Shown here piece by piece: positions 1 to 35,542 of a stretch of DNA of 35,542 bases. Under the pieces are notes generated by a model. That model saw nothing but the letters and a program-made list of their open reading frames with translations. It was not told where the DNA came from and ran no database searches. The translations under genes were made by a program, and so were the position numbers. Positions within the stretch are counted from its first letter, which is position 1; every line of letters begins with the position of its first letter. This DNA is from a virus: positions 1 through 35,542 of IMG/VR virus record IMGVR_UViG_3300020470_000079; one strand, 5' to 3'.

Positions 1-843
1 GAACAAATAGATTATAATGAAGATTTACGTAATACAAACATTATAAATCAAGGTAATTTTCAATGGGAAAATGGGATTAAAGATACAAGGGTTATTTTTA
101 TGCCTAATAATAATGGTAGATTTTTTATTACTTGGATTCCTCCTCATAATTTACAAAACAGGTATAATATAAAAAATGGAATACGATATCCTGGCAATCC
201 TGATTGCGGTGCTTTCGGTTGTGATCCTTACGATATTTCCGGAACCGTAGATGGTAGAGGTTCAAAAGGATCTTTACATGGGCTAACAAAATTTTCATTA
301 GAGGATGTTCCTCCTAATACTTTTTTTTTAGAATATATAGCTCGACCACAAACAGCGGAAATATTTTTTGAAGATGTATTAATGGCATTAGTATTTTATG
401 GAATGCCACTTCTTGCAGAAAATAACAAACCCAGATTATTATATTATTTAAAACGTAGAGGTTATAGAGGTTATTCTATGAATAGACCAGATAAAATATA
501 TAATAAATTATCTGTTGCAGAAAGAGAAATAGGTGGAATACCTAATTCTAGTGAAGATATAAAACAAGCACATGCTGCTGCTATAGAAGATTATATAGAA
601 AATTTCATAGGATATAACGGAGAAAACTATGGAGATTTATATTTTCAAAGAACATTAGAAGATTGGGCAAAATTTAATATTAATAATAGAACTTTACACG
701 ATGCTTCAATAAGTTCTGGATTAGCTATAATGGCTTGTAATAAAAATAGATATAGACCGATAGCTGAAAGAAAATTAACCAGTGTTCCTTTAGGTTTTAA
801 AAAATATGATAATAAAGGAGTAAATTCAAAAATTCTAAATTAG
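1..843 (+). CDS. terL: Terminase large subunit, C-terminal nuclease part (5' end outside window)
   Basis: The frame is open from base 1, so this is the last 280 residues of a longer protein; the ATG at 100 is internal. The large terminase subunit packages DNA into the prohead with an N-terminal ATPase (not in the window) and a C-terminal RNase H-fold nuclease, which is what is seen here. Candidate acidic metal-binding residues are Asp75 in GCDPYD, the Glu124-Asp125 pair in FFEDV and Asp234 in HDAS. The stretch GTVDGRGSKGSLH and the block NKPRLLYYLKRRGYRGY match what I know of terminases from crAss-like and marine Bacteroidota phages. The stop is a TAG directly followed, with no spacer, by the portal ATG in the same frame. 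Position before the portal supports the call. Catalytic residue assignment is by pattern only. Confidence 0.85.
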   Translation, partial: EQIDYNEDLRNTNIINQGNFQWENGIKDTRVIFMPNNNGRFFITWIPPHNLQNRYNIKNGIRYPGNPDCGAFGCDPYDISGTVDGRGSKGSLHGLTKFSLEDVPPNTFFLEYIARPQTAEIFFEDVLMALVFYGMPLLAENNKPRLLYYLKRRGYRGYSMNRPDKIYNKLSVAEREIGGIPNSSEDIKQAHAAAIEDYIENFIGYNGENYGDLYFQRTLEDWAKFNINNRTLHDASISSGLAIMACNKNRYRPIAERKLTSVPLGFKKYDNKGVNSKILN

Positions 844-3237
844 ATGATTAAGATCAACTACAATAGTGCTTTTCCTGATCAGGTGGTACCTGAAGAAGAG
901 AAAAAATCTAGAGAATATGGTTTACAAGTAGCACAAGCCATTGAAGGAGAGTGGTTTAAGAATACTAGTGGGCGCAATAGATTTATTAATAATTTTCAAA
1001 ATTTTAATAGATTAAGATTATATGCAAGAGGAGAACAACCGGTACAGAAATATAAAGATGAATTAGCAATTAATGGAGATTTATCTTATTTAAATTTAGA
1101 TTGGAAACCTGTTCCAATATTATCTAAATTTGTAGATATTGTAGTAAATGGAATGACTGATAAAGGTTATAAAGTAAATTCTTTTGCTACTGATCCTTTT
1201 GCAATGAAACAACGAACTCATTTTGCATCAACAGCATTACGAGATATTCAAAGTAAAGAAGAAATACAAGCATTATCTGAGGCTACAGGAAGAAATTTTT
1301 ATACTTCACCTAATCCAGAATCATTACCTGAAAACCCAGAAGAATTAGATCTTTACATGCAATTAGATTATAAACAAAGTGTTGAAGTTGCAGAAGAAGA
1401 AGTTATAAATAATATTTTAGATTATAATAAATATGAAGAAACTAAAAAACGGTTAGCTTATGATTTAACTGTTTTAGGAATTGGATGTGTAAAAACAAAT
1501 TTTAATTTATCTGAAGGAATTACAGTAGATTATGTAGATCCTGCTAATATTGTTTATTCTTATACTGATGATCCTAATTTTGAAGATATTTATTACGTAG
1601 GAGAAGTAAAAAATATGTCATTATCTGAAGTAAAAAGACAATTTCCTTATTTAACAGATAGTGATTTAGAAGAAATACAAAAATATCCTGGGAGAAATTC
1701 TTATGTAAATAATACATGGTGGGGACAAGAGGCACAAGATCAAGTACAAGTTTTATTTTTTGAATATAAAACATATCAAAATCAAGTATTCAAAATAAAA
1801 CAAACAGATCAAGGTTTACAAAAAACTTTAGAAAAACCTGATACATTTAATCCTCCAGAAAATGATAATTTTGAAAGAGTTAGTAGAGCAATAGAAGTAT
1901 TATACAGTGGTGCTAAAGTTTTGGGATTAGGAGGAAATTTATTAAGTTGGGAATTAAGTAATAATATGACTAGACCTTTTAGTGATACTACTAAAGTCAA
2001 TATGAACTATGCGATTAGTTCTCCTAGAATGTATCAAGGTAGAATCGAATCAATAGTAAGTAAATGTGTTGGTTTTGCAGATATGATACAATTAACACAT
2101 TTAAAATTACAACAAGTACTTGCAAGATTAGTACCAGATGGAGTTTATTTAGATGTAGATGGTTTAGCAGAAGTAGATTTGGGTAATGGAACTAATTATA
2201 ATCCAGCTGAAGCTTTAAATATGTATTTTCAAACTGGTAGTATAGTAGGAAGATCATTAACACAAGATGGTGAATTAAATAGAGGTAAAGTTCCTGTACA
2301 AGAACTACAAAGTTCTTCTGGAATTTCTAAAATACAATCAATGATCCAAACATATCAATATTATCTACAGATGATCAGAGATGTAACCGGATTAAATGAA
2401 GCAAGAGATGGAAGTACACCTGCTAAAGATTCATTAGTTGGTCTTCAAAAATTAGCCGCTGCAAATTCAAATACAGCAACTAAACATGTTCTTCAATCTC
2501 TTATGTATTTAACCGTTAGAGCTTGTGAAAATATTGCGTTAAGAGTGTCTGATATGTTACAGTTTCCTTTAACAAAAAATAGTTTGATGAACAGTATAAA
2601 TACATTTAATGTAAATACTTTAAATGAATTAGAACATTTACATCTACATGATTTTGGTATATTTTTAGAATTAGAACCAGAAGAAGAAGAAAAAGCTGAA
2701 TTAGAAAAAACTATTCAAATAGCATTACAAGCTGGAAATATAGGATTAGAAGATGCAATTGATATACGAGAAATTCAAAATATAAAACTAGCTAATCAGT
2801 TATTAAAAAATAGACAAAAGAAAAAACAAGAAGCTGAACGAGCGGCACAGTTAGAAAATATAGAAGCTCAAGCAGCTGCAAATGCTGAAGCAGCAGAAAA
2901 AGCGGCATTAGCTGATGTTCAAAAACAACAAGCTATGGCAGAAACTGAAGTTCAAATAGAACAAGCAAAATCTCAATTTGAATTACAGCGTATGGAACAA
3001 GAAGCTATTATAAAGAAACAGTTAATGGCAGAAGAATTTAATTATGATATGCAATTAGCTAAACTTCAAGCTCAAGCACAACAACAAAAAGAAGCGGCTA
3101 TAGAAGATCGTAAAGATAAACGTGTAAAAATACAAGGAACTCAACAGAGTGAACTTATAGATCAACGTCAAAATGATTTATTACCTAAAGATTTTGAATC
3201 TACAGGTGATAATAACTTAGTAGGATTTGGATTATAA
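844..3237 (+). CDS. Portal protein
   Basis: A 797-residue protein between terminase and the scaffold/capsid genes, the usual place and size for a podovirus portal, the dodecameric channel at the packaging vertex. The first about 600 residues are mixed alpha/beta. They include a segment around residues 200-235 (GIGCVKTNF, then VDYVDPANIVYSYTDDP) that is typical of portal wings in this phage group. From about residue 655 to 765 the protein becomes a long Ala/Gln/Glu/Lys-rich coiled coil, expected to be the barrel helix or a C-terminal extension into the capsid. The ATG touches the terminase TAG stop and no Shine-Dalgarno sequence is visible, so translation is probably coupled to terminase. Function is inferred from position and general resemblance; no single diagnostic motif was used. 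Confidence 0.82.
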   Translation: MIKINYNSAFPDQVVPEEEKKSREYGLQVAQAIEGEWFKNTSGRNRFINNFQNFNRLRLYARGEQPVQKYKDELAINGDLSYLNLDWKPVPILSKFVDIVVNGMTDKGYKVNSFATDPFAMKQRTHFASTALRDIQSKEEIQALSEATGRNFYTSPNPESLPENPEELDLYMQLDYKQSVEVAEEEVINNILDYNKYEETKKRLAYDLTVLGIGCVKTNFNLSEGITVDYVDPANIVYSYTDDPNFEDIYYVGEVKNMSLSEVKRQFPYLTDSDLEEIQKYPGRNSYVNNTWWGQEAQDQVQVLFFEYKTYQNQVFKIKQTDQGLQKTLEKPDTFNPPENDNFERVSRAIEVLYSGAKVLGLGGNLLSWELSNNMTRPFSDTTKVNMNYAISSPRMYQGRIESIVSKCVGFADMIQLTHLKLQQVLARLVPDGVYLDVDGLAEVDLGNGTNYNPAEALNMYFQTGSIVGRSLTQDGELNRGKVPVQELQSSSGISKIQSMIQTYQYYLQMIRDVTGLNEARDGSTPAKDSLVGLQKLAAANSNTATKHVLQSLMYLTVRACENIALRVSDMLQFPLTKNSLMNSINTFNVNTLNELEHLHLHDFGIFLELEPEEEEKAELEKTIQIALQAGNIGLEDAIDIREIQNIKLANQLLKNRQKKKQEAERAAQLENIEAQAAANAEAAEKAALADVQKQQAMAETEVQIEQAKSQFELQRMEQEAIIKKQLMAEEFNYDMQLAKLQAQAQQQKEAAIEDRKDKRVKIQGTQQSELIDQRQNDLLPKDFESTGDNNLVGFGL

Positions 3238-3285
3238 TTCTATAGTCCTAACTAATATTTATTATTAATTTTATATTATTTTATT

Positions 3286-4575
3286 ATGTCAAAAAAAGAA
3301 GAAGAAGCAATAAAAGAAAAAGTGTTAGAAACTGTAGAAGAATCTAAAACAGCAGCAGAAACTAATAATACAGAACCTGCTAAAGAAGAAGGTAGCTTTA
3401 AAATTAAAAAAGTTACTAAACCAAAACAATTAGGTGAAGATAAAATTCCTGATATGGTTAAGGTTGATTTATCAAAACCACCTTTACAAACTAAAAACGA
3501 ACAAAAAGATGCCGTTCCTACACCAGAGACAAATGTGGGCGATGCTCCTATCGAAGAACAAAAAGACAGTGGAGACAGCGAAAAAGTGGTTGAAGAAGTA
3601 CGGGAAACCGACGAAAAAGTAGAATCTGATTCACCATTAAAAGAAATTACAGATGAAGAAGATAACACTAACAACACAGGAGTGGATAGAAGCTCTGAAA
3701 CTACCACTACCTCACAGAAACAAGAAGAAATACAACAGGAAGGAGAAACACAAGAACTTCCTGAAAATGTAGAAAAATTAGTAAAATTCATGAAAGAAAC
3801 GGGTGGAACCGTTGAAGATTATGCTAGATTAAATGCAGATTATAGTAATGTTAATAATGATACATTACTTCATGAATATTACAAACAAGCTAAGCCTCAT
3901 TTGAATGCTGAAGAAAGAAACTTTATTATTGAAGATTCTTTTAAGTATGATGAAGAGGTGGACGAGGAGCGAGATATAAAAAAGAAAAAACTCGCTTACA
4001 AAGAAGAGATAGCTAAAGCTAAAAACTTTTTAGATGATCTTAAAGATAAGTATTATGCCGAAATCAAGTTGAGACCCGGCGTTACTCAAGAACAACAAAA
4101 AGCTATAGACTTTTTCAATCGCTATAACGAAAATCAAGAAGCAAATAAAGCTAAGCATGAAAGATTTGTATCTGCTACAAAATCTATTCTTAACGAAGAT
4201 TTCAAAGGTTTTGATTTTAAATTAGGAGATAAAAAATTCAGATACGGAGTAAAAGATCCTTCAAGCATAGGTGAGAAACAAAGTGATATATCTAACTTTA
4301 TTAAGACGTTCTTAAATAAACAAGGAGAGGTAGAAGACCCACAATCTTATCATAAAGCTTTATATGCAGCACAAAATGTAGATACAATCGCTAATCATTT
4401 TTATGAGCAAGGTAAAACTGATGCAATTAAAGATCAATTAGCAAAATCTAAAAATATTAGTACTGAACCTCGTAAAACAGCTTCAGGAGAAATATTTGTA
4501 GGTGGTTTAAAAGTAAAAGCAATTAGTGGACTTGATTCTTCAAAACTGAGAATAAAAAAGAAAACGTTTAATTAA
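3286..4575 (+). CDS. Scaffold-like acidic protein preceding the capsid gene
   Basis: A 429-residue, highly charged protein placed between portal and major capsid protein, where head scaffolding proteins are encoded. Residues 1 to about 160 are low-complexity and rich in Glu, Lys, Thr and Ser, probably disordered. From about 165 a conserved-looking helical part begins (KLVKFMKETGGTVEDYARLN), continuing through HEYYKQAKPHLNAEERNFI, DEEVDEERDIKKKKLA and a probable coiled coil at about 225-265. The C-terminus is basic (SKLRIKKKTFN), a common feature of scaffolds that contact the coat protein. The same DTGG/DYxxLN and YYKQxKPHL pattern recurs, as I recall, in marine phages beside their capsid genes. 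There is no protease motif. Scaffold function is inferred from context; a minor capsid role is possible. An antisense open frame over 3276-3791 is only a shadow of the low-complexity region. Confidence 0.65.
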   Translation: MSKKEEEAIKEKVLETVEESKTAAETNNTEPAKEEGSFKIKKVTKPKQLGEDKIPDMVKVDLSKPPLQTKNEQKDAVPTPETNVGDAPIEEQKDSGDSEKVVEEVRETDEKVESDSPLKEITDEEDNTNNTGVDRSSETTTTSQKQEEIQQEGETQELPENVEKLVKFMKETGGTVEDYARLNADYSNVNNDTLLHEYYKQAKPHLNAEERNFIIEDSFKYDEEVDEERDIKKKKLAYKEEIAKAKNFLDDLKDKYYAEIKLRPGVTQEQQKAIDFFNRYNENQEANKAKHERFVSATKSILNEDFKGFDFKLGDKKFRYGVKDPSSIGEKQSDISNFIKTFLNKQGEVEDPQSYHKALYAAQNVDTIANHFYEQGKTDAIKDQLAKSKNISTEPRKTASGEIFVGGLKVKAISGLDSSKLRIKKKTFN

Positions 4576-4594
4576 AAATAAATAATTATCAATT

Positions 4595-6049
4595 ATGGGT
4601 GTATTAACTCCACAATTTGGCTCAATAGTTCCTGCTCCTAATCAGCAGCTATTAGCCAGTAATTACCTCTCTTTTGTAGATGGTAATAATGATTTTGCTC
4701 AGCAATATCTACCAGAAATTTATGAACAAGAAGTAGAAAGATATGGAAATAGAACTCTATCTGGTTTTTTACGTATGGTAGGTGCTGAAATGCCTTTAAC
4801 TTCAGATCAAGTTATTTGGTCTGAGCAAAATAGATTACATATAGCTTATGATGGCGTAGCTAATGGTTGTCCTGGTAATTGTGATACTCTTACAATTCCA
4901 GCTGCTACAGCTCCAGGTGTTACACGAAATGTAATTTCACCAGGTCAAACTATCGTAGCAATGGACAGTGTTGGAAATGAATTAAAAGCAGTTGTTTTAA
5001 CTTCTAATACAACTACTGGTGTAATTACTGCAGCTCCTTATACAGCTACAGATTTCGCTAGTTTAGGTGCTAGTTTAAAAGTATTTGTTTTTGGTTCAGA
5101 ATTTATCAAAGGTGCTGCCACTTCTAATGCAGGAGCTGGTGCCATTACTGGTAACACTGCTAATCAACCACAAATTACTATAACTCCTGCTTTCCAGCAA
5201 TACAATAACTCACCAGTTATTATCAGAAATGTTTATACAATAAACGGATCTGATATGGCTCAAATCGGTTGGGTTGAAGTTGCTACTGAAGATGGAACAA
5301 CTGGTTATTTATGGTATTTAAAAGCTGAATCTGAAACTAGATTAAGATTTGAAGATTATCTTGAAATGGTATGTGTTGAAGGTGAACTTGCTTCTGCAGC
5401 AGGTGCTGGAGGTGCTCAAAATGCCGGGTTTAAAGGTACTGAAGGTCTTTTTGCTGCAATCTCTGCAAGAGGTAATGTTGAAGTAGGATTTGCCGGAGCT
5501 TCTGGTATTGATGACTTTGATGAAATACTTAAAAATCTAGATACTCAAGGAGCAATTGAAGAAAATATGTTATTCTTACAAAGATCAACTGCGTTAGAAT
5601 TTGACAACATGTTATCTTTAGTGTCTTCTGGTGTTTCTGGCGGTACTGCGTATGGATTATTTGAAAACTCAGAAGAAATGGCTTTAAATCTTGGATTTAG
5701 CGGTTTCAGAAGAGGTTCTTATGATTTCTATAAAACTGACTGGAAATATTTAAATGATGCATCTACAAGAGGTGCTGTTGCTGGAACTCAATCAATTGAA
5801 GGAGTATTAATCCCAGCCGGTACATCTACTGTATATGATCAAATTTTAGGTACAAATATCAGACGACCATTCTTACACGTTAGATATAGAGCTTCTCAAA
5901 CAGAAGACAGACGTATGAAGTCTTGGTTAACTGGATCAGCTGGAGGTGCTTACACTTCTAATCTTGATGCAATGGAAGTCAACTTCCTTTCAGAAAGATG
6001 TCTTGTAACTCAAGCTGCTAATAACTTTGTATTATTTAAAGGTATTTAA
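4595..6049 (+). CDS. Major capsid protein
   Basis: A 484-residue protein directly after the scaffold-like gene. Composition is that of a structural protein: rich in Ala, Gly, Thr and Asn with few charged runs. The codons also look less A/T-skewed than in neighbouring genes, as expected for a highly expressed protein. The C-terminal pattern (YKTDWKYLNDASTRGA; a PFLHVRYRASQTEDRRMKSW block; NFLSERCLVTQAANNFVLF at the end) resembles capsid proteins of crAss-like phages, which have the HK97 fold. The insert at about 85-225 is beta- and Thr-rich and may be a surface domain. A large hairpin follows the gene at 6080-6118. The call rests on position, size, composition and resemblance of the C-terminus; the fold cannot be shown from sequence alone. 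Confidence 0.82.
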   Translation: MGVLTPQFGSIVPAPNQQLLASNYLSFVDGNNDFAQQYLPEIYEQEVERYGNRTLSGFLRMVGAEMPLTSDQVIWSEQNRLHIAYDGVANGCPGNCDTLTIPAATAPGVTRNVISPGQTIVAMDSVGNELKAVVLTSNTTTGVITAAPYTATDFASLGASLKVFVFGSEFIKGAATSNAGAGAITGNTANQPQITITPAFQQYNNSPVIIRNVYTINGSDMAQIGWVEVATEDGTTGYLWYLKAESETRLRFEDYLEMVCVEGELASAAGAGGAQNAGFKGTEGLFAAISARGNVEVGFAGASGIDDFDEILKNLDTQGAIEENMLFLQRSTALEFDNMLSLVSSGVSGGTAYGLFENSEEMALNLGFSGFRRGSYDFYKTDWKYLNDASTRGAVAGTQSIEGVLIPAGTSTVYDQILGTNIRRPFLHVRYRASQTEDRRMKSWLTGSAGGAYTSNLDAMEVNFLSERCLVTQAANNFVLFKGI

Positions 6050-6079
6050 TCCTATGAAACCAAAAGGGATTTAATATCG

Positions 6080-6118
6080 GTAAAGATAGGGGCATCTTCG
6101 GATGCTCCAACTCTTTAC
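6080..6118 (+). terminator. Two-part hairpin with UUCG loop after the capsid gene
   Basis: An inner stem of 8 pairs (GGGGCATC 6089-6096 with GATGCTCC 6101-6108, one G-U) closes a UUCG tetraloop, the very stable cUUCGg type. An outer stem of 7 pairs (GTAAAGA 6080-6086 with TCTTTAC 6112-6118) is separated from it by a small internal loop. No uninterrupted U tract follows, only a T-rich stretch, so it may act as a leaky terminator or as a 3' stabiliser of capsid mRNA rather than a full stop. Confidence 0.75.
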
Positions 6119-6143
6119 TTTAACTATTTAATTATATTATATC

Positions 6144-6971
6144 ATGGCAAAAAAAATAAAAAATGAAGAGGTAGTTGTAGAAGAACCTGTAGCGGTTGTA
6201 CAACCACCAAAAAAAGAAAAAACAACTCCTAAAGATAATTGGGAGGTAAAAGATAGAACTTATGTCTTAACTGGAGATAAAACTCCGTTAACTTATAAAA
6301 TTCCATCGAGACATACTACTAGACACGCTCTTTTATGGTATGACCCAAAATCAAGGGAACAAAGAGAAATTAGATATGCAACTAATCAAAATTCTCCTTT
6401 TAAAGATGAACAAAAAGGCGAAGCAACTCTAGGGCATATTGTATTTAGAGATGGAGCGTTGTTAGTAAAAAAAGAACAAGAAGCATTACAAAAAATATTA
6501 TCTTTATATCATCCTTTAAAAGGAAGAAGATATAGAGAAATAGATGATGTTGTACAAGCACAAGATGATTTACAAGAACTAGAACTTGAAATAGATGCGC
6601 TTAATGCGGCTAGATCTATAGAAATTGATCAAGCTGAAGCTATTTTAAGAGTTGAATTTGGTTCAAAAGTATCAGAAATGAGTTCTAAAGAGATTAAAAG
6701 AGATTTATTAGTGTTTGCTAAGAAGAATCCTAAACTCTTTTTAGATTTAGCTATGGATGAAAATGTACAATTAAGGAATTTTGCAATTAAAGCTACAGAA
6801 GCTGGAATAATTACTCTTAGTTCCGATCAAAGAACATTTTTATGGGCATCTAATAAAAAGAAACTAATGACAGTTCCTTTTGATGAACACCCATATTCTG
6901 CGATGGCTCAATTTTTTAAGACAGACGAAGGCTTAGATGTCTTCAAATCAATAGAGAAAAAACTTTCTTAA
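6144..6971 (+). CDS. Conserved head-region protein of unknown function
   Basis: A 275-residue protein between the capsid and ring-like genes. Residues 1-32 are charged and proline-rich and probably disordered (EEVVVEEPVAVVQPPKKEK). Residues 33-115 look like a small beta domain (TYVLTGDKTPLTYKIPSRH; HALLWYDPKSREQREIRYA; GHIVFRDGALLVKK). Residues 135-175 form a likely helical hairpin, followed by a basic helical domain (SKEIKRDLLVFAKKNPKLFL). I do not recognise the family. It sits alone between two hairpins, so it may be expressed at a level different from both neighbours. By position it could be a head-completion, head-decoration or connector protein. There is no catalytic motif that I can see. 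Confidence 0.7.
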   Translation: MAKKIKNEEVVVEEPVAVVQPPKKEKTTPKDNWEVKDRTYVLTGDKTPLTYKIPSRHTTRHALLWYDPKSREQREIRYATNQNSPFKDEQKGEATLGHIVFRDGALLVKKEQEALQKILSLYHPLKGRRYREIDDVVQAQDDLQELELEIDALNAARSIEIDQAEAILRVEFGSKVSEMSSKEIKRDLLVFAKKNPKLFLDLAMDENVQLRNFAIKATEAGIITLSSDQRTFLWASNKKKLMTVPFDEHPYSAMAQFFKTDEGLDVFKSIEKKLS

Positions 6972-6979
6972 CATAAATT

Positions 6980-7008
6980 AATAAGGGAGGCTCTATGCCT
7001 CCTTTATT
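6980..7008 (+). terminator. 12-bp hairpin, probable terminator
   Basis: AATAAGGGAGGC (6980-6991) pairs with GCCTCCTTTATT (6997-7008) over 12 positions with one G-U and a 5-base loop. The 3' arm ends in TTTATT and is followed by A/T-rich sequence instead of a clean T run. The stem lies wholly between two genes, 9 bases after one stop and 17 before the next ATG. It is probably a partial terminator or an mRNA-stabilising or processing element. The GGGAGG inside the stem is too far from the next ATG to serve as a ribosome site. Confidence 0.65.
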
Positions 7009-7025
7009 ATAATAACACAATACAA

Positions 7026-7757
7026 ATGGCTATAAACGTAAATACGGTATATCAAACTGTTTTACTTATCTTAAACAAAGAGCAAAGAGGATATATTACT
7101 CCAACTGAATTTAATAGTTTAGGAACACAAGTACAACGCGAAATCTTTGAGAAATATTTTGAAGATTTAAATCAACAACTACGAGTTCCACAAACTGATA
7201 CAGATTATGCTGATAGAGTTGAAAATTTAGATGAAAAAATAGCTATATTTAAAACTTTTGGTGACGCTAGTTACGTTACTTTTAATAACCTTTCTTACTG
7301 GGTACTTCCTAATGCCACCGCTTATGGCGATGGAGCAACTTTTTATCGTTTAGGAACTGTACTTTATAATAATGAAATTGAAGTAGAACGTCTTGATCGT
7401 AAAGACTTCTATCATATTGATAAATCATTATTAACTAAACCTTCCAAAACTTTTCCTGTATATTTATATGAGAATGAAAAATTGTTTATTAAACCTACTA
7501 CTATTACTACAGCAGGAGATATACAAATAGATTATTTACGTACTCCAGTTAATCCGGTATGGGGATTTACTACAGGGAGTTTAGGGCAATATATATATGA
7601 AACTTCAAGTTCTACTGATTTTGAACTTCATATTTCTGAACAAACTAATGTTATTTTACAAATATTAAAATATGCTGGTGTAATTATAAAAGATCCAGAA
7701 ATTATACAAGTAGCTGCACAAGAAGTAGCAATGAATGAACAAAACGAAAAAATATAA
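7026..7757 (+). CDS. Ring/connector-like tail protein 1
   Basis: A 243-residue protein. It begins with a helical segment (MAINVNTVYQTVLLILNKEQRGYITPTEFN, about residues 1-30) and then a beta-rich middle with a stretch that includes EVERLDRKDFYHID. This arrangement recurs in the ring or head-tail adaptor proteins of crAss-like and related marine phages, and it is where such proteins are encoded, just before the large tail protein. The C-terminal helix (residues about 205-243) is typical of adaptor rings docking on the portal. The next gene begins 6 bases after the stop. The role as an adaptor ring between portal and muzzle is inferred from context and general resemblance, not from a diagnostic motif. 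Confidence 0.6.
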   Translation: MAINVNTVYQTVLLILNKEQRGYITPTEFNSLGTQVQREIFEKYFEDLNQQLRVPQTDTDYADRVENLDEKIAIFKTFGDASYVTFNNLSYWVLPNATAYGDGATFYRLGTVLYNNEIEVERLDRKDFYHIDKSLLTKPSKTFPVYLYENEKLFIKPTTITTAGDIQIDYLRTPVNPVWGFTTGSLGQYIYETSSSTDFELHISEQTNVILQILKYAGVIIKDPEIIQVAAQEVAMNEQNEKI

Positions 7758-7763
7758 TAAGCT

Positions 7764-8987
7764 ATGCCACAACCTAATGGAGGATTACTAACAGAAACAA
7801 ATTCGCAGTATTATGCAGGGGCTCAAGTGTTTATTGCTACAGCTGATCAAACAGTGTTTACGGCTACTTTTAATACAGATATAACTTTTGGTAGTTATGA
7901 TCCTGCACAACCAGCATATAATGATAATAATTTTAGATTATATACAAGTGCGACAGGTGCTCCCGCATCATTTACCGAATATACAACCGCATATACGGTT
8001 GTAGATAATGTATTTACATTACCGGCACAAGCTGATGGTACTTATGTAGTTATTCAACTTTTAAATCAATTTGGAGGAGAATTTGGAAATAGAGATGCAT
8101 TTGGAAAAGTTGTTGAAAAAAATTATAATAGTTATTCATATATTAAAGTAGCTGATTTAGTTAATAATTTTTTAGTAGGTTATGTAGGAGCAGGTAAATT
8201 AATTCCTAGTGTAAAAAGAACTGATGTAATTTTTCATACTAAAAGAGCTTTACAAGAATTTAGTTATGATACTTTAAGAAGTATTAAATCTCAAGAATTA
8301 AATATTCCTCCTAGTTTAAGCGTACCAATTCCACAAGATTATGTAAATTATGTCAATTTGTCATGGATAGATGAAGCAGGACAGACTCATATAATATACC
8401 CTAATCGTTTAACTACTAATCCTTATACTAAACCAGTACAAGATGCACAAGGAATTCCTACTCAAGATAATCAAGGAAGTGATATAACTGGTACTTCTTT
8501 AACGGAAGAAAGATATAAATCTCAAAATAGTGCAATTTTAAAAGAATTAAGAGATGAAACAACTGGAAGATTAATTTCAGATGGTTTATATGGCTTTTGG
8601 GGAAATTACTTATGGGGATATGGCCAAAGATATGGTATGCAACCAGAATTTGCTCAAATGAATGGTTGGTTTACAATAAACGATAGAGATGGTAAATTTT
8701 CTTTTTCTAGTGATTTAAAAGATAAACTTATTGTTTTAGAATATATCTCTGATGGACTTGCATATGATCAAGATATGAGAGTTCCTAAATTAGCGGAAGA
8801 AGCAATATACTCATACATTAGTCATGCTATATTGGCAAGTAGAATAAATCAACCGGAATATATAGTACAACGATTGCGTAGAGAAAAAAGTGCAAAATTA
8901 AGAAATGCAAAAATAAGGTTATCAAATATAAAATCTGATGAATTTATTCAGGTTATGAGAGGCAAATCTAAATGGATTAAATTTTAA
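7764..8987 (+). CDS. Ring/tail tubular-like protein 2
   Basis: A 407-residue protein. Residues 1-110 are beta-rich and Thr/Gln/Ala-rich (tubular or immunoglobulin-like). From about 125 the protein resembles the tail-tubular/ring proteins of podoviruses, with a helix (RTDVIFHTKRALQEFSYD), then SIPQ-type beta strands (PPSLSVPIPQDYVNYVNLSW) and a C-terminal helical region with SYISHAILASRINQPEYIV. The motif of a helical pair around a beta core, with a proline-linked YVNYVNLSWID strand, is common in head-tail adaptors. It lies between ring-like protein 1 and the muzzle-like gene, with only 4 bases before the next ATG. I infer that it forms one ring of the short tail. Confidence 0.6.
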   Translation: MPQPNGGLLTETNSQYYAGAQVFIATADQTVFTATFNTDITFGSYDPAQPAYNDNNFRLYTSATGAPASFTEYTTAYTVVDNVFTLPAQADGTYVVIQLLNQFGGEFGNRDAFGKVVEKNYNSYSYIKVADLVNNFLVGYVGAGKLIPSVKRTDVIFHTKRALQEFSYDTLRSIKSQELNIPPSLSVPIPQDYVNYVNLSWIDEAGQTHIIYPNRLTTNPYTKPVQDAQGIPTQDNQGSDITGTSLTEERYKSQNSAILKELRDETTGRLISDGLYGFWGNYLWGYGQRYGMQPEFAQMNGWFTINDRDGKFSFSSDLKDKLIVLEYISDGLAYDQDMRVPKLAEEAIYSYISHAILASRINQPEYIVQRLRREKSAKLRNAKIRLSNIKSDEFIQVMRGKSKWIKF

Positions 8988-8991
8988 ATAG

Positions 8992-11900
8992 ATGGCAGAA
9001 GTTAAAAATGCTTTTATTAAATCCAAAATGAATAAAGACCTGGATGCCAGGTTATTACCAAATGGTGAATATCGTGAAGGAATTAATATACAAGTAAGTA
9101 AATCTGAAGGTGCCGACGTTGGAGCGTTAGAAAATGTATTAGGAAATAATAAACTTATTGACTTTAGTGCTTTAACTGGAGTCAGTAATTTATTTACAGT
9201 AGGCCTATATACTGATGAAGTAAATAATAATATATACGTTTTTTTAACAGATTATGATGATAAAACATTAACTGATTCTAAAGGAAATAATATATATAAT
9301 AAACAATTATTAAATTATTCTCCTACTGCTAATAATTTTGTTTATGTATATAATATTGCTACTCAAGAAGCTACTCAACTATTAGCAGGTGCGTTTTTAA
9401 ATTTTTCTATTAATTATCCTATTCATTCTATTAATTTAGTAGAAAATATATTATTTTGGACAGATAATCGTAATCAACCTAGAAAAATTGAAGTTGATAA
9501 AGCTGTAGAATTTAATCAAAAGCAATTAACACCTTATTATACTACAGAAGATCAAATTTCTGTAGCAACTTATTCTCCTTTTCAACCTATTGAATTATAT
9601 TATAAATTTGAAGGATTTTATACTAATGCAGATGGTACTGTTATCCCTGTAGATGCAAATGGTGGGAAAGGTGTTACCAACGGTATAACAACAGCGGGAG
9701 CAACAACAATTTTATTAACCCCTGGTGGGTTTGCTGGAATAGATATTAGTGGAGCAGGTAATAAAAATTTAGTAGGATCTACTATTATAGCTGCAGATGG
9801 AAGTACAGGTTTACCTATAGACCCATCTCCGATTCCTGCTAATACGGTATTATTAAGTTATACTCCTACTACTATTGAATTAGGAGATGCTTCAGGAGCA
9901 ACAGTTGCAACAACTATTGATATTCCTAATGGTTCTATAATTTATTTTAATTATAATACTTTAACAGGTAATGATCAGTATGTTACTAGCATGCTAGATG
10001 TTAGTAGTAAAATGAATCCTGGAGGAACGTATAATGTAGCTAAACCTGGAATGACTACAAATACTAATTTTAATCCAAATTATAGTGGAGATCCAGATTT
10101 TTTAGAAGATAAATTTGTAAAATTTAGCTATCGTTTTAAATACGAAGATGGAACTAACTCTATCATGGCACCTTTTACTCAAGCTGCATTTATTCCTAAA
10201 CAAGATGGTTATTTCCTAGGTCAAGGAAGTTTAACTGGAATTTCATCAGACGAAGAAGCTACATATAGAAGTACTGTAGTAGGGTTTATGGAAAATAAAG
10301 TAAATAATATTTTATTACAAATTCCATTACCTTTAGATAAAAACAATAATGGTATTAGTGCTAATAATTTATTTTCTCAATTAAAAGTTTCTGAAATAGA
10401 AATATTATATAAAGAATCTGATAGTTTAGCCGTACAAGTTGTAGATACAATTCCTAGGGATACAAATATTGGATTTGAAAGATTTGGTAGTCAAACAGTT
10501 GTAGAATATAATTATCAAGGGACGAAACCTTATAAAACATTACCTGAAAGTGAAATAGTAAGAGTATATGATAAAGTACCTGTAAGAGCACATGGTCAAG
10601 AAATTATTAGTAACCGTGTAGTATATAGTAATTTTCAAAATAAACACACTCCACCAGATGCTTTAGATTACAATGTAACTGTTTCGGATAAATATACGAA
10701 CTTTGTGGTAAATGAACCTGCCAACCCTGTTCTTCCACCTTTAGAAAAAACTGTATCTCGCGAATATCCCATGCATACAGTTAAACAAAATAGAAATTAT
10801 CAAGTAGGTATAGTTTTATCAGATAGATATGGAAGAAGTTCAACAACCATTTTATCTTCTGCTAAAACCCAAGGAACAGATGCTGATGAATTAAAGCTAG
10901 ATGGAGATACAGTATATTTTCCTTATAATGAAGTTCTTCAAGACAGTAGTAATGATATACATTCATGGCCTGGTGATTCAATTAAAATATTATTTAATTC
11001 TCCGGTAGATGAAAATATACCTCATAATTTAAGTACTGGATGGCCTGGATTATACAACGGAGATGCAACAAGTAGTGATTATAATCCATTAGGATGGTAT
11101 TCTTATAAAATAGTAGTTAAGCAAACAGAACAAGAATATTATAATGTTTACCTTCCCGGAATAATGAATTTTTATCCTAATATTGATAAAGCTACATATA
11201 CTACTGATGCTCCAGATCCAGCTGAAACTATTTCTTTTATTACTCTTTTAAATGACAATATAAATAAAGTGCCAAGAGATTTAACTGAAGTTGGCCCAGA
11301 ACAAAAACAATTTAGAAGTTCTGTAGTATTATATGGTAGAGTAGCGCCAGAAAATGATGCAGCAACACCTAATCCTACTTATAACTATCAATTTAATCCT
11401 ACACCTTCAGCTGTAAATATTGCTATTCCAGATACGGTTTCTACAATTTCTAATCAAAATGATTTATTTAATAACCCAGCTGCCGATCCAACAGGGGTAA
11501 GTCAAACAGTACAATATAGCGCTATTTATCAAACTCTATCTAATCCTTTATTAGCAAGAATAAGTATTGGTAGCAATGTAATTGGTTCTGCCGTACCCGC
11601 AACTCCAACTACAACTCCTTATGATACTTGGTTAAGTGTTTATGAAACTGCCCCAGTAGAGTCTAGATTAGATATTTATTGGGAAACTACTTCTAGTGGA
11701 ACCATTTCTCAATTAAATGAAGCAATAAAAGAAGGTACATCTTCTATTAAAGGTTTTACTACTGAAGATTCTCCATCAGCTCCGGAAACTTGGACATTTA
11801 ATTTATATGAAGATATTACACCAGGCGCTGCACCAACAGGAAGTTATGCAAATGGTACTTACACTCCTACTCAATTTTTTCCGTATGTAGTAGATAGCAG

Positions 11901-14598
11901 TGGAACTATTTCAGTTGTTAAAAGAAGCGAAATAGATTCGTTTGTAGTTACTAATGCTGAAAATACTGTGGTAACTGATAAATTTGTTTTAACTAGAACG
12001 CCGGCACCGAGTACTTCTAATAATCCAGATAAATATGTAATAACTATTGCTAATAATACTTTCTTTTATTTTAATGAAAATTCAGAAACTGAAGACTCTT
12101 ATACTTTTACATTTGAAGTAACAAATTTAGATGGGACGCCTGGAGCTATAGGATCACAATATGGACAAAAAACTAAAGTTGCTATAACTGAAAAATTAAG
12201 CAATATAAAACCATCTATAGATAATTGTGAAACAAGTATAGTAGTATTACCTGGAGCTACTTCTGTTTATACATTTACTGGTGTAAACGGAAGTGCAGAT
12301 ACTAGTAGAAATACTGATGATTTAAGATGGTCAATGACTCAAAGTCCTGCCGCTGATGGAACTGCAATACCCGCGTTATCAATGAATGAGCAAACAGGTG
12401 AGGTAACTGTCGATGATGATGCTATACTTGATCAAGCAATAACAATTACTGTTATATTAAGAGATGCAGGTAATGATTCAAATACATATGATGCTCCTAA
12501 TAGCTATGCACAATGTATAACTGCTATAAATGGAAAATTAGGTTATGAAACTTTTCCTTTAAATGAAGATTTTTATAGTGTTAAAAATATGTGTATTAGT
12601 CAAGGACCACAAAGTTCTGGATTTTATTGGGCAACAGTTAATAATAGTAGTGCACAAAACCCAGCAGATTCTGGACCTTATCCTAGCGCAAGTAGTGGAG
12701 CTGGAGGTTCTCCAGTGAATAACGACAATAGAGTTCCTACGAGCTTGGGAAAAATTACTACAATTGATCCAGGAACTGGAGTAACTAGTATTACAGTAAA
12801 TACTGCTAATAGCACATGTAACACTGCCGGTTGGAGATGGACAAATACAAATAGAAATGGAACTGTACAGTTTGATACTGACGACTCTGGATTTAATACT
12901 CTCAACGGAAGAGTTGATGCAACTACATCAAGAAATACTACCAGTTTGCCGCAAGTAGGACTTACAGAAGGTACTACAGAACAACCCGGAGGAACTGCTT
13001 ATATTATTGTAGATTTTGAATTTACTAATCCTACAAGTTATGATACTAATGCAGGACCACCATCAGATAGACCTGAAGTTATTTGGCCCGTTTATTTACA
13101 ATATAGACCAACAGATGTTTCTGGAGTTCCAATTGGGCCTTGGGAAACTGCTAAAGATATTGAAGGTAATGAAATACGTTTTGGAGGTACACAAGGAAAT
13201 AATTATCAAATGAATGTACCTGCTGAATTTAATAAACCTCCTATTGGTCAACCTAATCCTTTTACAACTGATACAGGTGTGTTAGATAAATTATCAGAGG
13301 CTAAAACACCAGCTACGACTTCAGTAAGTCAAATTAACCCTTTTCCTGCTAAAGAAGATTGTTTTGATGCTTGGTTTGATGGAATTTCATCGCAAGCTAA
13401 TACAAGGTTAAGTTCAGTTGGTAGAAAAATGTTTTGTATAGGTAGAAATCAAGGATATAGAAACGCATCAACTGGAATACCAGCTTCTCCAGATATGTTT
13501 GGAGAATATAGATTATTAACTCGTTATCCTTATAGTAATAACGTTGAGGTTAACACTAATAATAAAGTTTTACCTACTTTAACGCCTGAGGGATGCCCTA
13601 CTTCAGCACCATATAATAGTTATAATACAGCTCAAGTAACACAAAAAGTTTATTTAAGTTTTGGCGATTTTTATAATCCAGTTCAATTAAGAAATACATA
13701 TAATACCAATGGTCTTATTTCTACTGGATCTATTGAAAGATCTTATCAATATAATATTAGCCCGCCTAAAGATACTAGAGAAGAAGCAGAAGAAACTCTT
13801 CCAACTCCTCAACAAGAAAATGTAGGGGGAAGAACAGTTTGGGCTAAAGAATGGGGTTTTAAATATGTTACACAATTTTATAAAGATGCAGGTTTAAATG
13901 AAATATTTAGGCCAAGTGAAGAATGGCCAGCAATTGTAACAGGGCCAGCAGATACTAAATATTATTCTTACGCCAGCACAGGTGATTATTTAAATACTGA
14001 TTGGGGAAACAATTATGCTAGCACTAGAAACGGTTCACCTATTTGGACAGATTCTACTGGATATGTATTTGGACAAAATGTAACTAATAAAAATCAAGAT
14101 AGAAAATGGACTGCTCAATTTGATTATTTAGGAGAAAAAATTATGGGTACAGCACAGCCGTGTGCAGCTAATTTAATAGTTACTGATCCTGGTCAAACAC
14201 AACCTGCTCAAACTTATAGTTTTGGTACTGTAAGCATAGACAAACCTACAGGTGGTACTCAAATGAGAATTAATTTTATGGATGGAATACCAGATGGTCC
14301 TAAATATTCTCTTAATATGCTAGAACAATTAACAGGTAGAACAGGTAATGGAATTAATCATAGAATGGTTGGAATAAATTATATTAGTATTTATGAACCT
14401 GCAAGTGATCAGTATACATTAATTGCAACTCTAACACCAAAAGTTAATTCAACTGTAATTAGATGGGAATATAATTTTGGACCTCAAGGAACTTATCTTG
14501 TTATAAATAATATTTTAACTGGTGGTTTAACAGCTGGTTTAACAAAAGGAAAAAAATATTTATTTACTTGGAACGGTATAACAGCACCTCCAGCTTAG
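8992..14598 (+). CDS. Giant muzzle/tail stabilisation-like protein with adhesin-like repeats
   Basis: A 1868-residue protein. The first residues (AFIKSKMNKDLDARLLPNGE, YREGINIQVSKSEGADVGAL) match the typical start of the stabilisation/muzzle protein of crAss-like and related podoviruses, in which beta-propeller blades form the distal tail. Segments such as NLVENILFWTDNRNQPRKIE and NRNYQVGIVLSDRYGRSST fit this. From about residue 650 to 1200 come Thr/Ser/Pro-rich modules, including one at about 1073-1180 that resembles a cadherin/Ig-like domain (acidic DxD-type residues, IVVLPGATSVYTFTGVNG). The last about 150 residues (about 1720-1868) form another beta-rich domain. The unusual size, with added Ig-like domains, suggests host-surface binding. 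The gene ends with TAG TAA TAA. The next gene looks like the second half of what is one protein in related phages. Confidence 0.72.
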   Translation: MAEVKNAFIKSKMNKDLDARLLPNGEYREGINIQVSKSEGADVGALENVLGNNKLIDFSALTGVSNLFTVGLYTDEVNNNIYVFLTDYDDKTLTDSKGNNIYNKQLLNYSPTANNFVYVYNIATQEATQLLAGAFLNFSINYPIHSINLVENILFWTDNRNQPRKIEVDKAVEFNQKQLTPYYTTEDQISVATYSPFQPIELYYKFEGFYTNADGTVIPVDANGGKGVTNGITTAGATTILLTPGGFAGIDISGAGNKNLVGSTIIAADGSTGLPIDPSPIPANTVLLSYTPTTIELGDASGATVATTIDIPNGSIIYFNYNTLTGNDQYVTSMLDVSSKMNPGGTYNVAKPGMTTNTNFNPNYSGDPDFLEDKFVKFSYRFKYEDGTNSIMAPFTQAAFIPKQDGYFLGQGSLTGISSDEEATYRSTVVGFMENKVNNILLQIPLPLDKNNNGISANNLFSQLKVSEIEILYKESDSLAVQVVDTIPRDTNIGFERFGSQTVVEYNYQGTKPYKTLPESEIVRVYDKVPVRAHGQEIISNRVVYSNFQNKHTPPDALDYNVTVSDKYTNFVVNEPANPVLPPLEKTVSREYPMHTVKQNRNYQVGIVLSDRYGRSSTTILSSAKTQGTDADELKLDGDTVYFPYNEVLQDSSNDIHSWPGDSIKILFNSPVDENIPHNLSTGWPGLYNGDATSSDYNPLGWYSYKIVVKQTEQEYYNVYLPGIMNFYPNIDKATYTTDAPDPAETISFITLLNDNINKVPRDLTEVGPEQKQFRSSVVLYGRVAPENDAATPNPTYNYQFNPTPSAVNIAIPDTVSTISNQNDLFNNPAADPTGVSQTVQYSAIYQTLSNPLLARISIGSNVIGSAVPATPTTTPYDTWLSVYETAPVESRLDIYWETTSSGTISQLNEAIKEGTSSIKGFTTEDSPSAPETWTFNLYEDITPGAAPTGSYANGTYTPTQFFPYVVDSSGTISVVKRSEIDSFVVTNAENTVVTDKFVLTRTPAPSTSNNPDKYVITIANNTFFYFNENSETEDSYTFTFEVTNLDGTPGAIGSQYGQKTKVAITEKLSNIKPSIDNCETSIVVLPGATSVYTFTGVNGSADTSRNTDDLRWSMTQSPAADGTAIPALSMNEQTGEVTVDDDAILDQAITITVILRDAGNDSNTYDAPNSYAQCITAINGKLGYETFPLNEDFYSVKNMCISQGPQSSGFYWATVNNSSAQNPADSGPYPSASSGAGGSPVNNDNRVPTSLGKITTIDPGTGVTSITVNTANSTCNTAGWRWTNTNRNGTVQFDTDDSGFNTLNGRVDATTSRNTTSLPQVGLTEGTTEQPGGTAYIIVDFEFTNPTSYDTNAGPPSDRPEVIWPVYLQYRPTDVSGVPIGPWETAKDIEGNEIRFGGTQGNNYQMNVPAEFNKPPIGQPNPFTTDTGVLDKLSEAKTPATTSVSQINPFPAKEDCFDAWFDGISSQANTRLSSVGRKMFCIGRNQGYRNASTGIPASPDMFGEYRLLTRYPYSNNVEVNTNNKVLPTLTPEGCPTSAPYNSYNTAQVTQKVYLSFGDFYNPVQLRNTYNTNGLISTGSIERSYQYNISPPKDTREEAEETLPTPQQENVGGRTVWAKEWGFKYVTQFYKDAGLNEIFRPSEEWPAIVTGPADTKYYSYASTGDYLNTDWGNNYASTRNGSPIWTDSTGYVFGQNVTNKNQDRKWTAQFDYLGEKIMGTAQPCAANLIVTDPGQTQPAQTYSFGTVSIDKPTGGTQMRINFMDGIPDGPKYSLNMLEQLTGRTGNGINHRMVGINYISIYEPASDQYTLIATLTPKVNSTVIRWEYNFGPQGTYLVINNILTGGLTAGLTKGKKYLFTWNGITAPPA

Positions 14599-14630
14599 TA
14601 ATAATATTAATAAATATGCAATTATAAAAT

Positions 14631-16115
14631 ATGGCGGCAACTATAGAAGTTAAATTTTTCAATAGTTTTATTTTACGTAAAACTGTAGATCCTGCTAACG
14701 AACCAAAATGGAATGGGTCTCGAGGAGATGGTACATATCCTCAACCACCAAACTACGTTCCTTCTGGTACCGCTTATTATAATGATTGGGCTGTAGAAGA
14801 AGCGCGAATCAGAGGTGGTTATAATAATACTTATGTAGGCCAAGGAGTAAAAGCATATTTAGTAGAAGACAATCCTAACGCTTCTAATAGAATAAACTCT
14901 TTAATTTATTCAGGTATTTTTAATTCTAGAACTGGAGTTAATGATACAAATGTATTTTCTGTTGGGCAAGATATAACTAAAAGTGTAGATCCAGGTAATG
15001 GAAGTATACAAAAAATATATGCAGAAGATTCATATTTAATTGTTTTCCAAGAGAAAAAAGTTAGTAGAGCTCCAATAGATAAAGATATTATATATACAGC
15101 TGAGGGAAGTCCTAATTTAACTGCTAGCAATATGGTAATAGGTAGTATACAACCTTATGCTGGTAATTTTGGTATTAGCAAAAATCCAGAAAGTTTTGCT
15201 GTTTACGGAAGAAGAAAATATTTTACTGATAAAGATAGAAGCGCTGTAATGAGATTATCACAAGATGGTCTTACAGAAATATCTCAATATGGAATGATTG
15301 ATTTCTTTAGAGATCAATTTGCTGCAGTAGGAAATGGTAAATTAACAGGGGCATGGGATATTTACAATAAACAATATGTATTATCTATTCAACCTAAAAA
15401 TACAGCTTTACCATATAAAACTTTATCTTTTGATGAACAAATTCAAGGTTGGACAAGTTTATATTCTTACAAACCAGGAATGATGATTTCTTTAAAAAAT
15501 AAATTTTATACAACTGGAACATCAACGCCCGGTGGCACTGATACCGCTGCTTTATATCAGCATTATGTAGCTTCTCAACCTAGATGTAATTTTTATGGTA
15601 CTCAAAATAAAGCTTCAATTGAATTTATATTTAATCCATCGGTTAGTGTATCTAAAGTATTTAAAACTATTAATTATGAAGGAAGTAATGGTTGGCAAGT
15701 AGATAGTTTTATTTCAGATTCAACTGGAATAAGTTATCCTAACATACAAGTCCCTGATTATGAAAGTCTTAACACAAATGATTCTACCGCATTAATTTAT
15801 AGTTATAATGAAGGATCATACGATAGTTTAGGAAATACTTTTGCAGATGTTACTACTACACCTGTTACAGCAAATTCAACGCCGCTTGTACCACCTATAC
15901 AACATGCTGGATTTGCTAGAAAAGAAAACAAATATATGTCTAATTTAGTTAATAACAGCGTGGCCACTCCTGGTGAGATTGTATTTGGAGATCAAATGAC
16001 AGGAATAAAAGGTTATTATGCTACAGTTAAAATATCTACTGACACTTTAACAGATCCTGGTGGAATGAAAGAATTATTCGCCGCTTCATCAGATTATGTC
16101 GAATCAGCATATTAA
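14631..16115 (+). CDS. Muzzle/stabilisation protein partner (C-terminal half-like)
   Basis: A 494-residue protein with features I associate with the second half of crAss-like stabilisation proteins. These are EEARIRGGYNNTYVGQGVKA, SLIYSGIFNSRTGVNDTNVF, KIYAEDSYLIVFQEKKVSRA, AEGSPNLTASNMVIGSIQPY and YGRRKYFTDKDRSAVMRLSQ, followed by DGLTEISQYGMIDFFRDQFA. These read as beta-propeller blades with Asp/Gly turns. It probably forms the distal part of the tail together with the preceding 1868-residue protein. The leading MAATIEVKFFNSFILRK resembles an internal strand, as if one ancestral gene had been divided. The start is 32 bases after the previous stop with no Shine-Dalgarno sequence. Confidence 0.65.
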   Translation: MAATIEVKFFNSFILRKTVDPANEPKWNGSRGDGTYPQPPNYVPSGTAYYNDWAVEEARIRGGYNNTYVGQGVKAYLVEDNPNASNRINSLIYSGIFNSRTGVNDTNVFSVGQDITKSVDPGNGSIQKIYAEDSYLIVFQEKKVSRAPIDKDIIYTAEGSPNLTASNMVIGSIQPYAGNFGISKNPESFAVYGRRKYFTDKDRSAVMRLSQDGLTEISQYGMIDFFRDQFAAVGNGKLTGAWDIYNKQYVLSIQPKNTALPYKTLSFDEQIQGWTSLYSYKPGMMISLKNKFYTTGTSTPGGTDTAALYQHYVASQPRCNFYGTQNKASIEFIFNPSVSVSKVFKTINYEGSNGWQVDSFISDSTGISYPNIQVPDYESLNTNDSTALIYSYNEGSYDSLGNTFADVTTTPVTANSTPLVPPIQHAGFARKENKYMSNLVNNSVATPGEIVFGDQMTGIKGYYATVKISTDTLTDPGGMKELFAASSDYVESAY

Positions 16116-16122
16116 TAAACCA

Positions 16123-16419
16123 ATGATAAAAATAAACGAACAAACAGAATTTCAACTTTCACTTAAAACATTAATAGGAATAGCAGTAGGGATATTTACA
16201 TTAGTAGGTATGTGGTTTGCTCTTCAAGAAGATATTGAAGAAGCTAAACTTTTACCTGAACCCCCTATATCTAGAACTGAATATGATTTAAAAGATGAAC
16301 TCATTAGAGAAACTATTATGAATACTCAAGAGAAAGTTAATGAAAATGGAGATAAATTAGATATAATTGAAGAAAGATTATATGATTTAAATACTAATAC
16401 AAAAAAGAAAAGAGAATGA
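16123..16419 (+). CDS. Short membrane protein with coiled-coil tail
   Basis: A 98-residue protein if started at the ATG at 16123; an earlier ATG at 16096 would overlap the previous gene, so I prefer this one. A short polar N-terminus is followed by one transmembrane helix at about residues 16-38 (KTLIGIAVGIFTLVGMWFAL) and then a charged, probably coiled-coil tail (residues 40-98) with heptad-like NTQEKVNENGDKLDIIEERL. This layout suits an inner-membrane spanin-like protein, a small holin accessory, or an internal tail/ejection helper. There is no lipobox. Its stop overlaps the next ATG by 4 bases (ATGA), so the two are translationally coupled. Function unknown. Confidence 0.6.
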   Translation: MIKINEQTEFQLSLKTLIGIAVGIFTLVGMWFALQEDIEEAKLLPEPPISRTEYDLKDELIRETIMNTQEKVNENGDKLDIIEERLYDLNTNTKKKRE

Positions 16420-16766
16420 AATATTTATTTACTTTAATACTTACTTTATTTTTAACCTACAGTGTAGCTCAAAATCCAAAAATAGAAATACTTCAAATAA
16501 ACGCAAAATGGAATCAACATAATGATGTTCATTTAAATCATATCCCTAAAAATCATAAGGGTTATTTTATTACCGTAAAATATGCTTTATTAGAAGATCA
16601 AGGACCAGAGTTTAAAAAAAGTTTTGCCGGCAAACCTTTACCTATAGTAGTATTAAGAGTAGGAGGTAAAACTAAATATCAATGGAGTGCCGATCTATCT
16701 TTTAAGTTAAAAGTAGGTGCTCATGATGTTGTAGGTACAATAGACAAAGTATTATCACTTAAATGA
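16416..16766 (+). CDS. Exported thioredoxin-fold-like protein lacking the CxxC cysteines
   Basis: A 116-residue protein with a clear Sec signal peptide: Lys2, a hydrophobic core to about residue 16, and a probable cleavage after SVA (residue 18). The mature part resembles a minimal thioredoxin fold. ILQINAKW at 25-32 corresponds to the strand ending in the redox motif of thioredoxins. The Trp is followed by Asn-Gln-His-Asn (33-36) instead of Cys-x-x-Cys. A Pro at 76 before a strand (KPLPIVVLRVGGK) sits where the cis-Pro is found, then comes a QWSADLSF stretch. No cysteine remains in the mature chain, so no disulfide chemistry is likely. It overlaps both neighbours by 4 bases (ATGA). The fold assignment is my inference from this pattern. 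Role unknown: perhaps a periplasmic protein that binds a partner such as the next gene product. Confidence 0.5.
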   Translation: MKYLFTLILTLFLTYSVAQNPKIEILQINAKWNQHNDVHLNHIPKNHKGYFITVKYALLEDQGPEFKKSFAGKPLPIVVLRVGGKTKYQWSADLSFKLKVGAHDVVGTIDKVLSLK

Positions 16767-17248
16767 AATTACAAGATATAAATAAAATTAAAAAATTTAG
16801 AAAAGTTATAATGGAATTTGAAAAAGCATTAAGTAAAACTGATGGTGCTTTAAAAGGAATTGATGAATGTTCTACGAAAAATCCAGTGAAATCTACTTTT
16901 GTAGGTGGATGTTATGTTAGAGAAATTTTTATGCCGAAAAATCAAACCCTAACTTCTCAAATTCATAAAAAAGAACACCCTTATTTTATATTAAACGGGG
17001 ATATTACTATTATATCTCCAGATGGTATAAATAGAATTAAAGGGCCTCATCATGGTATTACTAAACCAGGAACAAAACGTGTAATTATTACACATGAAGA
17101 TACTACTTTTATAACTGTTCACGCAACAGATAAAACAACTGTTGAAGAAGTTGTAGAAGAAGTTATTGCAAAAGACTTTGATGATCCACTAGTGGCTTTA
17201 CCAGAGCCTACAAATAGAAAAAAAATAATAACTAATAAAAAGAAATAA
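16763..17248 (+). CDS. Cupin-like protein
   Basis: A 161-residue protein. Residues 45-125 look like a single cupin barrel: FVGGCYVREIFMPKNQTLTS, then a histidine pair at H68 and H72 with Glu71 (QIHKKEHPYFILNGD), a Gly-rich turn, HHGITKPGTKRVIITHEDTT and a final His120. Cupins of this type bind a metal or a small ligand, and the spacing of His residues resembles the HxxxEH ... H pattern. The N-terminus (1-44) is helical and the C-terminal 40 residues are acidic, then basic. It overlaps the previous gene by 4 bases and ends 2 bases before the next ATG. I infer a small phage-group protein of the late operon; substrate and virion association are unknown. There is no signal peptide. Confidence 0.6.
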   Translation: MKLQDINKIKKFRKVIMEFEKALSKTDGALKGIDECSTKNPVKSTFVGGCYVREIFMPKNQTLTSQIHKKEHPYFILNGDITIISPDGINRIKGPHHGITKPGTKRVIITHEDTTFITVHATDKTTVEEVVEEVIAKDFDDPLVALPEPTNRKKIITNKKK

Positions 17249-17250
17249 TT

Positions 17251-17973
17251 ATGGCATATGCAGCTATAGCAGGCGGAGTTATCGCAGCGGGCGGGGCTAT
17301 ATTTGGCTCTCTAAGTGCTCGTAAAAGAGAAAAAAAGGCACAAAGAAAAGCTAAAAAATTAAAAGCAGAAATTAGACATCTTGAAAACACTAGACAAGAA
17401 GTAATAAATCCATATGAAAATGTAGCTGATCTATCTTCTATGATACAAGATGTTAGTGGAATGGCTACAGCTCCTACTTTAAATTTAGCTGTGGCTACTC
17501 AAGCTGCTGAAATGCAAGCAGAACAAGCTGATATAGCTTTAGCAAATACTTTAGATACTTTAGCTGCAACAGGCGCTTCTGCTGGTGGTGCTACAGCTTT
17601 AGCTCAAGCAGCATTAAAAAGTAAGCAAGGTATTTCAGCTAGTATTGAACAACAAGAAGCTAGAAATCAAGAGCTTTCTGAAAAAGCGCGTGTAGAAGGA
17701 GAACAACGCTTGCAAGATATTAAAATGGCAGAAGGAAGAAGAGTACAAATGGCTGAAATGGGTGAAGCTCAAAGATTACAAGATGCTGAAATAAGAGGTA
17801 AAGCTTATGAATGGGAAGCAACAGAAAGAAGAGAAATGCAAAAACTAAATAGAAGATCCGCAGAATTAACTCAACAACAAGCTGTAGCTACACAAGCTGG
17901 TGCAGATAAAACAGCAGCAATAATGGGTGGGGTTTCAGCAGTTGGGAATATAACAGCAAGCGCATTAGGTTAA
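17251..17973 (+). CDS. Internal virion/ejection-like protein
   Basis: A 240-residue protein whose N-terminus is a Gly/Ala-rich hydrophobic helix (AYAAIAGGVIAAGGAIFGSL, residues 2-21), followed by a strongly basic segment (ARKREKKAQRKAKKLKAE). The rest is a long Ala/Gln/Glu-rich helical region, and the end is another short glycine-rich segment (MGGVSAVGNITASALG). This hydrophobic-helix/coiled-coil/hydrophobic-end pattern is like internal core proteins of podoviruses (T7 gp14 type) that insert in the host envelope during DNA ejection. It is followed by two larger proteins in the same order as in T7-like core sets, which supports an ejection role. No enzymatic motif is seen. Confidence 0.6.
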   Translation: MAYAAIAGGVIAAGGAIFGSLSARKREKKAQRKAKKLKAEIRHLENTRQEVINPYENVADLSSMIQDVSGMATAPTLNLAVATQAAEMQAEQADIALANTLDTLAATGASAGGATALAQAALKSKQGISASIEQQEARNQELSEKARVEGEQRLQDIKMAEGRRVQMAEMGEAQRLQDAEIRGKAYEWEATERREMQKLNRRSAELTQQQAVATQAGADKTAAIMGGVSAVGNITASALG

Positions 17974-17990
17974 TATAAAAAAATTATAAT

Positions 17991-19712
17991 ATGAGTTATC
18001 AAAATCCACCATGGCAACATCTAATAGCAAAGCAAGCGTCGGGCTTAGTAGGTAATTTCTTACAACAATTTGGACAAAATTATGTTCAAAGAATGGAAAG
18101 AAAAAAGCAATCTCTATCTCAACAGCAAAAAGAATCTGATCAAAAATTAGAAGCTTATAATAAAGATGTAACAAAAAATACAGATATATTAAGACAAAAC
18201 TTTTATAAAGCGGGTTTAAAAAATGATAGTTTTTTTAATTTAATGAAAAGCCTTATTGATACAAAAGGAGCCCTTGAATTACAATTACCTAACATGTCTC
18301 ATGAAGAACAAATAGTTGGAAATGCTAGATTAGATTTAATAAAAGAACGTTTGTTAAAAGGAGTTGATGATATAAAATTTATAGATACTCAAATAAAAGG
18401 AATAGTTGCTCAAGAAATTGGATCTGATGTAGATGGAATACCTGGTTTAAATACACCAGGTGGATTAACTAGTGTTGGAAATCAAGAATGGTGGGATAGA
18501 GTTAATGCTTTAGCTGGAAAAGCTTTTGATAAAAATGGTAAGGTACTTCCTTTAGTAACTTACGGATATAAAAAAGGAGGAAGTGATATATGGGCTACTA
18601 GATGTTTAGAAGCTAATGCAGATGGAGAATGCATTGGAAAAACTGATACTTTTAATGTAAAACAGCTTTTATCTGATCAAATGCAACCAGGTACTATATT
18701 AACAATAGGATCAGATCAAAATCAACTATGGGATAGTATGAGTATAACAGATAAAAATGGAAAAGTAACAGATAGATATTTATCTCAAAAAGTATTTGGG
18801 TCAACTAGTGATGATGGTAAAACTACGTTTGATGTTCAGCCAACTAATTATTCAAAAATAGTTAATGATTATGGAACAGAATTAGCTAAACAAGTTTCTA
18901 TATTATTAGATTCAGAAGATGGTAAAGATATTAATGCCGCTTGGTTTTATTATGGAGGAGAAAGAGCATCAAAATATGGAGCTCTTCCTACTTTACCTAA
19001 TGGAAAAATAGATATGGCTAGCGATGGAGCTCTTTTATTTCAAGATATGTATATTGAAATGGGGTTAAGCAATAATGTACCTTTATATCAATTAGAAAAT
19101 GTTCAAGAAGTTATACCTTCAACAGTAGATGAAGGTGCGTTAAGAGAAGCAGGGGTATCAGAAGAAGAAATAACAAGAAAAAAGAAATTACAAACAGATA
19201 CAAGTTGGGAAGGTGAAGGAAATATAAAACAAGATAGAGAAAAGTATCAAGCACCAATTCAAAGTGAACGAAGAACTAATATTAAACCTGTTAAAAGTGG
19301 AGGAAGTAAATCAAAGAATAAATCTATAAAACATATAACTAGTTTAATTCAAAAAGCTTATAAAACTATAGAAGCAAAATCTAAAATAGGAGGTAATGCT
19401 ATTTTAAAACTTATTGAGGAAAACCCAAGACAATATGGGTTAACAGGAACACAATTGAAAAAAATACTTACCACGGCTAAAGTCCTTAATCCTAAGAATG
19501 AATCTAAAAATAATCCGTATGGATTTAATACAAGTGGAAATCGTGAAGAAGATGTTAAAAGAGTATTAGAATTAATTCCTTCTATAAAAAAGGTTCTTAC
19601 ACCCCAAGAAATATCTGATTTAGTAGATCAAGAATTTGAGAATTTAGATCCAACTGAAAAAGAAGTGATGGGTGTAATTAACGATCTTCGAAAAATGATA
19701 GACGACCGATAG
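17991..19712 (+). CDS. Putative virion-associated (internal/cargo) protein
   Basis: A 573-residue protein with no family I recognise. The first 140 residues are helical (WQHLIAKQASGLVGNFLQQF, SLSQQQKESDQKLEAYNKD). The centre (about 150-390) is mixed, with DVDGIPGLNTPGGL, a short CLEANADGEC segment and acidic loops. From about 400 it is low-complexity and basic (ERRTNIKPVKSGGSKSKNKS), then a helical C-terminus of about 130 residues. It lies between a gp14-like ejection protein and a 2586-residue protein, so an internal virion or cargo role is the natural inference. The stop is TAG followed at once by TAA. The next gene starts 13 bases later. Confidence 0.55.
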   Translation: MSYQNPPWQHLIAKQASGLVGNFLQQFGQNYVQRMERKKQSLSQQQKESDQKLEAYNKDVTKNTDILRQNFYKAGLKNDSFFNLMKSLIDTKGALELQLPNMSHEEQIVGNARLDLIKERLLKGVDDIKFIDTQIKGIVAQEIGSDVDGIPGLNTPGGLTSVGNQEWWDRVNALAGKAFDKNGKVLPLVTYGYKKGGSDIWATRCLEANADGECIGKTDTFNVKQLLSDQMQPGTILTIGSDQNQLWDSMSITDKNGKVTDRYLSQKVFGSTSDDGKTTFDVQPTNYSKIVNDYGTELAKQVSILLDSEDGKDINAAWFYYGGERASKYGALPTLPNGKIDMASDGALLFQDMYIEMGLSNNVPLYQLENVQEVIPSTVDEGALREAGVSEEEITRKKKLQTDTSWEGEGNIKQDREKYQAPIQSERRTNIKPVKSGGSKSKNKSIKHITSLIQKAYKTIEAKSKIGGNAILKLIEENPRQYGLTGTQLKKILTTAKVLNPKNESKNNPYGFNTSGNREEDVKRVLELIPSIKKVLTPQEISDLVDQEFENLDPTEKEVMGVINDLRKMIDDR

Positions 19713-19725
19713 TAATATATTATAC

Positions 19726-22700
19726 ATGGAGCCAATTGCAAAAATTATAAAAGACTTACTTGCTGAAGGTAAAAGCAAAGAAGAGATAAGTGAATATATA
19801 AAAAATAATTTTTCACTTGATAAAGTAAAATCTTTTATTGGAAAGATTGGTAAAAGTATTACAGATCCTGATAAAAAAAAGAAAGAAGATAATATAGGAT
19901 CTCTTACTAGTGTAAGTGAATTTTCTCATGAAACACCGGCGTTTACAACTAAACAAAGAGAAATTTATGATGAAAAAGAAGAAGAGTTAAAAGATAAAGC
20001 TGCAGACGCACAATTAAATATTATTAAAGAAGTATCTAATATGCCAGATAGTATTGGATATGAAAGATTTAAACAGACTTATTTTGATTTAAGTAATAGG
20101 CCTCAAACTTGGGTATCTCAACCAGGTGAAGCAGCGCTTTTAGGATCTCAAGGTCATTATGAAGAAATGCCAATACAAGAATTCTTGTCTCCTGAAAAAT
20201 ATGAACAATGGGAAGAGTTTCATAAACAAAATGAAAATGGAGAAATTAATGGATGGAATATAACCCCTATTGATGGTGAAAACGCTGATGAAATTGCAAG
20301 CGCTAGAGAAAATTCTTTAAACGCAGCTTATATACAAGCTACTCAAGATTTAACTAGACAACAACCTTCTTCAATCCAAGAAACTTTACGAAAAGATGAA
20401 GGAAAAACATTTGGTGAAAAATATGGAAAACCAAGTGATACTGAATTTGCATTAAATGAATTAAAAAATGTTTATAAAACATCTCAAAATAAATTAGAAG
20501 AACTTGCTAATGAATGGAATGAATTAGAAGGAGATAAATTAACTCAAACATTACTTTCATATCAAGAAGAACTTAAAGCATTAACAGGAGACGATGGCAT
20601 AATGGATCCGCTTGATGCTCCTGAAAGAATTAATAAATATAATGATTTAGCTTTAAAATATAATACAGCTTTAGCGAATTATAAAAATATTGGATTAGCA
20701 GCGATTAGTAAGGGGATAGTAAAAGAACAACAAGTTATCACAGCTACTTTAGATGATTGGAAAAACAAAAATAAAGAATTAAAAATTATGGAAGCTGCTC
20801 AATTTGCAGCTGGATTAGATTATAGTTTTTCTACAAGAGCTGCTATAAGTTTAGAAGAATTTTTTGGAAAAGCACTTGTAAATAGTGCTATGTTAACTGG
20901 TCAAACTTTTTTAGGGATAAAAAAACTTAAAGCAGATGTTGCTCAAAAAGCATTAAGTCTTGTTGGATTAGGTGATGAAACTCATTATGATCCAACTCTA
21001 TTTGATGATGCAATTGATTATTTAAGTGGAGTATCACAAAATTATACTGCTAGACTTGCGGCGAATAGAGAAGAAAAATTACCCATTGCTCTTCGTCTTG
21101 ACGATATTGGAAGAGGAGATATTGGATATTTTGATTGGGCTAAAGATGCTTTTGCTGAAAACATGGGTTCTTTAGTTACAACATTCATACCTGGTTCAGT
21201 TATGGCTAAAGGAGCTTCGGGATTACGAGCTGCTAAATTAGCTTATGCGGCAAAACGAACTCCACAAGCTGCTAAACTTGTAGCTATAAAAACTAATGAG
21301 TTAAGAAATTTACAAGCTGGCGCTTTAAGAACAGCACAAACAGTATTTTTTGGTGCAGAAACAGGTCAATTTTATGGGGATATAGAATTAAATATTTTAA
21401 ATGCAGAAAAAACATATAATCAAGTAAAAGAAGAATTAAAGAATGTATCGCCTGATGATACTGAAACTTTAAATGAATATTATGATATATTAAAAGAAGC
21501 AGATAGGATTCGTAATTATACTTTATTTCAAAAAGCTTTTTCTTCATATAATGCAGGTAGTTGGGCAATAGCAATGGAAACAATTGGTTCTTTAAAATTT
21601 CTTAGAGGAACTACCGATATTATTGCTGATATAGGGAAAAAAGAATATCAAAGAAGAATGATGCAGGGTGGTTTTAATTGGGGTTTAAATGTTACAAAAA
21701 AATCGTTAGTAGGATTAGGAAATCTTAGTGTAAAAGGAACTACTATAAATCTTATAGAAGAAACCGCTACACAATGGGGTCACAATTTATTAAAAATTGG
21801 TGTATTAGATGAAGATATAAGTGTTTTTGAAGGAGTTGATAAAGATTTTGCTGCAAACACTGTAATTACTGCTACAGGTATGATCGCTCCAAGGGGAGCT
21901 GCAGGAATTATGAGTGGTATAACGTCTGAAATTAGAACTAGAAAGGATATTAAAAACGATAATAGTTTAATTAAAGAACTTATAGAGTTAACTGAGGGTA
22001 GAAAAAATTTAAAAGGAAAAGATTTAAAAGAATCAAGAGATAAAATAAATAACATTATAGATGAACTTTATCTGCGTGGTATATTAAATGTACATAAACT
22101 TAGGTATTTATCTGCTGAAGAAATTAAAGAGGTAGGTGAAATTAATAGAAGACTTAGATCTTTAGCAAAAGATGGATATAGTAGTTTAGGACAAAATAAA
22201 GATCCATATTCTGAAGAATATAAAAAAGAGAAAGAAGAATTAGATAGACAATTAAATGATCTATTAGATAAAAGAGATAATATTTTAAACAAAGGTGAAA
22301 AATATATTAGAAATAAAATAAACACATTATCACGAAAAGAACAAGCGTTTAATGTACAGCAACACCAATATTTTGGTTTATTAAACTTTGCTCATGATCT
22401 AGCTATAACAGGATTAAGTGGAAAAGGAGGAGATTATATTGTTTTAACTAACGAAATGATGAAAGATCAGAAAAAACTTGAAGAAGTATTAGCAAAATAT
22501 GATCCTAAAACTAGAAAACAAATTATAGAAGAATTTTTAACTAGTTATGCTTATGGTAAAACTGTTGGTGATGATATAATAATATATGAACCAACTATTA
22601 ATGACATTATACAAAGAGAGCATGCAGACGCGTGGTACGCTGCTATGGCGCCTATAGAAGAACTTTTTCATTTATATAATAAACAAAATAATTTATTAGA

Positions 22701-25700
22701 TAAAAATGGTAATTTGAAAGAAGAAGGGAGACAAGCTATAGATCAAATAATAAGCATGCTTAAGTCTAAAATTGGTGATAAAGAAGGTTATGACCAATTA
22801 ATTGCACGATTAAATTCATATAAATCATTAGGGGAAAAAGGTGAAGTTGTTACACCAGAAGGTAAAAGAGGAGAAGCTAAAGCTGATTATGATGAATTAA
22901 TGGCGCAGCTTAGAAATGCAGTACAATTAGGATTATTAGATTCAAATGACTTTAGTAAAACGCCTGGTTTAATGGCGCTTATCAATAATACTATAAAAGA
23001 AGTTTTGGGGGATGCAAGTTCTGTTTATCAATTAAAAACCCCTATGGATGTATTTAAATATATTCAAAAATTTAATAAGAAACTTAAAAACAGTGAAATA
23101 ACAATAGAAGGAAGTGAAGAAGATAAAAGAATAGATAAAGAATCAAAAGTTGTAGCTGATAAAATAGATGCGCTCGTTGGACCTCTTGATCCAAACCAAA
23201 GTAGATATATCATGTCTAAGGAAGAATGGGATAATGCGGGTATTAATGAAGCTTATAAAGAATTAATTATTGGAGATGCATTAGAACCTCTTATTAACAA
23301 AGGAGTATTTGGTCAAAGTATACAAGGACAATCACGTGAAATGTTTGTACAGAGTGTTAAGGATAAAGTAGCTGATGAGCTTATTAAATTTAATCCTGAA
23401 GTAAATAACAGTTTATCTGGCTTTATTAATAGTCGTTTAGCATTTAGAAAGGGAGATGTTTTAAAAGAATTTAAAAAGGATAAAACAGAATCATTAGAAA
23501 AAGTAGAACCTACGTTAACAGAAGAATTACGTGATAGTGATATTGTTCTTGAAGCGCCTAAATCTAAAATAAGAGATATATTAAAAATAAAAGATGATAG
23601 TGAAGCCTATAAAGCTATAAAACAAGGTGTAAGAGATATTTTAAAAGGAAAACTACCAGCTGTTGAAGATAAAGGAGGTAAAAAATTTAAAACAGAAATA
23701 AATACACAAGCTCGTGATCGTTTGTTTGATTTAGTAGAGGATTTAATTGCGGGTGAAGATCAAGCTATAAGTCCTGATTTTATAAGTAATCAACTTCCAG
23801 ATATTATAAAAGCTCTACCTGTACAAGACTTAGTAAAATTAGAAAGATTAGAAAAAGATAAAATATTTGCTAAAGGAAAAAAACTTACAACAGTAGAACC
23901 TATAGATAAAGCTATAGCTGAAGGTAAATTACCAAAAAATACTAATAGATATTCTAATCCTACTTTATGGACTAGATTACCTGTTACAGAAGATCAGTTA
24001 AAAGATTTTTTTACACAAAAAAGAAAAGCTGGATTAGTAGGAGTATTAGCTGAAAATTTACTTAAAGATGCTTTACCTGAAACTCAATTAGAGCCAGAAA
24101 CTAAGAAACAACGAATTGCAGCAGAAGAAAGTCAAGGTAGAAAAACTAAAAAAGATGATATAAAAATTGCTGATGCCATTGATAGACCACCTACTTTAAA
24201 ATTTAGTAAAGTAGTTGTTGATGATGTTGTAATGCATGTGTTTCAAAAATCTTTTGATATAAGTGATAAAGATTTTGCTAATAATGCAAAAGATTGGAGT
24301 GAAATTTTTGAATTAGCGGGAATTGAAAATTATGATTTAAATACTAAAAAAGGAAAAGAAGAATTTTTAGAAAAAGCAAAAACTACTGGTTTAGTTTCAC
24401 AATTACCAGAAATATTTTGGAGAAGTTTTCAAGGGGTTAGTAAATCAAAAATTTATACAAAAGACGGAAATAATTACATTAAAGATAAAGATGGTAAATT
24501 AATAAGAGTAAAACAAGTAAAAATAAATAAAAAATTAAAATGGAGATTATTAGATGGTGGTAAACTTCCTAAACATGAAAGACAACGTGATAGACAAGTA
24601 TTCTTTTTAAATGTTGCAGAAGCTGATGCATGGATAAAAGAAACCAAAAAAACGCATCAATTTGCAAAAGAAAATCAGATGTGGAGAGATTTATTTACCC
24701 GATCATCTTATACCAAAAAAGTAAAAGGAAAAGATGTTGTAGATTTAAAAGAAAAGTTTAAAGATAAAAGGTGGTTAGAAATACAGAGAAATAAATTAAA
24801 AGCATTAAAACAAATATTTTTAATCTTCCAGGATTTTATGCAAAAAGGAAAAGGTAAAGAAAACGCAGCTGTGGTAGGAGCTTTATTGAAATCTGCTTCT
24901 TCGTGGCAAGAACATTTTATGCGCTTAGCTTCTCCAGTTAAATTTTATTCTGACGGAATATTAATTGATCCTATAACCGGTAAAAAACTTTTTGTAGAAG
25001 AGCATACTTTACCTGTTTCTGCTGTGGCTAAATATTTGTTTGGTGAAGCGCTTGGAAAAAATATAAACAAAAGTTTTAAAAATGTAGAAAGAAATTATTT
25101 TCAAGGAGCTCTTTTAAAAACTGATGATAATAAATTAGCTGGAACATCGCCTTCTGGTATAAAATTTAATTACAAAGATAAAACAACAGAAGGGTGGACA
25201 ATGGATGATAATATTTGGGCAAGATATTTTAATTTTAATGTAGCTAATAATAATTTTGGAATTGATCCTAATAGTTTAAGAACGTGGAACGGTAAGAGTG
25301 TTTTTGAAATTTATAACGTAGATAATGCTGGTAATTTTATAGATAAAAAAACTAACAATGGTTTTAAACAAGCTGCAGATGCTAATAACACTTTATTACC
25401 TATAAAAGTTAGATTAAAAAAAGGTAGTATTTTCAACAGCAAAGTATTACCTGAAATGAAAAAATTAGACACTGAACAATTAGAAGCTCAAAGGAAGTAT
25501 AGTAAAGTTGTTGGACTAAATGAAGAGTTTAATAAAATATTAGAAAATAAAACTGGTATTGGTGCTGATAAAGTTTATTCTGATGTTAAAGCTCAAGTAG
25601 TAGGAGCAAATAAAGGAAAATTTAATTTCTTTGTTCCTCCCTCTGCTGAAGATTTTGTAGGGTTATTATATAAAACTTTAGGTAAAGGAAAACTTGGTGA

Positions 25701-27486
25701 TGCTCAAATGGCTTGGTATAAAAAGAATTTATTAGATCCTTTTGCAAGGGCTATGGATAATATATCAAGAGATAGAATAGCTCTTATGAATGATTTTAAA
25801 GCTCTTAAAAAAGAATTAAAAATTGTTCCTAAAAATTTAAAGAAAAAATTACCTGGAGAACCTTTTACTCAAGAACAAGCTATAAGAACTTACATTTGGA
25901 ATAAACAAGGAATGACGCCAGAGGGTATATCTAAAGCAGATTTAAAAGAACTTGTTGATTTTGTAGAAAGTAAACCAGAATTAGTTACTTTTGCTGAGCA
26001 ATTAGTAGCTATGCAAAAGGGAGATAAATATCCAGCTCCTAAACCTGGATGGTTAGTTGGGAATATCACTACTGATTTAATGGATGGAATTAATACTATT
26101 AAAAGAGCTAAATACTTAGAACAATGGCAATATAATGTTGATGAAATCTTTAGTAAACCTAATTTAAACAAACTTGAAGCTGCTTATGGTAAAGGATATA
26201 GAACTGCATTAGAAAATATATTAAAACGAATGCGTACTGGTAGAAACAGGGAATTTACCTCTGATTCTTTAACCGGTAGAGTTACTGATTGGTTAACTAA
26301 TTCTATTGGTGCTATTATGTTTTTTAATACTAGATCAGCAGTTCTTCAAACAATATCAGCTGCTAACTTTATAAATTTTGAAGATAATAATATATTTGCT
26401 GCTGGTAAAGCGTTTGCAAATCAACCTCAATTCTGGAAAGATTTTATTACACTATTTAATAGTGACTTTTTAGTGGATAGAAGAAATGGGTTAAGATTAA
26501 ATGTTAATGAAGCTGATATAGCTGATATGGCTAAAAAAGGTGGAGTAAGAGGTGTTATAAGTGAAATACTCAGACTTGGATTCTTACCTACACAAATAGC
26601 AGATAGTTTTGCAATAGCTTCAGGAGGGTCTACTTTTTATAGAAATAGAACTAAAAAATATATTAAAGAAGGTATGTCTAAAGCAGAAGCAGAGAATCAA
26701 GCTTTTATAGATTTTAGAGAAATAGCAGAAGAATCTCAACAATCAAGTAGACCTGATAGAATTAGTATGCAACAAGCTGGGCCATTAGGACGTGTTATAT
26801 TAGCTTTTGCTAACACTCCAATGCAATATACTAGATTGATTAAAAAAGCCGCTAGTGATCTTAAGAATGGCCGAGGTAATCCATTAACTAATATATCTAA
26901 GATATTTTATTATGGATTTGTACAAAATTTATTTTTCAATGCTATGCAACAAGCTCTGTTTGCTATGGGCTTCGGAGACGGAGAAGAAGAAACAGAAAAA
27001 AGAGAAGAAAAATATTATAGTATAGTAAATTCTATGGCAGATAGTATACTAAGAGGTGCTGGTGTAGGAGGTGCTATCTTTTCCGTATTAAAAAATACAG
27101 CAATTAAATTACATAAAGAAACTCAGAAGAAATCACCTAAATTTCAAGATGTATTAGTAAAAGAAATAGCACAATTATCTCCTCCTATATCTTCTAAATT
27201 AAGTAAATTAAAAGCAGCTGGCAGAGCTTATTCGTGGAACAAAAAAGAGATGATGGAAAAAGGATTTTCTTTAGATAATCCTGCATATTTAGCAGCTGGT
27301 CAAGTTATAGCTGCAACTACAAATGTTCCACTCGATAGAGCATTTAAAAAAATTGATAATATTAGAAAGGCTAGTAGCTCAGATTATGAAGCGTGGGCTA
27401 GAATTGCTATGCTTGCTGGTTGGGCTGATTGGGAATTAGGTGTAAAAAAATCTGAATCAAATAAAAAAGATAAAATTGTTTATTAA
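19726..27486 (+). CDS. Giant internal/ejected virion protein
   Basis: A 2586-residue protein, the largest here. It starts with a helical segment (PIAKIIKDLLAEGKSKEEIS) and is mostly charged helix and Lys/Glu-rich coiled coil. Hydrophobic patches occur at about 490-515 and 690-740. A C-terminal region (about 2180-2480) contains helices such as WLTNSIGAIMFFNTRSAVLQ and PLGRVILAFANTPMQYTRLI and a glycine-rich patch (GAGVGGAIFSVLKN). Residues 2300-2480 resemble the conserved C-terminal domain I recall in giant cargo/ejection proteins of marine and crAss-like phages. I do not see a DxDxD-type RNA polymerase signature or an HExxH protease motif. A role in the capsid interior and delivery into the cell is inferred from size, position and these helices. 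Confidence 0.65.
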   Translation: MEPIAKIIKDLLAEGKSKEEISEYIKNNFSLDKVKSFIGKIGKSITDPDKKKKEDNIGSLTSVSEFSHETPAFTTKQREIYDEKEEELKDKAADAQLNIIKEVSNMPDSIGYERFKQTYFDLSNRPQTWVSQPGEAALLGSQGHYEEMPIQEFLSPEKYEQWEEFHKQNENGEINGWNITPIDGENADEIASARENSLNAAYIQATQDLTRQQPSSIQETLRKDEGKTFGEKYGKPSDTEFALNELKNVYKTSQNKLEELANEWNELEGDKLTQTLLSYQEELKALTGDDGIMDPLDAPERINKYNDLALKYNTALANYKNIGLAAISKGIVKEQQVITATLDDWKNKNKELKIMEAAQFAAGLDYSFSTRAAISLEEFFGKALVNSAMLTGQTFLGIKKLKADVAQKALSLVGLGDETHYDPTLFDDAIDYLSGVSQNYTARLAANREEKLPIALRLDDIGRGDIGYFDWAKDAFAENMGSLVTTFIPGSVMAKGASGLRAAKLAYAAKRTPQAAKLVAIKTNELRNLQAGALRTAQTVFFGAETGQFYGDIELNILNAEKTYNQVKEELKNVSPDDTETLNEYYDILKEADRIRNYTLFQKAFSSYNAGSWAIAMETIGSLKFLRGTTDIIADIGKKEYQRRMMQGGFNWGLNVTKKSLVGLGNLSVKGTTINLIEETATQWGHNLLKIGVLDEDISVFEGVDKDFAANTVITATGMIAPRGAAGIMSGITSEIRTRKDIKNDNSLIKELIELTEGRKNLKGKDLKESRDKINNIIDELYLRGILNVHKLRYLSAEEIKEVGEINRRLRSLAKDGYSSLGQNKDPYSEEYKKEKEELDRQLNDLLDKRDNILNKGEKYIRNKINTLSRKEQAFNVQQHQYFGLLNFAHDLAITGLSGKGGDYIVLTNEMMKDQKKLEEVLAKYDPKTRKQIIEEFLTSYAYGKTVGDDIIIYEPTINDIIQREHADAWYAAMAPIEELFHLYNKQNNLLDKNGNLKEEGRQAIDQIISMLKSKIGDKEGYDQLIARLNSYKSLGEKGEVVTPEGKRGEAKADYDELMAQLRNAVQLGLLDSNDFSKTPGLMALINNTIKEVLGDASSVYQLKTPMDVFKYIQKFNKKLKNSEITIEGSEEDKRIDKESKVVADKIDALVGPLDPNQSRYIMSKEEWDNAGINEAYKELIIGDALEPLINKGVFGQSIQGQSREMFVQSVKDKVADELIKFNPEVNNSLSGFINSRLAFRKGDVLKEFKKDKTESLEKVEPTLTEELRDSDIVLEAPKSKIRDILKIKDDSEAYKAIKQGVRDILKGKLPAVEDKGGKKFKTEINTQARDRLFDLVEDLIAGEDQAISPDFISNQLPDIIKALPVQDLVKLERLEKDKIFAKGKKLTTVEPIDKAIAEGKLPKNTNRYSNPTLWTRLPVTEDQLKDFFTQKRKAGLVGVLAENLLKDALPETQLEPETKKQRIAAEESQGRKTKKDDIKIADAIDRPPTLKFSKVVVDDVVMHVFQKSFDISDKDFANNAKDWSEIFELAGIENYDLNTKKGKEEFLEKAKTTGLVSQLPEIFWRSFQGVSKSKIYTKDGNNYIKDKDGKLIRVKQVKINKKLKWRLLDGGKLPKHERQRDRQVFFLNVAEADAWIKETKKTHQFAKENQMWRDLFTRSSYTKKVKGKDVVDLKEKFKDKRWLEIQRNKLKALKQIFLIFQDFMQKGKGKENAAVVGALLKSASSWQEHFMRLASPVKFYSDGILIDPITGKKLFVEEHTLPVSAVAKYLFGEALGKNINKSFKNVERNYFQGALLKTDDNKLAGTSPSGIKFNYKDKTTEGWTMDDNIWARYFNFNVANNNFGIDPNSLRTWNGKSVFEIYNVDNAGNFIDKKTNNGFKQAADANNTLLPIKVRLKKGSIFNSKVLPEMKKLDTEQLEAQRKYSKVVGLNEEFNKILENKTGIGADKVYSDVKAQVVGANKGKFNFFVPPSAEDFVGLLYKTLGKGKLGDAQMAWYKKNLLDPFARAMDNISRDRIALMNDFKALKKELKIVPKNLKKKLPGEPFTQEQAIRTYIWNKQGMTPEGISKADLKELVDFVESKPELVTFAEQLVAMQKGDKYPAPKPGWLVGNITTDLMDGINTIKRAKYLEQWQYNVDEIFSKPNLNKLEAAYGKGYRTALENILKRMRTGRNREFTSDSLTGRVTDWLTNSIGAIMFFNTRSAVLQTISAANFINFEDNNIFAAGKAFANQPQFWKDFITLFNSDFLVDRRNGLRLNVNEADIADMAKKGGVRGVISEILRLGFLPTQIADSFAIASGGSTFYRNRTKKYIKEGMSKAEAENQAFIDFREIAEESQQSSRPDRISMQQAGPLGRVILAFANTPMQYTRLIKKAASDLKNGRGNPLTNISKIFYYGFVQNLFFNAMQQALFAMGFGDGEEETEKREEKYYSIVNSMADSILRGAGVGGAIFSVLKNTAIKLHKETQKKSPKFQDVLVKEIAQLSPPISSKLSKLKAAGRAYSWNKKEMMEKGFSLDNPAYLAAGQVIAATTNVPLDRAFKKIDNIRKASSSDYEAWARIAMLAGWADWELGVKKSESNKKDKIVY

Positions 27487-27501
27487 TTTAAGATTTAAAA
27501 A

Positions 27502-27918
27502 ATGATTAAAAACGGAGTTGCAAAAGAAATACGCCATTATATTGGCGCAATAGGTATATTCTTGTTTGTTGTAGGGATACTTGTATTTTTATCATACAAT
27601 GAAATTCCAAACATGAACAAAGACGTAGTAGTTTCAATCATTGGTATGATTGTAGGATCTTTATCTGTTGTAATTATGACAGTTATAGGACGTAATCCTG
27701 ACGAAGTAAATGAACTTAAAAAACAAAATGAAGGATTAACTTCTAAAGTAGATCATCTTGTTACTCAAAAGGATGAACTTGAAAAAATGTTAATTAAAAT
27801 TCAAACAAATATGATTGATCAATTAACATTATTAGGAGCAAATGCATTTGATACTATGTATAGTAAAAATAAACAATGCACTTGTGGTGAAAATAATTGT
27901 AAATGTAAAGGAAAATGA
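27502..27918 (+). CDS. Holin-like two-helix membrane protein with cysteine-rich tail
   Basis: A 138-residue protein. Two transmembrane segments lie at about residues 13-32 (YIGAIGIFLFVVGILVFLSY) and 42-62 (VVVSIIGMIVGSLSVVIMTV). After them comes a charged coiled coil (about 72-105). The tail contains CTCGENNCKCKGK, with four cysteines, an uncommon feature. It is immediately followed, with a 4-base ATGA overlap, by the peptidase gene. A small two-helix membrane protein coupled to an endolysin gene is the usual holin arrangement, so this is the best functional guess. The cysteine tail could bind metal. Alternative: an antiholin or a membrane anchor. Confidence 0.6.
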   Translation: MIKNGVAKEIRHYIGAIGIFLFVVGILVFLSYNEIPNMNKDVVVSIIGMIVGSLSVVIMTVIGRNPDEVNELKKQNEGLTSKVDHLVTQKDELEKMLIKIQTNMIDQLTLLGANAFDTMYSKNKQCTCGENNCKCKGK

Positions 27919-28268
27919 ATTATTTTAATATAACCGAATTTGATTCACCCGATGAAATGGGTAGTGGAAGAAAGATGAATCAAGAAATGCTAGATAAAAT
28001 AGATCTAGTAAGAGCTAAATTTGATAGAGCTATTCATATAAACAGTGGTTATCGAACTAAAGAACATAATAAAAAGGTGGGTGGGAAAAAAAATTCCTCT
28101 CATCTTAAAGGTTTAGCAGTTGATATTCATTGTATAAACTCAAGAGATAGATATGATCTTATAAACTGCTTGTTAGATGTAGGATTTACTAGAATAGGTA
28201 TAGGAAATACCTTTGTTCATGTGGATATGGATCCGGATAAAGATCCTGATGTAATATGGACTTATTAA
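27915..28268 (+). CDS. M15-family peptidase endolysin
   Basis: A 117-residue protein of the D,D-carboxypeptidase-like M15 (hedgehog/DD-peptidase fold) family, a minimal-size endolysin that cuts peptide bonds in peptidoglycan. The pattern is INSGYRTKEHNKKVGGKKNS, then SSHLKGLAVDIH, which gives zinc ligands His63 and Asp70. FVHVDMD gives the third zinc ligand His102. The GYR and SxHxxGxAxD signatures are diagnostic for the family. It overlaps the holin-like gene by 4 bases and is the last gene of the rightward late block, followed by a strong terminator. The lysis role is inferred from family and position. There is no signal peptide, so export would depend on the holin. Confidence 0.85.
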   Translation: MNYFNITEFDSPDEMGSGRKMNQEMLDKIDLVRAKFDRAIHINSGYRTKEHNKKVGGKKNSSHLKGLAVDIHCINSRDRYDLINCLLDVGFTRIGIGNTFVHVDMDPDKDPDVIWTY

Positions 28269-28314
28269 TAAAAGGAACACGATAAAATGGGCTTCCACCC
28301 CCAAAGGTTCCTAC

Positions 28315-28354
28315 AAAGAAGGGATAGCGTTGTGCCATCCCTTCTTTTTTTTTT
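28315..28354 (+). terminator. Strong intrinsic terminator at the convergence of the two blocks
   Basis: An 11-pair stem (AAAGAAGGGAT 28315-28325 with ATCCCTTCTTT 28337-28347) extends by two more pairs (GC/GC) past a mismatch and has a short loop. The 3' arm runs straight into ten T residues (28345-28354). It ends the rightward late transcript after the endolysin gene. On the opposite strand the stem is followed by only a few T residues, so it should be weaker there. It lies next to the end of the leftward 44-residue ORF. Confidence 0.9.
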
Positions 28355-28487
28355 ATATAAGGATTCCTAATAATATGCCTGAGATAAGACCTGCTAACGG
28401 TCCTAAAACTGCCCAAACTTTATACCATCTAATTAATTTATTTTCTTCAGAAGTATAAATATTATCTGTTGTATCTAATTTTTTCAT
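28353..28487 (-). CDS. 44-residue single-helix membrane protein
   Basis: A small ORF not obvious by size: 44 residues starting MKKLDTTDNIYTSEENKLIR, then one hydrophobic helix (residues about 24-44, VWAVLGPLAGLISGILLGIL) that ends the protein. The start is preceded by an A/T-rich stretch like that of other genes here, and it begins 14 bases after the ribonucleotide reductase large-subunit stop. It is the last gene of the leftward block, and its stop sits inside the terminator's T run. A tail-anchored membrane peptide could be a small lysis or host-interaction factor; no function is assigned. Confidence 0.55.
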   Translation of the reverse strand: MKKLDTTDNIYTSEENKLIRWYKVWAVLGPLAGLISGILLGILI

Positions 28488-28500
28488 AATAAATTTTTAA

Positions 28501-30249
28501 TTATCCATCACAGCTTAAGCAATCCGGGTCCATTGCGTTCGCTGCTATATCTCCCCGTAATACGGATTCAGTCCGCATATAATATAATGTTTTAATACCG
28601 TGTTTCCAAGCATCAATATGAACTTGATTAATCCACCTTGGTGTTGCTTCAGATGGAAAAGCTAAATTAAGTGATACTGATTGATCTATATAATCTGTCC
28701 TTATTCCAGCTTGATTTACTAATTCTAATTGATTTATTTCTTTAAAAGTTTTAAATACATTTTTAACTGGTTCATTATTTTCTTCTTCTTCTGTTAACCT
28801 TCCTAATCTATCATAATACCAACCATTTAATTCTTTTATATCTTGTACTGAACCTTCATCTGCTAAAATTTTATCCCAAGTTTCTTTATTATCTATTTTT
28901 AATTTTCTTAAAACTTTTTGTAATTCTTTATTTTTTCTTATAAAAGTTCCTTTTGCTGATTGTTCAGTAAATACATTAGCTGCCCAAGGTTCAATACCAG
29001 GAGAAACATTACCTGCTAATTTACTATTTGAAACCGTAGGAGCTATAGCTCGTAAATGAGTATTTCTAAATCCTGTTCCTACACACCATAAAGGTTCACC
29101 ATATGTTTCAGCTAAAGCTCTAGATGCTCTTTCAGTTTCTATTTTGATTTTAGAAAATATTTCTCTAGTTTTAAATTGAGCTAATAATCCTTCAAAAGCA
29201 ATACCACTTTTTTGTAATAAACTGTGCCATCCTAAAACTCCTAATCCTAATGCTCTTCCTTTTACAGCTGATCTTACAGAATTATCAAATCCTTTCATAT
29301 TTTTAGCTCGCTGTATAAACTCTTCTAATACTCCATCTAAAAACCATGTTGCATCATAGGCTAAATTAGTATTTTTCCATTCATTATATTTTTCTAAATT
29401 TAAAGAAGATAAACAACAAACAAAACTATGAGATTCATCCGTATGTAATACAATTTCACTACATATGTTTGTCATATAAACTTTTAAGCTATTTGATTTA
29501 TAAGCGTCAGGATTAGCTTTATTTGTATTTCCTTTAAATAAGATATATGGTTCCCCAGTAGCTTTACGTTTTTGTAATAATTTTCCCCATCTTTGTCTTG
29601 CTTCTGGATCTCCTGCTTCAAGTTTACGCATAAATTTATCTCCCACTACAGCACATTGATGAAGATTAAGAGACTGTCTATTTACATCACCTTTAGGTTC
29701 TCTTATTTCTAACCATTCATAAAAATCAGGATGTTCTATATTAATATTAACTGACGCAGCTCCTCTTCTAACTGATCCTTGATTAGTAGCTAATATAGTA
29801 GAATCATAAACCTTACAAAAAGGTACTACTCCATCAGAAGTTCCATTACCTGTTATTTTAGCTCCAGCAGGTCTTATCATATTTACTCCAATCCCTACTC
29901 CTCCTCCGTGTTTAGCAAGTAACATCATCTCTACATTTTTATTACCTATATCCATAATACTATCAGCAACATCAATACCAAAACAACTTATAGGTAATCC
30001 TCTATCAGTACCTGTATTAGATAATACTGGCGAAGCTAAGCACAACCATCCTTTCCATATATAATCAAAAAATACATCTGCTAATTCAGGTTTAAATAAT
30101 CTTTTTGCTACTGTTTTAGCTACACGCTGATATGCTTCTTTAGGAGTTTCTCCATTATATAAATATCCGCCTCCTATAGTTTTTTTATAAACGTCAGTAT
30201 CTCCCCATGTAGGATAATCAATTCCTTTTGTCCAGTTATTGTTCCACAT
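28501..30249 (-). CDS. nrdA: Ribonucleotide reductase class I, large (catalytic) subunit
   Basis: A 582-residue NrdA that converts ribonucleoside diphosphates to deoxyribonucleotides with the NrdB radical subunit. Features in order: substrate-site CLASPVLSNTG (70-80); redox Cys89 in PISCFG; active-site Asn261, Cys263 and Glu265 in NICSEI; second redox Cys at 278/279 (FVCCLSSLNL); APTVSNSKLAGNVSPGIEP phosphate-binding region; radical-transfer tyrosines 556-557 in LYYMRT; and the C-terminal Cys577/Cys580 pair (CLSC) that takes electrons from a glutaredoxin or thioredoxin. The N-terminal ATP-cone of bacterial NrdA (E. coli form 761 residues) is missing, so there is no adenine-nucleotide activity switch. 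Its start overlaps the previous stop by one base (TAATG). Confidence 0.95.
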   Translation of the reverse strand: MWNNNWTKGIDYPTWGDTDVYKKTIGGGYLYNGETPKEAYQRVAKTVAKRLFKPELADVFFDYIWKGWLCLASPVLSNTGTDRGLPISCFGIDVADSIMDIGNKNVEMMLLAKHGGGVGIGVNMIRPAGAKITGNGTSDGVVPFCKVYDSTILATNQGSVRRGAASVNINIEHPDFYEWLEIREPKGDVNRQSLNLHQCAVVGDKFMRKLEAGDPEARQRWGKLLQKRKATGEPYILFKGNTNKANPDAYKSNSLKVYMTNICSEIVLHTDESHSFVCCLSSLNLEKYNEWKNTNLAYDATWFLDGVLEEFIQRAKNMKGFDNSVRSAVKGRALGLGVLGWHSLLQKSGIAFEGLLAQFKTREIFSKIKIETERASRALAETYGEPLWCVGTGFRNTHLRAIAPTVSNSKLAGNVSPGIEPWAANVFTEQSAKGTFIRKNKELQKVLRKLKIDNKETWDKILADEGSVQDIKELNGWYYDRLGRLTEEEENNEPVKNVFKTFKEINQLELVNQAGIRTDYIDQSVSLNLAFPSEATPRWINQVHIDAWKHGIKTLYYMRTESVLRGDIAANAMDPDCLSCDG

Positions 30250-30506
30250 TATACTTCTAATTTTTTTTCTTTATTACAATCTTTACAATCTTCTACTTTA
30301 TCTTTTAATATATCTTTTTCTTTTAATTCTTTTATTACTCTATCCCATTCTTTTTCCCCCATAAAAGTTTTTAAAGAAGTTAATGTACCTTGAGCTAAAT
30401 TCTCTACATTACCTAGATCTTGTATAATTTTACGTAAGACATTAGTAACTGCAGCCATTTGCTTTTCTAATTTATTAAATTTTTCTATTAATTTACTTTC
30501 TTTCAT
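30249..30506 (-). CDS. Small coiled-coil protein of unknown function
   Basis: An 85-residue protein with a helical, amphipathic N-terminus (KLIEKFNKLEKQMAAVTNVL) that should form a coiled coil and a C-terminus with a CKDC pair (EDCKDCNKEKK). It sits between a 72-residue gene and the reductase large subunit, overlapping them by 4 bases (ATGA) and 1 base (TAATG). The CxxC could bind metal or be redox-active, but the surrounding residues do not look like a glutaredoxin. I do not recognise the family. Co-transcription with nrdA/nrdB suggests, but does not prove, a link to nucleotide metabolism. Confidence 0.6.
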   Translation of the reverse strand: MKESKLIEKFNKLEKQMAAVTNVLRKIIQDLGNVENLAQGTLTSLKTFMGEKEWDRVIKELKEKDILKDKVEDCKDCNKEKKLEV

Positions 30507-30721
30507 AATAATATATTTTTATTTAATATAATTGGTGAAGCATCTTCATTGTTTTTTACTTCAATATGAGTATTTTTTATAGATACTAAAACAGGTAAAT
30601 CTATATAATAACTTCTTAATATTTTACCTCTCATAGAATGCTCTGTTCGAGTCTTTTTCTTTTTAAAATGTTTTTTATAATGCTTTAAAGCATATTCTTT
30701 TATTTTTTCTATATCATCCAT
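30503..30721 (-). CDS. Small basic protein of unknown function
   Basis: A 72-residue protein with a Lys/His-rich N-terminal half (KHYKKHFKKKKTRTEHSMRG), then a short beta-like half (KILRSYYIDLPVLVSIKNTH). The basic start would suit nucleic-acid binding. It overlaps the previous 118-residue gene by 8 bases and the next by 4 (ATGA). There is no motif I can tie to a known family. The start at 30721 is favoured because it couples to the upstream stop. Confidence 0.5.
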   Translation of the reverse strand: MDDIEKIKEYALKHYKKHFKKKKTRTEHSMRGKILRSYYIDLPVLVSIKNTHIEVKNNEDASPIILNKNILL

Positions 30722-31070
30722 TATATAATAAATAAATTAAGTAACCAATTGTTACATTTAAATTAACTAAAACTAAATTCCATTGTTTAGCAACCCACAC
30801 TTGAGGGATACATACAATACCTCCAATAACATATGTAATTGCTCCTATGTTCCCATATGGTAATAAATACGGACTGATCATTATAAATGCAGTTCCAAAA
30901 TATCCAAGCCTATTAGCTATACGTTCTTTTGCACTAAGTCTTCTATCATGAACTAATAACCTTAAAAAAGATCTCTTCCATCTAAATTCACAACTTTTAC
31001 ACGTTTTTTTATTTATGTGTTTAAACTTAGAATCTTTTTTTTGTTTACCACAAATATTACAAGTTCTCAT
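30714..31070 (-). CDS. Membrane protein with N-terminal zinc-ribbon
   Basis: A 118-residue protein. Residues 4-27 hold two CxxC-type pairs (CNIC and CKSC, with the spacing of a small zinc ribbon). A basic linker follows (RWKRSFLRLLVHDRRLSAKE). After that come two to three hydrophobic segments (about 56-70, 75-90 and 98-115: YFGTAFIMISPYLLPYG, GAITYVIGGIVCIP, LVLVNLNVTIGYLIYLLY). The ATG directly abuts the reductase small-subunit stop, with no spacing. I do not recognise the family. The combination of a cytoplasmic zinc ribbon and a small membrane domain could place a regulator or scaffold at the membrane. Function unknown. Confidence 0.6.
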   Translation of the reverse strand: MRTCNICGKQKKDSKFKHINKKTCKSCEFRWKRSFLRLLVHDRRLSAKERIANRLGYFGTAFIMISPYLLPYGNIGAITYVIGGIVCIPQVWVAKQWNLVLVNLNVTIGYLIYLLYNG

Positions 31071-32039
31071 TTACCAAATATCTTCAAAATCTTCACCTTC
31101 ATTAGCTTTCGAATAATCAGTAGGACGAACAGCAAAGAAATCAGTATGAGTATGCCCCCCGGTAAGATGGTAGAACCAATCAAGATTTTTTGCTGCTTTG
31201 GTGTCAACATCAAAGTACTCCCCGAGGTCTGCATATCCAAGCTCATTGAGCTTTTCGTTAAGTCTATTTCTAATAAACTGTTTGAGATCGTAGGCTTTAA
31301 GGTTTTCGATATCTCCGAGTTCAAACATTTTATCGATATAATTTTCTTCTGCTTTAAGCATTGTTGTTGCTGCATCTAATATATCTTTTTTACATTGTTT
31401 TAATAAAGTGGGATCTTCTTCACACATATGTCTAAATAATTGGCAACCCATTTTTGAATGAAGAGATTCATCTCTTACACTCCATTTCATTTGTTGGCCT
31501 ACTCCTTTTAAAAGATTTCTGAGTTGAAAACTATATAACACAGCAAAAGCAGAATAAAGACTAACTCCTTCAGCAAAAGCGCTAAAGATCGCAATGCTTC
31601 TACCGATTCCACTAGGTTTATTTCCATCATAACTAATTAAATTATCAAAGCGTTCCATTGTTGCTTTGTCTTGAAGAAACGCTTCAAAATCTTCTAAACC
31701 AAGAGTTTCATTTAAATAAGAATAAGCAACTGCATGAATTGTTTCTTGAGATCCAAACATCATTGCCATCTGTTGTATCTCGTGTTTAGGAAACCAAGAC
31801 ACTACCTTTTGTGTCCAGTAATCGGAAACAGCACACTCAGTCTGAGCAAAACCTAGTAAGATATTACCTACTAGATTTTTTTCAGATTTAGTTAATTTTT
31901 CATTCCAATCTTTAACATCTCCAGACATTGGAATTTCTGTGTGTAACCAAAAAACTTGAGCTTGTTTTAACCATCCTTCAGTATAATAATCTGGATATTC
32001 AAAAGGTTTATATGGTATTCTTTTATCAAATAATCCCAT
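31071..32039 (-). CDS. nrdB: Ribonucleotide reductase class I, small (radical) subunit
   Basis: A 322-residue NrdB that holds the dimetal/tyrosyl-radical centre and supplies the radical to NrdA. Ligands seen: Glu68 (QTECAV), at the position of Asp84 in E. coli; Glu99 and His102 in QETIHAVAY; Glu157 (AFAEGV); Glu191 and His194 in RDESLHS. The radical tyrosine equivalent is Tyr106 (ETIHAVAY). The C-terminus ends DFEDIW, suitable for docking to the large subunit. Spacing from Glu68 to Glu99 (31) and from Glu157 to Glu191 (34) matches E. coli, while the middle is shorter. Glu instead of Asp at the first ligand is a variant. Its start overlaps the lipoprotein stop by one base (TAATG). Confidence 0.93.
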   Translation of the reverse strand: MGLFDKRIPYKPFEYPDYYTEGWLKQAQVFWLHTEIPMSGDVKDWNEKLTKSEKNLVGNILLGFAQTECAVSDYWTQKVVSWFPKHEIQQMAMMFGSQETIHAVAYSYLNETLGLEDFEAFLQDKATMERFDNLISYDGNKPSGIGRSIAIFSAFAEGVSLYSAFAVLYSFQLRNLLKGVGQQMKWSVRDESLHSKMGCQLFRHMCEEDPTLLKQCKKDILDAATTMLKAEENYIDKMFELGDIENLKAYDLKQFIRNRLNEKLNELGYADLGEYFDVDTKAAKNLDWFYHLTGGHTHTDFFAVRPTDYSKANEGEDFEDIW

Positions 32040-32350
32040 TATTTCTTTTTTTGTTGTTCTTTTATACCATACTTTTTATTATCAAATATATATTGTCTAT
32101 AGGTTACATTAAATTGTGGTTGTAAAACTCCCCATCCTTTAAGCCCGTAATGTGGATATACTGGTAATGGTGCATCTCCCATTCCTTTTACTTTACTTAT
32201 ATCATTTTCTATATCACTTAAAGTTACTTGTCCTCTGTCATTAACAGGTAAATTATAAGTACTTCTTACTTCCATAAATAACTGTCCTCCTTTACAGGAT
32301 GTAAATAAAATTAGCATTAAAGCTATAGTTATAATTAAATAATTTTTCAT
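32039..32350 (-). CDS. Small lipoprotein
   Basis: A 103-residue protein with a lipoprotein signal: MKNYLIITIALMLILF, then the lipobox LFTSC (Cys at residue 19). The mature part begins KGGQLFMEVRS and is polar with tyrosines and prolines (PLPVYPHYGLKGWGVLQPQF). It is encoded within the nucleotide-metabolism block, directly before nrdB (TAATG overlap). Phage lipoproteins often act in superinfection exclusion or envelope modification, but nothing in the sequence proves this. Known family: none that I recognise. The next upstream ORF ends 17 bases before its start. Confidence 0.65.
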   Translation of the reverse strand: MKNYLIITIALMLILFTSCKGGQLFMEVRSTYNLPVNDRGQVTLSDIENDISKVKGMGDAPLPVYPHYGLKGWGVLQPQFNVTYRQYIFDNKKYGIKEQQKKK

Positions 32351-32367
32351 AATATTAAATTTAAATT

Positions 32368-32511
32368 TTAATCTTCAAAAACTTCGAGACATATGTCTAC
32401 AAAAGGGAGGTAAAATACATGTTGTGTTGATCCAGTGTGAGGATAACTTCTCATACCTATTAAAATTCCTGGATAAAAACCTATTGTTAACTCCCAACTT
32501 TTATTGTTCAT
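32368..32511 (-). CDS. 47-residue hypothetical protein
   Basis: A short ORF: MNNKSWELTIGFYPGILIGM, then YPHTGSTQHVFYLPFVDICL and an acidic end. It is aromatic and hydrophobic, but its hydrophobic stretch is broken by polar residues, so it is not an obvious membrane helix. It begins one base after the stop of the 56-residue ORF (TAA A ATG), which supports translation of both. The function is unknown and I do not recognise a family. The nearly gap-free tiling with its neighbours is the main evidence that it is a gene. Confidence 0.5.
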   Translation of the reverse strand: MNNKSWELTIGFYPGILIGMRSYPHTGSTQHVFYLPFVDICLEVFED

Positions 32512-32512
32512 T

Positions 32513-32683
32513 TTAATAACATTTTATATTAAATTTATCTTGCATTGCTACAAGATCACGATAAAATAAATACCCTTTAACTTCCATTCTCCATTTAACC
32601 CACTTGTCAATTTGACGTTCAGCGTATTTTTGTCTTGCTAATTGTTTTTGGACTCTAATATCAAGCTTATTGTTTCGTCGCAT
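32513..32683 (-). CDS. 56-residue basic hypothetical protein
   Basis: An ORF starting MRRNNKLDIRVQKQLARQKY and ending YRDLVAMQDKFNIKCY. It is basic and helical, with a tryptophan cluster (DKWVKWRMEVKG). It begins inside the 3' end of the endonuclease gene, a 46-base overlap, which is larger than others in this operon. An internal ATG (Met33) is an alternative start, but it would leave much of the conserved-looking helix outside. It fills an otherwise empty stretch between the endonuclease and the next small ORF. No family recognised. Confidence 0.45.
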   Translation of the reverse strand: MRRNNKLDIRVQKQLARQKYAERQIDKWVKWRMEVKGYLFYRDLVAMQDKFNIKCY

Positions 32684-33087
32684 TCTTTTTGATTTTGTGG
32701 TTTATATAAAGTTACGCCAGGTAAATGTTTAACTACATATCTTTTAAACATTTTCCATCGTAAAGGGAAACTTTCGTTAGCCCTTCCTTTAGTTTCTATA
32801 ATAAATCCTTTCCCTATAAAATCGGGTGTATATTTTATATTAAGGATTTTCTTACTTCCTCGGTTTTTATAATCACCTTTTCCATTACCGCATCTTTCAT
32901 ATGCTTTATTTGGAAAATCAAAACCTGCAAATATTTCGTAAGTTTGTCCTTCATATACTGCTTGTATTTTAGCTTTTTTTAAAGCTATATACATATATTT
33001 CTCAAGTCCAGATGAAAATGTAATACCGTCGTGATTTATTTTTTTTGATACTACAGGTCCTTTCTTTTTTCTTCTAAATCGTTTCAT
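32638..33087 (-). CDS. T7 endonuclease I-like Holliday junction resolvase
   Basis: A 149-residue PDDEXK-type nuclease resembling T7 endonuclease I (gp3), which cuts branched DNA such as Holliday junctions during replication and packaging. Four catalytic residues line up: Glu29 in SSGLEK (T7 Glu20), Asp89 in YTPDF (T7 Asp55), Glu98 and Lys100 in IIETKG (T7 Glu65 and Lys67). The N-terminus is very basic (KRFRRKKKG), as in DNA binders. It is about T7-size with an insert between the first two motifs (about 60-85, Lys/Gly/Arg-rich). It overlaps the preceding 87-residue gene by 14 bases. Fits the replication/nucleotide block. Confidence 0.85.
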   Translation of the reverse strand: MKRFRRKKKGPVVSKKINHDGITFSSGLEKYMYIALKKAKIQAVYEGQTYEIFAGFDFPNKAYERCGNGKGDYKNRGSKKILNIKYTPDFIGKGFIIETKGRANESFPLRWKMFKRYVVKHLPGVTLYKPQNQKECDETISLILESKNN

Positions 33088-33337
33088 AATTTACATGAAG
33101 TTGCTTTAACATACATTCTTCGACCTCATCTTGTAGACATCTTTTAGCAGCTTCTATATACAATAGAGTATCCATTATCTCTTCTTGTACATCATTCAGA
33201 AACCGACTTAAATCTTTTTTTTGTCCTTCGATTTCTTCCATCATAGTTGCACCATATTTCTTTTGGCCAACTAAACTACGTTCATCCATTTTCTTTAAAA
33301 CAGATAAAACTATTTGATCTTTAGTATTAATTTTCAT
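33074..33337 (-). CDS. Short MazG-like nucleotide pyrophosphohydrolase
   Basis: An 87-residue all-helical protein. The core EERSLVGQKKYGATMMEEIE pattern (residues about 17-37) is followed by FLNDVQEEIMDTLLYIEAAKR. The QKKYG and EExxD(T/A)xxYIE signatures are typical of small phage proteins of the MazG-like all-alpha NTP-pyrophosphatase group. In these, acidic residues (here Glu52-Glu53 and Asp56) bind metal and the enzyme hydrolyses dNTPs to dNMP. It directly follows the larger MazG fusion (11-base overlap). Its substrate cannot be read from the sequence. Possible roles are removing a noncanonical or host dNTP, or feeding dNMP to the nearby hydroxymethylase-like enzyme. Confidence 0.6.
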   Translation of the reverse strand: MKINTKDQIVLSVLKKMDERSLVGQKKYGATMMEEIEGQKKDLSRFLNDVQEEIMDTLLYIEAAKRCLQDEVEECMLKQLHVNYETI

Positions 33338-34100
33338 CTTTTACAAATGTTCCGTTAATCATTCTACCTGTACGTCCTTTAATTTCATTATATGCAGAAC
33401 TAATACAAGTTTCTATATGTGTTCCTCTTTGATGTGCTAAGTTTGTTAATACAACAACTATATCTCCTATAGCATCTATAACTTCTGTTTGATCATCTTT
33501 CAATAAAGCTTTAGCTAGTTCTCCGCACTCTTCTTGAAGTTTTATATATTGAGTTCTTGCATTACCTGTTTTATATAATCCTCTTTCTTCAGCCCAATCT
33601 CTTATTTGCTGAAACATTTTTAAAGGTTTTTTACTACACTTCACATTTTCTTTTTTAACACAGTTTTCATAAAAAGCTTTGTTATATACATAAGATCTAT
33701 TCTGATTATACATAGATACATGTACATTAGACATAATCCATTTAATATTATCGTCTGTTATTTTAAATGTGCCAAACTGAGTTTCCCACATCATTCCGTT
33801 GTGTTTAACAAGGGCTTCTTCCAATTCATTTACTGGATAGGGGAAAGTAGAAGTTTGCTCTGTTGCGTTTATGTTCATATCATTTGATTTTTTATATAAT
33901 TCATTATACTTACGTCTATCTACTTTATAGCCATAAGATTTTTGAAGTTCTATCTCTCGATCAGATATATAATTAATATCTTCACTTGATTCTAGAACTT
34001 CGTACTCTCCTTCTTTATACCCTTGTATAAGTGTAACTCTTGTATTAAGATTACTTGTAACACCTATTTTTTTACCAGGTATGTGATATAAATAATACAT
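33327..34100 (-). CDS. Fusion of GIY-YIG-like N-terminus and MazG-like C-terminus
   Basis: A 257-residue protein with the ATG at 34100; a start at 34148 would overlap the previous gene and adds an unrelated leader. Residues 1-70 (MYYLYHIPGKKIGVTSNLNT, then RV ... SDREIELQKSYGY) resemble GIY-YIG/T5orf172-type domains, with a YLY/KIG pair, an Arg and a candidate catalytic Glu in REIELQ. A middle region of about 90 residues is unassigned. The last about 95 are MazG-like: QYIKLQEECGELAKALL with EECGE, then EVIDAIGDIVVVLTNLA (EVIDAIGD), the metal-binding ExxE ... ExxD pattern. It begins 7 bases after the hydroxymethylase-like stop. A nuclease-pyrophosphatase fusion is unusual. The N-terminal assignment is less certain than the MazG part. 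Confidence 0.65.
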   Translation of the reverse strand: MYYLYHIPGKKIGVTSNLNTRVTLIQGYKEGEYEVLESSEDINYISDREIELQKSYGYKVDRRKYNELYKKSNDMNINATEQTSTFPYPVNELEEALVKHNGMMWETQFGTFKITDDNIKWIMSNVHVSMYNQNRSYVYNKAFYENCVKKENVKCSKKPLKMFQQIRDWAEERGLYKTGNARTQYIKLQEECGELAKALLKDDQTEVIDAIGDIVVVLTNLAHQRGTHIETCISSAYNEIKGRTGRMINGTFVKDEN

Positions 34101-34107
34101 ATTTATT

Positions 34108-34761
34108 TTATTTAATTTTATTGTTATACAAATGGAAATTATGTGCAAAATGATAATAATTTCCTAGTTTAATAGACAGCCTATCTGCAATCATTTTTTG
34201 TAACATAACAAAACAATACTGATCATTACAAAAGCCATACCAGAGATCATTAGATCTCATCATAACGGCCATATTTAGTTTGTTATTTACAATAGTAAAT
34301 TGTATTGCATATGTACAAGGAGTATCTTTAGCATACGTGTTAATTTCTTTTCCATCATAAATAGATATTGCAGCGTGTCTTGTATCTTTTACATCTTTTA
34401 ATTTAGCTACAACATAATCTATTTGATGATTTCTATTCCATTGCCACCCATAATTAGATCTACACTTTCTTTCTGAATCAGCCATTCTATCCCATATTGG
34501 AGGTACTTTACCATATATTTCCCCTAATTTTTCTACACTAGGATCTCCTGATAAATACCATTGCCATTCTGCTTCCGCATAATCTTTATTCCAATTTCTA
34601 TTTGGATGTGTTATATTAACTTGTAAAGGATTATCTAAATAAAATCCTACATTAAATAAAGCTTTTGTATCTCCGAAATCTATCCCATATTTTTGAATAT
34701 GAAAATAGAAATACTTAAAAGCCTCATTAGCATTTTTAAAACTATTTTTCACGTTTGTCAT
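34108..34761 (-). CDS. dCMP hydroxymethylase-like enzyme (thymidylate synthase fold)
   Basis: A 217-residue enzyme of the thymidylate-synthase family, started at the ATG at 34761 (MTNVKNSF); an upstream ATG would add a hydrophobic leader lying in the previous gene. Aligned features: Glu65 (EWQWYLSGD, E. coli ThyA Glu58), Trp90 (PPIWDRMA), Tyr104 (SNYGWQW), Arg128, catalytic Cys149 (TPCTYAIQF, ThyA Cys146), MRSND at 168-172, His210 and Tyr212 (HNFHLY). At ThyA Asn177, which recognises uracil, this protein has Asp180 in GFCND. T4 dCMP hydroxymethylase also has Asp there, with the same MRSND...GFxND and SNYGW signatures. So dCMP, not dUMP, is the predicted substrate. Product (hydroxymethyl or methyl) is inferred. 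About 25-30 C-terminal residues of the family are missing. Confidence 0.8.
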   Translation of the reverse strand: MTNVKNSFKNANEAFKYFYFHIQKYGIDFGDTKALFNVGFYLDNPLQVNITHPNRNWNKDYAEAEWQWYLSGDPSVEKLGEIYGKVPPIWDRMADSERKCRSNYGWQWNRNHQIDYVVAKLKDVKDTRHAAISIYDGKEINTYAKDTPCTYAIQFTIVNNKLNMAVMMRSNDLWYGFCNDQYCFVMLQKMIADRLSIKLGNYYHFAHNFHLYNNKIK

Positions 34762-35020
34762 AATAATATTTACACATTTGATAATAAGAATAAGAAAAAT
34801 TATCTTTAGTATATATACTAGGAGATAAATGAGGGGTTTCACCTTTTTTATATTCTCCAATATTAATACCTATTTTCCACACTCCTATTTCTCCACTAAC
34901 TGGAATAGGAAATATTCTTATATTGTTATCTATACAATAACTATACCACTGTCTTTCTTCTGAATTTGGTACATAATCCGGCATTGGATTAGTTTTCTTT
35001 TTCCTATTTTTTATTCCCAT
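34742..35020 (-). CDS. Hypothetical protein between helicase and hydroxymethylase genes
   Basis: A 92-residue protein. It has a basic N-terminus (GIKNRKKKTNPMPDYVPNSE) and a middle with EERQWYSYCIDNNIRIFPIP and SGEIGVWKIGINIGEYKKGE, then a Tyr-rich end (DNFSYSYYQMCKYYYDKREK). I do not recognise the family. It overlaps the helicase stop by 10 bases and the hydroxymethylase start by 20, so it is translationally linked to both. The position suggests a replication or nucleotide-modification role, but nothing in the sequence shows it. No membrane segment. Confidence 0.6.
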   Translation of the reverse strand: MGIKNRKKKTNPMPDYVPNSEERQWYSYCIDNNIRIFPIPVSGEIGVWKIGINIGEYKKGETPHLSPSIYTKDNFSYSYYQMCKYYYDKREK

Positions 35021-35542
35021 GGCATTATATCATTAATTACTTGTTGATCTTCTTGTGGAATAAAACATCCAGATTTAGGTTCCCATTTAAAATGAGCTTC
35101 AGCACCGTTTTCACCTAAGTTTTGAAATTTAACTTTCAATACCTTCGCTTTAACTGTTTTAGCCTCATAATCTCTATGAACTAAAATACCATGATAAGAC
35201 GCATCATACCATTCTCCACCTCCTTTTATATTATACATATTAGGTTCTTCAATTTTACCGTCTTTATCTTTGTACATTTTAGTAGGATGAGCTACAATAA
35301 AAACTAATACATCAAATTTCTTAGCAAATGTTTCTATCTTTGTTAGATATTCCATTGTATATCTATTAACATCATCTGTATTTGAGTCTATATCTCTAAT
35401 CTTATTAAAAGGATCTATAACTAAACATTTAATTCCTTTACGTTTAACAAGTTCCGCTCCCTTTATTAATATAGATTCAAGAGTATATCTTTCCATATCT
35501 ATAAAAAAGAAATTATCATTTACGTGCTCTGCTACTTCATTC
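35011..35542 (-). CDS. DnaB/T7 gp4-type replicative helicase, C-terminal part (5' end outside window)
   Basis: The frame is open to the right edge of the window, giving 176 residues of the C-terminal RecA-like helicase domain. It starts NEVAEHVNDNFFFIDMERYT and carries a Walker B strand with Asp43 in KCLVIDPFNKI. A FIVAHPTK stretch (His85) corresponds to the motif H3 region of DnaB-like helicases. GGGEWYDASYHGILVHRD is the H4-like segment where DnaB/gp4 enzymes bind DNA and place the arginine finger. The Walker A loop and any primase domain would be upstream, outside the window. The ATG at 35496 is internal. The helicase would unwind DNA at the phage fork. It overlaps the next gene by 10 bases. 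Confidence 0.82.
   Translation of the reverse strand, partial: NEVAEHVNDNFFFIDMERYTLESILIKGAELVKRKGIKCLVIDPFNKIRDIDSNTDDVNRYTMEYLTKIETFAKKFDVLVFIVAHPTKMYKDKDGKIEEPNMYNIKGGGEWYDASYHGILVHRDYEAKTVKAKVLKVKFQNLGENGAEAHFKWEPKSGCFIPQEDQQVINDIMPWE

Follow-up and report, generated by a model that had tools for sequence, protein, structure and literature searches.

Introduction

Altered cytosine in phage DNA is a known route past bacterial restriction enzymes, and phage XP12 is known for a dCMP methylase that gives 5-methyl-dCMP. Pyrimidine hydroxymethylases that have Asp at the position of Escherichia coli ThyA residue 177 are likewise already known, as is the part they play in phage DNA. A ternary-complex study of T4 dCMP hydroxymethylase (gp42) listed the marks of that activity: an Asp that reads cytosine, a water-activating Asp at the third position ahead of the catalytic Cys, a Ser partner of the latter Asp followed two positions later by a Tyr, and the lack of both a Trp as at ThyA position 83 and a C-terminal tail; the water-activating residue may also be Glu, with Ser/Thr-x-Tyr as partner (PMC6400193). 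The MetaGPA study found that ThyA positions 177 and 147 best separate contigs with modified cytosine from unmodified ones, tied a His147-to-Thr change to the modified contigs, where thymidylate synthase domains are found together with PRA-PH (PF01503) and a second core consists of DNA ligases, and cited ThyA mutants that Asp alone turns into dCMP methylases (PMC8670742). The CMP hydroxymethylase MilA lacks the deoxyribose-selecting residues equivalent to Ser170 and Arg128 of the protein described here (PMC5175136), and the 5-hydroxy-dCMP synthases of Mosigvirus are homologous to the hydroxymethylases and have a distinct activity (PMC13390438). Here we analyze a thymidylate synthase-family gene in a 35,542-base IMG/VR virus record, possibly a fragment, the whole of which is referred to as the window.

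Active-site residues of the window protein

The open reading frame at 34108–34761 is a minus-strand gene, a detail absent from the first-pass annotation of this DNA, and encodes 217 residues that match the Pfam thymidylate synthase family at E = 2.4e-23; the plus strand over the same interval contains many stops. The annotation had proposed a dCMP hydroxymethylase because of an Asp at the position of ThyA Asn177 and motifs in common with gp42, and in the residue numbering used here the key positions are C149, R169, S170, D172, D180, H210 and Y212. Alignment with E. coli ThyA (from NC_000913) and T4 gp42 (from NC_000866) confirmed that Asp, not Asn, occupies the uracil-recognition position, with D180 aligned to ThyA N177 and gp42 D179, and both the MRSND..GFxND motif (MRSNDLWYGFCND here versus MRSNDVVFGFRND in gp42) and SNYGW are indeed common to the two proteins. 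The catalytic Cys149 and Glu65 place the protein within the thymidylate synthase fold, and it departs from ThyA proper in having Asp for Asn177 and in lacking the C-terminal lid.

The proposed assignment gains further backing from residues besides the Asn-to-Asp exchange. Asp146, at the ThyA Leu143 position and three residues N-terminal of the catalytic Cys149, and the Ser102-x-Tyr104 pair had not been named in the annotation, nor had Met93 (Trp83 in ThyA), Thr150 (His147 in ThyA) or the missing C-terminal lid; the chain stops five residues past Y212. The protein therefore has every signature residue of the T4 study, D and T at the MetaGPA-discriminating positions 177 and 147, and Ser170 and Arg128 rather than the Ala176 and Lys133 that accompany ribose in MilA, as in deoxy-specific enzymes. 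Because all three sets of marks are present, dCMP is favoured over dUMP or CMP as substrate and hydroxymethylation over methylation. Read from sequence, the residue set speaks against dUMP or CMP as substrate, against simple methylation and against a flavin-dependent 5-hydroxy-dCMP synthase. The product had been left as 5-hydroxymethyl-dCMP or methyl-dCMP; the former is favoured, and the latter is disfavoured by the same residues. Sequence and model together make the gene product very probably a dCMP hydroxymethylase.

The correspondence with gp42 (PDB 1b49, 6a9a) covers Asp179/Asp180, Asp145/Asp146, Cys148/Cys149, Trp82/Trp90 and Ser94-x-Tyr96/Ser102-x-Tyr104 (gp42/window), as well as the missing lid and the two motifs. 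The proteins differ in that their identity is about 26–30%, the window protein has Met where gp42 has Val85, and the basic folate-tail residues Arg59 and Arg177 of gp42 are not conserved, being Ala and Cys here. The C-terminal shortening relative to gp42, which had been put at 25–30 residues, needs qualification: the total deficit is 29 residues, and only about 23 of these are C-terminal, since the alignment leaves 5 residues past the His-x-Tyr strand in the window protein versus 28 in gp42 (and 55 in ThyA).

Conservation and phylogeny

Scanning IMG/VR with a small family alignment detected at least 560 related loci, 80 of which were taken for comparison. In a conservation set of 84 IMG/VR family members, with a mean pairwise identity of 68% and a minimum of 50%, D180, D146, C149, S102, Y104, T150, R128 and S170 are invariant, so that the T4 signature residues are kept in 84/84, apart from Met93 in 83/84. 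All 84 relatives end 4–13 residues past the equivalent of Y212, and the short C-terminus is therefore not a frameshift or artefact. The dN/dS values against the four closest relatives are 0.06–0.16; together with the Pfam match and the invariance of D180 at 68% identity, they argue that the observation is not due to chance.

Among solved structures, sequence matches rank MilA (7.9e-18), T4 gp42 (2.1e-16) and E. coli ThyA (4e-11). The family profile gives MilA 1e-24, gp42 7e-21, E. coli ThyA 5e-18 and the 5-hydroxy-dCMP synthase 2.5e-15, with a cellular thymidylate synthase of Elizabethkingia level with gp42 at 4e-21. In the tree, which has a weak backbone and two long-branched rows, the hydroxymethylase falls within a 20-row clade (support 96/95) whose members all have Asp, Bacteroides phage BF503P2 among them; the Asn types in the sample, namely ThyA, SPO1 gp29, LIMEstone, Molly_2, D6E and phiW8-1, lie outside it. 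The BF503P2 protein (WAX07047.1, annotated as a deoxycytidylate 5-hydroxymethyltransferase), from a cultured phage of Bacteroides fragilis, is 45% identical to the window protein and has the same signature residues, but it is 226 residues long with different adjacent genes, and tblastn of the window MazG against the BF503P2 stretch gave no match.

Database names of homologues are often thymidylate synthase. The enzyme of Agathobaculum phage AB434P2 (L024:3838-4500) is named deoxyuridylate hydroxymethyltransferase, yet it has Asp at the cytosine-reading position, so the name is probably wrong. BF503P2 encodes a second thymidylate synthase-family protein (L002:17127-17933), Asp-type by alignment but with the catalytic Glu replaced by Leu, a divergent and possibly repurposed paralogue. 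In the cultured Lactobacillus phage ATCCB and Enterococcus phage VPE25, which have Asp-type homologues, a beta-glucosyltransferase gene adjoins the thymidylate synthase gene or lies one gene off. Maribacter phage Molly_2 (L195:1476-3969) pairs an Asn-type, uracil-type relative with a gene annotated as beta glucosyl transferase, which suggests glycosylated 5-hydroxymethyluracil (5hmU) in a flavobacterial phage.

Gene neighbourhood

The gene order in the window (Table 1) is primase-helicase, 92-residue protein, hydroxymethylase, MazG, 87-residue protein, DUF1064, and the small and large subunits of ribonucleotide reductase (RNR), and it is kept in most of the 84 loci; a full 572-residue copy of the primase-helicase, with Pfam Toprim and DnaB_C domains, is present in L003. 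Searches of Pfam and PHROG with the 92-residue protein returned no match.

Table 1. Positions of the hydroxymethylase gene, its neighbours in the window and the sister-phage cassette
Feature	Position	Strand	Basis
Predicted dCMP hydroxymethylase, thymidylate synthase superfamily, 217 aa	34108..34761	minus	predicted roles: nucleophile C149, cytosine reading by D180, water activation by D146, proton relay through S102 and Y104
TOPRIM-DnaB primase-helicase, C-terminal part, cut by window end	35011..35541	minus	PHROG primase/helicase 2.4e-25
Conserved small protein between primase-helicase and hydroxymethylase, 92 aa	34742..35020	minus	in 76/84 relatives
MazG/PRA-PH nucleotide pyrophosphohydrolase with N-terminal GIY-YIG-like (T5orf172-like) domain, 257 aa	33327..34100	minus	Pfam
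Small conserved block protein, MazG-like in appearance, 87 aa	33074..33337	minus	at +2 in 74/84 relatives; PHROG matches weak
DUF1064 nuclease-like (Holliday-junction resolvase-like) protein	32638..33087	minus	Pfam 2.8e-6; PHROG Holliday junction resolvase 2e-10
Ribonucleotide reductase small subunit, deoxynucleotide supply	31071..32039	minus	Pfam 1.5e-57
Ribonucleotide reductase large subunit, deoxynucleotide supply	28501..30249	minus	Pfam 3.2e-88
Sister-phage cassette loci	L112:519-5585, L102:2394-7460, L008:269-4973, most of L119-L193		

MazG is the gene next to the hydroxymethylase in most of the 84 relatives. The window protein scores 23.9 bits for PF01503 (cut-off 21.3) and 23.6 bits for PF03819 (cut-off 22) and contains an EExxE..ExxD motif (EECGELAKALLKDDQTEVID), and a direct comparison with T4 gp56 gave no significant similarity. 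Its extra N-terminal GIY-YIG-like domain is seen in L112 as a T5orf172 match of E = 0.006, below the Pfam cut-off. Both gene classes associated with modified contigs in MetaGPA occur in this group, PF01503 adjoining the hydroxymethylase and an ATP-dependent ligase in the close relative L003. In L115 (2897-4768) and L105, the slot of the RNR small subunit holds another gene family, of about 620 residues, that looks like an RNR large subunit.

A cassette in sister phages

At a minority of the loci, noted at L008 and subsequently at L102 and L112, a hydroxymethylase of the same clade sits among other genes, in a cassette that runs DUF6378, C49, C50, PLP enzyme, Asp-type hydroxymethylase and MazG, where C49 and C50 denote two protein families. 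A scan with C50 returned 76 contigs. Full-length C50 is present in 70 viral contigs, accompanied by the PLP enzyme in 69, a hydroxymethylase of the window's clade in 66 (usually within the cassette), DUF6378 in 61 and MazG in 59, and three contigs (L145, L150 and L181) carry a C49-C50 fusion. All 67 cassette hydroxymethylases of adequate length have the Asp.

The C50 model has a pLDDT of 88.3, and among its best matches in a viral library are proteins called amino acid:DNA transferase (E = 1e-10, TM 0.77). In VIA the highest-ranking match is the PaMx11 phage 5-phosphomethyl-deoxyuridine glycinyltransferase, with a Z of 9.5 over 200 residues, modest for a helical protein; this solved relative of C50 acts on a 5-phosphomethyl-deoxyuridine base. 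The cassette substrate is predicted to be 5-hydroxymethylcytosine (5hmC). The C49 N-terminus resembles T4 beta-glucosyltransferase (hhalign 88.9%) and also matches the VPE25 enzyme weakly, and SGNH-like motifs occur in the C-terminal half of 57 of 65 sequences. We give an even chance to the reading that enzymes of the window's clade also open the way to an amino-acid hypermodification of cytosine, in which 5hmC would be activated, loaded with an amino acid and trimmed by the PLP enzyme, the window phage being the bare version that ends at 5hmC. Searches of the open literature found no description of the C49-C50 cassette, which is not proof of novelty.

A proposed route from dCMP to phage DNA

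By homology with the characterized enzymes, Cys149 would attack C6 of dCMP, Asp180 would recognize the cytosine ring and protonate N3, and Glu65 would aid the opening of methylene-tetrahydrofolate, while Ser102 and Tyr104 would hold the water that accepts the C5 proton and Ser170 and Arg128 would select deoxyribose. With neither a lid nor a Trp at position 93 to exclude water, a water activated by Asp146 would attack the exocyclic methylene, and the products would be 5-hydroxymethyl-dCMP and tetrahydrofolate rather than a methyl group and dihydrofolate. Upstream of this step, the phage RNR may supply deoxynucleotides, and the adjoining MazG would be a dCTPase that converts dCTP to dCMP, supplying the substrate and removing the competitor.

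T4 has a dNMP kinase, the dCTPase gp56 and glucosyltransferases, none of which was recognized here save for the MazG that may replace gp56. Partner genes were searched for in 29 related contigs of the window's clade, mostly of 56–96 kb and near full length, in records that are not certified complete. A dNMP kinase (gp1 family, phrog_139) was found in 0 of 30 such uncertified records, 29 of them of the window's clade, with positive controls; glycosyltransferase PF00535 was found in 0/30 and beta-glucosyltransferase PF09198 in 0/29 of the window's clade, with a weak signal only in the cassette-bearing L102; and DNA polymerase A (PF00476) had no match in the 29 contigs. The gene inventory of the relative G005, combined with family searches over the 29 contigs, likewise held no GT2, beta-glucosyltransferase, dNMP kinase, PolA, C49 or C50. 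Since no glucosyltransferase was found, we do not class the window phage as a T4-type glucosyl-5hmC system, and the analogy with T4 stops at the base because neither the kinase nor the glucosyltransferase that T4 has alongside gp42 was found in the window's clade. As neither a dNMP kinase nor a PolA-type polymerase is detectable in the 29 contigs, the model invokes host kinases, which would take hm-dCMP to hm-dCTP, and a host polymerase, which would incorporate it. The final DNA would contain bare 5hmC, or 5hmC completed by an unrecognized enzyme, and would resist type II restriction.

The weakest link of this model is the passage of hm-dCMP into DNA, because kinase, polymerase and glycosyltransferase all went undetected in the 29 contigs. 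The same negative results favour a different reading, in which 5hm-dCMP serves chiefly to deplete or label nucleotide pools and a phage that supplies no kinase, polymerase or glucosyltransferase keeps mostly plain cytosine in its genome. We regard this as improbable, given the strong purifying selection on the enzyme and its fixed linkage to a MazG pyrophosphohydrolase, and given that sister phages pair the same enzyme with proteins that resemble DNA-acting transferases, an arrangement that is easiest to explain if the base ends up in DNA. Virion DNA that carries 5hmC or a derivative is the probable outcome.

Structure model and alternative activities

An AlphaFold2 model built from 37 family sequences, all from the window and IMG/VR loci, has a pLDDT of 90.7 and a pTM of 0.88. 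It shows a thymidylate synthase fold that terminates directly past the active-site His-x-Tyr strand and carries gp42-type catalytic and specificity residues. Foldseek placed MilA and then T4 dCMP hydroxymethylase at the top, so that the structure model, which had been proposed as a check on the assignment, agrees with it. MilA (PDB 5jnh), the best match by both sequence and Foldseek, also has Asp at the cytosine-reading position, but its helical C-terminal domain is absent from the window protein.

Structural alignment brings in a flavin-dependent 5-hydroxy-dCMP synthase, the dCMP hydroxylase of RB69/Mosigvirus type, which puts OH directly on C5 of dCMP and whose Asp also reads cytosine. Structures of a phage dCMP hydroxylase with dCMP and FAD headed the VIA-align results (9iqc, Z 23.1; 9iqu, 22.6), ahead of MilA (22.3), ThyA (19.8) and gp42 (19.4), although the gap of less than 1 between 9iqc and MilA amounts to a tie, and the C-terminus is similarly short, with 12 residues past the His strand in the Mosigvirus homologue. 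Against this, the one reference sequence, Mosigvirus ATK47, has lost residues that the window protein keeps: Trp90 is Val, Asp172 (a pterin contact) is Asn, Tyr212 is Phe, Asp146 is Glu and Ser102 is Thr. The window protein is about 21% identical to this type versus 30% for gp42, the family-profile score of the 5-hydroxy-dCMP synthase is weaker than that of MilA, and the type forms a very long separate branch in the tree. Because of these residue differences and the weaker family scores relative to MilA and gp42, we retain the hydroxymethylase reading and consider the hydroxylase very unlikely.

An ordinary thymidylate synthase that converts dUMP to dTMP, supplying dTTP alongside the RNR genes, would agree with the superfamily, with the nearby RNR and MazG, with the database names of homologues and with the gene being the sole family member in each related contig, but Asp for Asn177 in 84/84, Asp146 for Leu143, Thr for His147 and the missing lid and Trp83 make this hardly credible. 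A dCMP methylase giving 5-methyl-dCMP, as in phage XP12 and the ThyA N177D mutant, has in its favour that Asp alone suffices in ThyA mutants, and is just as implausible, since methylation by hydride transfer needs a closed, water-poor pocket, whereas the window protein has neither the lid nor Trp83 and does have the water-activating Asp146 with Ser102 and Tyr104.

The phage group and its likely host

Each related contig carries exactly one thymidylate synthase-family gene. G005 (69,119 bases), an 89%-identical relative, has both ends inside the primase-helicase gene, with about 0.5 kb missing compared with the relative G001, and appears to be circularly permuted. By portal protein, the closest cultured relatives are phages of Flavobacterium and Cellulophaga, and some relatives of the enzyme are located in metagenome-assembled genomes (MAGs) of Flavobacteriaceae, Saprospiraceae and Sphingobacteriaceae; a Bacteroidota host is therefore likely for the window's phage group. 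Observed-to-expected ratios of GC-containing 4-mer palindromes, from few genomes, are 0.93 in the window and 0.91 and 0.95 in two close relatives, compared with 0.82 in a related podovirus without a thymidylate synthase gene and 0.84 in the enzyme-bearing BF503P2. Relatives of the window phage also encode GroEL (G001:C1 50721-52292, equivalent to L010:13722-15293; Pfam 2.3e-63) and GroES (G005:C1 25198-25458, equivalent to L013:5699-5959; Pfam 7.9e-12), and the related podovirus MW202828 is annotated with both.

Implications

What is new here is that short, predicted dCMP hydroxymethylases make up a large and mostly marine clade in which the gene is fixed beside MazG, apparently without the partner genes of T4. 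The open papers searched held no description of modified cytosine in this phage group, and a well-marked predicted dCMP hydroxymethylase is now placed in a large, uncultured, mostly marine group, probably of Bacteroidota phages, with at least 560 related IMG/VR loci. The prediction is testable on cultured Bacteroides phages that have the same enzyme clade. The apparent minimal toolkit of a hydroxymethylase and a MazG raises the question of whether host enzymes carry 5hm-dCMP into DNA, and the sister cassette points to a new route of cytosine hypermodification.
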